A stretch of DNA of 47,139 nucleotides from a virus, in the IMG/VR virus record IMGVR_UViG_3300032893_000088, positions 1 through 47,139 of that record; one strand, written 5' to 3'. Made by a program: the position numbers and the translations under genes. The notes under the pieces were generated by a model. The model saw only the letters and a program-made list of their open reading frames with translations. It had not been told where the DNA came from and ran no database searches. Shown one piece after another: positions 1-47,139 of the stretch (positions within the stretch are counted from its first letter, which is position 1; each line of letters begins with the position of its first letter).

Positions 1-155
1 TCACCCTCGACCTTCTCGGATGCCTTATCGACTTCCTGCTTAGTGCGTTGAGGCACAGCGTCTAGGCCGGCTTCAATCGCCTCCGCAACGGTCTTCGGGC
101 CATCGTCAGTCGATGCCGGCGTTTCTGCGGCCGGCGTTTCGACTGCGGGGGTTTC
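1..155. repeat. Terminal redundancy, left copy (circular genome)
   Basis: Bases 1-155 recur at 46985-47139. The copies differ at one base (127 G versus 47111 A). The repeat lies inside an open reading frame that continues through the join, so it is best read as the overlap of a circular or circularly permuted assembly rather than a packaged terminal repeat. Circle length is then 46,984 bp. The mismatch changes an Ala codon to a Val codon in the scaffold protein, so it may be real population variation or an assembly error. Confidence 0.9.
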
Positions 156-203
156 TTCTGCCGGCGTTTCGACCGCCGGGACTACTTCGTTCTCGGGGGG
201 CAT
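1..203 (-). CDS. Scaffold-like protein, N-terminal part (continues at 46984)
   Basis: This is the first 67 codons of a protein that continues across the circular join to 46063 (about 374 residues in all). The start is ATG at 203-201, preceded by a TAAGGTAG Shine-Dalgarno-like sequence and lying 9 bases after the portal stop. The N-terminus is acidic and built from repeated ETPA units (VETPA, EETPA, VETPA, AETPA). Those short repeats coincide with the point where the assembly was opened. See the entry at 46063 for function. Confidence 0.85.
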   Translation of the reverse strand, partial: MPPENEVVPAVETPAEETPAVETPAAETPASTDDGPKTVAEAIEAGLDAVPQRTKQEVDKASEKVEG

Positions 204-212
204 GTGTCTACC

Positions 213-2537
213 TTACTTTTTCGAGGGTGGCGCCGCGGGCTTATGCACGGGCGGTGTCTTCATATGCAGCGGTGGCATCGGAATATTGGTACCGGGGATC
301 GTCGCCGGAATGTGAGCCGCGAGGCCCGGGGGCATCGGCATCGCCGGCGGCAGCGTGGTGCCGGGCGGTGCGCCCGGGGGCGCGCCCGGAGGTGCGCCCG
401 GAGGCGCACCGGGCACCGGCGGATGCATGCCCGGGGGCGGCGTCGGTGGGTGCTCGATCTGTTCGGCGGCCATGACCGCTTCCACATCCTGCGGCGGGAG
501 CTGCCCCATGAGCTGGATCTGGACGCGCGTGGCCGGCGGAGGCGCGGGCGGAGGCGGCGGGATCGGCGGCTGACCGGCCGGGATGAAGTCGTCGAGATCG
601 AGCCGGTCGTCCATGCGGTGCAGCGTCTCGCGCAGCACATGGATGTACGATTGCGCCAGCTCGGGGTCGAGCAACTGCTCCATGCGGATCTGCTTGAGCG
701 AGTTCTCGAGGAGCGGAAGGATCTGCGCCCACGCCTGCTTGTCAGCGGCGAAGTTCGGCTTGCCGGTCGTGCCCGCGTTGATCGAAATCTCGGTCATCGT
801 CAGCACGTCCTCGACATCCATGCCGGGTGAGCCCGTCTGCGTGTTCGGTCCGAGCCAGAAGGCGTTCTGGCCGCACACGCGCTGCACCCACTGCACGGAG
901 CATTCCTGCGTTGAAACCTCGGCGGTGTACTGCGCCAGATCGGTGAGCATGTCCTCGAGCACGTCGCGGTCGGCGCCCGTGCGGGACATGAACCCCTGCT
1001 GCTGGATCTGCGCCTCGGTGGCCGTCTTGGGCTGCACGCTCGAGGCTGCGTTCTGCTGCAGGGCCTCCTGCACGCCGGAGAGGGCCTCCATGTCCGAGCG
1101 GATCGCCGCAGTGTCGTAGAGCTGCGCATTATACGTACCGACCGGCTTCGCGATGAAGGCGTTCTGTAGCGGCTGGTCCGCTACAGTGCGGACGGCGATC
1201 ATCTCTTGCTGATTCGCGTCGCTGATCTTCTTCGCATCCTCCGGGTCGATGGCCGCGGAGTTGAAGATGACGCCCGTGACGCTGCGCTCGCGCGTCAAGC
1301 GCTGGTTCGAGCGGCACGAGGCGTACTCGTCGGCGAGCTTGCGCAGCCGCCACGGGAGCGACTGACCGTGACGCTTGCCATCCACGGGGAAAAATGCGAG
1401 ATAGAAGAACGGGTAGAAGCGTGTCGATGCCTGCGGCGGCGAATAGGGCTGCACGGCCCATCGCTTCGTGCCGGCCACCCACGTCTTGACATCGAGATCG
1501 CGGCGATCCCACAGCTCGATGATCTTGGCGAACTCGGGGGCCTTGCCGCCGCCCGCGCCGTTGAAATCCGGCTGGTTCTTGGAGAACTGTGACTCGTCCA
1601 CTCTCTCACCGACCGTGGACTGCTCTGCGGCCCCGGAGGTCGGCGGATTGCGCTGGTAGTACGTCTCGATCTGCGCGAGGTCATCCTCATCGAGATCAGG
1701 GAAGCGCGTTGGAATCGTGTCCTTCGGGACGTAGATGGCGCAGGCTATCCAGTCCGCTTCCTTGTAGTCCGCGAGGTCGGCGATATTGAGCGCGACCTGC
1801 ACGTCCTCGGCGCGGCATGAATCGACCACGAGGCCGTGGCGCTGCTTCTTCGCGAGCGACGCCTGTGCGCCTTCGATCTTGTTGTGCAGCTCCATGAGCT
1901 GCACGTCGAGGTCTTCGGTGGATTCGCCTTCGGCGATCTCCTTCTTCGCGGCCGCGATGGCCGCGGCCTGATCCTGTAGCGTGGCGAGCGAGTGCTCGAG
2001 CTGCGGCGCCGGGACCTTCTGCGTCAGCATCGTGGCCTTGAGCCAGCCCGCGCCGACGGTGAGCGCCGAGCGCACGCACTTCTTGCCCGACTTCTTCAGA
2101 TTGCCATCGCGCCAGAGTTTGTCGATGACGATCTCTAGCGTCTCCGCGAACCGCGTAGCGTTTTGATTCGGCTGTTCGCCGACTTGCTCAGCGGGTCTAA
2201 CGCCTGGGTCGGGATTCTGTGCGTAGAGGAATGACACCAGTATGTCAACAAAGGACCCGATAAGGTTAGCGTCAGAAGCCCAATCAGGGTTAGCCACACC
2301 AGCCGCATACTTGCGATCCTTGTTGTACTGAATGCGTGCCAGCTTGTCGAATTCGCAGGCTGTCGCGTATTCCTTGGAGATTTTCTTGACGAGTTCCAGC
2401 TCGGCGTCGGGCACCTTGCCGTCGTTCATGTTGGAGGCGGCGTTCACCCCCGCGATGGCGGCTTCCCGCTCGGGAGATGCGCCGCTCGATTCGCCGGTCG
2501 ATGCGGCGGAGCCCAACAGGTCAGAAATGTCGTCCAC
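213..2537 (-). CDS. Portal protein
   Basis: This 774-residue protein is the probable head portal, the dodecameric ring through which DNA is packaged and ejected. It starts with GTG at 2537, whose G overlaps the TAG stop of the gene before (TAGTG). A helical N-terminus is followed by a wing/stem region of the kind seen in long podovirus portals, with coiled-coil segments near residues 185-235 and a helical Gln-rich barrel-like part near residues 490-560. The C-terminus (about residues 655-774) is unusually rich in Pro and Gly, with tandem GAPP units encoded by a 12-base repeat at about 367-414. The length suits large podovirus portals rather than siphovirus ones of 400-500 residues. Its position between the large terminase and the scaffold supports the call. 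Confidence 0.8.
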   Translation of the reverse strand: MDDISDLLGSAASTGESSGASPEREAAIAGVNAASNMNDGKVPDAELELVKKISKEYATACEFDKLARIQYNKDRKYAAGVANPDWASDANLIGSFVDILVSFLYAQNPDPGVRPAEQVGEQPNQNATRFAETLEIVIDKLWRDGNLKKSGKKCVRSALTVGAGWLKATMLTQKVPAPQLEHSLATLQDQAAAIAAAKKEIAEGESTEDLDVQLMELHNKIEGAQASLAKKQRHGLVVDSCRAEDVQVALNIADLADYKEADWIACAIYVPKDTIPTRFPDLDEDDLAQIETYYQRNPPTSGAAEQSTVGERVDESQFSKNQPDFNGAGGGKAPEFAKIIELWDRRDLDVKTWVAGTKRWAVQPYSPPQASTRFYPFFYLAFFPVDGKRHGQSLPWRLRKLADEYASCRSNQRLTRERSVTGVIFNSAAIDPEDAKKISDANQQEMIAVRTVADQPLQNAFIAKPVGTYNAQLYDTAAIRSDMEALSGVQEALQQNAASSVQPKTATEAQIQQQGFMSRTGADRDVLEDMLTDLAQYTAEVSTQECSVQWVQRVCGQNAFWLGPNTQTGSPGMDVEDVLTMTEISINAGTTGKPNFAADKQAWAQILPLLENSLKQIRMEQLLDPELAQSYIHVLRETLHRMDDRLDLDDFIPAGQPPIPPPPPAPPPATRVQIQLMGQLPPQDVEAVMAAEQIEHPPTPPPGMHPPVPGAPPGAPPGAPPGAPPGTTLPPAMPMPPGLAAHIPATIPGTNIPMPPLHMKTPPVHKPAAPPSKK
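367..414. repeat. 12-base tandem repeat in the portal C-terminus
   Basis: Four near-identical 12-base units (plus-strand reading about GGTGCGCCCGGG) encode four consecutive GAPP units at the proline-rich end of the portal protein. The copies differ at third codon positions, which suggests the peptide repeat is kept rather than freshly duplicated. Confidence 0.8.
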
Positions 2538-2818
2538 TAGAACCTCTTACCGAGCGCGCGGTTGCGCTGCCAGGCGTATTCCTTCTTGGCCTGCGGCAGC
2601 GGCTTCGGCTGCGGCGGGGATAGATGCGGGGGCGGCGCCGTCGAGGGCGTGCCGATGAGCGCGGGGCGCGAGGTCACGATGCGCTTCGGGTAGTGTGGGA
2701 CGTGCGGAGCGCCCGGAGGCGGCGTGCCCACTACGGGGGGAGGTCCGTGTGTGGTGACAGGGGCCGCCGCCTCCGGTGCTGGCACGACTTGCGGAGTTGC
2801 GGGCTTGAATGCGGTCAT
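2537..2818 (-). CDS. Proline-rich hypothetical protein
   Basis: This is a 93-residue protein of unknown function. It starts with ATG at 2818, overlapping the stop of the gene before by 4 bases (ATGA). The first 75 residues are mostly Pro, Ala, Thr and Val, and the last 18 are basic. There is no membrane segment or known motif. Its fixed place between the staple-like protein and the portal suggests a virion or assembly role, perhaps a flexible linker, but nothing in the sequence proves this. Confidence 0.7.
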   Translation of the reverse strand: MTAFKPATPQVVPAPEAAAPVTTHGPPPVVGTPPPGAPHVPHYPKRIVTSRPALIGTPSTAPPPHLSPPQPKPLPQAKKEYAWQRNRALGKRF

Positions 2819-3174
2819 TCGCCGCTCTCTGACGGCGCGTTGTCCACGGCCTGACTCACGGTATCGAGCGCGGATTCGCCCTTCTTTTTGCGAGCGTTCG
2901 CGGCCATCTTCTTGAGCTGCAGCTCGATGCGGCGTTCCTTCTTGCCGTTCTCGCTCTCCGTCTCGTTGACCGACATCACATGCCCGTGGCCGGTCACATC
3001 GAACACGTCGCCGACCTTCGGTGTGCCGATGTTCAGCTTGTCCGCGTCCTCGCCGTTCAGTGTGATGCGATGCTCGTAAGAGTACGGGTTCGGGACTTCC
3101 TTGCCGACGCTCGGGGCAGAGGCGACGGACTCCTTGACCGGAGCCCGCGCCATATCGAACAGCTTCTGCGCCAC
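2815..3174 (-). CDS. Capsid-staple-like virion protein
   Basis: This is a 119-residue protein with a GTG start at 3174. The middle (about residues 30-90) has the pattern I associate with the small capsid staple/accessory family of podoviruses: YSYEHRITLNGEDADKL, then PKVGDVFDVTGHG, then a V-S-V-N stretch, a short charged turn and ERRIELQLKKM. This predicts a small beta-barrel in which two strands bracket a VGD turn. The C-terminus is Lys-rich, then acidic. Such proteins sit on the capsid shell. The resemblance is from memory; structural comparison would decide. Gene order next to the portal agrees. Confidence 0.55.
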   Translation of the reverse strand: MAQKLFDMARAPVKESVASAPSVGKEVPNPYSYEHRITLNGEDADKLNIGTPKVGDVFDVTGHGHVMSVNETESENGKKERRIELQLKKMAANARKKKGESALDTVSQAVDNAPSESGE

Positions 3175-3178
3175 GGTC

Positions 3179-3289
3179 TTAGACCTTGGCTTTGACCGAG
3201 GCGATCTGCTTCGCGACGAAGGCGTACACGGCAGGGATCACGACGGCCGCGACGGCTCCGATTACGATGCCAGCAACGAGTGCGATCAT
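3179..3289 (-). CDS. Small single-span membrane protein (36 aa)
   Basis: This short gene has a strong ribosome site: AGGAGACC stands just before the ATG at 3289. The 36 residues are one hydrophobic helix (IALVAGIVIGAVAAVVIPAV) followed by a short basic tail rich in K. The stop (3181-3179) lies just ahead of the next gene's GTG start. Function unknown; a small virion-membrane or ejection helper is possible. Confidence 0.7.
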   Translation of the reverse strand: MIALVAGIVIGAVAAVVIPAVYAFVAKQIASVKAKV

Positions 3290-3339
3290 TGGGGTCTCCT
3301 GATTGTGAATCGACAGGTCCCGCGCAGCCTACATGAGAC

Positions 3340-4935
3340 TTAACGGTACCGCAACTTCGGCTTCTGATTGTCCTCGCTGTACTCCACCCACTCGGCCGTG
3401 AAGGGTCGAATCCCGGGCTTGCGCTCGGGCGGGGCCTGCGGGGCGTCGAGGATCTGGTCGATCACGCGGCCGAGGAGGCCGAGCACGTCCGCTTTGTCGT
3501 CATGCTTGCCGGCGGGCATCGCCTCAACCTGCGCGATGCCCTGCTCGGCCCAAATCTTGTCCTTGCCGCGGTTCGGGAAGTGAACGATGCCGGTGTTCGC
3601 GATGGCGATGAAGCCCTGCACCTTGGAAACTTTGTCCGCGTTGGAGGACTGGGGCCGCACGTCGAGGTAGATCCGCTTCTCTCGCATCGCCTTGTTCAAC
3701 GCCGGCCCCACAGAGTTGTGGATCACCCCCTTTTCATCGAACACGGTGCGCACGCCGTTACGCTGCGCCATTGCGAGCAGTGCATCTATACCCTTGTCCG
3801 GGGTGACTTGTCCAGACCACGTATCGAGCAGCCACGCCTCGCCCTGCGCGTCGATGCCGAACACGGCATGCTCGGTCCAGTCGGCGCTCGCCTTCTCGGT
3901 AACGGCGAAGTCGGTCATCAGCGCGACGCGGAGCTGCTTGCGCGGCGGGAAGTTCTTCGGGTCATCCCAGTGGATCTTCGAGCGGTCGAGGCTCGTGTTA
4001 CCCTGCGGGACGGGGCGCTGCTGATAGAGGCTCGACCATGTGCGCTGCGCCGCGCGCGACTCGCCGCGCTCGAACATCTGCCAGTGCTCGACCGGGAAGT
4101 ATTCAGTCCACAGGTAGTCGCCGATCTTGCGCCCGAGCGGATCGTCCGGATGCTCGGCCTTCGCCGGCACATTCAGCACTTCCCAGTAGAGCCCATCGCG
4201 GCAGAGCACCATGCCCGACTGGCCGTTGTAGTCCTCGGGGAGAATCGAGCCGGCGAGATCGTTCTCGTTCCAGCGCGTCATCACGAGGATGCCCCACGCG
4301 CCTGGGAGCACGCGGGTTAGCAGGTCATCCTGATACGCCTCCACGGTGCTCGCCTGAAACTGCGGCGAGTCCGCGTCCTGCCGGCCCTTCACCGGGTCGT
4401 CAATGATGAAGCCGGTGGCGCGGTTGCCGGTAATGCCGGCGAGGAGGCCCGCGGCGATGAGCTCAGACTCGTTGCTGAGCGCCCAGTCGCCCGCCGCGTC
4501 TCGAGTGAGACTCAGCGGATCATCCCACAGGTTCACGTACTCGGGCGAACGGCATACCTGCTGACAGCGCCGCGATTGGCGCTCGGCGAGCGGCGTCGCG
4601 TAGGAGGTGAGTATCAGGCGGCTCTTGGGCACTTTCGCCATGATCCAACTTGGGAGAACCACGTCGGTGTATGTGGACTTGGCGGCGCCCGGTGGGAACA
4701 TCAGCATCGCCCGGCCCATCGGGCGCGTGACCGTGCGCTGAAGCACGTCCAGCATCACCGCGATGTGGTGCGGCATGAAGAACCGCGCCGGCCCGAAAGC
4801 GTCCTCATCCAGTTCCTCGAACGGCGGATTCGGCGCGAGCGGGATCTGGATGCTAAGCGCGTAGCTGTGGAGGGATTGCTGCGCGCGTTTGCGGCGCAGC
4901 AGCTCGCGTTTTATCTGCGCCGGGGAGTCATTCAC
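3340..4935 (-). CDS. terL: Terminase large subunit (packaging ATPase-nuclease)
   Basis: This 531-residue motor cuts concatemeric DNA and pumps it into the procapsid through the portal. The N-terminal ATPase has a Walker A-like MFPPGAAKST (about residues 79-88) and Walker B GFIIDDP (about 175-181). The C-terminal RNase H-like nuclease begins with MTDFAVT (D342), with further acidic residues near 400 (VFDEKG) and in GKHDDKADVLG near 485. Length is normal. The ATG at 4935 overlaps the stop of the preceding 48-residue gene (ATGA). A 50-base gap follows before the next gene. The sequence alone does not tell whether packaging is headful or site-specific, although the circularly closing assembly would suit headful packaging. 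Confidence 0.93.
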   Translation of the reverse strand: MNDSPAQIKRELLRRKRAQQSLHSYALSIQIPLAPNPPFEELDEDAFGPARFFMPHHIAVMLDVLQRTVTRPMGRAMLMFPPGAAKSTYTDVVLPSWIMAKVPKSRLILTSYATPLAERQSRRCQQVCRSPEYVNLWDDPLSLTRDAAGDWALSNESELIAAGLLAGITGNRATGFIIDDPVKGRQDADSPQFQASTVEAYQDDLLTRVLPGAWGILVMTRWNENDLAGSILPEDYNGQSGMVLCRDGLYWEVLNVPAKAEHPDDPLGRKIGDYLWTEYFPVEHWQMFERGESRAAQRTWSSLYQQRPVPQGNTSLDRSKIHWDDPKNFPPRKQLRVALMTDFAVTEKASADWTEHAVFGIDAQGEAWLLDTWSGQVTPDKGIDALLAMAQRNGVRTVFDEKGVIHNSVGPALNKAMREKRIYLDVRPQSSNADKVSKVQGFIAIANTGIVHFPNRGKDKIWAEQGIAQVEAMPAGKHDDKADVLGLLGRVIDQILDAPQAPPERKPGIRPFTAEWVEYSEDNQKPKLRYR

Positions 4936-5078
4936 CGGAATCGCGGATCAGTCGCCGCGCCTATCGAGCACGTTTTGCAGCGCGTGCATTGGTACAAACC
5001 GCCTAGGCGTCCCCACTGATCGGCGATCACGCCAAGGTAGCGCCAGCGGCATAAGCTGAACCAGCAAAGGAACTTCAT
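4932..5078 (-). CDS. DUF1660-like small zinc-finger protein (48 aa)
   Basis: The start ATG at 5078 and the stop at 4934-4932 both overlap the neighbouring genes by 4 bases (ATGA each side), which strongly supports the frame. The 48-residue protein begins MKFLCWFSLCRWRYLG and contains a CTRCKTCS Cys cluster, the layout of small phage DUF1660-type proteins. It probably binds a metal ion. Function unknown. Confidence 0.7.
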   Translation of the reverse strand: MKFLCWFSLCRWRYLGVIADQWGRLGGLYQCTRCKTCSIGAATDPRFR

Positions 5079-5842
5079 GCTGATTCGGCCATGCTCATCA
5101 GGCTCGCCTTGAACGTGTACTCGCCGCGGTGCGTCGTCTGCGTCCAAGGAGCGATCCAAGTGTCGAACCCGCACGCCTTCGCGCGGTCGCAGAACGCGTA
5201 GTCCGTGCCGATCTGATCGCGCGTCTCCGGGTCGATGGAGGTCTTGAACATATCGACGAAGTAGACACCGGCGTGGCTGCAGCCATGCGTCGCATAGTAC
5301 GCAGCGAACACCGCTGCCACTACATCGCGCCTGATCAGCATCAGGCCGGTGCCTATCCGTTTGGTCAACTGTGGCGTCATCAGGTCGTCGAACTCCTCGG
5401 GCGAGCGTGAGAAGTTGAAGGGCGTGCCGTAAGCGACGCATGCCTCGACGGAGAGCCCCGGCGCCTCGCGCGCCGCATCCACGATGGCCTTGAAGTCGAA
5501 GGTCTTCTGGCACGTCACCGCGCCGATGATCGGCTTGTCGGCGTCGATCATCCGTAGGATGTCCTCGGCGAGGTAGCCGTGATCCGTGTCGATGAACAGG
5601 AGGTGGCTCGCGTTCGTCGCGAGGAACGCCGTGACGGCCTTGCCTCGAGCGCGGTCGATGTTGGATTCGTTCTCGATCAGCCAGGGGTGCAGGATCGTAC
5701 CCCGGTCCCGCAGCGCGTTCTGCAGCCGCAGGGTCGAGACGATGAAGGCGCCGCTTGCGCCCTTGTAGTTCGGGCACGCGAGAAATATCCGCGGCAGCGG
5801 GTTAGAGGGAGGCGCGGACGGTGATGAGCCACTTGAGGCCAT
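5075..5842 (-). CDS. Glycosyltransferase, GT-A-like
   Basis: This 255-residue protein resembles phage-encoded GT-A glycosyltransferases. After a Ser/Pro-rich start it has PRIFLACPNYKGASGAF, a nucleotide-binding-like strand. It also has LLFIDTDHGYLAEDI (about residues 85-100), whose DTD is the expected metal and sugar-nucleotide binding motif. A GTGLMLIRRDV segment and a late DYAFCDRAKACGFDTWI region are typical of the acceptor half. It would transfer a sugar from a nucleotide sugar; the acceptor (virion protein or modified base) cannot be read here. It overlaps the upstream gene by about 40 bases and the downstream one by 4. The first 15 residues may not be translated if a later start is used. 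Confidence 0.75.
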   Translation of the reverse strand: MASSGSSPSAPPSNPLPRIFLACPNYKGASGAFIVSTLRLQNALRDRGTILHPWLIENESNIDRARGKAVTAFLATNASHLLFIDTDHGYLAEDILRMIDADKPIIGAVTCQKTFDFKAIVDAAREAPGLSVEACVAYGTPFNFSRSPEEFDDLMTPQLTKRIGTGLMLIRRDVVAAVFAAYYATHGCSHAGVYFVDMFKTSIDPETRDQIGTDYAFCDRAKACGFDTWIAPWTQTTHRGEYTFKASLMSMAESA

Positions 5843-6005
5843 TGTAGTTGTCCCGGCAGAGCTGAGTGAGTTCAGCGGTTAGTTTGTCCGGGTAGAGTAC
5901 CCACAGCCCGGGGCCGCCGTCAAGAAACAGGCACGCGCCCGCCGCGCGCACCGCTCGCTCGACCGCGATGGCGCGCTGGATGTCGAGGGAGGTCAGCCCA
6001 ACCAC
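5802..6005 (-). CDS. Small hypothetical protein (67 aa)
   Basis: I chose the GTG at 6005, which overlaps the end of the upstream membrane gene by 13 bases; a start further upstream would read through that gene. Residues 10-45 (RAIAVERAVRAAGACLFLD, then GGPGLWVLYPDKLTAELTQL) recall the small docking-type fold in which a Gly-rich hairpin is followed by a LTxEL helix. This is only a resemblance. Function unknown. Confidence 0.5.
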   Translation of the reverse strand: MVGLTSLDIQRAIAVERAVRAAGACLFLDGGPGLWVLYPDKLTAELTQLCRDNYNGLKWLITVRASL

Positions 6006-6139
6006 AGCCCGAGTAGCAACGCGATCCCGCCGAAGCCAATCGCGTAGAGGCCGGTGAACCCGGAGAGCAGACAGGTAGCCGAGTACACCCGCCAGAGTCC
6101 GAGGCCGAGGAGCACCAGTCCGGCCCAAGCGACTATCAC
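5993..6139 (-). CDS. Small membrane protein (48 aa)
   Basis: The GTG start at 6139 overlaps the preceding stop (GTGA). The 48 residues form two hydrophobic segments (about 4-20 and 29-47) separated by a short turn, with no charged residue except one Arg. The translated frame ends at TGA 5995-5993. Function unknown; it could be a holin-like or virion membrane protein. Confidence 0.55.
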   Translation of the reverse strand: MIVAWAGLVLLGLGLWRVYSATCLLSGFTGLYAIGFGGIALLLGLWLG

Positions 6140-6237
6140 TCGTCGTCTCCGGTGTGGCTGAACATCAGGCAGAACAGGATCGTGATGATGAAAGCGAACA
6201 TCAGCAGTACGCAGAGCTCAGTGTCGTTGCCACTCAC
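6136..6237 (-). CDS. Small single-span membrane protein (33 aa)
   Basis: The GTG start at 6237 overlaps the small-terminase stop (GTGA), and its own TGA overlaps the next GTG in the same way. The 33-residue product has a short acidic N-terminus, a hydrophobic helix (LLMFAFIITILFCLMF) and an acidic tail. The doubled GTGA coupling is the main evidence that it is a gene. Confidence 0.55.
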   Translation of the reverse strand: MSGNDTELCVLLMFAFIITILFCLMFSHTGDDE

Positions 6238-6620
6238 GTCCCGTCTCCCACGATTGAGGCCTCGAGTTCGGCGACCGACATCCGCTTCACCGACTTCCCG
6301 TCGTGCACGTCGATTGCCACGGCCTTGACCTGCGGCGTGGTGAACTTCGCCATCTCGATGAAGATCAGGAGCGCCTCGCGCGGGTTCGGGTTCAGGATCA
6401 CCTTCCCGTTCTCGTCGGTGAGCCCCTCCGCCACCTGATGAAGCCAGCGCTCCACGTCCTCCATGTTCCCCTGCGTGAGTTCGGCCCACGCGCGGCGAAT
6501 GCGACTGCGGGACACGGCGTCGATCTTCGTGGTTGAGAGCGGCTTGATGTGCGCCGGCAGCGTTTTGTCGAGGCTGCGCTGCGCGCGCTCCTCGTAGGGG
6601 AGAGTGACGCCGTTTTCCAT
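6234..6620 (-). CDS. terS: Terminase small subunit (putative)
   Basis: This 128-residue protein is the first gene of the late unit. The ATG at 6620 has a good CAGGAG ribosome site. A basic, helical N-terminal half (PYEERAQRSLDKTLPAHIK) is followed by an oligomerisation-like helix (PREALLIFIEMAKF). It ends KAVAIDVHDGKSVKRMSV plus an acidic tail, a layout I recall from podovirus small terminases, where the DNA-binding part precedes the ring core. Position upstream of the large subunit agrees. Four small genes separate the two subunits, which is unusual but not unknown. Confidence 0.65.
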   Translation of the reverse strand: MENGVTLPYEERAQRSLDKTLPAHIKPLSTTKIDAVSRSRIRRAWAELTQGNMEDVERWLHQVAEGLTDENGKVILNPNPREALLIFIEMAKFTTPQVKAVAIDVHDGKSVKRMSVAELEASIVGDGT

Positions 6621-6732
6621 GTTGCTCCTGTCAGATCGCCGGGACACCCTGGTATACGTGCTGGGCGACCACGAGCGGACTCTCTGCTGCACCGTTTATC
6701 TCTCGGCCGCATGCTGGTCCCGGCTCGCTCCG

Positions 6733-6762
6733 ACCATAGCAAAATAATTTTCGCGCGGGAAG
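6733..6762 (-). promoter_or_regulatory. Possible leftward late promoter (extended -10)
   Basis: On the minus strand the sequence TGCTATGGT (6741-6733) looks like an extended -10 element, about 110 bases before the small-terminase gene. The -35 region, 17 bases further up, is poor. The element TG-pyrimidine-TATGGT occurs again before the capsid gene. Confidence 0.35.
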
Positions 6763-7061
6763 CGGATTTTAATTCGACCCCGGCCTCGCTAATAGACGGG
6801 GTAGCTGATTATGTTAACAAGACCCATATTCGCCTTTCGCGGCGAAGCATTGCCACGCGCCCGTGTACGAAGCCGCCGTCGCGCGAAACCGGGGGCCTGG
6901 CCCTGGCCTTCGAGCTCTCCGCTACCTACTAACCGCTGACCGCGCATAGCGCCGCGCACGGCGCGAGCCGCAGCGCGCCGCGCGCGAGCGGTGAGCATGG
7001 CGCGCCGAGCGGACCCTCGGCGCTAGGCGGCCAGCGGCGGGCGCGCAGCGCGGCGCGATTT

Positions 7062-7076
7062 GACAATATAATTGTC
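7062..7076. promoter_or_regulatory. Palindromic operator candidate
   Basis: GACAAT-ATA-ATTGTC is a perfect 6-base inverted repeat around a 3-base centre, at the border between the GC-rich and AT-rich halves of the control region. On the minus strand it overlaps a plausible -10 (TATATT, 7070-7065) with TTAACT (7094-7089) 18 bases upstream, so a protein bound here could block a leftward promoter. Confidence 0.45.
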
Positions 7077-7094
7077 GCTAATTGCGGGAGTTAA
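7065..7094 (-). promoter_or_regulatory. Possible leftward promoter
   Basis: Minus strand TTAACT (7094-7089), an 18-base spacer, then TATATT (7070-7065): four of six and five of six matches to the sigma-70 consensus. The -10 lies in the palindrome at 7062-7076. It would read toward the late genes with a leader of over 400 bases. Confidence 0.35.
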
Positions 7095-7204
7095 TTAATT
7101 ATTTTCGCGTCGGAATTATTTACGGCACGCAAAGCACCAATTCGCGGGGCAAAATGCGAGTAAAAATGCCCATAATTAATTCCTATTTAACAATAATGAA
7201 AAAG

Positions 7205-7225
7205 CTATCACGAGACTATCACGAG
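7205..7225. repeat. Tandem CTATCACGAG repeats
   Basis: CTATCACGAG occurs twice in direct repeat, at 7205-7214 and 7216-7225. The core CTATCAC comes again at 7333-7339, and CTATCAA at 7349-7355, where both lie within a promoter. The spacing suggests binding sites for a phage or host protein, or origin iterons. Confidence 0.5.
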
Positions 7226-7326
7226 CGAAAAAACCCTTGCTATTCAGATACTTTGATACTTATTGATTGATTGATAGATAAATCATCAATCATAGGACTG
7301 TACACTGCGGCCCCAGCGACCTGATT

Positions 7327-7355
7327 TTGACACTATCACATCAAACAACTATCAA
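7327..7355 (+). promoter_or_regulatory. Probable early rightward promoter
   Basis: A perfect -35 (TTGACA, 7327-7332), a 17-base spacer and TATCAA (7350-7355, four of six) form a good sigma-70 promoter pointing at the early genes. CTATCA repeats occupy both the start of the spacer and the -10, which suggests control by whatever binds the repeats. The predicted transcript would start near 7362, leaving a leader of about 150 bases before 7516. Confidence 0.6.
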
Positions 7356-7388
7356 AACCGCGAGTGACACAAACCGCTAGCAGTTCGC

Positions 7389-7401
7389 GTCACAATGTGA
7401 C
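7389..7401. promoter_or_regulatory. Short palindrome in the early leader
   Basis: GTCAC-AAT-GTGAC is a perfect inverted repeat just downstream of the predicted early transcription start. It could be an operator. Confidence 0.4.
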
Positions 7402-7454
7402 GAGAATTTGTACACCCTCCCCGCGTTGTGCCCGCCTACGGGGCCGCAACGGGC

Positions 7455-7470
7455 TGGCACGATCCGTGCA
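7455..7470 (+). promoter_or_regulatory. Sigma-54-like promoter element
   Basis: TGGCAC-GATCC-GTGCA matches the -24/-12 consensus TGGCAC-N5-TTGCA at every fixed base but one, and the invariant GG and GC are present. It stands 45 bases before the first early gene. A chance match is possible in this GC-rich sequence. Confidence 0.3.
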
Positions 7471-7515
7471 TAGTCTTTACGTGCGGGCGCGGTGCCCGCG
7501 AGGAGTAAAAGAGCC

Positions 7516-7746
7516 ATGTTGACCAAATCGCTCCACACGATCACGGCCGCGACCAACGTCGCGCGCCACCTGTTGCACTTCCACCCGAGCGCGTACACCA
7601 CGCCCACGGCCGCATGGCAACTTGCCCACGACGCGCTCCACGTGCTTGGGTATATGGTGCCGGTCGCGTCCGCTGAAGGCACCGACGACACTGTGCGCCG
7701 CATCCGTGAGAACTGCGCCAAGCTTCTGGCCGAGGTGCGGTCATGA
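7516..7746 (+). CDS. Hypothetical early protein (76 aa)
   Basis: This is the first early gene. ATG at 7516 follows GCGAGGAG at a good distance. The same leader form, AGGAGTAAA then GAGCCATG, recurs before two later genes. The product is a small helical protein rich in His and Ala with no motif I know. Its stop overlaps the next ATG (ATGA). First-expressed phage genes often act on host functions, but nothing here identifies a target. Confidence 0.7.
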   Translation: MLTKSLHTITAATNVARHLLHFHPSAYTTPTAAWQLAHDALHVLGYMVPVASAEGTDDTVRRIRENCAKLLAEVRS

Positions 7747-8069
7747 CACGCACAGAATTTCAGATCGAGCTCGCCGCGCTGATTGCGGACTTGCAGCCGA
7801 CGATCCGCGACGACTACCGGGCATATGAGGATAGCGACGACGCCGAGCCGAGCATGTTGCTTACCATCGGCGTCGATGGAGACGGCTGGGGGTGGCAGGC
7901 TGGGGACAACTCGTTTACGGGCGGCGCCTACGGCTACCATTCATGGGGAGTCGTCGCGATAGGTCGCGATGATGACGCCACTACACTCGCGGCGGAATTG
8001 CTCGCGGACCTTGAGAGCAGTGCGGACGGTGGGGTGCGCTTTTTCTACGATGACGCCGAGGAGGGTTAG
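7743..8069 (+). CDS. Acidic hypothetical early protein (108 aa)
   Basis: This 108-residue protein is coupled to the gene before by ATGA. A helical start (TRTEFQIELAALIADLQ) is followed by a strongly acidic, Gly/Trp-rich middle (DGDGWGWQAGDNSFTGGAYG) and an acidic end. The acidic, aromatic composition recalls DNA-mimic anti-restriction proteins, but there is no specific family match and I do not assign that role. Confidence 0.75.
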   Translation: MTRTEFQIELAALIADLQPTIRDDYRAYEDSDDAEPSMLLTIGVDGDGWGWQAGDNSFTGGAYGYHSWGVVAIGRDDDATTLAAELLADLESSADGGVRFFYDDAEEG

Positions 8070-8072
8070 ACC

Positions 8073-8288
8073 ATGAGCACCAAAATGCGAGATTGGCGGA
8101 ATGAGCCTGCTTACGTGCAAGCCGCGCAGCGCACCCTAGCGGTGCGAATCCTCACGGCATTCGCGGCGCGGGATGCGGACCCTGAGCATGTCATCATTCA
8201 GTCTGATGCACCCGGCGACGTGCTGTACAACACCGACGCGGACGCGTTGATGTGGCGAGGCTTCACGGGATGGGAGGGTAAGTCGTGA
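8073..8288 (+). CDS. Hypothetical early protein (71 aa)
   Basis: ATG at 8073 follows GAGGAGGG after the previous stop, a good ribosome site. The product is 71 residues with an N-terminal helix and an acidic middle. The TGA overlaps the next GTG (GTGA). No family recognised. Confidence 0.7.
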   Translation: MSTKMRDWRNEPAYVQAAQRTLAVRILTAFAARDADPEHVIIQSDAPGDVLYNTDADALMWRGFTGWEGKS

Positions 8289-8584
8289 ACGCGTACATTT
8301 ACCAAGCCGCGCTACTTTGCGAGCACTGCGCTAATGCGTGGCGCGAGGGCCTTACTGATACCGGCGACTCTGACGACTATCCACAAGGGCCTTACTCCGA
8401 GGGCGGCGGTGAAGCCGACTCGCCACAGCATTGCGATACGTGCGGCTTATTCCTAGAGAATCCGCTCACGGCCGAGGGCGTAGGCTATGTCGAGGAAGCA
8501 ATGCGCGAGGCGCTTAAATCGGGACGCCTACAAAGCGAGGCGCTTATTGAATGGGCGCCATTCTACGGGTTGGACTGCGTATGA
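8285..8584 (+). CDS. Cys-containing hypothetical protein (99 aa)
   Basis: A GTG start at 8285 is coupled to the upstream stop. The 99 residues contain two CxxC pairs, CEHC (about residues 12-15) and CDTC (about 50-53), separated by an acidic Gly-rich loop. This suggests one zinc site in a small domain. The C-terminal half is helical. Function unknown. Confidence 0.75.
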   Translation: MNAYIYQAALLCEHCANAWREGLTDTGDSDDYPQGPYSEGGGEADSPQHCDTCGLFLENPLTAEGVGYVEEAMREALKSGRLQSEALIEWAPFYGLDCV

Positions 8585-8778
8585 TCCTCCTAAACGGCCA
8601 CGCCGAGCCGCGCGTGCGTAACTCGGAAGGTTGCACGGTGCTCCCGTGCGGGTGCGCTCACCTAGAGCGCGAATGGGTGCAGATGTGCGACACGCACGGC
8701 ACCGAGTACCGCGAGCGCCACGCGCTCGCCAAGTTAGAGCATGCGGCGCGCATCGCGACCGCGAACACCGAGGTCTAA
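8581..8778 (+). CDS. Hypothetical Cys/His protein (65 aa)
   Basis: I place the start at ATG 8581, which overlaps the previous stop (ATGA). A start at 8551 in the same frame would overlap more and has no ribosome site. The 65-residue product has Cys and His residues in the pattern CTVLPCGCAH ... MCDTHGTEY, which could bind a metal. It ends in an Ala-rich helix. Confidence 0.7.
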   Translation: MILLNGHAEPRVRNSEGCTVLPCGCAHLEREWVQMCDTHGTEYRERHALAKLEHAARIATANTEV

Positions 8779-8779
8779 C

Positions 8780-8908
8780 ATGCGGCCGTCAGCAGTGCGC
8801 GCGCTCAACCGCGCCATGCGGTGGGCAGGACCATACCTTTTCGGTGGCGCTGTTGCATTGCTCATGGGAGCATTCGCGGGCCGCGTCGTGTTTCTATTCA
8901 CACACTAG
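8780..8908 (+). CDS. Small membrane protein (42 aa)
   Basis: ATG at 8780 lies one base after the previous stop, and TAG 8906-8908 sits in the leader of the next gene. The product has a basic N-terminus (MRPSAVRALNRAMRW) followed by one hydrophobic helix (GGAVALLMGAFAG), so it is probably an inner-membrane protein with its N-terminus in the cytoplasm. Confidence 0.6.
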   Translation: MRPSAVRALNRAMRWAGPYLFGGAVALLMGAFAGRVVFLFTH

Positions 8909-8920
8909 GAGTAAAGAGCC

Positions 8921-9568
8921 ATGAGTGACCCTAATCCCGAGTTTAAGGCCTACGGATCGGCCCGCATGCAGTGGATCGAGGATTGGCGAGAGGAATTTGA
9001 CGACGCCACAGACGCCCACGATGCGACGACGCGCCGCCGCATGATCGATCATACTGGCTGGTATCTCGACAACTCCCAGCATGAGACAACGTGCGGCGTG
9101 GTGCTGCGCATCGCCACGGAATGCACGGGCTGCGGTGGCGCTGGTTTCGTCGGCGAGGATAACGACACGTGCGCAGACTGCGACGGCGAGGGGCGCACGT
9201 TCACCTACGCCGCTGCAGTTAAAGATCCCTACAACACGCACAGTGTGCTCGTGGATCGGGAGCAAGTTTACGATGACATAGACGAGTGTGCGCGTCAGGC
9301 GGACTGCCTGACAGAGCGCTTTGCTGAAGACGCGCGCGAAGATGACGCGAAATTCCAAGCCGAGCAGCAGCTAGAGAGCGCAATTGAGGCAATCGCTTCG
9401 GCGCGCAAAGAGCACAGCAAGCTAATCGGCGCGGTCCTCAAGTTCCGCGACGGCAGCTATGACAATGCGGCATGCACAGCGCAGCGCGCCGGCTTGCGCA
9501 GTGAGGTAGCCGCCCAGGCCAGGCGCATCAAGAAACTGCGCGCCGAGCCGTGGACCGCGGTAGAGTAA
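8921..9568 (+). CDS. Protein with DnaJ-type zinc finger (215 aa)
   Basis: This protein begins at ATG 8921 after AGGAGTAAAGAGCC. Residues about 68-90 contain CTGCGGAGF followed by CADCDGEG. These are two CxxCxGxG-like units separated by about 12 residues, the knuckle found in the DnaJ Cys-rich domain and in many small phage proteins. The rest is acidic, with a coiled-coil-like helix from about residue 140 to 200. The finger probably binds one zinc ion and mediates protein contact. Overall function unknown. Confidence 0.75.
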   Translation: MSDPNPEFKAYGSARMQWIEDWREEFDDATDAHDATTRRRMIDHTGWYLDNSQHETTCGVVLRIATECTGCGGAGFVGEDNDTCADCDGEGRTFTYAAAVKDPYNTHSVLVDREQVYDDIDECARQADCLTERFAEDAREDDAKFQAEQQLESAIEAIASARKEHSKLIGAVLKFRDGSYDNAACTAQRAGLRSEVAAQARRIKKLRAEPWTAVE

Positions 9569-9594
9569 CTAACACCCAACAGGAGCAATGAGCC

Positions 9595-9795
9595 ATGACA
9601 CGCAAAGACTACATTTTGATCGCGGCGGCGCTTAAGGCCGTGACCGAAGTCCCGCTCGGCGGCACTAAAGACTACGCAATCGGGGCGGCTGCTGGCATCG
9701 CCTACGCGACGCGCGAGCTTGCCTCGCGGCTCGGCCGCGACAATCCACGCTTTGACCGCGAGCGGTTTCTCAAGGCCGCGGGGGTGCAATCGTGA
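9595..9795 (+). CDS. Conserved small phage protein (66 aa)
   Basis: The start is ATG 9595 after an AGGAGCAATGAGCC leader. The product opens TRKDYILIAAALKAV and closes DNPRFDRERFLKAAGV, both of which I recall from many small proteins of early regions in phages of proteobacteria. No function is known to me. Its TGA overlaps the next GTG (GTGA). Confidence 0.75.
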   Translation: MTRKDYILIAAALKAVTEVPLGGTKDYAIGAAAGIAYATRELASRLGRDNPRFDRERFLKAAGVQS

Positions 9796-10034
9796 ACTTG
9801 CGCGGCAGACTATTTCCCGGTGAGCACTCAACGCTGCGCCCCTATCAGCGTTACGTGTGGACCGGCGAAAAGCGCGCCGTGCTGCCCGGCGAGTATTACT
9901 TGAGCGGTGCAATTCCAACGGCGTACCGCTCGCCCGGCGGCATGAGTTACCCCCACCACATCATGCGCCCGGCGACCGAGGCAGAAATGCGCTGCCCGTG
10001 CTGCGGGCAGCGAAAACCGATCAATCAGGAGTAA
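9792..10034 (+). CDS. Hypothetical protein with C-terminal zinc knuckle (80 aa)
   Basis: A GTG start at 9792 is coupled to the gene before. The 80 residues are rich in Arg, Tyr and Pro and end with CPCCGQRKPIN, a CxCC knuckle. The stop lies inside the leader of the next gene. Confidence 0.65.
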   Translation: MNLRGRLFPGEHSTLRPYQRYVWTGEKRAVLPGEYYLSGAIPTAYRSPGGMSYPHHIMRPATEAEMRCPCCGQRKPINQE

Positions 10035-10040
10035 GCAACC

Positions 10041-10442
10041 ATGACACGCGAAATTTCCAACATGGATGACGTGATCGACTCGCGCGACGTGATCGCGCGC
10101 ATCGAGGAGTTAGAGGCCGAGCGCGAGACGCTGTGCGATGATGACGCCCAGCCGGGCGCAGTCAGCGAATGGGACGAGTCACCGGAAGCCGAGGAGCTTG
10201 CCGCGCTCAAGGCGCTGCAGTCTGAGGCCGAAGGCTACGCCGACTGGGCGTACGGCGAAACCCTAGTGCGCGATTCCTATTTCGAGGAGTACGCGCAGCA
10301 ATTGGCCGAGGATTGCGGAATGATGCGCGACAGCGACTCGTGGCCGTATACGTGCATCGACTGGGAGCGCGCCGCGCGCGAGCTTCAGCAGGACTACACG
10401 TCCGTAGACTTCGCGGGCGTCACGTACTGGGTGCGCTCGTGA
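10041..10442 (+). CDS. Acidic conserved phage protein (133 aa)
   Basis: This protein starts with ATG 10041 after AGGAGTAAGCAACC. A highly acidic, helical first half (VIARIEELEAERETL, a coiled coil) is followed by YGETLVRDSYFEEYAQ, then CIDWERAARELQQDY and VDFAGVTYW. I recall this order from a widespread family of unknown-function phage proteins with an acidic surface. DNA mimicry, as in anti-restriction proteins, is conceivable but unproven. Confidence 0.75.
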   Translation: MTREISNMDDVIDSRDVIARIEELEAERETLCDDDAQPGAVSEWDESPEAEELAALKALQSEAEGYADWAYGETLVRDSYFEEYAQQLAEDCGMMRDSDSWPYTCIDWERAARELQQDYTSVDFAGVTYWVRS

Positions 10443-10663
10443 GCGCGAAACTTTGGTGCGAGCCGTGCAAGCTTTACCACGAATGGGGCGACCATAGGCG
10501 CACACCCGAGGTGATCTTGCGCGAGCTTCGCCAAGCGCGCGCCCAAGTAATGCGCTACACAAACCCGTCGCGGATGCGCCGCACGTGGGAGTTGCGGCGC
10601 GACGCGCTGGCGCTTGAGTTGGCTCTATCATCCCCGACGCCGTTGCGCGTCGGACCACTGTAG
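10439..10663 (+). CDS. Hypothetical basic protein (74 aa)
   Basis: The GTG at 10439 overlaps the previous stop (GTGA). The product begins SAKLWCEPCKLYHEW, a CxxC plus His that could be half of a zinc site, and continues as a basic Arg-rich helix. Function unknown. Confidence 0.6.
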   Translation: MSAKLWCEPCKLYHEWGDHRRTPEVILRELRQARAQVMRYTNPSRMRRTWELRRDALALELALSSPTPLRVGPL

Positions 10664-10676
10664 GAAGGCGGCATAT

Positions 10677-10871
10677 ATGAAAACCTTTAGCGTTCGCGTG
10701 GTGCGCACAACCACGCAAGTTGATGAGGCCTGGATTGAGGTACGCGCGCCCGATGAGGACTTAGCCTGCGAGCTTGCGCAGGATCTTGCCGAGCGCGGCG
10801 AGGTGGAATGGGTAGAGAGCGGCGAGAATGAGGAGTATTCGGTAAGCGACGCCGAGGAGGTAGGCGAATGA
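10677..10871 (+). CDS. Hypothetical small acidic protein (64 aa)
   Basis: I chose ATG 10677 because AGGAAGG lies 9 bases upstream. The 64-residue product has a beta start (KTFSVRVVRTTTQ), a helix (EDLACELAQDLAE) and an acidic end, a common small phage fold. The stop overlaps the next ATG. Confidence 0.7.
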   Translation: MKTFSVRVVRTTTQVDEAWIEVRAPDEDLACELAQDLAERGEVEWVESGENEEYSVSDAEEVGE

Positions 10872-11023
10872 GCGGTAAATTTCTAGTCTGTGTAGGTGTT
10901 GCGTGCGCCCTGTTGGTGCTCGCTGTCACCTGTCTGCATCTCAGTCACATTAACGCCATGCTGTTGGGCTTTGGGCTAGGCTTTATGGCGAGCCAAGTTG
11001 CCCGGCTGTGGGAAGGCGCATGA
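10868..11023 (+). CDS. Small membrane protein (51 aa)
   Basis: ATG 10868 overlaps the previous TGA (ATGA), and its own TGA overlaps the next ATG. Two hydrophobic segments, about residues 4-22 and 28-42, are separated by a short His-containing turn. It is probably a two-span inner-membrane protein. Confidence 0.6.
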   Translation: MSGKFLVCVGVACALLVLAVTCLHLSHINAMLLGFGLGFMASQVARLWEGA

Positions 11024-11244
11024 GTAAATTCATTCAAGGCGAAGCGCTCAACGTAGATGGCGACCTTGTGCCCGCATGGGGGCTGCTGCATGACGGCGTG
11101 TTCGTCGTGAACGCTCGCGCGTCCGCCTGCTGCCGCTTCCACGAATTCCCCGAGCTTTACGGGCTGACGGAAGCCGAGGCGGACGAGCTAGCGCGGCTCA
11201 ACGCAGGCCGCAACCTGATGGCGTATTGGGACTGGGAGGGTTAG
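11020..11244 (+). CDS. Hypothetical protein (74 aa)
   Basis: ATG 11020 is coupled to the gene before (ATGA). The product has a beta-rich first half with two adjacent Cys, then an acidic helix (LTEAEADELARLNAG) and an aromatic end (YWDWEG). No family recognised. Confidence 0.65.
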   Translation: MSKFIQGEALNVDGDLVPAWGLLHDGVFVVNARASACCRFHEFPELYGLTEAEADELARLNAGRNLMAYWDWEG

Positions 11245-11246
11245 GC

Positions 11247-11360
11247 GTGGAAAAAGTCAGGCTCGATATTTGGCTCGCGTCGTGGCAACCATGGGCTTCG
11301 CAGCCTATCTACATCATGCGCACATCGCGCAAATGGAGTCTAGTTTATGAAACCTACTGA
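11247..11360 (+). CDS. Possible small protein (37 aa)
   Basis: A GTG at 11247 follows GGGAGGG at good spacing. The 37 codons run to TGA 11360, overlapping the next start by 14 bases. The product is Trp-rich (five Trp). It fills an otherwise empty gap of about 100 bases, but no motif supports it. Confidence 0.4.
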   Translation: MEKVRLDIWLASWQPWASQPIYIMRTSRKWSLVYETY

Positions 11361-11652
11361 CGCTGAGATCGTTGATGTTGCACAGTGCGCCTTTTGGGAT
11401 GCTGTCGTGGACATGCTGCCCGAAGTAAAGACCGGCGACTTTCCGCCCGACGCGCAGTTTGCTTTCGATGAGGCATGCCGCAAGGCTGTGACACTATGGC
11501 GGGAGATCAACAAACCGGAGCCCGGCGCGCTGTTATCGCAAACCGTGGCACGCGCGCAGGACTTGCTTGAGCGCTGCCGCGACGGTGAGCCGGTAACGCA
11601 GCGGGATTTTGAGACGGTCATCGACTTCTGCCGCCGAGCGCTCAGGCAATGA
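11347..11652 (+). CDS. Conserved hypothetical phage protein (101 aa)
   Basis: ATG 11347. The 101-residue protein starts KPTDAEIVDVAQCAFWDAV, a pattern I recall in small phage proteins near replication genes. It is all-helical and mildly acidic. Its TGA (11650-11652) overlaps the ATG of the methyltransferase. Function unknown. Confidence 0.7.
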   Translation: MKPTDAEIVDVAQCAFWDAVVDMLPEVKTGDFPPDAQFAFDEACRKAVTLWREINKPEPGALLSQTVARAQDLLERCRDGEPVTQRDFETVIDFCRRALRQ

Positions 11653-12947
11653 CTGCCTACTACAACGAGAATGACCCCAAGGCCGCAGCGTGGCTGCGCG
11701 AACTAATCAAACACGGTCACATCGCACCGGGCGACGTGGACGAGAGGAGTATTGTTGATGTCAGACCAGGAGAGCTCAAAGGCTACACGCAAGCGCACTT
11801 CTTCGCGGGCATCGGCGGGTGGAGCTACGCGCTCCGCCTCGCGGGCTGGCCGGATGATCGACCAGTCTGGACCGGAAGCTGTCCTTGCCAGCCTTTCAGC
11901 GTGGCAGGCAAAGGCCGAGACGTGGACGACGAACGACACCTGTGGCCTGTATGGCGCGCCCTCATCCGCGAGTGCAGCCCGTCAATTATCTTTGGCGAGC
12001 AGGTTAGTTCGCCTGCTGCAATGTGCTGGCTCGCCCTTGTACAAGATGACTTGGAAGGTGCGGCTTACAGCGTCGCGTCGGCCGATCTGTGCGCTGCGGG
12101 CGTCGGTGCCCCGCACATCAGACAGCGGCTCTACTGGGTGGCCGTCTCCAGTAGTGAACGACTCGAAAGGGAGCGACTACACCTACGCGAACGGGAATCA
12201 CAACCGTCCGAGCCTGAAGTTGGGCGGAGCGGCGAAGCTGACAGCGGCGTGGCCCACGCCGACGACGCGCGATCACAAGGATGGAGCGAGCGACGGAACA
12301 GCGCCGATCAACGCTCTGCTTGGGCGCACAGCCTGGTTGGCTGCCGAGATGGGAAGTGGCGGCCAGTTGAACCCGTTGCACAGTCAATGGCTAATGGGAT
12401 ATCCCTGGCACTGGAGTGTCTGCGGAATTGCAGCCATGAGGAAAGGGAAGCGCTGACTGATGCCACAAAGGCCTTTGGATTTACCATCGAAACCGTGCGA
12501 GCGTTGCGGGAAGGAAATGCGCCGACGACGATTTGGCGCGCGTTTGGAGGACGCATCGGTCTTCCGCAAGCGACGCTACTGCTCGCTGTCGTGTGCGAAC
12601 AGGCGTGGGAACTGGGGCCGTTCTTCAACGGCCCGGAGGCGAGCGGCGAGGAAGAATGCGAAGCCCATATGCGAGCGTTGTGGGGCGAGCCCTCGGCGAT
12701 TGCATGTGCACCACAAAGACAGGAATTTTCAGAACAACACGTCAAGCAACTTGGAGACGCTGTGTCCGCGCTGTCACAAAAGAGCGCACGCATAGCTGAG
12801 TTGCTGGAGATGCTCGCGCCGTTCAATGGTTTTCCGCTCGCGCATAAGATTCCCGGCCGCGTGGGACTCCTGCGGGGCTACGGCAATGCAATCGTTCCGC
12901 AAGTCGCCGCGGCGTTCATCGAAGCCGCAACAGGAGTAGAGCCGTGA
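11649..12947 (+). CDS. dcm: DNA (cytosine-5) methyltransferase, with nested genes
   Basis: This 432-residue enzyme would transfer a methyl group from S-adenosylmethionine to cytosine in a short DNA site, probably to protect phage DNA from host restriction. Motif I is AHFFAGIGGW (residues 49-58), motif IV with the catalytic Cys is TGSCPCQPFS (75-84), and motif VI is FGEQV (115-119), a common phage variant of ENV. Motif VIII is RQRLYWVA (158-165) and motif X is LRGYGNAIVPQVAAAF (408-423). Residues 166-390 lie between VIII and X where the target-recognition domain should be, but their composition is odd. Codons 37-382 are overprinted by two genes in another frame (11758-12456 and 12460-12795). 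Start is ATG 11649, coupled to the previous stop. Motif X is preceded by FPLAHKIPGRVG, as normal. Activity is likely but not certain because the recognition domain is unusual. Confidence 0.85.
   Translation: MTAYYNENDPKAAAWLRELIKHGHIAPGDVDERSIVDVRPGELKGYTQAHFFAGIGGWSYALRLAGWPDDRPVWTGSCPCQPFSVAGKGRDVDDERHLWPVWRALIRECSPSIIFGEQVSSPAAMCWLALVQDDLEGAAYSVASADLCAAGVGAPHIRQRLYWVAVSSSERLERERLHLRERESQPSEPEVGRSGEADSGVAHADDARSQGWSERRNSADQRSAWAHSLVGCRDGKWRPVEPVAQSMANGISLALECLRNCSHEEREALTDATKAFGFTIETVRALREGNAPTTIWRAFGGRIGLPQATLLLAVVCEQAWELGPFFNGPEASGEEECEAHMRALWGEPSAIACAPQRQEFSEQHVKQLGDAVSALSQKSARIAELLEMLAPFNGFPLAHKIPGRVGLLRGYGNAIVPQVAAAFIEAATGVEP
11743..11760 (+). promoter_or_regulatory. Internal ribosome-binding site inside the methyltransferase gene
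   Basis: AGAGGAG at 11743-11749 with ATG at 11758-11760 is one of the best Shine-Dalgarno/start pairs in the window. It has no role in the enclosing methyltransferase frame, so it supports independent translation of the nested gene. Confidence 0.65.
11758..12456 (+). CDS. WPTP-type phage protein nested in the methyltransferase gene
   Basis: This 232-residue product lies wholly inside the methyltransferase gene, in a different frame. ATG 11758 is preceded by a near-ideal AGAGGAG (11743-11749) with 8 bases between. It carries signatures I recall in a family of phage proteins found beside C5 methyltransferases: SLASRLVRLLQ, LYKMTWKVRLTASRRPICAL (about residues 95-115), RASVPRTSDSGSTGWPSP, WPTPTTRDHKDGASDGT (about 165-182) and the closing GGQLNPLHSQWLMGYPWHW. 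No catalytic motif is visible and its function is unknown; a partner of the methyltransferase is one possibility. The alternative is that the resemblance reflects frame-shifted reading of a conserved methyltransferase. The separate ribosome site and the intact ending argue for translation. Confidence 0.6.
   Translation: MSDQESSKATRKRTSSRASAGGATRSASRAGRMIDQSGPEAVLASLSAWQAKAETWTTNDTCGLYGAPSSASAARQLSLASRLVRLLQCAGSPLYKMTWKVRLTASRRPICALRASVPRTSDSGSTGWPSPVVNDSKGSDYTYANGNHNRPSLKLGGAAKLTAAWPTPTTRDHKDGASDGTAPINALLGRTAWLAAEMGSGGQLNPLHSQWLMGYPWHWSVCGIAAMRKGKR
12460..12795 (+). CDS. HNH endonuclease nested in the methyltransferase gene
   Basis: This 111-residue protein is in the same frame as the preceding nested gene, separated from it by one codon (TGA-CTG-ATG) and preceded by GAGGAAAGGGAAG. 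It has an N-terminal Cys site (CERCGKEM ... RRYCSLSCANR) and a C-terminal HNH core: CERCGASPRRLHVHHKDRN (about residues 71-89), N near 97 and LCPRCHKRAHA at the end. The paired CxxC units would hold structural zinc while HH, N and H form the nicking site. HNH proteins with this GARLED...RRYC layout are familiar in phages next to methyltransferase genes. It may be a homing-type nuclease or act in packaging or restriction. The enclosing methyltransferase frame stays open through its whole length. Confidence 0.8.
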   Translation: MPQRPLDLPSKPCERCGKEMRRRRFGARLEDASVFRKRRYCSLSCANRRGNWGRSSTARRRAARKNAKPICERCGASPRRLHVHHKDRNFQNNTSSNLETLCPRCHKRAHA

Positions 12948-13069
12948 CGCTCGAAATCGGTATATTTCTGCTGCACCACCCGTTCCTAACGCTCCTCATA
13001 TGGTCGGCCTGCGCGGCCGTTGTGGGCTTCATGGTGGGCTCGATCATCTATTTCGGCATGGGGGATTGA
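12944..13069 (+). CDS. Small membrane protein (41 aa)
   Basis: The GTG at 12944 overlaps the methyltransferase stop (GTGA). Two hydrophobic segments cover nearly all 41 residues (about 4-20 and 22-38). Function unknown. Confidence 0.6.
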   Translation: MTLEIGIFLLHHPFLTLLIWSACAAVVGFMVGSIIYFGMGD

Positions 13070-13130
13070 CAGCCGGCCTCGCGCTGGCTCAACATCCCAC
13101 TCTCTCACCTCACCAACACGGAATCCATGA

Positions 13131-13616
13131 ATGAACCCGACAAAGATCGCAGCCGCGCTCCGGCTGCTGGCGGATGCAATCGAGGCCCCTGCCTCTGCGG
13201 AGAGTGCGCCTGCGGCCCCTGCAACTGCCCCGACTGCAAGCCCTGCCTCTACCGCAAAGCGCGGCCCGGGCCGGCCCCCGAAGACCGAGGCGAGCCAAGG
13301 CGGCGGGACGCCGGGAACGACGACCGCCCCTGCTACCACAACCGCAGCACCGGCTGCGAGCGAGCCGACGACGGCTACTGCGCCCGCTGCCACAACTCCC
13401 TCTACCCCTAGCGGCCTCACGCACGCAGTCGTCGCTCAGGACTTCAAGAACGCTGCTGCGAAGCATGGCCGCGATTTCGTAGTCGGGCTGATGAAAGCGC
13501 ACAACGCGGCGACGTTCGATAAGGTGCCGGTCGCTGCGCTCCCTGCGTTCCAAGCCGCGCTCAAGGCCGGCCCGCAGGCGCCTGCCGCTGGACCCGCGGA
13601 CGATCTTCTCGGATAA
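13131..13616 (+). CDS. AT-hook/low-complexity DNA-associated protein (161 aa)
   Basis: ATG 13131. The first 17 residues (NPTKIAAALRLLADAIEA) form an amphipathic helix. A Pro/Ala/Thr linker follows, interrupted by KRGPGRPPK (about residues 43-51), a textbook AT-hook core (GRP) that binds the minor groove. A folded C-terminal domain has RDFVVGLMKAHNAATF, and the protein ends DDLLG. I recall similar phage proteins beside recombination genes. A DNA-binding accessory of replication or recombination is inferred. The same DDLLG/GDLLG ending occurs in the ssDNA-binding protein at 16513, which may be a shared protein-contact tail. Confidence 0.7.
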   Translation: MNPTKIAAALRLLADAIEAPASAESAPAAPATAPTASPASTAKRGPGRPPKTEASQGGGTPGTTTAPATTTAAPAASEPTTATAPAATTPSTPSGLTHAVVAQDFKNAAAKHGRDFVVGLMKAHNAATFDKVPVAALPAFQAALKAGPQAPAAGPADDLLG

Positions 13617-13719
13617 TCAGGACATCGGCGCCGCTCGCCCGGCCTTCGTGCCACTAGGCAGCGCTCAAAGTTCCCGCGGTTAATGCGGGGGCGCCGGTTT
13701 AAACCCTCGGAGAAAACCC

Positions 13720-13872
13720 ATGAGCAGATTTCAGCGCAACTTCGTGCTGGCCATCGGTTGGGCCATCGCAATCGGAGCCCCCAACTGGATCGCGACTACC
13801 CCACTCGGGAACATGCTGTCTGTGGCGATTATCGCCTATACGTTCTATCTCGCGTCGAGCGCGCCCAAGTGA
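13720..13872 (+). CDS. Small membrane protein, first of a tandem pair (50 aa)
   Basis: ATG 13720 follows CGGAGAAAACCC. The 50-residue product has hydrophobic segments at about 8-22 and 30-47. The second begins LGNMLSVAIIAYTFYL, which resembles IGNMLGVAIVVAVGWYF in the next gene, so the two may be paralogues. The stop overlaps the next GTG. Confidence 0.6.
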   Translation: MSRFQRNFVLAIGWAIAIGAPNWIATTPLGNMLSVAIIAYTFYLASSAPK

Positions 13873-14012
13873 GCCCAACGGAGCAGACCATCGGTAACAT
13901 GCTTGGCGTTGCTATCGTAGTTGCTGTCGGCTGGTACTTTTTCCACCTCACCGCGGCTCAGTGTTATATGACGTGGTTGATCGTAGTGGCTGGACGGAAC
14001 GCCCGTAAATGA
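13869..14012 (+). CDS. Small membrane protein, second of a tandem pair (47 aa)
   Basis: The GTG 13869 overlaps the previous TGA (GTGA), and its own TGA overlaps the next ATG. The 47 residues contain IGNMLGVAIVVAVGWYF, resembling part of its neighbour, and a second hydrophobic stretch, with a basic tail. Function unknown. Confidence 0.6.
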   Translation: MSPTEQTIGNMLGVAIVVAVGWYFFHLTAAQCYMTWLIVVAGRNARK

Positions 14013-15181
14013 GCACCGGCCACGCAGTCCTCGCCTACTCTAAGGCGGATCGCTGGACGCGCTGCACGGGCTCGGTCGCGCTCTGCAAGGACGTACCCGA
14101 TACTGTCAATGAAGCCGCCGCGCTCGGCACCGCGAAGCATCAGGTCACGTACTGGGCGCTCTGCCACAGCGACCCCGAGAAGCTCATCGGCGGGGGCGAG
14201 ATTGGCGGCATCGAGTCGGTGGACGATGGCCCCGGCTATGCCTTCGAGATCGACCAGGAGTTCGCCGACCACGTGAATTTCTGCTTGCGCCATGTGCGGG
14301 CGATTCCTGGTGAGCTCAGGCTGTTCGAGCTGCCGCTGCGCAAGACCGCATACCTCTGCCTCGACGGCCAAGGCGGCACGGCCGACGTAGTGATCGGCGA
14401 CAAGGTGAACCGCATACTCAATATCGGCGACCACAAATTCGGCTACGGACAGGTCGAGGTGGTCGAGAACCGCCAGCTCATGGGCTACGCGCGCTCCGCG
14501 CTCGAGGAGCTAGACGAGTTCGGCACCGATTACGACACCGTGCGCCTTTGGATCTTTCAGCCGAAGCGCAGCATGGAGAAGCCCTTCATGTGGGAGTGCT
14601 CGGTCGATGATCTGCGCGACCTAACAGACGATTGGCGCTATGCGGCCGATGAGGCCATGCAGGCGTACCTCGGGCTCACAGAGCCCGTCCTCACGCCCGG
14701 CGACAAGCAGTGCGAATGGTGCCCTGTGCGCTCGACGTGCGTAGCGCGGGGCGAAGAGATCGGTCGCATGTTCCCACTGAACCAGGAGAGCCCGCACACG
14801 GCGAGTGAGGCGGATCTTGCGCAGTGGCTCGCCCGCGCCGACGCGCTCGAAGCGTGGTGCCGTGACGTGCGCGCCGAGGCGCTGCGCCGCGCGGTCGCGG
14901 GCAGGGAAATCCCCGGCTACAAGCTCATCGAGGGCAAGCGCGGCAACCGCAAGTGGATCGACGAGAGCGTGGTTCCGATGCTCCTCGACGGAATCGAGAT
15001 CTGGACGCAGAAGCTCATCTCGCCAACCGAGGCCGAGAAGCGCCTGAAGAAAGCCGGCAAGAGCTATGCGGACATAGCGGCGCTCGTAGAACAACCGCCG
15101 GGCGCTCCATCGCTCGCGCGGTGGGACGAGGCCGGCACGCCGCTGCCGCGACAGGAGTTCGGCTTGGAGGAGGCAAAGTGA
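14009..15181 (+). CDS. DUF2800 family PD-(D/E)XK nuclease
   Basis: This is a 390-residue protein of the RecB/Cas4-like DUF2800 family. The N-terminus (GHAVLAYSKADRWTRCTGSV, about residues 3-22) is the family hallmark, where a Ser and Cys precede the nuclease fold. The core has GTADVVIG, then NIGDHKFGYGQVEVVENRQL (about 132-151), giving the D...D-x-K-like and QxxxY active site. Cys residues in CEWCPVRSTC (about 234-243) suggest an Fe-S cluster as in Cas4. It would act as a DNA exonuclease in recombination or end processing, and it sits with the ssDNA-binding and polymerase genes as usual. ATG 14009 overlaps the previous stop. Confidence 0.85.
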   Translation: MSTGHAVLAYSKADRWTRCTGSVALCKDVPDTVNEAAALGTAKHQVTYWALCHSDPEKLIGGGEIGGIESVDDGPGYAFEIDQEFADHVNFCLRHVRAIPGELRLFELPLRKTAYLCLDGQGGTADVVIGDKVNRILNIGDHKFGYGQVEVVENRQLMGYARSALEELDEFGTDYDTVRLWIFQPKRSMEKPFMWECSVDDLRDLTDDWRYAADEAMQAYLGLTEPVLTPGDKQCEWCPVRSTCVARGEEIGRMFPLNQESPHTASEADLAQWLARADALEAWCRDVRAEALRRAVAGREIPGYKLIEGKRGNRKWIDESVVPMLLDGIEIWTQKLISPTEAEKRLKKAGKSYADIAALVEQPPGAPSLARWDEAGTPLPRQEFGLEEAK

Positions 15182-15696
15182 ACGCAGGCGACAGACCCTC
15201 AAAGGATGTCTTACAACGTCTGCGTGACAGCAGGCATGACGTTGTGTGCCCGTGCCTCGACCTGCGAGATGCCGCTGCTGCCGAGATCGAGCGGCTGACG
15301 CGCGACTTGGAGCAAGCAAACGCTCAGTTCCGCGAACTTCTGCTTACTAACGGAAGCATCGCTGAACGAAATCTCAGGCTCTCAGTGGACAACAAACGGC
15401 GACATGCGGCTTTGAGCGAAGCAGGTAGGCAAGTCTACGGCGGCTGGATCGATCACAGCGCGCAGTGCGAGGCGGGATTGGAAGGATGTTCCTGCACGTG
15501 CGGGCTTACGGATTGGCTCAAGAAATATCAGGCTGATCTAGGAATCAGAATCCCGGCCCTCGAAGCCGCACCACCTGCCGAGACGAAAGCAGTTCTCAAT
15601 TGCCGCGAGGCTGGTCCCGGTCGAGGGCTGTGCGATCAGTGCGCGAATGGGCATTACGAGAGCTGCTTATACGTCGCGGAGGGAGCAACGCTGTGA
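15178..15696 (+). CDS. Hypothetical protein with coiled coil and Cys clusters (172 aa)
   Basis: The GTG at 15178 overlaps the nuclease stop (GTGA). The 172-residue product has CPCLDL near residue 22, a predicted coiled coil (about 28-75), CSCTCGLTDWLKKY near 105 and a last Cys-rich segment (CDQCANGHYESC). The Cys groups suggest metal sites. CxCTCG followed by a helix is common in small phage proteins of unknown function. Confidence 0.7.
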   Translation: MNAGDRPSKDVLQRLRDSRHDVVCPCLDLRDAAAAEIERLTRDLEQANAQFRELLLTNGSIAERNLRLSVDNKRRHAALSEAGRQVYGGWIDHSAQCEAGLEGCSCTCGLTDWLKKYQADLGIRIPALEAAPPAETKAVLNCREAGPGRGLCDQCANGHYESCLYVAEGATL

Positions 15697-15722
15697 ACGG
15701 GGGACCACGTCGATGAAGTATC
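15696..15722 (+). repeat. Duplicated gene leader with aborted start (left copy)
   Basis: The leader GAACGGGGGACCACGTCG followed by ATGAAGTATCAA closely repeats the leader and first four codons of the gene at 16110. Here the frame stops after five codons (MKYQF). It looks like the remnant of a duplication or of a second copy of the downstream gene. Confidence 0.6.
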
Positions 15723-15751
15723 AATTCTGAATCTTCAACAGGAGAATGACC

Positions 15752-16084
15752 ATGCCGACCGATGCCGAGATTGAATCCGAGATCCAAGCCAAGGGCCTTA
15801 CCGCGCCGCGCGTGACGCCGCAGATGATCGAGGACACCATCGCCGCCGAGTACGTGTTTACAGCCGCCCAGGCTACGCAGGGCTGCCCACAAGTGCCGTC
15901 GCTGGCATTGCTGACCATCTGCGTGCTGGTTCTGAAGAACGGCTTCACCGTCACGGGCGAGTCTGCCTGCGCGAGCCCGGAGAACTTCGACGCCGCGCTA
16001 GGCGCCAAGATCGCCAAGCAACATGCGAAGGATAAGATTTGGGCGCTGGAAGGTTACCGCCTGAGGTCCGCTCTGAGCGCGTAA
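15752..16084 (+). CDS. N4 gp49/Sf6 gp66-like protein (110 aa)
   Basis: I place the start at ATG 15752, seven bases after AGGAG; the ATG at 15746 is too close to the ribosome site. The protein matches the N4_gp49/Sf6 gp66 pattern: PRVTPQMIEDTIAAEYVFTA, then LTICVLVLKNGFTVTGESAC and the ending ENFDAALGAKIAKQHAKDKI plus WALEGYRLR. The family is widespread in phage early regions. Its exact function is unknown to me. Confidence 0.85.
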   Translation: MPTDAEIESEIQAKGLTAPRVTPQMIEDTIAAEYVFTAAQATQGCPQVPSLALLTICVLVLKNGFTVTGESACASPENFDAALGAKIAKQHAKDKIWALEGYRLRSALSA

Positions 16085-16109
16085 CACCACAGAACGGGGA
16101 ACCACGTCG

Positions 16110-16304
16110 ATGAAGTATCAAGTGAAGATGGGCCGAGGGAAGGTCAAAATCCCGGAGGAATGCCCGAAGTGCGGCAGCGAGGATCTGTGCATCGACAACT
16201 GCGAAGGGATGGAGTGCATGGAATGTGGTTGTTGGTTCGACTGCGATCCCTGTGGCACTGTCATCTGGGCAAGATCGGCCCGGCCGAACGAAGAACTGCT
16301 ATGA
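16110..16304 (+). CDS. Zinc-ribbon-like small protein (64 aa)
   Basis: ATG 16110. The 64 residues contain CPKCGSEDLCIDNCEGMECM (about residues 18-37) followed by CGCWFDCDPC. Several CxxC pairs form one or two zinc knuckles. The leader is duplicated upstream at 15696. The product may bind nucleic acid, but nothing more specific can be said. Confidence 0.7.
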   Translation: MKYQVKMGRGKVKIPEECPKCGSEDLCIDNCEGMECMECGCWFDCDPCGTVIWARSARPNEELL

Positions 16305-16338
16305 ACGGGACAGCGGAGTATGGCGAGGAACAGCCCCG

Positions 16339-16500
16339 ATGATGCACCGAATCGACCACCCGCAGTATCGCCCGGTCACGTTCAAGCGCGACTCCAAGGA
16401 CCTGTACTACAAGGGCGTGAAAATTGTGTTTGACCGACCCTTCGGCGTCGCGTATCGTAACGGCGCCCGAGTTAGGGCAACATCCAACAAACCACGATAG
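16339..16500 (+). CDS. Small basic hypothetical protein (53 aa)
   Basis: I chose ATG 16339, with GAGGAA about 10 bases upstream. The product (MMHRIDHPQYRPVTFKRDS...) is basic and beta-like. Upstream start codons in the same frame overlap the preceding gene. Function unknown. Confidence 0.55.
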   Translation: MMHRIDHPQYRPVTFKRDSKDLYYKGVKIVFDRPFGVAYRNGARVRATSNKPR

Positions 16501-16512
16501 GAGACTCTGTAA

Positions 16513-17127
16513 ATGGCGATCAAGGCGAATCGAGAACTGCTACTCAAGAATGTGCGCTTCAGCTACCTCTATGCGTTCGAGGGCTTCAAGAACGACGACG
16601 GGCGAATCAGCTATTGCTCTCACTTCATCCTGCCCCCCGACCATCCGCAACTGAAGGAAGTCACCCAGGCGATCAAGGACGTCGCCAAGGACTTCTGGAA
16701 GGACGACGCCGACGCGGCGCTCGCGGAGATGAAAGCGAAGAACAAGCTCTGCCTCAAGAAAGGCGAGCTGAAGGGGAACGCCGACGGTTACGCGGGCAAC
16801 TACTTCATCAGCGGCAACAGCAAGAACCGCTTCCGAGTAGTCGAGACCCGTGGCGGCGTCAATGTCGAGTTGACGGCAAGCGACGGACGCCCCCGCAGCG
16901 GTGACTATGGCAACGCGCTCGTCGCGATCTACGCCATGAGCCACCCGAAGGGCGGCAAACTCATCGCCTGCCAGATCCTCGGCATCCAGTACACCCGCAA
17001 GGGTGCGCCGCTCGGCGGCGGCGGCCGCGTTGCGGCCGTGGACGAGTTCGGGATCGAGCCGACGGACGCCGACGGTGCCGCGCCCACCGCCACTTCTGGC
17101 GGTGACGTGGGCGACCTACTCGGGTAG
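16513..17127 (+). CDS. DUF2815 single-stranded DNA-binding protein
   Basis: This 204-residue protein belongs to the DUF2815 family, phage ssDNA-binding proteins with an OB fold. A standard ribosome site (AGGAGACTC) precedes ATG 16513. The family features are LLKNVRFSYLYAFEGFKNDD at the start, a charged helical region (about residues 45-85), GNYFISGNSKNRFRVV (about 96-111) and ALVAIYAMSHPKGGKLIAC (about 136-154). The C-terminal third is acidic and ends GDVGDLLG, an exposed tail typical of SSBs that recruit partners. It would coat single strands made by the helicase and support the polymerase and nucleases of this cluster. Confidence 0.85.
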   Translation: MAIKANRELLLKNVRFSYLYAFEGFKNDDGRISYCSHFILPPDHPQLKEVTQAIKDVAKDFWKDDADAALAEMKAKNKLCLKKGELKGNADGYAGNYFISGNSKNRFRVVETRGGVNVELTASDGRPRSGDYGNALVAIYAMSHPKGGKLIACQILGIQYTRKGAPLGGGGRVAAVDEFGIEPTDADGAAPTATSGGDVGDLLG

Positions 17128-17173
17128 AGCCTAGGCCATTGCGGAATGGTTTTGCGCCGGCCCGCAGTGAACC

Positions 17174-17196
17174 CTTCCCGCGCGCCCGTCGGGAAG
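17174..17196 (+). other. Hairpin in an intergenic leader
   Basis: CTTCCCG pairs perfectly with CGGGAAG around a 9-base loop between the ssDNA-binding gene and the next gene. There is no T-run after it, so it is not a classic terminator. It may stabilise or attenuate the transcript. Confidence 0.35.
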
Positions 17197-17229
17197 CATC
17201 AAATAACGGCGTTTCTTCAAGGAGCTAAC

Positions 17230-17496
17230 GTGAGCGAGTTTGAGTTTCGCGGCGATGACATTCGCCACAATATCGACATCCTCGGCGAGATCATGAGCCA
17301 AGCGCCGACCGACGCGCGCATGCGCGCTCGAGCCGCCGCAAGCCGCATCGAGACGGTCGTCATCGACCTGCTGCGCGGCAATCAGGACCCGGCCGCGATG
17401 CTCGGCGTCACGCTGGCGCTGCACCTCCTGACGCAGCACATGGTCGAGAAGACCAAAGACGGCAGCAGCGCTCCGATGATCCAACTGCTGTCATGA
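17230..17496 (+). CDS. Hypothetical helical protein (88 aa)
   Basis: A GTG start at 17230 has AAGGAGC at ideal spacing; a longer frame upstream has no support. The 88 residues are helical (GDDIRHNIDILGEIMSQ, then RAAASRIETVVIDLL). Function unknown. Its stop overlaps a 17-codon frame (17493-17546, MKLPVEWR...), which I do not count as a gene. Confidence 0.65.
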   Translation: MSEFEFRGDDIRHNIDILGEIMSQAPTDARMRARAAASRIETVVIDLLRGNQDPAAMLGVTLALHLLTQHMVEKTKDGSSAPMIQLLS

Positions 17497-17633
17497 AGCT
17501 GCCCGTAGAGTGGCGCACGGCCACAGTCAAAGACACGATAGCATAACTGACGAGACGACAGGTAAGCAACTCTGATGGACCCTACACCCGAATGGCGCGT
17601 ATACCGAAACCGGCTTGGGAAGAGGCAACACTA

Positions 17634-17858
17634 GTGGCCGCCAAGTGGATGGTTCGTAGCCCGAACAAGCTGGCAGAGTGGCTGATAGACGTGACCGAAA
17701 ACGGCCGCGTACGGATCACCGAGTGCTACGGACCTTTTATGCTGCCAGCCTCGGTCGTGAGCATTGACGGTGCGGTCGCCGCCTCTGTGGCGAAGTGCAT
17801 CACGCAAGCGGCTCGGCTCACGAAGGCTAAAAAGGCCGCACCACCGGACGACCCATGA
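17634..17858 (+). CDS. Hypothetical protein (74 aa)
   Basis: The GTG at 17634 is favoured because GGAAGAGG lies 8 bases upstream. An ATG at 17592 in frame lacks a ribosome site. The GTG overlaps the TAG of a 19-codon frame at 17575-17634 (TAGTG), which may couple translation. The product is a small protein with RSPNKLAEWLIDVTENGR and a Lys/Ala-rich end. The TGA overlaps the next ATG. Confidence 0.6.
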   Translation: MAAKWMVRSPNKLAEWLIDVTENGRVRITECYGPFMLPASVVSIDGAVAASVAKCITQAARLTKAKKAAPPDDP

Positions 17859-18163
17859 GCACCTTCAACAAGCTGGATCCGCGCGCGAAGCTCGGGAAAG
17901 AGAAGCGGCGCGATGCGCTGCGGTTCTTCAGGCAGCAGATGCGTCTCCCCGGCGCGCCGGGCGTGGTCGCGCGCATCCTCTACACCGCGCTCGACAAAGT
18001 GCACAAGGATTCAACGCTCAATGGACCCGAAAAAGAAGCCGCTTTCCGGGCGATTCTCGCCAATCGTACCGCTGAGCGAGTACCCGCTGTTCAAGGTGTA
18101 CCGCCAGTTGACGCCGACGGGGGAGTTCCGGTGGTCGCCGGGCCAGTCGGGCCTGCCGCATAA
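17855..18163 (+). CDS. Hypothetical protein (102 aa)
   Basis: ATG 17855 is coupled to the gene before. The first 65 residues form a basic helical domain (RAKLGKEKRRDALRFFRQQM, then VARILYTALDKVHKD). The last 35 are low in complexity and overlap another gene in a different frame, so they may be a by-product of that gene's coding constraint. Function unknown. Confidence 0.6.
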   Translation: MSTFNKLDPRAKLGKEKRRDALRFFRQQMRLPGAPGVVARILYTALDKVHKDSTLNGPEKEAAFRAILANRTAERVPAVQGVPPVDADGGVPVVAGPVGPAA

Positions 18164-18227
18164 GCACAAGGCGCGGGACGCCACGGGCGACCGCGCGAAC
18201 CTGAAACTACGCTGGCGCAAGAAGTGA
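18021..18227 (+). CDS. Hypothetical basic protein (68 aa), overlapping
   Basis: ATG 18021. The product (DPKKKPLSGRFSPIVPLSEY, then PLFKVYRQLTPTGEFRWSPG) is basic with a beta-rich, aromatic middle that looks more protein-like than the overlapping frame. It overlaps the previous gene by 143 bases, and its TGA overlaps the polymerase GTG (GTGA). Both the stop coupling and the composition support it. Confidence 0.6.
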   Translation: MDPKKKPLSGRFSPIVPLSEYPLFKVYRQLTPTGEFRWSPGQSGLPHKHKARDATGDRANLKLRWRKK

Positions 18228-20350
18228 CGTTCTACTTCGACTTCGAGACGCGCAGCCACGTCGGTATCCACGAGGGCACCGACCGCTACGTGCGCGCCTG
18301 CGAGCCGATCATCCTGACCTACGCCTTCGATGACTCAAGCGTTCACCTTGCCAACGATGCCGACGACATGCGCGCGATCATTCGCAGCGCACTCAACAAC
18401 GACCACACCTTCGTCGCCCACAACGCCGCCTTCGACTTTGGAGTAGCCACTTATGCTCTCGGCCTACAGATCCCTATTGAGCGCCTGCGCTGCACTCGGG
18501 CTCAAGCCTACGCCAGCGGTTTGCCGGGGTCGTTGGAACTACTCGGCCTCGTGTTGGGTATTCCGCTTGCAAGCGCCAAACTTGCCGCCGATGGCAAGTC
18601 CGGCATCAAGCGGTTTTGCATCCCGAATGGGCAGGGCGTGTTCGATGAGCCCGTGGATTATCCCGACGAGTGGCAAAGGTTTTGTGCCTATGCTGCTCGG
18701 GATACCGAAGCGCTCCGCGCGATACATCAGCGGCTACCGGCTCATAACTTCAGGGGTGATGCCCTCGCCTGGTATCACCTCGACCAGCTCGTCAACTGGC
18801 GAGGCTTCCGATTCGATGTGCAACTGGCCCGCGCCGCGCGTGCCCTGTTAGAGAAAGCGAAGAAGCGATCCGATGCTCAAGTGGCGACCGCAACTGCCGG
18901 AGAAGTTACCGCCGCTACACAGCGCGGTAAGCTCCTTGAATACCTCAACCGACGGTACAGCGCCGAGCTGGCTAACCTCCGTGCCGCTACGGTGCGTGAA
19001 ATGCTGGAAACCGACGAGCTTGATCCCGGTTTGCGCTTCCTGCTTGAATCCCGGCTTGAAGCCGCGAAGTCCAGTGGAGCGAAGTATGGACGCGGTTTGG
19101 CGCTCGTTGGTCCGCAAGACCGACTGAGGCATACGCATCAGGCATTCGGCGCTGGCCGCACGGGCCGCGATTCCCACAAAGGCTTCCAGCCCGGGAACAT
19201 GGCCCGCCAGTCCATGAAAGCGAAGTACATCAGTGAAGTCGTCATCCCGGGAATCCTTAGCGGAGAGGCGCTTGATGATCCGCTGGTATACGGAGGCCCT
19301 AACACAGCCTGTGCAAACGCGCTTCGCGGTTCTATCATCGCCGCTCCGGGCAACGAGCTTCTCGACGCTGATTTCTCCAACGTCGAGTCCCGCGTCGCCG
19401 CATGGCTGGCGGCTGAAGTCGGGATGCTCGACCGCTACCGCTCCGGCGAGGACCTCTACAAAACGTGGTACTCGACGAAATTCAACATCCCGCTCAAGGA
19501 AGTGACCGATGCGCAACGCCAAATCGCCAAGGTCGTCTATCTCTCCATGCAGTTTTTGGGCGGCGTTGGCGCTTTCGTGCCTATGGCTGCTACTTACAAT
19601 CTGGATCTGGACAACCTGCCTGCTGCCGTGCTTCCTGCGGCTGATCCTCGGCATGTTGCTAAGGCAACTCGCGCGTGGGGCCGGGCGCTCCTGAGAGGTG
19701 AGGACTATGAACTCGAACACGACGTCTATATCGCCTGCGACGTGCTCAAGCAGGCATACCGCGAGGGCAACGCCAACATTTTCAAGACGGGTTATGCGGT
19801 CGGGAAAGCCGTTATCGATGCGATCAAATCGCCGGGCACGGCTCGCGAGGTTGCGCGCTGCCGCATATGGACAACTGGCACTGCCCTACTGATCGAATTG
19901 CCCGACGGCTCGCGGCTGACCTACTTCTCACCGAAGATCCACACGGAGGAGGTCGTTGACCCGGAAACCGGGTTCAAGGACGAGCGCGAGTTCACCTCCT
20001 ACATGACGGCCCGCAACAAGCAGTGGCGCCGCGAGCGTGCGTGGGCGGGCCTCTACTGGGAGAACATCGTGCAGGCGGTCGCCAACCGGCTGCTCCGCGC
20101 CGCGGCGCTGCACGTGCACGCGGACACGTTGACAGTGCCTGAGATCGCCGCGTATCTTGCGCGCCTCCCGCCGCACGCGCGCACTGCGATTGTGCTGCGG
20201 GTGCATGACTCACTCACGCTCGATATACCGCGCGGAAGCTACAGTACGGAGCGGCTAATCGAGCAAATGTGCGTGCTCCCTGAGTGGGCGCGCGGCCTCC
20301 CCATCGCGGCCGAGGCTTGGAAAAACGAGAGGTACGGAAAATGGAAATGA
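18224..20350 (+). CDS. polA: DNA polymerase, family A with 3'-5' exonuclease
   Basis: This is a 708-residue replicative polymerase. The exonuclease has motif I FDFETRS (residues 5-11), motif II HNAAFDFG (66-73) and motif III YAARD (156-160). The polymerase has motif A DADFSNVESR (381-390), motif B RQIAKVVYLSMQFLGGVGAF (432-451) and motif C RVHDSLTLD (659-667). Motif C reads HDS where most members have HDE; the catalytic Asp662 is kept and the Glu is Ser. A short C-terminal tail (LPEWARGLPIAAEAW) is usual in this phage branch. The GTG start at 18224 overlaps the previous stop. The nuclease gene that follows starts inside its last codons. It would copy the phage genome with the primase-helicase and helicase downstream. 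Confidence 0.93.
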   Translation: MTFYFDFETRSHVGIHEGTDRYVRACEPIILTYAFDDSSVHLANDADDMRAIIRSALNNDHTFVAHNAAFDFGVATYALGLQIPIERLRCTRAQAYASGLPGSLELLGLVLGIPLASAKLAADGKSGIKRFCIPNGQGVFDEPVDYPDEWQRFCAYAARDTEALRAIHQRLPAHNFRGDALAWYHLDQLVNWRGFRFDVQLARAARALLEKAKKRSDAQVATATAGEVTAATQRGKLLEYLNRRYSAELANLRAATVREMLETDELDPGLRFLLESRLEAAKSSGAKYGRGLALVGPQDRLRHTHQAFGAGRTGRDSHKGFQPGNMARQSMKAKYISEVVIPGILSGEALDDPLVYGGPNTACANALRGSIIAAPGNELLDADFSNVESRVAAWLAAEVGMLDRYRSGEDLYKTWYSTKFNIPLKEVTDAQRQIAKVVYLSMQFLGGVGAFVPMAATYNLDLDNLPAAVLPAADPRHVAKATRAWGRALLRGEDYELEHDVYIACDVLKQAYREGNANIFKTGYAVGKAVIDAIKSPGTAREVARCRIWTTGTALLIELPDGSRLTYFSPKIHTEEVVDPETGFKDEREFTSYMTARNKQWRRERAWAGLYWENIVQAVANRLLRAAALHVHADTLTVPEIAAYLARLPPHARTAIVLRVHDSLTLDIPRGSYSTERLIEQMCVLPEWARGLPIAAEAWKNERYGKWK

Positions 20351-20637
20351 AGCCCCTCAGAGAGTCCGACATCCGCAGGTACTTCTACGAGCAGGCCGCC
20401 GCCAACGGCGTCCGCGCGGAGAAGTTCACGAGTCCCTCGAACCGCGACGTGCCGGATGAGATTGTCACCGTAACGTGGGGACGCATGTACCTCGTTGAGC
20501 TCAAGCGCCCTGGAGGCGGACTGCGCCCCGGCCAAGCGCGCGACCACGAGGAGCGCGCGAAGCTCGGCATCAAGGTCTACGTGCTCGACACCTACGCGGC
20601 CGTCGATGTGTTTTTCCGGCTGATAGGCAACATGTGA
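20341..20637 (+). CDS. VRR-NUC domain nuclease
   Basis: This 98-residue protein is a standalone VRR-NUC nuclease of the PD-(D/E)XK superfamily. ATG 20341 has GAGAGG 7 bases upstream and overlaps the polymerase end. The core shows RESDIRRYFYEQAAANGV, PDEIVTV, then YLVELKRPGGGLRPGQARDH (about residues 50-69), giving E-x-K and the Q of the family, and KVYVLDTYAAVDVFF at the end. Such proteins are thought to cut branched DNA, including Holliday junctions. Its place between polymerase and helicase is typical of phages. Confidence 0.88.
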   Translation: MEMKPLRESDIRRYFYEQAAANGVRAEKFTSPSNRDVPDEIVTVTWGRMYLVELKRPGGGLRPGQARDHEERAKLGIKVYVLDTYAAVDVFFRLIGNM

Positions 20638-22019
20638 CGCAGACTTGGGTGCCGAAGCCCTACCACGAGATAGGGCTCAAGTTTCTGCTCGACACGCAGC
20701 GCGCGGCGATTTGGATGCCGCCGGGCTTCGGCAAGACCTCGCTCGTCTATGCGCTGCTCGACATACTGAAGCTCGCCGGCAGCAAGTTCTTTCCCGCGCT
20801 CGTCATCGCACCGAAGCAGGTTTGCGATCTGACGTGGCCCGCGGAGCGCGACAAGTGGTCGCAATTCCAAGACCTGACGGTGGTCAACATCGCCGGCAGC
20901 GCGAAGCAGCGCATGGCGGCGCTGCACACGAAGGCGGACCTGTACTGTATCAACTTCGAGAATGTTGAATGGCTCGTGGAGGTATGTGGTGCAAACTGGC
21001 CCTTCAGAATCGTCATTGTCGACGAGGCTACAAAACTTAAAGGTTATCGCACGAAGCAGGGGGGAAAGCGAGCTAGTGCTCTGGCTCGAATCGCCCGAGA
21101 CACTGGGCGTTTTATCGAGCTTACCGGAACGCCAGCGCCGAATGGCCTTAAGGATCTGTGGGGCCAGATATGGTTTCTCGACTTCGGAGGTAGACTCGCT
21201 CCTGCGTACAACCAGTTCATGCAGCGATGGTTCATCCAAGAAGCGTATACCCGGCGTATTATCCCTCGGGCGGGCGCCGAAAAAGAGATTCACGAGTTAC
21301 TTTCTGATTGCGCTGCGGCATTTCGGACGGAGGACTGGTTCGATATTCAGAAGCCCGTTGTGTACCGCCGGCCAGTGCGACTGCCACCAGAAGGGGCTGC
21401 GCTGTATCGTAAGATGGAGCGTGACTTTTTCGTCCGCCTTACAGAGATACAAGGCGAAAACCGGGACGCTGAAGTCACCGCCCGCATCGCGCTGACGCTC
21501 TCGAGCAAGCTCCTGCAGATGGCCGCGGGAGGCGTGCTCGACGATGAGAAGAGCCCCCAAGTTATCCACGAGGCCAAACTCGACGATCTCGAATCGCTCA
21601 TCAATGAACTCGGCGGCGAGAACCTTATCGTGGTCTACCAGTTCGTCCACGAGGCGAAGATGGTGCAGAAGCGGTTCCCGCACGCCCAAGTGTTCATGGG
21701 CAAGCGCGAGGAGAAGTCGTGGAACGAGGGCAACATCCCGCTGATGCTCCTGCACCCGCTGCGCGGCGGCCACGGGACCAACCTCCAACACGGCGGTCGC
21801 AGCATGGCGTTCTTCAGCCCGTTTTGGGACCTTGAGCTGCGGTCACAAGTGATTGATCGCATCGGTCCGGTGCGCCAAGCGCAGGCGGGTTACGACCGCG
21901 CCGTGAACGTGTATGATCTGATGGCCCTCGACACCCTGGATCAAACAGTGCTAGACCGCACCGACGAAAAGCAGACGGTCATGGACGCCCTCATGGCCGC
22001 GCGAGCGCTCCGTGGGTAG
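20634..22019 (+). CDS. SNF2/DEAD-like helicase
   Basis: This 461-residue superfamily 2 ATPase starts with GTG 20634, coupled to the nuclease stop. Motif I is MPPGFGKTSL (residues 28-37), motif Ia ALVIAPKQVC (55-64), motif II VDEATKLK (129-136) and motif III ELTGTPAPNG (162-171). The second RecA-like lobe has NLIVVYQFV, LHPLRGGHGTNLQHG (motif V) and QVIDRIGPVRQAQ (motif VI). It is the compact phage form of the SNF2 group and probably remodels or unwinds DNA in replication or recombination. Length is normal for this group. Confidence 0.88.
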   Translation: MTQTWVPKPYHEIGLKFLLDTQRAAIWMPPGFGKTSLVYALLDILKLAGSKFFPALVIAPKQVCDLTWPAERDKWSQFQDLTVVNIAGSAKQRMAALHTKADLYCINFENVEWLVEVCGANWPFRIVIVDEATKLKGYRTKQGGKRASALARIARDTGRFIELTGTPAPNGLKDLWGQIWFLDFGGRLAPAYNQFMQRWFIQEAYTRRIIPRAGAEKEIHELLSDCAAAFRTEDWFDIQKPVVYRRPVRLPPEGAALYRKMERDFFVRLTEIQGENRDAEVTARIALTLSSKLLQMAAGGVLDDEKSPQVIHEAKLDDLESLINELGGENLIVVYQFVHEAKMVQKRFPHAQVFMGKREEKSWNEGNIPLMLLHPLRGGHGTNLQHGGRSMAFFSPFWDLELRSQVIDRIGPVRQAQAGYDRAVNVYDLMALDTLDQTVLDRTDEKQTVMDALMAARALRG

Positions 22020-22362
22020 TCCAAGGCCATATCTAGTCGTAGCCGTGACCGGCGGTCGTACTTACGTGGACCGCTTTCACGTTTGCAACACGCTCGGGCC
22101 GCTTGGTGTAAGTCGGCTCGTTCACGGCGGCGCCCCGGGAGCAGATCAGCTATGTCACGAATGGGCGGCACAGAACGGTGTTGAGCATGTCGAATACCGC
22201 GCCGACTGGGCGCAGCATGGTCGCGCGGCAGGCCCCATCCGCAACCGCAAGATGCTTGATAACGAGCAGCCTCACATCCTCATCGCTTTCCCCGGCGGTC
22301 GTGGAACTGAGGATTGCATAGCCGCAGCGCTCGAGCGCGGCATCCCGGTGTGGCGCGTATGA
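22012..22362 (+). CDS. SLOG-domain (DUF2493-like) protein
   Basis: This 116-residue protein has the Rossmann-like SLOG/DUF2493 pattern: VAVTGGRTYVDRFHV (about residues 9-23), SRLVHGGAPGADQLCHEWA (about 34-52), then GPIRNRKMLD (73-82) and ILIAFPGGRGTEDCI (about 88-102). The GGAPGAD and PGGxGT loops are nucleotide-binding signatures. SLOG proteins sense or process nucleotide-like ligands. In phages such standalone domains are common near replication genes, and their exact role is unknown. The GTG 22012 overlaps the helicase end; the stop overlaps the primase ATG. Confidence 0.85.
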   Translation: MGSPRPYLVVAVTGGRTYVDRFHVCNTLGPLGVSRLVHGGAPGADQLCHEWAAQNGVEHVEYRADWAQHGRAAGPIRNRKMLDNEQPHILIAFPGGRGTEDCIAAALERGIPVWRV

Positions 22363-24644
22363 GCCGCTGGTCCGAATACCTCGGCTTCGGCTGGCAGCTC
22401 ACGGAGTTGCGGCCTGGCACCAAGCTGCCGCGGAATCCCGGCTGGCAGACGCAGGGCGCGCCGTTCAACGAGAACGCACTCAGCGCCGGGCTCGTTCACC
22501 AGTGGAGCGGGACCTGCGCGCTCGACGTGGACGACTACGAGAAAGCGAAGGCGTGGCTCGCCGAGCAGGGCTTTGATCTCGATTCGCTATTCGCGAATCC
22601 CGAATGCGTGCGCATCGACTCCGGGCGCGGCAACCACGGGAAGCTGCTGTTCGCGCTCCCCGAGGCCCGACCCTCGAAGAAGATCATCGAGGCGAAGCGC
22701 AACATCCTCGACTTCCGCTGCATCGGCGCGCAGGACGTGCTGCCGCCTTCGATCCACCCGGACACCGGCAAGCCCTACGCCTGGGGCGGGGCCGACCTGC
22801 TCTTGGGCCTGCCCCCGCTCCCGGCCGCATTAGACACGATATGGGCGGCGCAGCTCAGCCCCGCTCCTGCCAGCGCCGAACCGCCGCCCATGCCAACGGA
22901 GGCCAGCGGCGAGGAGCTGGCGGAGCTTCTGGCCTCAAGGGACCCTGACTGCGATTACCTCGAGTGGATCAAGATCGGCATGGCCGTCCACGCGGCTACG
23001 AAGGGGCAGGGTTTCTACGTATGGGACAACTGGTCCCGCCGCGGCGAGAAGTACAAAGGCACCGCCGATCTTATGTCGCATTGGCGCAGTTTTCGCGCCG
23101 CCGGGGGAGTGGGGGTCGGGACCCTTTTGGCCGAACGCGTGGCCGATCCTGAACAGTTCCCGACCGAGGCCGCTCCGCCCGAGGCACCCGGCGATCCCGC
23201 GGCCATCGCGGAGTTCGCCGAGGGCATCGGTGACGACACACCTTACGGTCGCGCCAAGGCGCTGCTTGCACCACGCGTTGTGTACCTCATGGGGCAAGAC
23301 CGCTTCTGGACGCTGCCCTCCGAGCCGCGCATCACGAATCTCGATGAGCACCTCGACTGCGCTACGAGCGCGGAGGGATTGAACAACATTTTCCTCGGGC
23401 ACATGCCGCAGTGGGAAGTCAAAACGCGGAGCGGGTCGAAGACGGAGCGCCAGCGGCCGCTCGATTTCTGGCGCTCGGCGTTAGCTTCCGAGGACCGGCT
23501 CATCGTGCATGCGCCGGGCTTTCACCCCGGCGAGGGCCGCATATTCACAGACAGCGACGGCAAGCGGTACTTGAATCTCTACAAGCCCTACGTCGTAGAG
23601 CCAGTGCGGCCCACGGTCGCCAACCTCGAGGCGTGGAAGCGCCTGCTGGAACGCATCGAGGACGAAGCCTTCCGGCGCTGGCTGCTGCAGTACTTCGCTT
23701 ATGCGCTTCGCCACCCGGGCGTCAAGATCGGCGTGGCACCGCTGCTGTGCGGCGCGCCGGGCACTGGCAAAGGCACGCTGATGAGCACCGTTCCGCGGCT
23801 TCTCTACGGCGTGAACAACACGGCGCCCATGAGCAACGAGGTGCTGAACAGCGACTTTAACGATCTGCTCTGCAACAACTGGTTCATCACGTTCGATGAG
23901 CTCAAGACCGAGGGCGGCAAGCGCGACCGCATCACGCTCTCGAACAAGGTCAAAGAGTGGATCACCGAACCATACATCACGCTACACCCCAAGGGGCTGA
24001 AGCCGTATAAAGTGCCGAACCGGCTGCAATTCACCGGCAGCACCAACTTCGACGACGCGCTCCACATCGAGAATGACGACCGCCGATGGGCGATCTGCGA
24101 GATGACCGGCGAGAACATGGACGACCAGGAAGCGGCCGATCTCTACGAGGGCTTCCTCAAGCAGCCCGATGCCGCCGGTAAGCTGCGCTGGATCTTCGAC
24201 CGCGTGGACCTGACCGGCTTCAGCCCCACGGGCAAGCCGCCGCGCACGAAGGCGCGCCGCGAGATGGTGCTCGCCAGCATGAGCGGATGGAGCGCCCGGA
24301 TCTATGAGGCGATCATGGCGCAAGAGGCGCCCTTCAACCGCGACATCGTGCGCGGGACCGACGTGCGGGACATGCTGATCGGGCAGCACGCGCCCAACGT
24401 GCTGCGAATGGGCAGTGTGCTCAAGACCGCGCAGATCCCATTCGATAAAGTGCATACCGTTGCAGGCGACGTATACGTATGGCGTAATCGAGGCCAGTGG
24501 CGGCAATTACCCCATCGGCTGATGCTCTCCCACATCGAAACCGGCGCTCGACCCCCGGGCCAGTGGGACGAGAGCATCCCGCTTGCAATACGCAACGCGG
24601 CGGGGGATGATAGCGACCCGAACGACGTTTCCGATCTTCTATAG
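22359..24644 (+). CDS. Primase-helicase (AEP primase + SF3/DUF5906 helicase)
   Basis: This 761-residue protein probably primes and unwinds DNA at the fork. ATG 22359 is coupled to the previous stop. The N-terminal archaeo-eukaryotic-type primase/polymerase domain (about residues 8-155) shows LDVDD (55-59) for metal binding and DSGRGNHGKLLF (87-98) for nucleotide binding. A PriCT-2-like region follows (LEWIKIGMAVHAATKGQG, about 201-218; YKGTADLMSHWRSF). The helicase part has a Walker A CGAPGTGKGTL (464-474), Walker B NNWFITFDELK (506-516) and a later TGSTNFDDALHIENDDRRW segment. This architecture is frequent in phages that lack a T7-type primase. Confidence 0.9.
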   Translation: MSRWSEYLGFGWQLTELRPGTKLPRNPGWQTQGAPFNENALSAGLVHQWSGTCALDVDDYEKAKAWLAEQGFDLDSLFANPECVRIDSGRGNHGKLLFALPEARPSKKIIEAKRNILDFRCIGAQDVLPPSIHPDTGKPYAWGGADLLLGLPPLPAALDTIWAAQLSPAPASAEPPPMPTEASGEELAELLASRDPDCDYLEWIKIGMAVHAATKGQGFYVWDNWSRRGEKYKGTADLMSHWRSFRAAGGVGVGTLLAERVADPEQFPTEAAPPEAPGDPAAIAEFAEGIGDDTPYGRAKALLAPRVVYLMGQDRFWTLPSEPRITNLDEHLDCATSAEGLNNIFLGHMPQWEVKTRSGSKTERQRPLDFWRSALASEDRLIVHAPGFHPGEGRIFTDSDGKRYLNLYKPYVVEPVRPTVANLEAWKRLLERIEDEAFRRWLLQYFAYALRHPGVKIGVAPLLCGAPGTGKGTLMSTVPRLLYGVNNTAPMSNEVLNSDFNDLLCNNWFITFDELKTEGGKRDRITLSNKVKEWITEPYITLHPKGLKPYKVPNRLQFTGSTNFDDALHIENDDRRWAICEMTGENMDDQEAADLYEGFLKQPDAAGKLRWIFDRVDLTGFSPTGKPPRTKARREMVLASMSGWSARIYEAIMAQEAPFNRDIVRGTDVRDMLIGQHAPNVLRMGSVLKTAQIPFDKVHTVAGDVYVWRNRGQWRQLPHRLMLSHIETGARPPGQWDESIPLAIRNAAGDDSDPNDVSDLL

Positions 24645-24653
24645 GAATCAACG

Positions 24654-24935
24654 ATGGCCGACCCGGCACCGATGAGCGAGGAGCTGAAGCACGCACTGGG
24701 CAAGCCCAGTACCTACCACTCCGGCCCCGATCCGAGCGACGCCGACCGTGAGCGCGCAGCGGCCGAGTCACCGAAGCCCGAGCACGTCAAGAGCTTCCTC
24801 GACGGCCTGAAGGGCATGCTCGGCATCGGCCATATGGAGCCGGTACCGAACGGCGGTCTCGAGGCGCTCAAGCAGGGCGGTCTCGAGGCGCTCAAGCAGG
24901 GCGTCGAGAAGGCGCCGTCCACTCCCGAGGAGTGA
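24654..24935 (+). CDS. Hypothetical protein with tandem repeat (93 aa)
   Basis: ATG 24654 lies after a short gap with AGGAATC. The 93-residue product is acidic and helical (KPEHVKSFLDGLKGMLGIG) and contains GGLEALKQ twice in tandem. Its stop overlaps the lysozyme GTG (GTGA). Function unknown; the position just before endolysin is compatible with a lysis role but does not show one. Confidence 0.65.
   Translation: MADPAPMSEELKHALGKPSTYHSGPDPSDADRERAAAESPKPEHVKSFLDGLKGMLGIGHMEPVPNGGLEALKQGGLEALKQGVEKAPSTPEE
24852..24899 (+). repeat. 24-base tandem duplication
   Basis: Two identical 24-base units in direct tandem encode GGLEALKQ twice in the hypothetical protein. The perfect identity suggests a recent slippage event that kept the frame. 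Confidence 0.85.
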
Positions 24936-25402
24936 TGGGTTACGTCGATCCGCGGCTCGCGCGGGACATCGCACGAGCCGAAGCGCCGGGTGGAATCCCC
25001 ATCCTCGAGGCGTACCAGGACGATGGCGGAGTCTGGACGATTGCCCTCGGGCATACTGGACCCGAAGTAGTGCAGGGCCTCATCTGCACGCCAGATCAAG
25101 CGTGGGCTTGGCTGAACGCTGATATAACGAAGGCTCAGCAAGGTGCGATGCACCTGAGCGAGTGGCCTCTACTCGACACACCCTGCAGACAGAACGCGGT
25201 GACAGAATGCGTTTTCAATCTTGGCCTCGAGCACTGGCGCGACGAATTTCCGGCAACTCGGTTTGCGATCCGGGCGCAGAACTGGCAGGCGGCGCACGAC
25301 AACCTGCTGGCGAGCCCAAAGTGGATCTCCGAAGTGGGCTTGGGACGTGTGACCCGCCTCGCCAACTATCTCCTGACGGGCCAGTATCCAGCTTCGATCT
25401 GA
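24932..25402 (+). CDS. Endolysin, lysozyme (GH24-like)
   Basis: This 156-residue lysozyme is predicted to cut the glycan strands of peptidoglycan at the end of infection. It has the N-terminal active-site layout of the T4/P22-type family: a helix with Glu, then ILEAYQDDGGVWTIALGHT (about residues 24-42) with the D and T that complete the catalytic triad, and a late LGRVTRLANYLLTGQY helix. The usual GxGHT is ALGHT here. It has no signal peptide, so it needs a holin. The GTG 24932 overlaps the gene before. Length is normal. Confidence 0.85.
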   Translation: MMGYVDPRLARDIARAEAPGGIPILEAYQDDGGVWTIALGHTGPEVVQGLICTPDQAWAWLNADITKAQQGAMHLSEWPLLDTPCRQNAVTECVFNLGLEHWRDEFPATRFAIRAQNWQAAHDNLLASPKWISEVGLGRVTRLANYLLTGQYPASI

Positions 25403-25572
25403 GGGACTACCTCGTCGGCGGCCTCGTGGCGCTGATGTGGATCTTCTCAAGCGTGTACCTGTGGCGGCACCCGAGCGACGGCAACTTCGCGACGTGGGCT
25501 GCAGTGTGCGGTACGATGACTGCCGCATATCACTGGCTCAACATCCACGACGATCTGCACAAGGACTGCTGA
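25399..25572 (+). CDS. Putative holin (57 aa, start uncertain)
   Basis: Two hydrophobic segments, YLVGGLVALMWIFSSVYLW (about residues 4-22) and FATWAAVCGTMTAAYHWL, precede a charged end (HDDLHKDC). This is the shape of a two-span class II-type holin. It sits between the lysozyme and the spanin genes, where holins usually lie. The frame has no ATG, GTG or TTG near the expected start. CTG at 25399 overlaps the lysozyme TGA (CTGA) exactly as ATG/GTG do elsewhere in this genome, while a GTG further in would remove part of the first span. Confidence 0.6.
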   Translation: MRDYLVGGLVALMWIFSSVYLWRHPSDGNFATWAAVCGTMTAAYHWLNIHDDLHKDC

Positions 25573-25573
25573 C

Positions 25574-26050
25574 ATGGGCGCACTGCTCGCACTGATCCCG
25601 ACGAAGGACTGGTTCTACGGCGCCCTGGTCGTCGGCATCGCGGTGCTCGGCTGGCACTTCTACGACAAATACACCGATGCGGTGAACTACGCCGCGACCG
25701 TAAAGGCCGAGAGCAAGACCGCACTCGATACCGCGAACCAACAGATCAAAGACCTCACTGCTGACTACGCTGCGCGAGAGGCGCAGAACAAGGACACGTA
25801 TGACAAGGCTATCCAAGCCGCTGCTCTGCAGCATGCTTCTGATACTGAGCGCCTGCGCGCACTCTCCTCCGCTCGTAGCACCGACCCCGTGCTACAAGGT
25901 TCCGCCGGCCTCTCCGCGGCCATCGCTGCGTGGTCCGCGCGCCTTGGGCGACTGGAATCAATATCTGCAGGACTCGCAGATGCCGTCCGGGCCGACGACG
26001 CAGCCGCCGTCCAGTGTTGGGCCGACCGCGACGCACTAACGGGTAAGTAA
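25574..26050 (+). CDS. Rz: Inner-membrane spanin (Rz-like)
   Basis: This 158-residue protein has an N-terminal membrane anchor (DWFYGALVVGIAVLGWHFYD, about residues 12-31) followed by a long coiled coil in the periplasm, typical of Rz. With Rz1 it would fuse inner and outer membranes in the last step of lysis of a Gram-negative host. The ATG at 25574 follows the holin-like stop directly. Its gene contains Rz1 in another frame, the classic arrangement. Confidence 0.85.
   Translation: MGALLALIPTKDWFYGALVVGIAVLGWHFYDKYTDAVNYAATVKAESKTALDTANQQIKDLTADYAAREAQNKDTYDKAIQAAALQHASDTERLRALSSARSTDPVLQGSAGLSAAIAAWSARLGRLESISAGLADAVRADDAAAVQCWADRDALTGK
25800..26039 (+). CDS. Rz1: Outer-membrane spanin lipoprotein (Rz1-like)
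   Basis: Nested inside Rz in another frame, this 79-residue lipoprotein has a basic start (MTRLSKPLL), a short hydrophobic stretch and the lipobox LILSAC (Cys19). The mature part is rich in Pro, as in Rz1. ATG 25800. Confidence 0.85.
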   Translation: MTRLSKPLLCSMLLILSACAHSPPLVAPTPCYKVPPASPRPSLRGPRALGDWNQYLQDSQMPSGPTTQPPSSVGPTATH

Positions 26051-26051
26051 C

Positions 26052-27257
26052 ATGGCGGCACCAAAGCTCTCGAAGGCTCTGATGCAGCAGGCGCTCGACG
26101 TTCTCGCGCAGGAGGGCAGCGCTGCAGCCGCGGCCCGGGCTCTCGGCCTCCCGCCGAGCACAGTTAAGTCACGAGTTGAGCAGGCGCGACAGGCCGGGCT
26201 GCAGGCGAAGAACGCGACCCCCGACCTCCAACGTCGGATCGGGCAGCTTGAGAAGGATCTCAAGGCCGCGACACGCGAGCAAGCCGACACGGCCGCTATC
26301 AAGCAACTCATCGGCACCGCGACGCTCGGCCTCGACAAGTTGAACGCGCCCGACTGGACGGTCAAGCCGCGCTCGCTGAGCTGCCCCGGCGTGCCGACGC
26401 TGCAGCTCTCCGACTTTCACTGGGGCGAGCGCGTCTTCCCGAAACAGGTGAACAATGTCAATCAGTTTTCGGTCGCTATTGCCCGCGAACGTCTGCGCTC
26501 GTGCATCGAGACTGCGGTCCATTTGTGCCGTATTCTTGATCGCGAAATGCGGTATCCCGGAATCGTTGTCCCGCTCGGTGGTGATATGGTGTCTGGAGCA
26601 ATTCATGAAGAACTGCGAGCCAGCAACGAAGTTCCTACAATGCCAGTCGTGCTCGACTTGGTTGATAACCTCGCCCCGGCTATCAGGATATTGGCTGATA
26701 CATTCGGTGCCGTCTTCTTGCCCTGTGTGTCGGGGAATCATGGGCGAGATACGCTGAAGATCTACGCGAAGGGACGGAACCACACCTCCTTCGATTGGCT
26801 GCTCTATCAGTTCCTCGCTCGCAGCCTGCAGACCGACAAGCGCATCACGTTCTACATTCCCGAGGGCTCGGACGCTGCCTACCGGATCTACTCGCACAAG
26901 TACGTCCTGACACACGGCGACCAGTTCCGCGGTGGCGACGGCATGATCGGCGCGCTCGGCCCGATTCTGCGCGGCGATCACAAGAAGCGCTCGCGCAACG
27001 CGCAGATCGAGCAGGACTACGATACGCTCGTCATGGGCCACTGGCATCAGCGGATCATGCTGACGCGCGTCATCGTAAACCCGGCGCTCAAGGGCTACGA
27101 TGAGTACGCCTTCACCAACAACTTCCCGTTCGAGCCCCCGGCGCAGAACTGGTGGATCACGCACCCCGAGCACGGTATTACATGGGATGCCCCTATCTAC
27201 GTAGATCAGTCGAAGAAGTTCAAACCCCAAGATTGGGTGTCGGTGCCGCGCGGATGA
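26052..27257 (+). CDS. HTH-metallophosphoesterase fusion
   Basis: This is a 401-residue protein. Residues 9-50 (LMQQALDVLAQEGSAAAAARALGL...STVKSRVEQA) look like a homeodomain-like helix-turn-helix, followed by a coiled-coil stretch (about 55-100). The rest is a calcineurin-like phosphoesterase: QLSDFHWGE (residues 118-126; D121, H123), GGDMV (176-180; D178), SGNHGRD (227-233; N229, H230), THGDQ (287-291) and MGHWHQ (328-333). All metal ligands appear present. It might be a DNA-directed nuclease or phosphatase, the HTH delivering it to DNA, as in some phage exonucleases of this superfamily. It lies after the spanins, so it is not obviously a lysis gene. Confidence 0.82.
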   Translation: MAAPKLSKALMQQALDVLAQEGSAAAAARALGLPPSTVKSRVEQARQAGLQAKNATPDLQRRIGQLEKDLKAATREQADTAAIKQLIGTATLGLDKLNAPDWTVKPRSLSCPGVPTLQLSDFHWGERVFPKQVNNVNQFSVAIARERLRSCIETAVHLCRILDREMRYPGIVVPLGGDMVSGAIHEELRASNEVPTMPVVLDLVDNLAPAIRILADTFGAVFLPCVSGNHGRDTLKIYAKGRNHTSFDWLLYQFLARSLQTDKRITFYIPEGSDAAYRIYSHKYVLTHGDQFRGGDGMIGALGPILRGDHKKRSRNAQIEQDYDTLVMGHWHQRIMLTRVIVNPALKGYDEYAFTNNFPFEPPAQNWWITHPEHGITWDAPIYVDQSKKFKPQDWVSVPRG

Positions 27258-27496
27258 GTCAGACAAAGCTAGGGTCTGCCGTCGAGGCGTGGGCCAACAT
27301 CGCCGTCGGCTTCGGTATAAACTTCGCCGCCAATATGCTCATCTTGCCGTTGTTCGGCTTCGGCACGCTAACGTTTGCCAAGAATTTTCAGATCGGCCTG
27401 CTGTACACTCTGATTTCGCTGGCCCGCAGTTACGCGATTCGCCGATGGTTCAACGGTCTCAAATTCGGTCACGACAACAAGCCCGTAGGAGGATGA
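27254..27496 (+). CDS. DUF7220-like small membrane protein (80 aa)
   Basis: ATG 27254 overlaps the previous stop (ATGA). The pattern SQTKLGSAVEAWANIAVGFG, then INFAANMLILPLFGF and FQIGLLYTLISLARSYAIRR matches the DUF7220 family I recall: two membrane spans and an RSY..RRWFN ending. It is common in phage genomes. Function unknown. Confidence 0.8.
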   Translation: MSQTKLGSAVEAWANIAVGFGINFAANMLILPLFGFGTLTFAKNFQIGLLYTLISLARSYAIRRWFNGLKFGHDNKPVGG

Positions 27497-27497
27497 T

Positions 27498-28040
27498 GTG
27501 CTCCCAACGAACGACAAAGAACGCAAGGCGCTCCCGATCCTCACTTTCCTGACGCGCTACTTCCCCGACGCAATCCTCGCTATGGTGCGTGTGAGCGTCG
27601 CGGGGAATATCCAGCACAATCCCGAGCTCGCGCCGGCCGACATTAAGTGGGCGCGCGAGAAGTCGACCGATCAGATGAACACTGCGTTCCGGCATATGTG
27701 GGATCACGCGACTGGCACCAAGCTCGACTCCGATGGGCAGTACCATCTCGCGAAGGCTGCGTGGCGACTGCTGGCCGAGCTGCAGCTCACCATCGAGTGT
27801 GATCAGACTGCGGCGCGTCTATCCGGCATTTCAGAAAAGATCAGCGAAGCGCTCGGCCTTGCACCCGCAGGCTATGATGCGCAGGGGACGATGGTGACGC
27901 TAGAAGCTGCGAGGGCCGAGGCTAAAAGAATATTGCACGGCTCGGTTGATCCGGCGAGTGCCGCAGCGGCCGTTGACGATGAGCCGCTTCGGGTTTGCCA
28001 GTGCGGCTACACCGTATGCAAGCTCTGTCAGTTTCCCTGA
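27498..28040 (+). CDS. dATP/dGTP diphosphohydrolase-like protein
   Basis: This 180-residue protein matches the N-terminal dATP/dGTP diphosphohydrolase family (formerly DUF5664). It has KALPILTFLTRYFPDAILAM (about residues 9-28), VAGNIQHNPELAPADIKWAR (about 34-53), EKSTDQMNTAFRHM and HLAKAAWRLLAELQL. Family members remove pyrophosphate from purine dNTPs and can shape the nucleotide pool for replication or for modified DNA. The last 40 residues include CQCGYTVCKLC, a Cys site. GTG 27498 follows GTAGGAGG. No adenylosuccinate-synthase-like PurZ gene is present, so replacement of adenine by 2-aminoadenine is not implied. Confidence 0.75.
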   Translation: MLPTNDKERKALPILTFLTRYFPDAILAMVRVSVAGNIQHNPELAPADIKWAREKSTDQMNTAFRHMWDHATGTKLDSDGQYHLAKAAWRLLAELQLTIECDQTAARLSGISEKISEALGLAPAGYDAQGTMVTLEAARAEAKRILHGSVDPASAAAAVDDEPLRVCQCGYTVCKLCQFP

Positions 28041-28150
28041 TCTGTCTGCTGCTTGGGGGCTGCACGTTCGTGCAGGGTTTCGGGCAAATGGACGAGAAGT
28101 GGTGCGCGGAGCACCCGAAGGCGACCGCGTACCGCTGCTGGGGCCGCTAG
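28016..28150 (+). CDS. Small lipoprotein (44 aa)
   Basis: ATG 28016 overlaps the end of the gene before by 25 bases. A hydrophobic start (MQALSVSLICLLLGGCTF) ends in a lipobox LGGC with Cys16. The short mature part has three further Cys or Trp-rich positions. It is the last gene of the rightward unit, and its stop overlaps that of the leftward unit. It may act in superinfection exclusion or in lysis, but this is a guess. Confidence 0.6.
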   Translation: MQALSVSLICLLLGGCTFVQGFGQMDEKWCAEHPKATAYRCWGR

Positions 28151-28413
28151 GTCTTCGTCGCCAGGATCTCGAGGATCTTGTTCGTGCTCGCGCGGACTTC
28201 AGTGAAGCCTGCGCCCATCTGATCCTCGAGTCGCTTCACGTCAGCTTGCACGACTCGATCCGTCTCAAGCACCTTCAGGCGCGTCTCGAGGTGCTCGAAG
28301 CTCCGGGCGTCCCGCTTCATGTGTTGGCGCCCCGCGTAAAGGATCGCGACCACGGCAGCGCCGAGCGGGCCGTGGACTTTCCAGTCGAGGAGGCTCAAGA
28401 GCCAATCACCCAT
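28147..28413 (-). CDS. Small membrane protein with coiled coil (88 aa)
   Basis: I chose ATG 28413 (MGDWLLSLLDWKVHGPLG), 8 bases inside the upstream gene's end. A longer frame upstream is basic and unlikely. One hydrophobic segment (LGAAVVAILYA) is followed by a coiled coil (FEHLETRLKVLETDRVVQAD). It is the last gene of the leftward unit. Tail-end genes of this build can be holin-like or attach to the virion; not resolved. Confidence 0.65.
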   Translation of the reverse strand: MGDWLLSLLDWKVHGPLGAAVVAILYAGRQHMKRDARSFEHLETRLKVLETDRVVQADVKRLEDQMGAGFTEVRASTNKILEILATKT

Positions 28414-28609
28414 GTAGCGCTCCCGGCGGCACCGGGTTAGCGCTCGCGACGGGCGCATTCGGTGCCGGCGTCACGATGATGTACTCGCCCGATTTGATCC
28501 TCTCGAACATTGCCACCAGCGCTTGCGCCTTGGGGACATCGGCGAGATCGCAGTGGACCTCGCCGAGCAGTTCCAGCGCATAGGCCGCCAATGCCTCTAC
28601 GCCGAACAT
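28406..28609 (-). CDS. Hypothetical protein (67 aa)
   Basis: ATG 28609 overlaps the previous stop (TGATG). The 67 residues are a helical start (GVEALAAYALELLGEV) then a Pro-rich end. Function unknown; it is probably a small virion-associated or chaperone protein. Confidence 0.6.
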   Translation of the reverse strand: MFGVEALAAYALELLGEVHCDLADVPKAQALVAMFERIKSGEYIIVTPAPNAPVASANPVPPGALHG

Positions 28610-28929
28610 CAGGTTGCCGTCAGGTCCGCGTTGACCACGATGGTCAGCTTGCTCGCGGCGCTGGCGTACCCTTGCAGGACGTCCGCCGGCTCGAGTGTGT
28701 AGTTCGCGTAGTCGTCGAAGTACCCGCCGTTCGCCGCGATGCTCTGCGTCTTGTAGAGCTCAGTGCCCGCGGCGTCGTTGCCGATGGAGAGCGTGAACGT
28801 GTAGGCCGTGCTCGTCGGATTGACGATGTGGATGCGCTTGATGACGGCACGGATGCCGGTGGGTGCGGTGTACAGCGTGCCGGCCGAGTTGCTGAGCTGC
28901 GTCGGGCCAACGATTCGTTTCATGGTCAT
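28609..28929 (-). CDS. Beta-sandwich virion protein (106 aa)
   Basis: This 106-residue protein is rich in Thr, Ala and Ser. KRIVGPTQLSNSAGTLYTAP, then VIKRIHIVNPTSTAYTFTLS and the Gly/Asn turns are the pattern of small beta-sandwich decoration or tail proteins common near the end of virion operons. No enzymatic motif. ATG 28929. Confidence 0.7.
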   Translation of the reverse strand: MTMKRIVGPTQLSNSAGTLYTAPTGIRAVIKRIHIVNPTSTAYTFTLSIGNDAAGTELYKTQSIAANGGYFDDYANYTLEPADVLQGYASAASKLTIVVNADLTAT

Positions 28930-28963
28930 CGGAAAGATCCTCCAGGTTACAGGTTAACAGAAG

Positions 28964-29158
28964 TCACAAAGGGGTGCTACTCGGCCCCAAAGCGCCGGGC
29001 AGCGGTGCAATCGGTGTGTACGGGGCCAGCGCGTTGCTAGAGCCAGCGGTGGGTGCAGGCTGCACGTCGGCGTTCACCGACGGGAATGACGGCAGAAGCG
29101 GCTGCGCTGTCCCCGGGAAAGCGCCGCTCGGTCCAAGTCCTGTGAAGGTGTTCGCCAT
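28964..29158 (-). CDS. Small Pro/Ser-rich protein (64 aa)
   Basis: ATG 29158. The 64 residues are low in complexity (Pro, Ser, Ala, Gly). It sits between two virion genes and is probably virion-associated, but the sequence does not show this. Confidence 0.5.
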   Translation of the reverse strand: MANTFTGLGPSGAFPGTAQPLLPSFPSVNADVQPAPTAGSSNALAPYTPIAPLPGALGPSSTPL

Positions 29159-29161
29159 AGG

Positions 29162-30106
29162 TCACTGCCACAGCATGAGAACATTGATCGCGGTGATGGC
29201 GTAAGAGACATTCGTGAGGCCCGTTACAGCTACACCGGAGGCGACATTTACGTAAGTCAAACTCACGGAGCCGAGAACCGTTACGGTGACGGTAGATCCT
29301 ATATTGATTTCTGATTGCAAGCAGAGGGCCAAAGCGTTCGTGACGCCGTACCCCGGCACGCTTGAGCTACCGGCCCATTGAAATACTGGGAAAATCTGTC
29401 CTGCCGTACCTTCGAGCGTACCGGTAGAGCCGAACGGTACGTAACCCCACCCGGTTGAGACTGCGATTGGGTTTGAATTGAGGTAAGCCGCTGACAGGTT
29501 GTAGCTTATCACCTGCATGTTGCCAGCGGATGAGGTACCCGAAGCGCTCGATGAATTAGTCAGCAGCATCACAGAATCGGCGGTGGCGTTGCCGGCACTG
29601 TTGACACTGCGGAAAACAAAGAACCCGAATACTGTATCGTTGCTGGTAGATATACCTCCGATCTTAAACACCATGCCGAGGAAGCCTTGGGTGGTGTTGT
29701 AGCAGTACCGCGATACGTAGTTCGTTACAGTGCTCAGGAGCAAGGCACCAGAGCCACAAGCCACCCTCGTCCCTGCAGTGCCGTTGATCGTGCCTGAACC
29801 GTTCGAACCGCTGCCGATTGTTATCCACATCTGCGGGTTGCTGGCCGAGGTTCCGGTTCCGAATTCGAGCTTGATGAAGATCGGCGACGTGCTTTGCAGC
29901 GTATCGTTGAACTTGAAGACGTAGTAGCCAGCCGCGGTGCTCGTGCCCGGCCGTGACGACGCGCAGGGCACCGCCATCTGGCCGGTGTCCGTGGTCTGCG
30001 TCAGACCGCAGTTCGTCACGAGGTTGGTATAGACCTCCTGCACCCACGCCTGGAACGTAGCGTCGCTCGTGTGCGCGATGACTGTGTTGGTGCTTGCTGT
30101 CGTCAT
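29162..30106 (-). CDS. Probable tail/receptor-binding virion protein (314 aa)
   Basis: This protein is rich in Ser, Thr, Gly and Asn with regular beta-strand patterns (VIAHTSDATFQAWVQEV at the start, then AAGYYVFKFNDT). It has no membrane segment. I recall the N-terminal helix-plus-beta layout (T-D-x-x-F-Q-A-W) from tail fibre-associated proteins placed after the fibre gene. It may be a second fibre or a fibre cap. Specific function is inferred from order and composition. Confidence 0.6.
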   Translation of the reverse strand: MTTASTNTVIAHTSDATFQAWVQEVYTNLVTNCGLTQTTDTGQMAVPCASSRPGTSTAAGYYVFKFNDTLQSTSPIFIKLEFGTGTSASNPQMWITIGSGSNGSGTINGTAGTRVACGSGALLLSTVTNYVSRYCYNTTQGFLGMVFKIGGISTSNDTVFGFFVFRSVNSAGNATADSVMLLTNSSSASGTSSAGNMQVISYNLSAAYLNSNPIAVSTGWGYVPFGSTGTLEGTAGQIFPVFQWAGSSSVPGYGVTNALALCLQSEINIGSTVTVTVLGSVSLTYVNVASGVAVTGLTNVSYAITAINVLMLWQ

Positions 30107-30107
30107 G

Positions 30108-31799
30108 TTAGTTTCCTATCGCGATCCAGTAGACCGTGGTCGAGGGGTTCTTCGATATATCGAAGGAGTCGATGTTCGTCGTGAAGCTGCTCGTCCCGAA
30201 GGACGCCGCGCGCTCGATGTAGCCGTTGTTGGCGTTGCCGGTTTGGAACACCGGTCCCGCCATGATGCAGGCGTTCGGGAACGCCACGTCGAAATTCGTC
30301 GTCACCGGGGACGTGCTCGCGCTCGCTTTGGAGTAGTTGCCCCACTTGATTATGAGCCCCGTGGGGAGCGTGAGGCTGCACTGCGTATTCGCGCCGCTAT
30401 TGAGCGTCTGCGCCCACGCACCGCTGCCGCCGGTCGTCTCGGCGCTGATCGAGCCACCGGAGTACGTGAAGGCTACGTTGCCGGTGTTGGCGAGCGCCGC
30501 GGCGACCGCCGCCACAGCCCGAGCGTCGGTGTACCCGTCGTTCGGATCACTGTTGGTGCGCTTCAGCGTCAGCATGATCGTTACAGTCGTGAAGACGCTC
30601 GAACTCTGCAGATGGAAAATCAGCGTCGAGCCGGCGCCGACCGCCGTGTTCCAGCCGGTGAGCGCGGTATCGTGGTAATTGGTGCCGCTTGAGATCGCCG
30701 GGTAGTTGCCGCCCACGATGCTATTCGAGACCGTGGGAGGGTAGCTCCCGATGGGCAAGCTCCAGATGTCGATGGAGCAGGAGCCCGTGCCGCCTTCGGT
30801 GAGGATCGTCACATCCTTGATCGTGCAGTCCTGCGCGATGTAGATCGGCACGTCCGTGACGTTAGCCGGGATGATGATCTGCGTGCCGCCGCCGCACCAG
30901 CTCGCACCGCGCTGCTGGTAGAGGCTCGAGGAGTCGCGCCCCGGTGGCCCCTGATCGCCCTCGTGGCCGTCCACGCCATCGACTGCGCCGCCGGGGACGC
31001 CTGCCGGGCCGGCCGGGCCAATGGAGCCCGCGGCGCCGGTGGCGCCCGTGGGACCCTGCGGACCCTGCGGGCCGGGCACCGGATCGCCCTGCGGGCCTTC
31101 CGGGCCAAAATCTCCTTCGGGGCCTATGGGGCCGGATACGCCCTGCGGCCCTGTGGCGCCCGTAGCGCCGGTCGCACCGGTGGCGCCAGTCGCCCCTTGG
31201 GGACCGGGCACCGGGTCGCCCTGCGGGCCTTCCGGCCCCTCATCGCCCTGCGGGCCGAGAGGACCCGCCACGCCAGCGGGGCCAGTGGCTCCGGCGGGAC
31301 CTGTGGCGCCGGTCGCGCCGGTAGGCCCTTGTGGTCCCGGGACCGGATCGCCGTCAGCACCCGGGGCTCCATCGTCGCCCGGGAGGCCCGGAGGACCCTG
31401 CGCGCCGGGCGCACCGGCGGCGCCCGCCGGGCCTGCGGCACCGGGCGGCCCGGGATCGCCGTCCTGCCCTTGGCCGCCGTCCGCACCCTCGACGACCGGG
31501 AAGTTCGATACGGTGCCAAAAGAGCCGTCCGCCCGGCGCACCACAGGGCCGTAGGTGGCGAGCGCTGCGATGGAGAGCACATTGGCAGGGATTCCTTGCA
31601 CCCGCTGCCACACCACCGTCGTGTTGAGGCTTGAGGCGCTCGGCACGCCGATGTACGCCGCGAGGGAAGCCGCGGTGGCGAGCGTGCCATCGGGCATGCG
31701 GAAGTTCGTGCCGATCTGAGCGCCGACCGTGGCGCCTGATTCGATGACGACGGACTTGTTAAGCCCCCCGATTATGGGGACTCTGATCCTACTCGCCAT
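30108..31799 (-). CDS. Collagen-like tail fibre (563 aa)
   Basis: This 563-residue fibre begins with a short attachment domain ([20 protein letters not shown], about residues 6-25). A collagen-like Gly-X-Y segment follows (about residues 105-289), made of 44-residue modules that each start GDPVPGPQG (residues 150, 194 and 238). The extra VP breaks the triplet phase at the same place in each. The C-terminal beta-rich tip (about 310-563) ends with [16 protein letters not shown] and [16 protein letters not shown], a fold common at phage fibre tips that recognise host receptors. ATG 31799 overlaps the previous gene by 11 bases. Confidence 0.85.
31089..31352 (-). repeat. 132-base repeat modules in the fibre gene
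   Basis: Two 132-base units, plus the start of a third, encode the 44-residue collagen-like modules beginning GDPVPGPQG at codons 150, 194 and 238. The period is exactly 132 bases, but the units differ at many synonymous sites, so the repeat is old. Confidence 0.75.
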
Positions 31800-33726
31800 T
31801 GGGCTCTGAAGCGCGCAGGGCGCTCCTCAATATTGGGCGGTACTTGCCTGTTTTCGGGTCCTGTTCGATAGTGTCGAGCGTATGGCCCTGATCGAGCAGT
31901 CGGCGCAGGTCTGAGGAAGGCGTGAACCCCGGAGTAGGCGTTGAAGGCGCCGGGCCGTGCTCCATGAGGTAGCGGAGGTAGTCCCCTAGCCGCTTCGGCA
32001 ACTGCCCCTCGGGCGGCTGCGCACCGCCATAGGGCTCGGGGATCGGCGGAGCGGGGGTCGTGCCGCCGCCGGGCTGCTGAGCTCGCTCGTCGCGCAGCTT
32101 GATCTGCTGCTGAATCGGTCGCGGGAGCGGCGCGGGCTGTGCCAGTGCGGCGCCGAGCGGCTGCGGCCCCACTTCGCCCGGGGGCGGCGTGAGATCGGCG
32201 CTCGGGCCTTGCAGCTCGAGCTGGCGCGGTGTGGCGATGCCGCGCTGGTACGGGCCAGTCGGCAAGGGGCCGGGCGGCGGAGCGGCGTTGGCGGTCCTCG
32301 CCTGAATGCCGGGACGGGTTATGTTAACGCCCGGCAATTTCGCGGCGCCGCGGGCGACCGCGTTCATGGCCGTGTCGTAGAGCGTACCCTTCACGGGCGA
32401 TACGTCGGTGCCGGCGCTCGGCAGGCGCGTCACCGCCGGCAGTTCTCCGCCGGCCAGCGCCACGAGGCGCGAGTTCCCGGTGAGAAGCCGCGGGTTGTTC
32501 TCGGCGTAGCGCTTGTAGTCAGCCGCATCAATGAGGCCGCCAGTGGTCGCGTCCTCGGCGTTCTGGATCTTGGCGAACCGGGTGCGCGCGTCCTCGTAAT
32601 CGCCGGTCATGGCGGGGGCCTTGGCCTGCACCTGTGCGCCGAGCTCCTCCTCGAGCGCGTTCGCGGCGGCACGGCCGGAGATCCCGCCAACCTGACGGAA
32701 GTAGGAGATGTCCCTGATGAGCTGCGGGCCGGTGTACTGGCCACTGCGAAGACCCTCGGCGACGCGCGCGGCCTGCGTGCGCGCTGTGGCCGGCATTGCC
32801 TGCACCGACTGATCGCCAGCGAGGGCTTGTAGGGTGTCGGGTGCTGCGGTGGTTGCACGTTCGACCGTGCCCACAGCGTCGCCTACGCGGTCGTAGGTGG
32901 CGCCGGGTGCGAGCCGTGCCTCGGCATAGTGCGCCGGAGTCAGCTTCGTGGCGTTAGGGATTCCGATGTCCTCGCCGATGAGCCGCGTGCTGAGCGCCGA
33001 GTTGTTGCGGATGATCTGCTGCGTCTGCTCGGGCGAGGAAGTAATCGCTTCGCGCGTGGAGCCCGGCACGTCCTGCATGGTCGGGTTGCGGGCCTGCACG
33101 TCAGACGGCCGATATTTATACCCGGCCTGGTTGAGTTCCTGGATCGGGGTAGGGGCGGTCGCACGGCGCACTGCACCGGCTATTTCCGTCGGGCTCGCAG
33201 CACCGATTGCTTCGAGCCGGTCCACGGCTCCGCTCATCGCGGCGGCGCCACCGCGCACCGCCCCGGGGACACCAGCGACGGCGCCTACGAGCGTTGCGGC
33301 CGGGCCGGCATTCTCCTTCAGCGTGTCGATGAGCGGCCCGTGCGCGCCCTCGATGGCGCGCTGAGCGGGGGTCTTCTGCGTCTCGTTGAACTGCTGCTCC
33401 TCGGGGCTGAGCACCGTGGGAGCGTGCTGTAGCGCCGGGGGCACGTAGTTGTGCTCGCCGTACTCGGGCAGCGGGGAACCGGCTTGCGACGGATCGAGCG
33501 CGGCACTCAGCCGGCTCCCCACGTCTGCAGCCGTGCCCGCGATCTTGAACGGGGTCGCCGCTACGTCCTTGACGAGATTAAGCGCGCGCTCACCGACGCC
33601 AGTCGGGGCCGGCGCAGGCGGTTTGCCGCCGCTCTGCTGGAATGCACGCAGGCGGGCGCCCAGTGCCGGATCGAGCTGATCAGGCATCTCCACCACGGTC
33701 CCATCGGGCATCGCGACCTGGGTCAC
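31789..33726 (-). CDS. Internal virion (ejection) protein, large (645 aa)
   Basis: This 645-residue protein has no enzyme motif I recognise. It opens with [20 protein letters not shown], a start common in podovirus ejection proteins. Then come an amphipathic region, a Gly/Ala-rich potential membrane-inserting stretch ([19 protein letters not shown], about residues 140-160), long helical segments and a Pro-rich C-terminus. With its neighbours (33727-36862) it forms the internal-protein set that would be ejected with DNA to bridge the host envelope. Confidence 0.65.
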
Positions 33727-35130
33727 TTAGAACCCCTTGCTCTTGAGATAGGCGTCCAGAGTGACCGGGCTGTCGGTCTTCGGCGCAGCGGCCGGCGTGG
33801 TCGGGAACGTCTCAGGCGGCAGTGCGCCATTGCGCGTCACCGCGCCGTGCTCCTTCTCCCAGTCGTCGAGTATGGAAGGATCAAGCAGAAAACGCTTGCT
33901 GAAGCCGCTGACCTGCGCATCGCTGCGGGCCGTCGGCGTTGAGTACGCCTTCTTGAGCCCGGCGAACTGGCCACCCATGAGCTCACGGCCTAGTTTGATG
34001 TTGCTCTGGAGCTGATCGGCGCCGATGTTGTTCTGATTGAAATGCGACTGCGCCTGATTGCGGCCTTCTAGCGTGCCGTTGTTGGCGGCAAGAAACGACT
34101 CCATCTCGTCGCCCACGAAATGGGAGGCGAGCTTGTTCATGGTCGGGATGTCGCTGCCGGCCTGCCCCGTCAGCATCGTGAAGATACGTTGCGCGGTCGG
34201 CATGTCGTTGGCCTGCTGCGCGTCGTGAAGGTGCTGCAGCAGTCCCAAGTGGGCCGTCAGCTTGTTGCCCGCAGCGATCTTGCCGCCCGGGTCGGTGGGC
34301 TTCACGGACGCGAACTGCATGTCTGACTGCTTGATCTCTGCGTGCGCGTTGCCGCCCGGCTGGAGCGGCGGCAGAGCGTTCGGCCCCGGCGGCGCGGTTG
34401 GGCCGGGGGGCGCGCCGGGAGCCGCCGGGGCAGCGCCGCGGGGCGGAGCGTCCTCTGGGAACGCCGCATAGTAGGCTGCGTCCACTGCAGGACCGGAAAT
34501 GGAAGCGCGATTCGCCGTGCTCGGGTCCAGTACGCCGAGCTGATAGAGCGCGCGCAATTTGGCCGGATCAGCCGGAATATTGAGCGAGCTCTGCGGGTGA
34601 AACAGCTCGGGATGAGCGGCCTGCGCTTCGGCGAGCGCAGCCTTGGCGTTCTGCAGACGCACGCTCCCGGGAATGCCGGCGTTGATCCCCGCGGCCTTCG
34701 CTTCCGCCAACTGGCGGTTCGCGTCCATGAGCGGGTTTGCGAGGCCACCGGGCGAGAGCGACTGCGCCGCGGCGACGCGCGCGGGCGCGGCGGCCTCCGG
34801 GTTCGCCACGGTTGCGTGCTCACTGGTCGCTTGATTCGTGCCAATGGCCGCGAACTCCTGCTCCGGGTTGATGCCGGCGCGGTTCAGGTGCGCCAGTGCG
34901 GCACCGAGCGCCGGGCTTCCGCCGGCGACGGCCGCGAGCTTCGCCTCGAGCGCCGGGTCGGCGAGCGCCTTGTTCTTCGCGAATTGAGCGTTGGCCTCAG
35001 CTATGGCGCGCTGCGTGTTGGCGCCGAGGTTCTCTCCCTGCGCTTCGCGGTAGGCCACATTCGCCGAGTTGCCGCCGGCAAGGGCGGCACCGAGGTCAGC
35101 GTAGCCGATTGTGGGGTTCTCGATAGGCAT
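33727..35130 (-). CDS. Internal virion (ejection) protein (467 aa)
   Basis: This 467-residue helical protein is rich in Ala, Gln and Asn. It begins PIENPTIGYADLGAALAGG and has a Pro-rich hinge (about residues 232-265). The second half is helical with many Asn/Gln (NNGTLEGRNQAQSHFNQNN). Internal virion proteins of podoviruses have this composition and order. Confidence 0.65.
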   Translation of the reverse strand: MPIENPTIGYADLGAALAGGNSANVAYREAQGENLGANTQRAIAEANAQFAKNKALADPALEAKLAAVAGGSPALGAALAHLNRAGINPEQEFAAIGTNQATSEHATVANPEAAAPARVAAAQSLSPGGLANPLMDANRQLAEAKAAGINAGIPGSVRLQNAKAALAEAQAAHPELFHPQSSLNIPADPAKLRALYQLGVLDPSTANRASISGPAVDAAYYAAFPEDAPPRGAAPAAPGAPPGPTAPPGPNALPPLQPGGNAHAEIKQSDMQFASVKPTDPGGKIAAGNKLTAHLGLLQHLHDAQQANDMPTAQRIFTMLTGQAGSDIPTMNKLASHFVGDEMESFLAANNGTLEGRNQAQSHFNQNNIGADQLQSNIKLGRELMGGQFAGLKKAYSTPTARSDAQVSGFSKRFLLDPSILDDWEKEHGAVTRNGALPPETFPTTPAAAPKTDSPVTLDAYLKSKGF

Positions 35131-35133
35131 GTG

Positions 35134-35814
35134 TTATCCCTGATAAGGCTCGTATGGGCCGCTTCGTGCCACACCATAGCCGGGGCCTGGGTCGTATGTC
35201 AGCCCAGTAGTCGGATCAGGGCGCGCTTTGCTGCCGTAGTAGGAACCTACACCGCGGCTCGCGCCACCGAGCAGCGCCCCGACGCCGAGGAGCCACGGGT
35301 TCGCCGTGATCGCCTGTACCTGCATCTGCGTGAGCTGGTTCGCGTTCTGCGACTGCGTGTTGAGCCCGCCGAGTTTCGTCGCCACGTCGCCGAGCTGCTC
35401 CTGTGTTTGCTGGCCGGTGAGGATCGGCGCGCCGCCGGCGGCCGTCAGGTTCGCGTAGTTCTTGCCGAAGACCTGATTGTTGCCGACGGCCTTCGCCACG
35501 TCGGCCGCATAGGTCTTGCTGGCTCCCGGGAGAGCGCCGTTCGTGTTCTGCACGGGGGCCGCACGCTGCAGCGCCGCGGCGTACTGGCTGTTGAGTGCAG
35601 TACGGTTCGCAGCGATGTTCTGGTCGTTATTCTTCGCGGTCTGGATCGCCGGCTGCAGATCGGCCTGCGCCTGCTGCTTGAGGCGCTGCTGAGCCATGAT
35701 GCCGGCCGCGGCGGCCTGATCCTGCTTCGTGAGCGCCTGATGGTTCGCATAGGCTTCAGTCCCCGCACCTGCGGCGGCGAGTCCTGCGCTGATTGCGAGG
35801 GCTAGACCTGACAT
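35134..35814 (-). CDS. Internal virion protein with N-terminal span (226 aa)
   Basis: The first 20 residues (SGLALAISAGLAAAGAGTEA) are hydrophobic and small, then a Gln/Ala-rich helical body follows. A second hydrophobic stretch lies near residue 172 (PWLLGVGALLGGA), with a Gly/Tyr-rich end. This is typical of small ejection proteins. ATG 35814 overlaps the upstream gene by 13 bases. Confidence 0.65.
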   Translation of the reverse strand: MSGLALAISAGLAAAGAGTEAYANHQALTKQDQAAAAGIMAQQRLKQQAQADLQPAIQTAKNNDQNIAANRTALNSQYAAALQRAAPVQNTNGALPGASKTYAADVAKAVGNNQVFGKNYANLTAAGGAPILTGQQTQEQLGDVATKLGGLNTQSQNANQLTQMQVQAITANPWLLGVGALLGGASRGVGSYYGSKARPDPTTGLTYDPGPGYGVARSGPYEPYQG

Positions 35815-36272
35815 TCAAGCTCCTTCGTGCGCTGATCCACAGCGCGACCGAGTTCGAGCACGTCCTCAACGGGCTCGAAGGCCGCGAGTTCGCACTCCGT
35901 GAAATCCTGGCACATGCCGGGGTTCGGGTGGTACGTGCGCGCCACATGGTCGGTGAGCGCCGTCACCGCGCACTGCGTGCCGGGCTCAGTGAAAAGATCG
36001 AAAGGCGCTGTGAGGTAGCGCGAGCCATTCTCGTCGCGATAGATCACCGTGCCGGAGATGCCGCGTATGTGGTGCCCTCTGCGATGCGGGCGCCCGATGA
36101 ACACTGTGCCCGCCGGGATGAAGATTTCGCGGACATAATTGCCGTTCTCGAAGCTCTCCTTCACCGGGCAGTCTGTGATCTTCATGTCCGTCACCGGGGA
36201 AAGCCGATAGGCGAGGAACGCGAGCTTCTCGCGCCACGTCAGGTCGTCCCGCTTGAGTACTTCGCGCATCAT
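35802..36272 (-). CDS. Cupin-like phage protein (156 aa)
   Basis: ATG 36272 overlaps the previous TGA by one base (TGATG). After a helical start (LKRDDLTWREKLAFLAYRLS) comes a cupin-like beta-barrel: REIFIPAGTVFIGRPHRRGH (about residues 48-67), ISGTVIYRDENG, then LTAPFDLFTEPGTQCAVTAL (about 87-106) and ARTYHPNPG. His residues could bind a metal. I recall such cupin proteins in podovirus virion operons. Role unknown. Confidence 0.65.
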   Translation of the reverse strand: MMREVLKRDDLTWREKLAFLAYRLSPVTDMKITDCPVKESFENGNYVREIFIPAGTVFIGRPHRRGHHIRGISGTVIYRDENGSRYLTAPFDLFTEPGTQCAVTALTDHVARTYHPNPGMCQDFTECELAAFEPVEDVLELGRAVDQRTKELECQV

Positions 36273-36862
36273 CAGCCGAGCCCCGATTTCGCGTAGATCT
36301 GACCCTTGAGCACGCCGTTGCGCAGCGCCGCGGCCTGCTGCTCGTTGTTGTAGGCGGTCGTCACATCGCCGAACACCGTGCCGAGGCCCTGCGCCGCGTT
36401 CACGTTCTGTGCGTTGCCGACGTTCGCCCGCAGGGCATCCGCGGTCATCTGAGCCGCGTTGCCGATGTTGCCGCCGGCCTGCGCCAGCGAGATCATCTGC
36501 TGCCGGGTGGCCTGATCGTTCGCCTCGAGCTTCGCGACCGCCGACTGAACCTGTTGCTGCGCGTTGACCGTGCCCTCGGCCTCCTCCTGCCCGAGCATCG
36601 TGCCGGCATCGACAGCCGCGGAGCCGCCGGCGAGGCCATTGCGGGCCGTGGCGAACTTGCTGTTGCGGGTCGCGATAGCCTGTTGGCGGTTCAGCTCGGT
36701 CTGGTATTGACCCTGCAGCGCCTTCTGATAGTCGCTGTACTCGCCGCCGCGGTTGGCGAAGGCGGAGTTGATGCCGGCGATGTTGGCATTGATCTGATTC
36801 TGCGACTGCTGTTGCTGTTGCTGAGCAGCCTGCGTAGCAGCATTGGGGTTTCCGCCGCACAT
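36272..36862 (-). CDS. Internal virion protein, Gln/Ala-rich (196 aa)
   Basis: The start MCGGNPNAATQAAQQQQQQS is a common opening of small podovirus internal proteins. The rest is a helical Gln/Asn/Ala-rich body (AQQQVQSAVAKLEANDQATR). ATG 36862 directly follows the previous stop. Confidence 0.7.
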   Translation of the reverse strand: MCGGNPNAATQAAQQQQQQSQNQINANIAGINSAFANRGGEYSDYQKALQGQYQTELNRQQAIATRNSKFATARNGLAGGSAAVDAGTMLGQEEAEGTVNAQQQVQSAVAKLEANDQATRQQMISLAQAGGNIGNAAQMTADALRANVGNAQNVNAAQGLGTVFGDVTTAYNNEQQAAALRNGVLKGQIYAKSGLG

Positions 36863-37366
36863 TTACTCGTCACCTCGCACGCGAACGAAAAGGGCGGCAT
36901 CACTGCCGTCCGAACAGTACTTTGCGAGGGTGGCTTCTTGTTTTAGGCCGAGGCGAGGATACCACGCCTTCGCCAATTCATGCGAATCGGGGCAGATCGT
37001 CTCGATCCGGCGTGCGCCGTTGAGCTGCAAGGCAATCCCGCGCTCGGTGTAGACCGTCAGCTCACCGCCATACTTGTCCCATGCCTCATCGGTCGCCAGC
37101 ATCCATGTGCGCAGCACGCCCGGGCGGAGCGGGATGAACCCGGCGACCACGAGGGCGGGGGACTCCGTGTCCTTCGCCTTGATGAGCGCCACGGTGCCGA
37201 TGCTGTGCTGCCCCAGTGCGGCGATGAAGCGCTCGTCTACCGTGAGCCCGGTCACGTTCTCTACGACACGCAGCTCGTTCTGGCCGCGCATCGTGAGGCG
37301 CATGTTGGCGATCACGTCGATGGTGTCGCGCAGCGTGGCGGCGCGGACGATGGTCTGCGGAATCAC
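36863..37366 (-). CDS. GNAT-like internal protein (T7 gp13/DUF2833-type)
   Basis: I chose the GTG at 37366 because it overlaps the hub-gene stop (GTGA); a frame further upstream is spurious. The 167-residue product has IVRAATLRDTIDVIANMR, FIAALGQHSIGTVALIKAKD, PALVVAGFIPLRPGVLRTWM and ELAKAWYPRLGLKQEATL. This is the acetyltransferase-like fold of virion-associated DUF2833 proteins, of which T7 gp13 is one. It may help assemble the internal proteins. No clear acetyl-CoA loop, so it may not be an enzyme. Confidence 0.6.
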   Translation of the reverse strand: MIPQTIVRAATLRDTIDVIANMRLTMRGQNELRVVENVTGLTVDERFIAALGQHSIGTVALIKAKDTESPALVVAGFIPLRPGVLRTWMLATDEAWDKYGGELTVYTERGIALQLNGARRIETICPDSHELAKAWYPRLGLKQEATLAKYCSDGSDAALFVRVRGDE

Positions 37367-40300
37367 GATTGCTTGCTCCCGACGAGGTAGAGGATCGACT
37401 GCTCCCACTCCCACGCCTGCCCGGCATCCCACGTCAGCCGGAGCTGGAACGTCGGGGCGTTCATAGGGATCGGCACCATGCCGATGCCCGGCAGGGTGTC
37501 GCCGCTGAACGCTATGGGCGTGATAGCCACGGTGAGATCGTCCTGGTTATAGCCGATTGAAATGTGGCCCGTGCCATCGCACACGAGGTTGAGGCCCTCG
37601 AGGTCCTTGTCCACGCCCGGGGTTCCGAGGTCGAGGTACGGCCACGTCACTTCGCCGGTGAACGGGATGTCGGTGCTCTGATGCGTGTCGCCCTGCATGT
37701 CGTCGTAGAGCGCATCCGGGTTCAGCTCCCAAACGAGATCGCCCGAGCGCAGGTACAGGATGCCGTTCGCTACGGTCCAATAGTCGATCTCGCTCGGGAA
37801 GGTGTACATACCCCACGAGTTCGCGTTGCCGGAGCCGTTGTTGGTCTGTACGTACACGGTTGAGCCGAAGCACAGCCAATACTGGCCGGTGCCGGGGTTG
37901 AACAGCCCGCGCGGCGGCGTGGTGGAAGTGATGTTCTTGATGGACGCGAGTACCAGCGGGTCGAGATTCTTACCGAACTGCCCGGCCTGCGCGTTGCCGC
38001 CCGCACCGCTGATTGCGAGCGAGCGGATGCCCTGCGCCGTGAGATATACGTAATCGTTCTGCACGGGCGAGCCCGACTTCGGATAGATGGAGCCGACCGG
38101 CTGCGCGTCAAGCAGCGCCATGTTGGCCGGATCGGGGTCGATCTGCCACATCTGATAGCCGAGCGAGTTGAACGCCACGAGGTTCGAGCGATACAGCCCG
38201 AGCGCCGCGCACGGCTCCGAGCCGTAAGTCTGCAAACCGAACGGGAGGTAGCCGGCATCGAACTGGCTCGTCCAGTCGAGCGGGTTCGTGGTGGCGCAGA
38301 AGCGGATGATGTCGTTGTCCGCGGCATAGACCTTACTCTGCGCGATGGCGACGACTTGCGAGTTGTGCGGGCAGTTGGTATCGGTGATGCTGCGAAGCGC
38401 CGCGGTCCATGACATATTCCCGTCTGGCACTGCGTTCCCGATGACCGTGGGCCACGTCGGCTCGGTGTCGCCAGACTTCATAATCGGGTAGGCGGTCCAC
38501 GTAATGATCGAGGTGCCGACGGCCTTCCACGTCACGCCGCCATCGACCACGGTGTTGCCTTCGACGGTCGGCCACGCGGGCTGCGTGGTGCCGGAGGTCG
38601 CCACGTCCGCTTGGATCGCCTCGAACAGAAAGTTGCTCACGGCGACCGGCGTCTCGAGGTTCCACGAGATCAGGTCGGCGTAGCCGGTGTTGCGGTGCGA
38701 GGTGCCGCTCGAGCCCTTCACCGCGGCGTGCACGTAGGCGGTGCCGGCGGGCGCCACAGCGGTGAACTGGCACTGCCGGTAGCCGGTGCCCTCAACCGCC
38801 GGGCCGATGCTGGTCGATACGAGGGTGTCGGTGTCGTCGTACCACTTCAGCTCTAGCCACATCGTCAGGTCGGCGCCACTGTTGTTCGGGTTCAGGTAAG
38901 CCGTCAGCGTGACCGACTGCCCCACATTGACGGGGAAATACTCGGTCATCTCCAGCTCGGCGGTCGCCGAGGCGCCGCCGAACTGCGCGCACTTCGTGCC
39001 ACTGTAGGCATGCGAGGACGAGATCGACCACGGGGTGTTGAACGTCCAGTTGCCGTCGTCCCCGGCCTCGAAGTCGCCGTTCGGGATGGCGTTGATGAAC
39101 GCGCCTGAGTTCGTGGTGGGCCGCACCACGGAGCCGGGCAGGTAAAGCGTGCCGGGCGACCATGTGGTAATCGCGGTGCTCGCCTGCACGGAGCTGGTTT
39201 CCGTCGAGGCGGTCCCCGTCGAGGTCGTGTAGGGGTTGCCGTAGCGGTCGGTGATGACCGGCGCCGGGGTTGGCGTGACGGTCCCGGTGTTCGCGTCCGC
39301 TGTCAGCGCGGTATCGGTGAAATCGCCGAACTCCTGCACCGTGCCGCCCTCGGTCGTGGGCCATGTAGGCTCGGTGGCGCCGGTGTGGGCGTTGCTGTCG
39401 CTCACCGCGGTTGCCTTGTAGTAGTAGCCGTTCGGCACCGTCGGCTCAACGATATCGTTGAGCGCAATCTGCACCGCGGGCGCCCACGTCGGGTTCGGGA
39501 GCGTCAGCCGCGTGGCCTGGTAGGCGTAGCCGTTGCGCACCGTAGGCTCGACGAAATCAGTCGGGAAGTACACCGTGTCCTTCGTCCACGAGCCGCTCGA
39601 CTGCAGCCAGTAGTGGTAGGTGCTGCCATAAGCTGTCTCCGTGGCCGAGTCCACGTCGAACTCCGCCACGACGTACAGGTACCCCATGAAGGGCGCCGCG
39701 AAGTGAATCTCCTTCAGCGGGATCGGAATGTTGACGCGCGAGGTGGCGCCAGTCAGTGTGATCGTGACCGTGCTGCCCGAGAAATCCGGCAGCGCGCCCG
39801 GTACGCTCCACCCGTAGACCGCGGAGCCGGCCTCGATGGTGGAACCGGCGAGGAGCGCAGCGGAGTCAAGCGTCACTGTGTTCGTGCCGCCACCTTGCAC
39901 TGGGTAGGTGAGCTCCGCGCCGGGGCTCGGCGTCCAACCATCCGCCACGGCGAGGTACAGGTAATTCGGGTCATCAGTCGAGGTCGGCGTCGTGTAACAC
40001 AGGCCGTGAATTGTGTGCGTGCCGTCCGCGGTCGTCGGGCTGATGCTTCCGGCCGGGCCGCCCATCTGCACATTGAGCGTGGAGTCGGAGAAGCCGCGCA
40101 GGCCAGCCACGTCGCCCGCCTGCGTATTGCCGCCGACGAAACCCCCCTGCACGCCCGGAGTCAGCGTGAATGTCGTCGAGGACGGTTCACTCGTGAACCC
40201 CGCCGGGTGGTTCAGGACGTGCAGCGTGGTGCCGGCCGGGACCGTCACCGACTCGTGGCAGAACGTATGGAACGAATCCTCGAAGAACACCAGGCCGCGC

Positions 40301-40494
40301 GTGAGGCCCGCGGCATCGGATGAAGCGCCGAAATTGAACTTGCGGAACGTGCCGGGCCGCGCTTTGACGGTCTGCGCCGCCGTGACATAGCCATTCGTGA
40401 GCTGGTAGAGCGTTGTCTTGAGGGCGGAGCCTTTGACGCGCAAGCGCGTCATGCCGCCCCCTGCAACGGTCAGTGGGATGCCCGGCGCAGCCAT
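37363..40494 (-). CDS. Tail hub/stabilisation protein, P22 gp10-like, with insertions
   Basis: This 1043-residue protein begins GIPLTVAGGGMTRLRVKGSA and contains a propeller-like body. Its second half matches the packaged-DNA stabilisation/tail hub group: NSQVVAIAQSKVYAADNDII, then NLVAFNSLGYQMWQIDPDPA, ARGIRSL-like and VANGILYLRSGDLVWELNPD. The middle (about residues 270-700) holds inserted beta modules with repeated EPTVxNGYxYxAT (two copies), EPTWPT/QPAWPT (three) and WSPGTLYLPGSVV, which look like carbohydrate-binding (CBM5/12-type) units. It would close the portal vertex, and the modules might contact host surface sugars. ATG 40494 overlaps the previous stop by one base. Confidence 0.75.
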   Translation of the reverse strand: MAAPGIPLTVAGGGMTRLRVKGSALKTTLYQLTNGYVTAAQTVKARPGTFRKFNFGASSDAAGLTRGLVFFEDSFHTFCHESVTVPAGTTLHVLNHPAGFTSEPSSTTFTLTPGVQGGFVGGNTQAGDVAGLRGFSDSTLNVQMGGPAGSISPTTADGTHTIHGLCYTTPTSTDDPNYLYLAVADGWTPSPGAELTYPVQGGGTNTVTLDSAALLAGSTIEAGSAVYGWSVPGALPDFSGSTVTITLTGATSRVNIPIPLKEIHFAAPFMGYLYVVAEFDVDSATETAYGSTYHYWLQSSGSWTKDTVYFPTDFVEPTVRNGYAYQATRLTLPNPTWAPAVQIALNDIVEPTVPNGYYYKATAVSDSNAHTGATEPTWPTTEGGTVQEFGDFTDTALTADANTGTVTPTPAPVITDRYGNPYTTSTGTASTETSSVQASTAITTWSPGTLYLPGSVVRPTTNSGAFINAIPNGDFEAGDDGNWTFNTPWSISSSHAYSGTKCAQFGGASATAELEMTEYFPVNVGQSVTLTAYLNPNNSGADLTMWLELKWYDDTDTLVSTSIGPAVEGTGYRQCQFTAVAPAGTAYVHAAVKGSSGTSHRNTGYADLISWNLETPVAVSNFLFEAIQADVATSGTTQPAWPTVEGNTVVDGGVTWKAVGTSIITWTAYPIMKSGDTEPTWPTVIGNAVPDGNMSWTAALRSITDTNCPHNSQVVAIAQSKVYAADNDIIRFCATTNPLDWTSQFDAGYLPFGLQTYGSEPCAALGLYRSNLVAFNSLGYQMWQIDPDPANMALLDAQPVGSIYPKSGSPVQNDYVYLTAQGIRSLAISGAGGNAQAGQFGKNLDPLVLASIKNITSTTPPRGLFNPGTGQYWLCFGSTVYVQTNNGSGNANSWGMYTFPSEIDYWTVANGILYLRSGDLVWELNPDALYDDMQGDTHQSTDIPFTGEVTWPYLDLGTPGVDKDLEGLNLVCDGTGHISIGYNQDDLTVAITPIAFSGDTLPGIGMVPIPMNAPTFQLRLTWDAGQAWEWEQSILYLVGSKQS

Positions 40495-41699
40495 TACGCC
40501 TGATCCATTCCGAGCGGCAGGAACCTCGGGGGCGTCGCCGGATTCTGCATCCGAGTGCGCGGGATGTAGCGCGCCGTGGCGTGGCGGCCAGAGACGATAG
40601 CGCCGAAGTAGGTCGTCGCCTGATTGAGCACCATCTGCGCATCAGGCTGACTGCGCGCGGCCTTCGCGTTGCCGAGCGCCTGCAGAAGCACCAGCTCGGA
40701 GTCGAAGGTCGTCAGATCATTGTCGGATGCGAACGGCCGCAGCCCGAACTGGCCCTTCACCCACAGCGTGTACGCCGCCTGCGGCGCCGGGAAAATCTCG
40801 ATGCAGGAGCGGATCTCGTAGCGCGCGGGCCAGCCGAAGTTGATGTTGGCGCGCGTGTAGAACTCCGGCGGGATGCCTTCGATCAGGTTGTACCACGCCT
40901 TGTTCAGATCCTCGAAGCCCACCCACGTCACCTTGTTCGGGTTCAGCAGGAGATCGCAGCCGCCTTCGGACTCCGAGAGGCCGTAGTAGCGCTGCCCGGG
41001 CACCATCGTCCAGCGGAAAAAGCGCTCGGTGTTCGAGGAGCGGAATTTCGCGTCGAGCTGAAGCTGCGCGTCGTAGAGGTACTCGTCGATGAACGTCGAG
41101 ATGCCGGTCGGGAGGTTCGCTGCCTGCGCCGCGTAGCCGAGGCGGATCGCCATCCGGGCGCGCAGGTTCGCCAGCGTGTCGAGCTTGAACTGCACGGCGA
41201 GCATGGACTTGTTGCCCGCGCTGTCGGTGTAGAGGAGGCCCGTCTCGCAGTTGCAATTGAAGTCGTCGGTCAGGTCCTCAAGCGTGATCGCGACCTGCGT
41301 GCCGTCTGTCGGGAATGCCGAGGCCGGCAATTGCCACTGCCAAGTGGCGTATCCGCCGAAGGTGACGCCTGTATCCCACGTCGCGTCATCGGCGTAGAGC
41401 TGGTACTCGGTGTTCTCGATGTTGAAGGTGACGTTGTTGAGGAACGTCTGCAGCAGCGAGCCAGCCGCGTCCGTCATCACCAGCACGAACCACGAGGCGC
41501 CGTTGGCGTCCCCGTACTCGAACAGCCCGGCGACCGGCACACTGTCGAACGTCGGCGAGGCGGGCAGCACGGAGCCATAGGCGGTGCCGAGCCCCGCGAT
41601 GGCGTAGCCGGTAGTATACGTGGCTCCCGGGATCAGCGGGTTGATCGTCGCGTACTCGGGCGTGATCGTTGCGACGCCCGGATTACCGAGCGCGGTCAC
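40494..41699 (-). CDS. Head-to-tail adaptor-like protein (401 aa)
   Basis: GTG 41699 overlaps the previous stop (GTGA). The first half (about residues 1-165) is beta-rich and lacks motifs. The second half starts LANLRARMAIRLGYAAQAAN, then EYLYDAQLQLDAKF and ERFFRWTMVPGQRYYGLSES. This is the pattern of podovirus adaptor/tail accessory proteins (gp4-like) that bind the portal. The C-terminus is basic. Fusion of an extra N-terminal beta domain is somewhat unusual. Confidence 0.65.
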   Translation of the reverse strand: MTALGNPGVATITPEYATINPLIPGATYTTGYAIAGLGTAYGSVLPASPTFDSVPVAGLFEYGDANGASWFVLVMTDAAGSLLQTFLNNVTFNIENTEYQLYADDATWDTGVTFGGYATWQWQLPASAFPTDGTQVAITLEDLTDDFNCNCETGLLYTDSAGNKSMLAVQFKLDTLANLRARMAIRLGYAAQAANLPTGISTFIDEYLYDAQLQLDAKFRSSNTERFFRWTMVPGQRYYGLSESEGGCDLLLNPNKVTWVGFEDLNKAWYNLIEGIPPEFYTRANINFGWPARYEIRSCIEIFPAPQAAYTLWVKGQFGLRPFASDNDLTTFDSELVLLQALGNAKAARSQPDAQMVLNQATTYFGAIVSGRHATARYIPRTRMQNPATPPRFLPLGMDQA

Positions 41700-41923
41700 T
41701 TGCCCGCCAGCGCGTCACCGAGCTTCGCTCGTGCCTCGGCCTTGATCGACTCCTCTTTCGACTTGGAGATGTTGCCGGCGTTGTAGGAGCGCGTCGCGCC
41801 ACTGATCGCCAGGCGGTCGTGAGTCTTGTCGTTCATGGGGAAGCCCTTGGCGCCCTTGGGGCCGCCACCGGCGAACTCACTCGCGGGCATGTTCTCCCGC
41901 TTTGCCTTGTTCAACACCGTCAT
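41696..41923 (-). CDS. Conserved small phage protein (75 aa)
   Basis: ATG 41923 overlaps the previous stop (ATGA), and the TGA overlaps the adaptor start (GTGA). A basic protein (PASEFAGGGPKGAKGFPMND, then ISKSKEESIKAEARAKLGDA) of a kind common in podovirus structural regions. Function unknown. Confidence 0.75.
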   Translation of the reverse strand: MTVLNKAKRENMPASEFAGGGPKGAKGFPMNDKTHDRLAISGATRSYNAGNISKSKEESIKAEARAKLGDALAGK

Positions 41924-42081
41924 CGCTTCTCTCCTGCGAGCGCCTCGCCGAGCGGCTTCACCGGCGGCGTGCCCGGCTTGCGGTGCGCGTTGTACGTCAT
42001 CGCGGCGAGCTTCTTCGCCTCTTTGGCCGACTTCCCGGCAGCTTCGTAGCTGTCGCGAATGTGCTCGTACTGAGCTGGCAA
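41920..42081 (-). CDS. Small conserved phage protein (53 aa)
   Basis: The start is TTG at 42081, preceded by CAGGAGACGCGC. The product begins PAQYEHIRDSYEAAGKSAKE, a pattern well known from small phage proteins with a YNAHRKPGTPPV ending. The TGA overlaps the next ATG. It is right after a terminator, so it may have its own promoter or read-through. Confidence 0.75.
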   Translation of the reverse strand: MPAQYEHIRDSYEAAGKSAKEAKKLAAMTYNAHRKPGTPPVKPLGEALAGEKR

Positions 42082-42093
42082 GCGCGTCTCCTG

Positions 42094-42121
42094 AAAAGGC
42101 TCCCGGGATTGCTCCCGGGAG
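42094..42121 (-). terminator. Rho-independent terminator
   Basis: CTCCCGGGA (42100-42108) pairs with TCCCGGGAG (42113-42121) around a 4-base loop. On the minus strand a TTTT run follows at once (42097-42094). It would end transcripts after the gene at 42145, and read-through could supply the tail genes. Confidence 0.75.
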
Positions 42122-42144
42122 AATTACTCACTCACCCTCGAAAA

Positions 42145-42489
42145 TCAGACCGCTTCGCCGAGCAGCGCCTCGACGGGCTCCTCTGCGACGGTCGCAGCCT
42201 TGATCGCCTCGGCCAGTCGGCCGCGGCCGACGCCGTGCTGCCCGTATACTGCTTCGACGAACGGCAAGCCCTTGCTGCCGTCCTCATTCTCGCTGCGCCC
42301 GTACTTGTTGCCGAGGCGCACGAACTCGTCATCCGTCTCCGGGGGGCCGCGGTCGAGGATGCGCTCACCGACGACCTCCACGGTGTCGTGCGCGGCCTCG
42401 AGGAGCGGAACCTCCCAGGCAGCGACCGTCTGCGGGATCGCCAGCGTGGCGTCGCGCCGAATCAGGACTTCGAGAAACTTCGTCTTCAT
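42145..42489 (-). CDS. Hypothetical protein (114 aa)
   Basis: ATG 42489 with GGAGAAGATTC upstream. The 114 residues are acidic in the second half with TVEVVGERILDRGPPETDDE and a final acidic helix. It lies between two terminators, next to the capsid genes, so it is probably a virion assembly protein, but no family is recognised. Confidence 0.65.
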   Translation of the reverse strand: MKTKFLEVLIRRDATLAIPQTVAAWEVPLLEAAHDTVEVVGERILDRGPPETDDEFVRLGNKYGRSENEDGSKGLPFVEAVYGQHGVGRGRLAEAIKAATVAEEPVEALLGEAV

Positions 42490-42520
42490 GTGAATCTTCT
42501 CCGAGGGTTGTGGTTGTCGA

Positions 42521-42549
42521 GAAAAGCCCCCGGGGCCGTAGCCCCGGGG
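42521..42549 (-). terminator. Rho-independent terminator after the decoration gene
   Basis: CCCCGGGGC (42528-42536) pairs with GCCCCGGGG (42541-42549) around a 4-base loop. On the minus strand the stem is followed by GCTTTTCT. It is a strong terminator just after the capsid-decoration gene, so capsid and decoration protein could be made in excess over tail genes. Confidence 0.8.
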
Positions 42550-42567
42550 ATTATGTGGTGTGTGGAA

Positions 42568-42951
42568 TTACTCCTGCACCAAGAACACGTCCACCGTGCC
42601 GGCTCCGCCGGTCGCGGTGCCCTTCACCTTCACCTTGAGCGCCTGCCCAATGTTCGGGATGAAGAACGCCTTGAGCGTGCCGCCGAAGGCGGCCGTGTCA
42701 GGCAGCGTGGTCGTCACCGCGTTGCCCGCGTCGTCGGTCACGACTGCGAACGTGGTGCCGTCGGGAGCGGTCAGAACCGATACCGAGCCGGCGCCGTGGG
42801 CCGCCGCGTTGAAGCTCATGTAGCACACGGCCGAGCCGCCCTGTCCGAACGGAAAGAGCTGCGGGTCGGTGGTCAGATCGACCGTGGTGCTCACCGCACT
42901 GGTGGCCGTGGCGGGAATCGCCTTGGCCTTCGTCAGATACTTGATACGCAT
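42568..42951 (-). CDS. Putative capsid decoration protein (127 aa)
   Basis: This small beta-rich protein follows the capsid gene and ends before a strong terminator, which suits a highly expressed decoration protein. It is rich in Thr, Ala, Val and Gly with strands such as TTVDLTTDPQLFPFGQGGSA and AFFIPNIGQALKVKVKGTA. No motif confirms the role; a head fibre or tail protein is possible. ATG 42951. Confidence 0.6.
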   Translation of the reverse strand: MRIKYLTKAKAIPATATSAVSTTVDLTTDPQLFPFGQGGSAVCYMSFNAAAHGAGSVSVLTAPDGTTFAVVTDDAGNAVTTTLPDTAAFGGTLKAFFIPNIGQALKVKVKGTATGGAGTVDVFLVQE

Positions 42952-42979
42952 TTCGATGTCTCCTGTGTCAGTGCGGCGA

Positions 42980-44068
42980 TTAGCCGAGCGCCAGAACGGC
43001 GTGCGCGTTGCGCTTGCCGGTCGTAAACGCTGCCTTGGAAGTCAGGCCGAAGTAGTGGACGTAGCGGTCGTACACGCGCGGGGGCTTGCGCGACACCATC
43101 CAGTGTCCTTCGATGGGCCGCAGCTCCAGGTACTTCGTGTTGAGCATGTAGCACCGCGACTTCCACGTCACCGTCGGCGAATCGAGCGTGTCGATGGTGT
43201 CGAAGTTCGGGTCCCACACCAGCTCCACGCCCTTGAAGTACAGGCCGGTGCTGATCTTGTTGCCCACGCCGCCGTCGATGGTCGTGCCGGTCTTGACACC
43301 GGACGGCCCGCCGACGATGACCTGACGCAGCACTCCGCTGCCCGAGGTCTGCGCGGCTGCGCGATAAGCGTCGATGAAGTCCTCACCGCAGAGCAGGAAG
43401 TCCGGGGGGCTTCCGCCGACGCGGATACAGGCACGCCATGCCTTTTCCATCGCATCGAGCATGCTGTCGCCAGTCGATCCGGCGTGCAGGTCGGCGTAGT
43501 TCCTCCACCACGAGTTGGCGGACTGGGAGGCGTCGATGCCGCCCACGGTGCCGGTGCTCGGGGTCGTGCTGACGAGCAGGTCGAGGCCGGGGATGTCGGT
43601 GGCCGACTGGCCGCCGTCGCGGTGAAGCATCTCGTCGAACTTCTGGATGAAGCCGAGCTTCAGCGTCTTCATGTTCTCCTCGAGCAGATTGGTGAGCTGC
43701 ACCTTCTCTGCGTCGGTCGGAGAGCTGGAGCGGTCGTCGGTCATAACGATCCCGTTCTGCGCGAGCTCGTCCTCGTTCAGCCCGAAGCCGTCGTGGAACG
43801 CGCCCCACACGTACTTGGCCTGCTGCAGCGTGCGCTTACGGTTGTAAGAGACCTGCGAGTCGCCCCAGTACGACTGAAAGTTGCTGTCGTTCTGGTAGCG
43901 GAGCTGCTCGACCACGTACTGAAGCGCGCCGCCGTAGGGCTTCTTGCCCTCGACCAGCTTCGAGAAAAGCGGGTGGGCAATGTTGTACGAGTCGATGGGG
44001 TCGTTGCGAAGGAAGAAGTCGATGGCCGCCTTGGCGCCATACGTCAACTGTTCGGTTGTGAAAGGCAC
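42980..44068 (-). CDS. Major capsid protein (HK97-fold)
   Basis: This 362-residue protein is the probable capsid subunit. GTG 44068 follows a strong CAGGAGACGAC site. An N-terminal helix region (PFTTEQLTYGAKAAIDFFLR), then E-loop-like and P-domain segments (about residues 60-150) and a beta-rich end (KSRCYMLNTKYLELRPIEGH, about 300-320) agree with podovirus capsid proteins of this size. It is preceded by a promoter, separated by a 28-base gap from the decoration gene, and downstream of the scaffold. I see no N-terminal delta domain or protease-cleavage sign; the separate scaffold would substitute. Confidence 0.85.
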   Translation of the reverse strand: MPFTTEQLTYGAKAAIDFFLRNDPIDSYNIAHPLFSKLVEGKKPYGGALQYVVEQLRYQNDSNFQSYWGDSQVSYNRKRTLQQAKYVWGAFHDGFGLNEDELAQNGIVMTDDRSSSPTDAEKVQLTNLLEENMKTLKLGFIQKFDEMLHRDGGQSATDIPGLDLLVSTTPSTGTVGGIDASQSANSWWRNYADLHAGSTGDSMLDAMEKAWRACIRVGGSPPDFLLCGEDFIDAYRAAAQTSGSGVLRQVIVGGPSGVKTGTTIDGGVGNKISTGLYFKGVELVWDPNFDTIDTLDSPTVTWKSRCYMLNTKYLELRPIEGHWMVSRKPPRVYDRYVHYFGLTSKAAFTTGKRNAHAVLALG

Positions 44069-44151
44069 TGTCGTCTCCTGAAAGAAAATGGGTGTGAAAC
44101 CACTTGCTTCCAGGGCGACGAGCCCATGTGCATGCCGTTAGCGACGCGGCG

Positions 44152-44165
44152 GCGCAGTTCTGCGC
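44152..44165 (-). other. Hairpin in the capsid leader
   Basis: GCGCAG-TT-CTGCGC is a perfect 6-base inverted repeat in the roughly 125-base leader before the capsid gene. It may fold in the mRNA and affect stability or translation. Confidence 0.35.
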
Positions 44166-44195
44166 GGGGGAATTTAACGTCTTACGCTGCGCGGG

Positions 44196-44225
44196 ATGTA
44201 ACCATAACAGCCGGTCGGCTGTCAA
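44196..44225 (-). promoter_or_regulatory. Capsid-gene promoter with operator in the spacer
   Basis: On the minus strand a perfect TTGACA (44225-44220) is followed, after 18 bases, by TTACAT; TGTTATGGT lies just upstream of that. The spacer contains the perfect inverted repeat ACAGCC-GACC-GGCTGT (44222-44207 on this strand). It would drive the capsid and later genes, with a leader of about 120 bases. Confidence 0.6.
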
Positions 44226-44227
44226 GC

Positions 44228-44827
44228 TCACCAGCTATTGAAGCCGCGGGCCTTCGTCTTCGGGCCGGGGATCTCCTGCATGATCGGCAGCTTAGTGATC
44301 TTCACCCGGCTGACTTCTACGCCATACGAGCCGCAGCCGTCGGCCCCGAGAATCGCTTCCTCGATGGTGATAGCCCAACACTTGTCGTGCGGCGTGACGC
44401 CCGGGACATAGCGCCGGATGATGCCGGAGCACATATCGAGCATGAAGCCGACGCGCGCCTCGGTGTCGTTCATGTACACGTCGCGGTCGGAGAATACGCC
44501 GGGGAAGTGTGAGTACGGGAGGCACGGATGCGTGTGGAAGTCGCCCACCACGGAGTAGCCGGGGATGTCGTTGCGATCTTCGATCACCACGCCGTCGCCG
44601 CGGTAGTCGGTTTCAGGGTTCGAGATGCGGAACTTCCCGTTGGTCGTGTGCAGGATGATCCCGCCGTACTCGTAGGCGTTCGAGCGGTCGTAGGAGAGCT
44701 GCAGCCCGGCGGTGGCCGCTTCCACCTCGGTGTCGTAGTACTCAGGGCGCAGATCAGGGAAAACCTCGTCGTCCGCTCGCGCCGCGGTGGCGAGGAGTAT
44801 CAGAGCTGCGATAACGGCTGTGCGCAC
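44228..44827 (-). CDS. Exported JAMM/DUF4329-like protein (199 aa)
   Basis: A 199-residue protein with a signal peptide (RTAVIAALILLATAARADDE, cleavage near residue 18). The body has SVVGDFHTHPCLPYSHFP (about residues 93-110) followed by SDRDV: HxHP-x9-SxxD, close to the JAMM zinc-peptidase motif with an acidic residue. GFMLDMCSGIIRRYVPG and a final Lys-rich segment complete it. The motif is known from JAB1/MPN and DUF4329 proteins, which cleave isopeptide or peptidoglycan-type bonds. An exported one among phage structural genes is odd and may act on the cell wall. The GTG 44827 overlaps the gene before by 28 bases. Confidence 0.65.
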   Translation of the reverse strand: MRTAVIAALILLATAARADDEVFPDLRPEYYDTEVEAATAGLQLSYDRSNAYEYGGIILHTTNGKFRISNPETDYRGDGVVIEDRNDIPGYSVVGDFHTHPCLPYSHFPGVFSDRDVYMNDTEARVGFMLDMCSGIIRRYVPGVTPHDKCWAITIEEAILGADGCGSYGVEVSRVKITKLPIMQEIPGPKTKARGFNSW

Positions 44828-45609
44828 GGCTCCGAACGTACCGCAACACCGGTAGCGGCGTCAACCTCCTCGAGCCAGCCGCGGTCGAGATACGGTCGGG
44901 CCTCCGCCGGCGTGAACGGCACGAGTTCGCCCGGCGCAACGCGGTCGTTGGTCACGAAGCTGAACTCGTGGAGCCCGCGATACCATCGCACGGGCGCTTT
45001 TTCGATTTTCTTGCGGTACGGGACGCGCTCGGGCTCCTCGAAGCGCTCCGCGGGGTCGTAGGTCGGGAAAACCTGCGTCAGCGGCCCCGAAACGGGCCGC
45101 ACCGGGTAATCTCCGGCCCACCGGCGCATTTCCGTGATCCGCTGCTTCGCCATATACGTCAGGGACGGTCGATTCCGCGGCTTTTCGTCGGTGTTGTGGA
45201 AATACTGGCGCCCGATCATGAAAAGATCGACTCCGGTGACGACCACGGGCCAACATCCGAGCACACAGCCGACCGCGATGGCTTGGATGCCCGAGTTCGC
45301 GCTCATTTTCCAGTCAGGGAGCCGATAATCGGCCCACGAGTGCGCGTTGATGACCGGCGTGCCGAATTGCCGCAGGTAATCCTCCATGAAGACCTTCTTG
45401 ACGCAGTGAACTCGGTCCACATTGACGAGAAAATCGACTTTGTAGTGCGCCTGATGGAGTCCGTGCTCGTTCGCGGACAGCACGACGGCCGGTTTGAAGC
45501 CCTGATCCTCGAGCATCGGCAGATCGTTCTGCACGGAGGGGCCGCCGCCGATGACGAGCGCCGGTTTTCCGTAGTAGCGCGACAGGATGTTGGTGATCGG
45601 CTGCGTCAT
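44800..45609 (-). CDS. GGGPS-motif (MAF/DUF115-like) protein (269 aa)
   Basis: ATG 45609 overlaps the previous stop (ATGA). Residues about 12-25 read GKPALVIGGGPSVQ, the phosphate/nucleotide-sugar binding signature of the DUF115/MptE-like and motility-associated (Maf) glycosyltransferase-like proteins. It continues VVLSANEHGLHQAHYKVDFL, NSGIQAIAVGCVLGCW and VVVTGVDLFMIG (about residues 140-155), all typical. It may be a sugar or pterin-linked transferase. With the GT-A at 5075 it gives the phage two glycan-type enzymes. Function not proven. Confidence 0.7.
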   Translation of the reverse strand: MTQPITNILSRYYGKPALVIGGGPSVQNDLPMLEDQGFKPAVVLSANEHGLHQAHYKVDFLVNVDRVHCVKKVFMEDYLRQFGTPVINAHSWADYRLPDWKMSANSGIQAIAVGCVLGCWPVVVTGVDLFMIGRQYFHNTDEKPRNRPSLTYMAKQRITEMRRWAGDYPVRPVSGPLTQVFPTYDPAERFEEPERVPYRKKIEKAPVRWYRGLHEFSFVTNDRVAPGELVPFTPAEARPYLDRGWLEEVDAATGVAVRSEPCAQPLSQL

Positions 45610-46049
45610 CGCCAACGGAGGCCGAAATTGTTGGCCGTCAGCGAGAACTCCTTCGCTGTCATCACCTCGTACTTGAGCAGGAGCTCGCGGTAGAGGGCCA
45701 AAAACGTGCGGCCGTGGTCCTGAATGCGGTCGCGGTGCCGGTCGAAGCAAATCTGATGCGCCACTTCGTGCAAAAGCGTGGCCTGATTCATCCCGCCGCG
45801 CCCGCGCTTGCTCGGCCCCTGCATTGAGATCAGCCGACGCCCCGGCACGTTCCAGCTATAGCGGTTCGATGGTCCCTGGATGACGCTGACCGGCAGACAG
45901 TGAGCCGCTTTCAGCGCGGCGTTAGCGAGCGCGTCACACTGCTCGAGCGAGAGGGTGCAGACGTTCCAGGTTTCGTGACTTTCCTCCCAACGATAAACCG
46001 AATCACGCTGCGGGTCGCTCGCGTCAGGCTTTCTTTTCGTCTTGCGCAC
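45606..46049 (-). CDS. SprT-like zinc metallopeptidase-like protein (147 aa)
   Basis: I choose the GTG at 46049, which has AAGGGG 8 bases upstream; GTG 46058 is an alternative. The protein shows a basic start, a helical domain and, at about residues 90-115, ATLLHEVAHQICFDRHRDR followed by DHGRTF. HEVAH with a later His is the HExxH zinc site of minimal metallopeptidases in phages. It may process virion proteins or the cell wall, or serve only as a zinc fold. The stop overlaps the next start (ATGA). Confidence 0.65.
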   Translation of the reverse strand: MRKTKRKPDASDPQRDSVYRWEESHETWNVCTLSLEQCDALANAALKAAHCLPVSVIQGPSNRYSWNVPGRRLISMQGPSKRGRGGMNQATLLHEVAHQICFDRHRDRIQDHGRTFLALYRELLLKYEVMTAKEFSLTANNFGLRWR

Positions 46050-46062
46050 CCGGCACACCCCT

Positions 46063-47139
46063 TCATCGTAGGTTGTCGAGTGCGAAGTCTAGCGCCTCTC
46101 TCGCTGATTTGGGAGCCGCGGGACCGCCAGTACCCGACGGTTGCACGGGGCGGATCGGTGTGGGCTTGTTCGCCTTGACAAACTGACCCGTTTTCGCGTC
46201 GCGCACCATGCCAGGGGGCGGTTCGGCCGCTGGCGCCGGTGCTGCCGCAGGCACTTTCACGGCGGCGTAAGCCTTGTCGAACGCCGCGCGCCACTGAGAG
46301 GGCGGAATATGGACGAATGCGGCCGACAGCGGGCCGACGATGAGGTCGTACTTGCGCTGGTAGTCGGGGTCCGTCTTCGAGAGCTGCGCGCCGAGGTTGT
46401 TCAACTCGGTGATTGCGGCGTCCTTCTCGGCCTTTGCAGCCGTCTCGGCCTGCGTAGCTGACTGCCGCTGCTCGTTGTAGGACTTCGTGCGCGCCTCAAG
46501 TGTCCGGGCGCGGGCGAGTTCGTTCGCGTGCTGCTGCGTGATCTGCCCGTAGCGCACCGCATCTTTGAGATCCTGGTGCCCGACGAGGAAATCGACGCCC
46601 GGCACGTCCTTGCCGAGACGCAGTGCGATGCTCTCCATGTTCGTCTGGAGGATGCCGAGCGCCTTCTCGAGCATCTTTGGGTCGCTCGAGTGGAATGCCT
46701 CGAGATACTGAATCATCGAGGCGAACTCCTCCGCCGTGGTGCCAGTACCTTGAATGGCGGAGATCAGGTTGCCCTGCACCTGAAGTGCCTCGTCACGCTC
46801 CTTGACGTACCCGATCAGCGAGCGTATACGTTCCTGCGTCGCTTCCTTCAACTCTTTCGGGATCGGATCGTTGACGTGATCGACTTCCTTCTTGGCTGCT
46901 TCCTCCTTAGCCTTTGCTTCCGCGGATTCCGCGTCTTTTTCGGCTTCGGCCTGTTTCTTCTCCTCCTCGGTGCGGGTGTCTTTTTCACCCTCGACCTTCT
47001 CGGATGCCTTATCGACTTCCTGCTTAGTGCGTTGAGGCACAGCGTCTAGGCCGGCTTCAATCGCCTCCGCAACGGTCTTCGGGCCATCGTCAGTCGATGC
47101 CGGCGTTTCTACGGCCGGCGTTTCGACTGCGGGGGTTTC
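46063..47139 (-). CDS. Putative capsid scaffold protein (C-terminal part; starts at 203)
   Basis: This is the main part of a protein of about 374 residues that starts at base 203. It is highly charged. An acidic, Ala-rich N-terminal third with long runs of E, K and A predicts coiled coil. A helical middle and a second Ala/Lys/Gln-rich coiled stretch follow, then a Pro/Ala-rich linker and a basic C-terminal tail. This composition, and its place between the portal gene and the capsid gene, fits a podovirus scaffold that directs procapsid assembly and is then lost. I see no protease motif in it. The assignment rests on position and composition, not on a diagnostic motif; an internal or tail-associated coiled-coil protein is the alternative. 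Confidence 0.65.
   Translation of the reverse strand, partial: ETPAVETPAVETPASTDDGPKTVAEAIEAGLDAVPQRTKQEVDKASEKVEGEKDTRTEEEKKQAEAEKDAESAEAKAKEEAAKKEVDHVNDPIPKELKEATQERIRSLIGYVKERDEALQVQGNLISAIQGTGTTAEEFASMIQYLEAFHSSDPKMLEKALGILQTNMESIALRLGKDVPGVDFLVGHQDLKDAVRYGQITQQHANELARARTLEARTKSYNEQRQSATQAETAAKAEKDAAITELNNLGAQLSKTDPDYQRKYDLIVGPLSAAFVHIPPSQWRAAFDKAYAAVKVPAAAPAPAAEPPPGMVRDAKTGQFVKANKPTPIRPVQPSGTGGPAAPKSAREALDFALDNLR
46985..47139. repeat. Terminal redundancy, right copy
   Basis: This is the second copy of the 155-base terminal overlap, identical to bases 1-155 except at 47111. Reading the minus strand from base 203 through base 1 into base 46984 keeps a single frame open, which supports joining the ends at this repeat. 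Confidence 0.9.

Follow-up and report, generated by a model that had tools for sequence, protein, structure and literature searches.

Can the catalytic core of a cytosine methyltransferase share its bases with a second protein read in another frame, and what would that protein contribute to the enzyme? The question is raised by a locus in the 47,139-nt window analyzed here (the whole stretch of DNA under study), a 47-kb IMG/VR virus record that also carries terminase, DNA polymerase, helicase, primase, exonuclease, and tail fiber genes. Its C5-cytosine methyltransferase gene (frame A) starts in an ATGA shared with the stop codon of an upstream ORF (11347-11652) and contains a +1-frame ORF (frame B), followed in the frame of B by an HNH endonuclease ORF (Table 1). 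The coordinates, frames, and motifs given in the original prediction for A, for B, and for the AGAGGAG sequence in front of B are correct. Outside small viruses, two well-conserved proteins seldom share a long same-strand overlap.

Table 1. Features of the overlapping methyltransferase locus, in window coordinates
Feature	Position	Strand	Evidence
Frame A, C5-cytosine methyltransferase catalytic subunit, 432 aa	11649..12947	+	PF00145, E 1.3e-14; phrog_363, E 7.6e-77
Frame A motif II-III-like N-terminal segment (YYNENDP..GDVDERS)	11655..11756	+	AF2 topology; hhalign weak
Frame A motif I, HFFAGIGG	11796..11819	+	Sequence; near-invariant in homologue alignment
Frame A motif IV, SCPCQPF, including the catalytic Cys	11877..11897	+	P79 and C80 invariant in alignment
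Frame A motif VI, GEQV	11994..12005	+	Invariant in alignment
Frame A motif VIII, GAPHIRQR	12105..12128	+	R158 and R160 invariant in alignment
Frame A motif X, RVGLLRGYGNAIVP	12858..12899	+	PWM 46.5 bits, frame A only
Frame B Shine-Dalgarno sequence AGAGGAG, inside the codons for D-E-R-S of A	11743..11749	+	Sequence; enriched in homologues
Frame B, +1-frame protein, 232 aa, putative recognition subunit	11758..12456 (ATG at 11758)	+	phrog_1008, E 7.3e-25
Frame B conserved hairpin, KMTWKVRLTASRRPICALRAS	12043..12105	+	Strands 96-103 and 109-116; best-ordered stretch of the B model
Frame B WPSP and WPTP modules (two), putative target-recognition array	12139..12354	+	Module families shared across loci
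Frame B motif IX, LNPLHSQWLMGYPWHW	12367..12414	+	48.1 bits in the +1 frame; negative in frames 0 and +2
HNH endonuclease ORF in the frame of B, start codon 3 nt past the stop of B	12460..12795	+	PF01844, E 1.7e-7; phrog_1271, E 1.9e-16

Frame A is a catalytic chain that lacks motif IX

Frame A scores 54.9 bits on PF00145 (cut-off of 22) and holds C5-methyltransferase motifs I, IV (PCQ), VI, VIII, and X. Motif IX and a target-recognition domain are absent from the chain, motif IX staying below threshold in a matrix scan, so A is not a complete one-chain enzyme. In this respect the original prediction, which had read A as a complete methyltransferase, has to be corrected: the missing motif is encoded in B. 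The AF2 model of A is disordered at residues 197 to 244, where the recognition domain would be expected, and pLDDT values in the variable region range from 32 to 47.

The N-terminal part of A also departs from the usual motif order. Within window positions 11655 to 11819, motif I comes after a motif II-III-like segment, and PCQ stands only about 20 residues past motif I. The AF2 model of this part has pLDDT values of 87 to 97, with 90 to 97 over the motif II-III-like segment, and the order b2-aB-b3-b1-aA-b4, and Foldseek aligns the A model with M.HhaI over only about 170 columns. A local permutation that places the motif II-III-like segment before motif I is probable on the basis of the predicted topology, from which it is read since an hhalign profile test of the permutation was weak (P of 0.005, with 0.018 for the reversed control).

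Frame B is open in all homologues and has its own start signals

Frame A and frame B queries against viral contigs, phage records, and genomes yielded several hundred relatives. To assess openness, 275 loci with frame A were reduced to 180 nonredundant ones (90% identity), each compared with 200 synonymous-codon shuffles. The +1 frame is open in 180/180, over 164 to 503 codons (median, 295; shuffle mean, 152), and the frequent stop codons in the second frame that would have counted against B were not encountered. About half of the single homologues beat all of their 200 shuffles; the window's own open length is reached by 2 of 200 shuffles. The +2 frame of the 180 homologues is open no longer than the synonymous-shuffle null. 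The shortest +1 opening belongs to a Staphylococcus phage and runs through an HNH insert rather than through B.

The start of B is marked as well. The Asp codon that forms its ATG is GAT in 79% of the homologues (background, 42%), and AGGAG occurs at the upstream Arg-Ser codons in 27%, against the 4% expected, which supports the ribosome site that had been proposed for B.

Among 179 homologous B ORFs, most from loci fetched via A only, 176 are matched by the window's B at E ≤ 1e-5. Since the +2 frame too shows some similarity excess over synonymous shuffles, the similarity test does not by itself single out B; codon-position differences and four-class rates do. Frame B has no match in Pfam, in the PDB, or among known folds. 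Its AF2 model is poor (mean pLDDT of 60, pTM of 0.27), and the viral Foldseek matches obtained with it are same-family relatives only. For the B of a Stenotrophomonas locus, a search for close relatives found none.

Selection acts on both frames of the overlap

The ratio of third- to first-position differences, taken over 30 independent close pairs, falls from 4.6 where A is alone to 2.1 in the core and 0.8 in the variable region, both overlapped by B. Four-class overlap rates, calculated with a simplified form of our own of published overlapping-gene estimators, separate the two frames. In the core, B is under purifying selection, with dNN/dNS of 0.62 [0.52-0.71] and dSN/dSS of 0.36 [0.25-0.50], against 1.67 and 1.04 in the upstream A-only region and 1.48 and 0.75 for the +2 frame in the core. 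There A is itself selected (dNN/dSN of 0.21). Both frames are therefore selected across the same bases, as is expected of an overprinted gene, and purifying selection is not confined to the methyltransferase frame. Together with the openness of the frame in all 180 homologues, this makes the predicted overprinting of the enzyme core, catalytic Cys included, real.

In the variable region, B remains constrained (0.56 to 0.63), and A is weakly selected to neutral, with dNN/dSN of 0.68 in an A-guided alignment and 0.88 in a B-guided one. That A is here both near neutral and disordered while B is constrained supports the placement of the recognition part in B, which probably carries it.

Motif IX and the putative recognition modules change frame between loci

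Frame B ends in LNPLHSQWLMGYPWHW, with the spacing of canonical motif IX (L-x-P-x6-M/Q-G-F/Y-P-x2-aromatic) and the pattern LNPxxxxWLMGYPxxW. The R-E residues of the canonical motif are missing from it, and canonical motif IX strings mostly fall below threshold on a B-derived matrix; the identity of the motif thus rests on its spacing, its adjacency to motif X, and its in-frame relatives. Where canonical C5-methyltransferases of the same bacterial genomes have a recognizable motif IX (LTPRECARLQGFP), it is encoded in the frame of the enzyme itself, and B is absent.

The in-frame relatives are informative. A plasmid of Embleya has a second ORF with the sequence LPTPTAS...LDPAFVEWLMGLPPGW...LRALGNSVVPRQ, in which a single frame holds the module motif, motif IX, and motif X. 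Actinophages such as Rita have a one-chain enzyme composed of the core, LPTP modules, LAPAFSEWMMGWPAGW, and motif X. Of 502 loci in a matrix scan, 429 have motif IX in the +1 frame with motif X in frame A, 13 (actinophage type) have both in frame A, and 3 have both in the +1 frame. Furthermore, a B profile trained on +1 proteins only recovers the in-frame recognition and motif IX part of 13 of the 16 one-chain actinophage enzymes (E of 5e-9 to 2e-4 at Z=1e6), with 0 matches in 10,020 shuffled decoys. Two actinophage-type contigs, L566 and L568, have near-identical cores and share an LPTP-IX-X segment that continues A in one contig and B in the second, apparently switched between frames by a small indel. 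Four other loci (L038, L218, L322, and L420) keep the core and motif IX together in a frame that motif X does not share, which fits a single-base indel between motifs VIII and IX; this frame change may be a sequencing error or a natural fusion.

The WPTP/LPTP modules have a median length of 39 aa, and module families reappear at varying array positions, in either frame, at many loci. Judged from these module clusters, the putative recognition modules stand in tandem and are exchanged between enzymes, as in the multispecific class with tandem target-recognition domains (TRDs). The actinophages L548 to L551 and L552 to L566 encode a one-chain enzyme, yet a shorter +1 ORF persists over the core, corresponding to the N-terminal part of B, usually with one or two LPTP modules. 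Conservation of the N-terminal half of B thus extends to loci with a one-chain actinophage enzyme; carriage of the TRD and motif IX does not account for it.

The A/B pair is widespread and mostly annotated as one gene

Among 80 bacterial-genome and 80 viral loci found with the B profile, A occupies the -1 frame in 160/160; the bacterial ones include Desulfovibrio, Nitrospira, Planctomycetota, Verrucomicrobia, Leptospiraceae, and Bacteroidetes MAGs. With a B profile from phages of Gram-positive hosts, A is nested in 80/80 further loci, and a methanogen plasmid carries the same arrangement. B as an independent neighboring gene is ruled out by this nesting with A in 240 of 240 B-found loci. The original prediction had taken B for a member of a phage family that travels with such enzymes; the phage family holds (phrog_1008), and the role of mere companion does not, B being always nested and carrying motif IX. 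In the Edwardsiella phage eiAU (L102, 1417-2832), B meets no stop codon ahead of the downstream N6-adenine methyltransferase gene and runs open into it.

Hundreds of tailed phages and prophages share this deeply conserved overlap, which is usually annotated as a single gene, either A or B. GenBank annotates A only in N15 and epsilon15, B only in PMG1 and W5_chr3, and both nested genes in K1H, fKuEco01, PhiXhv-18, and DevRi. Among the PHROGs, phrog_363 corresponds to frame A and phrog_1008 and phrog_31772 to frame B, all labeled "DNA methyltransferase." The label is misleading for the latter two, which match B and not the catalytic frame, and because databases give both frames this name, an A/B locus looks ordinary. 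The "Mte8-like protein" of K1 phages belongs to these families as well, and nowhere do the labels of the two frames state that one overlaps and completes the other.

HNH elements lie at the junction of motifs IX and X

Out-of-frame HNH inserts were found in 20 domain rows from 16 locus records, representing about 10 distinct elements, all in the +1 frame. Their distribution is patchy, and nearly all homologues are without one. In the window-type family, the site always lies between motif IX of B and motif X of A. Within the insert, differences concentrate at the third codon position of the HNH frame (0.50, against 0.21 to 0.22), which indicates that A is merely kept open there. The HNH start codon lies 0 to 3 nt past the stop of B in 10/10 loci inspected, the window included, and this abutment suggests translational coupling. 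Splicing of the insert as an intron was considered and rejected, with no Rfam match.

Two further loci show other contexts. In the Staphylococcus phage CUB-EPI_14 (L110, 1988-2480), a canonical one-chain C5-methyltransferase without B holds an out-of-frame HNH insert of the same family. In L012 (2977-4812), B is open in frame into downstream HNH (endonuclease VII-like) sequence.

An HNH domain hidden in a mycobacteriophage DNA methylase gene has been described in ShiLan, where the question of how it is translated was raised (PMC11855218). As here, that domain is out of frame, and the methylase gene around it remains open in its own frame; the methylase family and the site differ from those of the window HNH. 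ShiLan shows no detectable ribosome-binding site (PMC11855218), whereas the window HNH, in the frame of B and starting at its stop, has a likely route of translation. This arrangement suggests such a route for hidden HNH insertions in methylases.

A two-subunit enzyme is the preferred reading

We propose, with a probability of roughly 80%, that the locus encodes a heterodimeric C5-methyltransferase, a reading drawn from motif complementarity and selection in the DNA. Frame A would yield the catalytic subunit, with the SAM-binding motifs, the catalytic motifs, and motif X. Translation of B, in the +1 frame, would begin at the internal Shine-Dalgarno sequence and ATG (11743-11760). B would bring motif IX together with a short array of exchangeable WPTP modules acting as target-recognition domains. 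The two chains would then assemble, B docking via motif IX at the position of the small domain of a one-chain enzyme, and the complex would methylate the DNA of the phage, the modules determining the sites, presumably as a protection from host restriction. The HNH homing element, in the conserved IX-X junction, would leave A open and is probably made through termination-reinitiation from B.

One rival is that B is a by-product, its frame open merely from the codon use and amino acid makeup of the enzyme. The moderate excess in the window, where a few shuffles reach the observed length, would suit it, as would the tendency of high-GC DNA to keep frames open. Openness in every one of the homologues with a null-like +2 frame, selection ratios well under 1 against controls above or near 1, and a variable region that conserves B over A make it extremely improbable, and a chance open frame is ruled out on the same grounds. 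Ribosomal frameshifting from A into the C-terminal half of B, giving an A-N/B-C fusion in place of internal initiation, would account for motifs I to VIII and motif IX lying in different frames and recalls the four loci that join the core and motif IX in one frame and leave X in another. We regard it as very unlikely: the start signals of B are enriched in homologues, B is open and selected across the core, upstream of any useful shift site, and a fusion ending in B would be without motif X at most loci.

More weight, if still little, belongs to B as a real overprinted protein with a separate role outside the methyltransferase, for example in anti-restriction or regulation. The N-terminal half conserved beside one-chain actinophage enzymes that have the TRD and motif IX in A speaks for it, as does the want of a PDB or Pfam fold match. 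What makes this unlikely is that B is always nested with the enzyme and carries the very motif that A is missing, and that its C-terminal half is homologous to an in-frame part of one-chain enzymes, with the frame switching between L566 and L568.

The two-subunit reading accounts for both the missing motif IX and the unrecognizable recognition domain in methyltransferases of this type. If it is true, a recoded frame A cloned alone is predicted to be a dead enzyme, and the methylation specificity of a phage would be readable from the modules of its B. The loci also provide hundreds of natural sequence pairs for the study of two-frame coevolution. We lean, with less assurance, toward a broader reading in which widespread cytosine methyltransferases of phages and prophages, with a range that spans several bacterial phyla and reaches a methanogen plasmid, would be obligate heterodimers whose recognition subunit is hidden in the +1 frame, its shuffled multimodule array moving between frames and its translation being exploited by homing nucleases.

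Comparison with known two-subunit and multispecific enzymes

The nearest likeness is with M.EcoHK31I, whose small gene is reportedly nested inside the large gene in another frame. This YGGCCR methyltransferase (Lee, Kam and Shaw 1995) has motifs I to VIII and X on the large subunit and motif IX on a smaller polypeptide, and both polypeptides are required in vitro (PMC3404938). Compared by motif layout as described there, the window type is alike, with motif IX on a second polypeptide and I to VIII and X on the first (429/502 loci). With this characterized precedent (PMC3404938) and the GenBank records of K1H and fKuEco01 annotating both genes, the remark in the original prediction that no description was known went too far. 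The two differ in setting, M.EcoHK31I belonging to a restriction-modification system and the window enzyme being an orphan phage enzyme. They differ also in the recognition part: that description assigns the TRD of M.EcoHK31I to the large subunit (PMC3404938), whereas in the window type the modules are apparently in the small subunit, tandem and shuffled, with A near neutral there.

A literature search, with most subscription papers outside its reach, found no description of the phage-wide A/B arrangement. By its sequence features, the window type would be a variant of the two-polypeptide C5-methyltransferase, one for whose extent and modular design we found no description. M.AquI likewise splits the motifs of one enzyme between two subunits, but end to end, the small subunit holding both IX and X (PMC3404938), whereas the window genes are nested; the Embleya plasmid locus, in which the overlap is short and the second ORF carries both motifs, resembles M.AquI. 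Finally, the multispecific C5-methyltransferases of the Bacillus phages SPR, phi3T, and H2 are phage orphan enzymes with several tandem recognition domains, as is proposed here (PMC8936443). Those enzymes are each described as one chain in one frame (PMC8936443), whereas the putative array of the window enzyme lies in an overlapping frame.

What the first reader, a model, noticed from the sequence alone, without database searches (positions are those of the whole stretch)
12460..12795. HNH endonuclease coded inside the methyltransferase frame without breaking it
The HNH protein has an unmistakable zinc/HNH core (CERCGASPRRLHVHHKDRN ... LCPRCHKRAHA). Yet the methyltransferase frame stays open across all 336 bases and reaches its own motif X beyond. 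An inserted gene would normally break the enclosing frame. Its shadow therefore acts as about 112 residues of linker or target-recognition sequence in the enzyme. The HNH start is joined to the previous nested gene (TGA-CTG-ATG), so the two look like a nested operon.
Basis: partly seen in the sequence, partly recalled or inferred. Interest (0 to 1): 0.75.

Follow-up and report, generated by a model that had tools for sequence, protein, structure and literature searches.

The report
Mobile nuclease gene hidden inside methyltransferase
A small DNA-cutting enzyme gene that appears to copy itself between phages sits inside a phage DNA-methylating enzyme gene in a shifted reading frame, and nearly 80 related cases show that the host gene's own frame is always kept free of stop signals there, so the parasite leaves its host gene readable.

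Summary
HNH (12460-12795) lies in the +1 frame of a C5-cytosine methyltransferase (11649-12947). The MTase frame is open across it and reaches motif X.

It is not chance. A homology search gave 77 further loci with the same HNH family nested in C5-MTases, in the same relative phase and at at least four positions in the MTases. In 43 non-redundant cases the MTase frame holds 0 stops; about 188 are expected under synonymous reshuffling. HNH homologs outside MTases hold the expected number (96 vs 103).

Most likely mechanism: a homing-type HNH element invades C5-MTase genes and persists because its shadow frame is a stop-free, otherwise unconstrained linker. Evidence: inserted and uninserted MTases intermingle on the tree; L116/L117 share a 588-nt identical cassette in divergent MTases; substitutions concentrate at HNH third positions. 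Homing itself is inferred.

The kind is already known: Arsenault, Gosselin and Gogarten 2025 (ShiLan domain, PMC11855218). The variant here is new to the papers I could search: C5- instead of N6/N4-MTase, +1 instead of +2 frame, another HNH subfamily, an SD-like start, and a third overlapping gene (Mte8-like, 11752-12456).

The parts
11649..12947 (+). C5-cytosine DNA methyltransferase (phrog_363, PF00145), 432 aa, all core motifs and motif X present
11752..12456 (+). Mte8-like overlapping gene (phrog_1008) in the +1 frame of the MTase; true start uncertain (TTG as listed)
   Evidence: +1 frame stop-depleted in 55 uninserted relatives (2 vs 162 expected) and in the window (P0=0.003)
12372..12830 (+). 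Block present in the MTase reading but absent from uninserted relatives (about 153 codons): Mte8 3' end copy 1 + HNH gene + short tail
   Evidence: alignment; coordinates
12364..12453 (+). C-terminal end of the Mte8-like protein, copy in use (QLNPLHSQWLMGYPWHWSVCGIAAMRKGKR)
12440..12449 (+). Shine-Dalgarno-like GGAAAGGGAA before the HNH start
   Evidence: sequence; SD-like motifs before HNH starts in many homologs
12454..12462 (+). TGA-CTG-ATG stop/start junction of Mte8-like and HNH ORFs
12460..12795 (+). HNH endonuclease, 111 aa: N-terminal Cys4 zinc site (C13, C16, C41, C45) plus Cys4-type HNH (C71, C74, H84, H85, N97, C102, C105, H106, H110)
   Evidence: 14 invariant residues all kept in the window; model pLDDT 86
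12850..12903 (+). Remnant second copy of the Mte8 C-terminus in the +1 frame (FPAAWDSCGATAMQSFRK), overlapping the MTase motif X segment
   Evidence: compare intact C-termini of uninserted relatives
12831..12902 (+). Re-joined MTase segment FPLAHKIPGRVGLLRGYGNAIVPQ with motif X

Best explanation
The HNH gene is a homing-type mobile gene that has invaded a phage C5-methyltransferase gene just before motif X. It is read from its own start in the +1 frame, probably by ribosomes finishing the upstream Mte8-like ORF. The host MTase is read straight through the element in the other frame, so the element adds a roughly 153-residue filler linker and does not destroy the enzyme. Persistence therefore needs two things: HNH purifying selection in one frame, and absence of stop codons in the other. 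Shown by computation: the arrangement, its recurrence, stop exclusion, HNH-frame constraint, sporadic distribution and transfer between divergent MTases. Inferred: that the HNH cuts uninserted MTase alleles, that the MTase with the linker is active, and that translation is coupled.
For: 77 further nested loci, all in C5-MTases with motif X downstream and all in the same phase. 43 representatives: 0 stops vs 187.7 expected in the MTase frame, 169 vs 152 in the third frame; 13 non-nested homologs 96 vs 103. No closed-frame HNH between MTase core and motif X among 90 non-enclosed loci checked. Tree of MTase cores: 26 inserted and 40 uninserted rows need 18 changes, shuffled mean 20.7, so presence is sporadic; L161 sits among near-identical uninserted MTases. 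L116/L117: 588 nt 100% identical around HNH, dropping to 40-80% on both sides, the right drop inside the gene. HNH third positions carry 66% of differences at 85-95% identity; aa identity 0.91 HNH vs 0.77 shadow. Start signals. No Rfam intron.
Against: No cleavage, homing or MTase activity was shown. Higher HNH conservation is partly expected of any doubly coding stretch. The AlphaFold model gives the insert low confidence (pLDDT mostly 25-57), so it cannot show that the MTase folds around it. The sample was seeded with five nested HNHs and ranked by similarity, so prevalence is not estimated.
Confidence: 0.8

Rival explanations
1. Compact restriction-modification or exclusion pair: the HNH is a nuclease whose sites the enclosing MTase protects, the two genes being fused by overlap.
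For: HNH always found with C5-MTases when nested; best structural neighbours of the HNH model are weak hits to restriction/defence HNH enzymes such as McrA and Cap5; weak PADLOC ZorE2 similarity.
Against: 55 uninserted MTases of the same family carry no nested HNH and the label is scattered on the MTase tree; the same HNH cassette occurs in divergent MTases with different variable regions. Foldseek E-values are all above 0.04.
Confidence: 0.08
2. Accidental open frame: the MTase is dead or ends early and the 432-codon frame is chance.
For: The window case alone has P of about 0.0065, not overwhelming; GC-rich shadows are often open.
Against: 43 non-redundant cases without a single stop, including AT-rich ones (Staphylococcus phage CUB-EPI_14, GC 0.35: 0 vs 6.4-15.8 expected), motif X conserved after every insert; non-nested homologs closed.
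Confidence: 0.03
3. The shadow peptide has become a functional domain of the MTase (target recognition, dimerisation or regulation).
For: It is retained as 150 residues and predicted partly helical.
Against: Absent from most relatives; HNH-synonymous changes show no avoidance of radical shadow changes when transitions and transversions are matched (47 sites, P=0.33); shadow identity falls much faster than HNH identity.
Confidence: 0.06
4. A self-splicing intron or intein-like element removes the block from the MTase.
For: Insertion next to a conserved motif is typical of such elements.
Against: No Rfam match at 11500-13200 even at E up to 1; no intein Pfam hit; HNH ORF fills most of the block; an intron would have no need of an open host frame.
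Confidence: 0.03

Closest known systems
[quoted passage not shown] earlier PMC9957025)
   Same: HNH gene hidden in another frame of a phage methylase gene, methylase frame open, no intron or intein, disjunct distribution suggesting homing
   Different: ShiLan gp65 matches N6_N4_Mtase (PF01555), HNH in the +2 frame, other HNH subfamily (our profile gives only E=5.5e-4), no detectable RBS reported; here C5-MTase, +1 frame, N-terminal Cys4 + PF01844 HNH, SD-like sequence and stop/start junction, and an additional overlapping gene
mORF / homing endonuclease insertions with C-terminal duplication in fungal mitochondrial genes (Allomyces atp6; Glomus atp6, atp9, cox2, nad3; PMC3630166)
   Same: Endonuclease gene inserted near the 3' end of a gene and carrying a replacement of the host C-terminus; here seen for Mte8, and for the MTase itself in L192
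   Different: There the host gene simply ends before or is fused in phase with the endonuclease; here a second host gene is read through the endonuclease in another frame
Komagataeibacter phages phiKX1/phiKX2 and Staphylococcus phage CUB-EPI_14 MTase loci
   Same: Same HNH family nested in +1 frame of an open C5-MTase frame
   Different: Not recognised in the records; phiKX1/phiKX2 carry the Mte8 overlap, in CUB-EPI_14 the MTase is classical without Mte8 and the HNH lies before motif IX

Membership tests
Hidden out-of-frame HNH insertion in a phage methylase (ShiLan kind) | HNH ORF out of frame inside a methylase gene | tested here: met
Hidden out-of-frame HNH insertion in a phage methylase (ShiLan kind) | methylase frame without stops across the insert | tested here: met
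Hidden out-of-frame HNH insertion in a phage methylase (ShiLan kind) | sporadic presence among related methylases | tested here: met
Hidden out-of-frame HNH insertion in a phage methylase (ShiLan kind) | same methylase family, frame and HNH subfamily as ShiLan gp65 | tested here: not met
   PF01555 and +2 frame in ShiLan vs PF00145 and +1 here; marginal HNH profile match. So a separate class of the same kind, not a ShiLan domain
Hidden out-of-frame HNH insertion in a phage methylase (ShiLan kind) | homing activity | not testable with these tools
   needs cleavage and co-infection assays
HNH endonuclease PF01844 | above gathering score, HNH and zinc residues kept | tested here: met
   31.7 bits vs cutoff 21.4; 14 invariant residues
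C5-cytosine DNA methyltransferase PF00145 / phrog_363 | motifs I, IV (PCQ), VI, VIII, X in order | tested here: met
C5-cytosine DNA methyltransferase PF00145 / phrog_363 | catalytic activity with the insert | not testable with these tools
   needs expression; model of insert is low confidence
Group I or II intron with endonuclease ORF | ribozyme covariance match | tested here: not met
   no Rfam match up to E=1 at 11500-13200
Intein | splicing domain in the host frame | tested here: not met
   no intein family in Pfam scan of the 432-aa protein
Type II restriction-modification pair | nuclease stays paired with its MTase | tested here: not met
   55 uninserted MTases; scattered on tree
Type II restriction-modification pair | nuclease and MTase share a target site | not testable with these tools
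   needs biochemistry

The most novel reading that the evidence does not exclude
A widespread, specialised family of self-sparing homing elements has adapted to C5-methyltransferases. It always reads the host in the same shifted phase and keeps its own shadow frame stop-free. In MTases already overprinted by Mte8 it spares two overlapping host genes at once, by supplying Mte8 with a new end and stop and leaving the MTase frame open.
Probability: 0.6. Interest if true: 0.7.

Novelty: new variant of a known kind. Interest (0 to 1): 0.6.

Why it matters
Mobile genes inside coding genes usually rely on RNA or protein splicing. This family points to a third way, dual coding. The published precedent rests mainly on two methylase inserts in mycobacteriophages (with similar sequences noted in other phages and prokaryotes) and left translation of the hidden nuclease open. 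Here dozens of loci, Gram-positive and Gram-negative, give a strong statistical test, natural controls outside MTases, start signals before the HNH and cultured representatives on which homing and MTase activity can be tested. Gene finders miss these genes, as in phiKX1, where the 548-aa MTase ORF and the nested HNH are both unannotated.

Tried and rejected
Intron: Rfam search negative. Intein: no family. TRD role of the shadow: no residue-level constraint beyond stop exclusion; a first test that looked significant (P about 0) vanished after matching transitions and transversions. R-M pair: contradicted by sporadic presence. AlphaFold of the MTase with insert: insert unresolved, so no structural claim. 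HNH fold search: only weak hits, no family assignment. Plasmids: no match. First single-sequence HNH search found only homologs with no MTase match by later tests, apart from L082 and L084, which proved nested. Vibrio phage nt-1 and 1.253.O HNH homologs show no MTase in their annotated surroundings. Literature searches for C5-MTase or Mte8 versions found none in the held library.

Full report
OBSERVATION. The window is an IMG/VR virus record. At 11649-12947 it codes a 432-aa C5-cytosine methyltransferase (PF00145 E=1.3e-14; phrog_363 E=7.6e-77). In its +1 frame lie two ORFs joined as TGA-CTG-ATG: 11752-12456 (phrog_1008, called Mte8-like in some records) and 12460-12795, a 111-aa HNH protein (PF01844, 31.7 bits, cutoff 21.4). 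The MTase frame has no stop across the HNH and continues to motif X (GNAIVPQ, 12882).

RELATIVES WITHOUT THE INSERT. Related MTases were fetched from viral contigs. In those without an insert the protein runs WRPVE-PGTFPLAHG...RVGRLRGYGNAI directly; in the window about 153 codons (12372-12830) lie between. In the same relatives the +1 frame is itself a real overlapping gene: in 55 uninserted MTases only 2 stops occur against 162 expected under synonymous permutation of MTase codons, while the other frame shows 691 against 621. So the HNH entered a place where two genes already overlapped. The window keeps the end of Mte8 before the HNH (12364-12453) and a second, remnant copy of that end after it (12850-12903, +1 frame), on top of the MTase motif X segment. 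In several inserted/uninserted comparisons 20-46 nt of the uninserted gene match on both sides of the cassette.

RELATIVES WITH THE INSERT. L002 and L049 showed HNH ORFs in the same position and phase. A tblastn search of phage records gave Komagataeibacter phages phiKX1/phiKX2 and, strikingly, AT-rich Staphylococcus phage CUB-EPI_14, whose classical C5-MTase has no Mte8 yet contains the HNH in the +1 frame with its own frame open. A profile search (A1) of viral and genome contigs yielded about 90 homologs that were carried into the frame test. 77 lie inside an open frame one base before the HNH codons, and all 77 enclosing ORFs end in a C5-MTase motif X. At least four positions occur: after the DGKWRP block (32 loci), after LNPxWVExLMG in the MTase frame (17), before motif IX (5), before FMMGLPDG (2); 21 were not assigned by the simple rule. 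Some of the 77 are copies of one another (for example L151-L153, L165/L166; L202 equals L049 and L161 lies on the contig of L002), which is why the statistics use 43 representatives.

THE FRAME TEST. Permuting synonymous codons within each HNH gene, 43 representatives (below 70% identity) are expected to show 187.7 stops in the MTase frame and show 0; in the third frame 169 are seen and 152 expected; in 13 homologs not enclosed 96 are seen and 103 expected. Because 'enclosed' was defined by openness, the reverse was also checked: 90 non-enclosed loci were searched with MTase sequences. Only L192 (Spirosoma) has one, and there the MTase already carries motif X before the HNH, with a remnant of the old end after it; its frame has 8 stops. 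L114 (64% identical to the window's HNH) follows what reads like a Dam-type methylase (my reading of the translation) and has 8 stops. Thus the frame is open where the MTase needs it and closed where it does not.

WHICH FRAME IS CONSTRAINED. For pairs at 85-95% nucleotide identity, 66% of differences fall on HNH third positions; amino-acid identity is 0.91 for HNH and 0.77 for the shadow; window against L112: 21/18/55 differences, 75% vs 46% identity. HNH-synonymous changes are no milder in the MTase reading than expected once transitions and transversions are matched (P=0.33, 47 sites, limited power). The shadow therefore looks like filler kept free of stops. The AlphaFold model of the window MTase is confident for the core and poor for the insert, so folding is not settled. 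The HNH model is good (pLDDT 86), with N-terminal and HNH Cys4 sites invariant in 44 sequences.

MOBILITY. On a tree of MTase cores, 26 inserted and 40 uninserted rows need 18 changes of state (shuffled mean 20.7; 63 of 500 shuffles as low), so presence is close to random; L161 (same contig as L002) lies among almost identical uninserted MTases. L116 and L117 share 588 identical nucleotides centred on the HNH, with identity falling to 40-80% on both sides, on the right within the gene; L155/L157, L142/L146 and L130/L137 show weaker versions. This is the pattern left by transfer of a cassette between divergent host genes.

EXPRESSION. Many HNH starts abut or overlap the stop of the Mte8-like ORF and are preceded by purine-rich SD-like sequences, such as AGGAAGAAATAAATG types and AGGAGGAGATTTTAATG in CUB-EPI_14; in the window GGAAAGGGAA lies 11-20 nt before the ATG. 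In a few loci (L125, L149, L167, L194) Mte8 and HNH are one ORF. Coupled translation is inferred, not shown.

PRIOR WORK. The kind has been described: the ShiLan domain (PMC11855218), an out-of-frame HNH in mycobacteriophage methylases, interpreted as an actively homing insertion. I fetched ShiLan gp65: it is an N6_N4-type MTase, the HNH is in the +2 frame, and our family profile matches it only marginally. The present family is thus a separate class of the same kind. C-terminal duplication by endonuclease genes is known from fungal mitochondria (PMC3630166). Papers on the C5-MTase/Mte8 version were not found in the held library, which lacks most subscription journals.

VERDICT. Observation confirmed; interpretation partly supported; a new variant of a known kind, with much stronger evidence for frame maintenance than a single locus can give. 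Steps shown: arrangement, recurrence, stop exclusion, HNH-frame constraint, sporadic and transferred distribution. Steps inferred: cleavage of empty alleles, MTase activity with the linker, coupled translation.

Noticed in passing
window 11752-12456 and loci L003-L081: The Mte8-like gene overlapping phrog_363 MTases in +1 is a genuine long overlap (2 stops vs 162 expected in 55 loci). Its C-terminal LNPxxSxWLMGxP resembles LNPxWVExLMGxP found in the MTase frame of other C5-MTases, as if a recognition-type domain had been moved to another frame.
   Followed up: partly
L109 (LC644975) 1863-3519 and L253 (LC644976): Komagataeibacter phages phiKX1 and phiKX2: the 548-aa MTase ORF and the nested HNH are not annotated; only fragments in several frames are called.
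   Followed up: yes
L192 about 2400-3700: Spirosoma: HNH of the same family lies after a complete C5-MTase, followed by a remnant of an older MTase 3' end; looks like C-terminal replacement by the element.
   Followed up: partly
L114 about 2600-3340: HNH 64% identical to the window's directly follows what looks like a Dam-type methylase ORF in a viral contig, not nested.
   Followed up: partly
L125, L149, L167, L194: Mte8-like and HNH reading frames are continuous without a stop, so they may be made as one fused protein.
   Followed up: no
window 13127-13411 vs 13131-13616: Cys-rich ORF (CxxCxC pattern) fully overlapping a low-complexity Ala/Pro/Thr-rich ORF in another frame; probably a shadow.
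   Followed up: no
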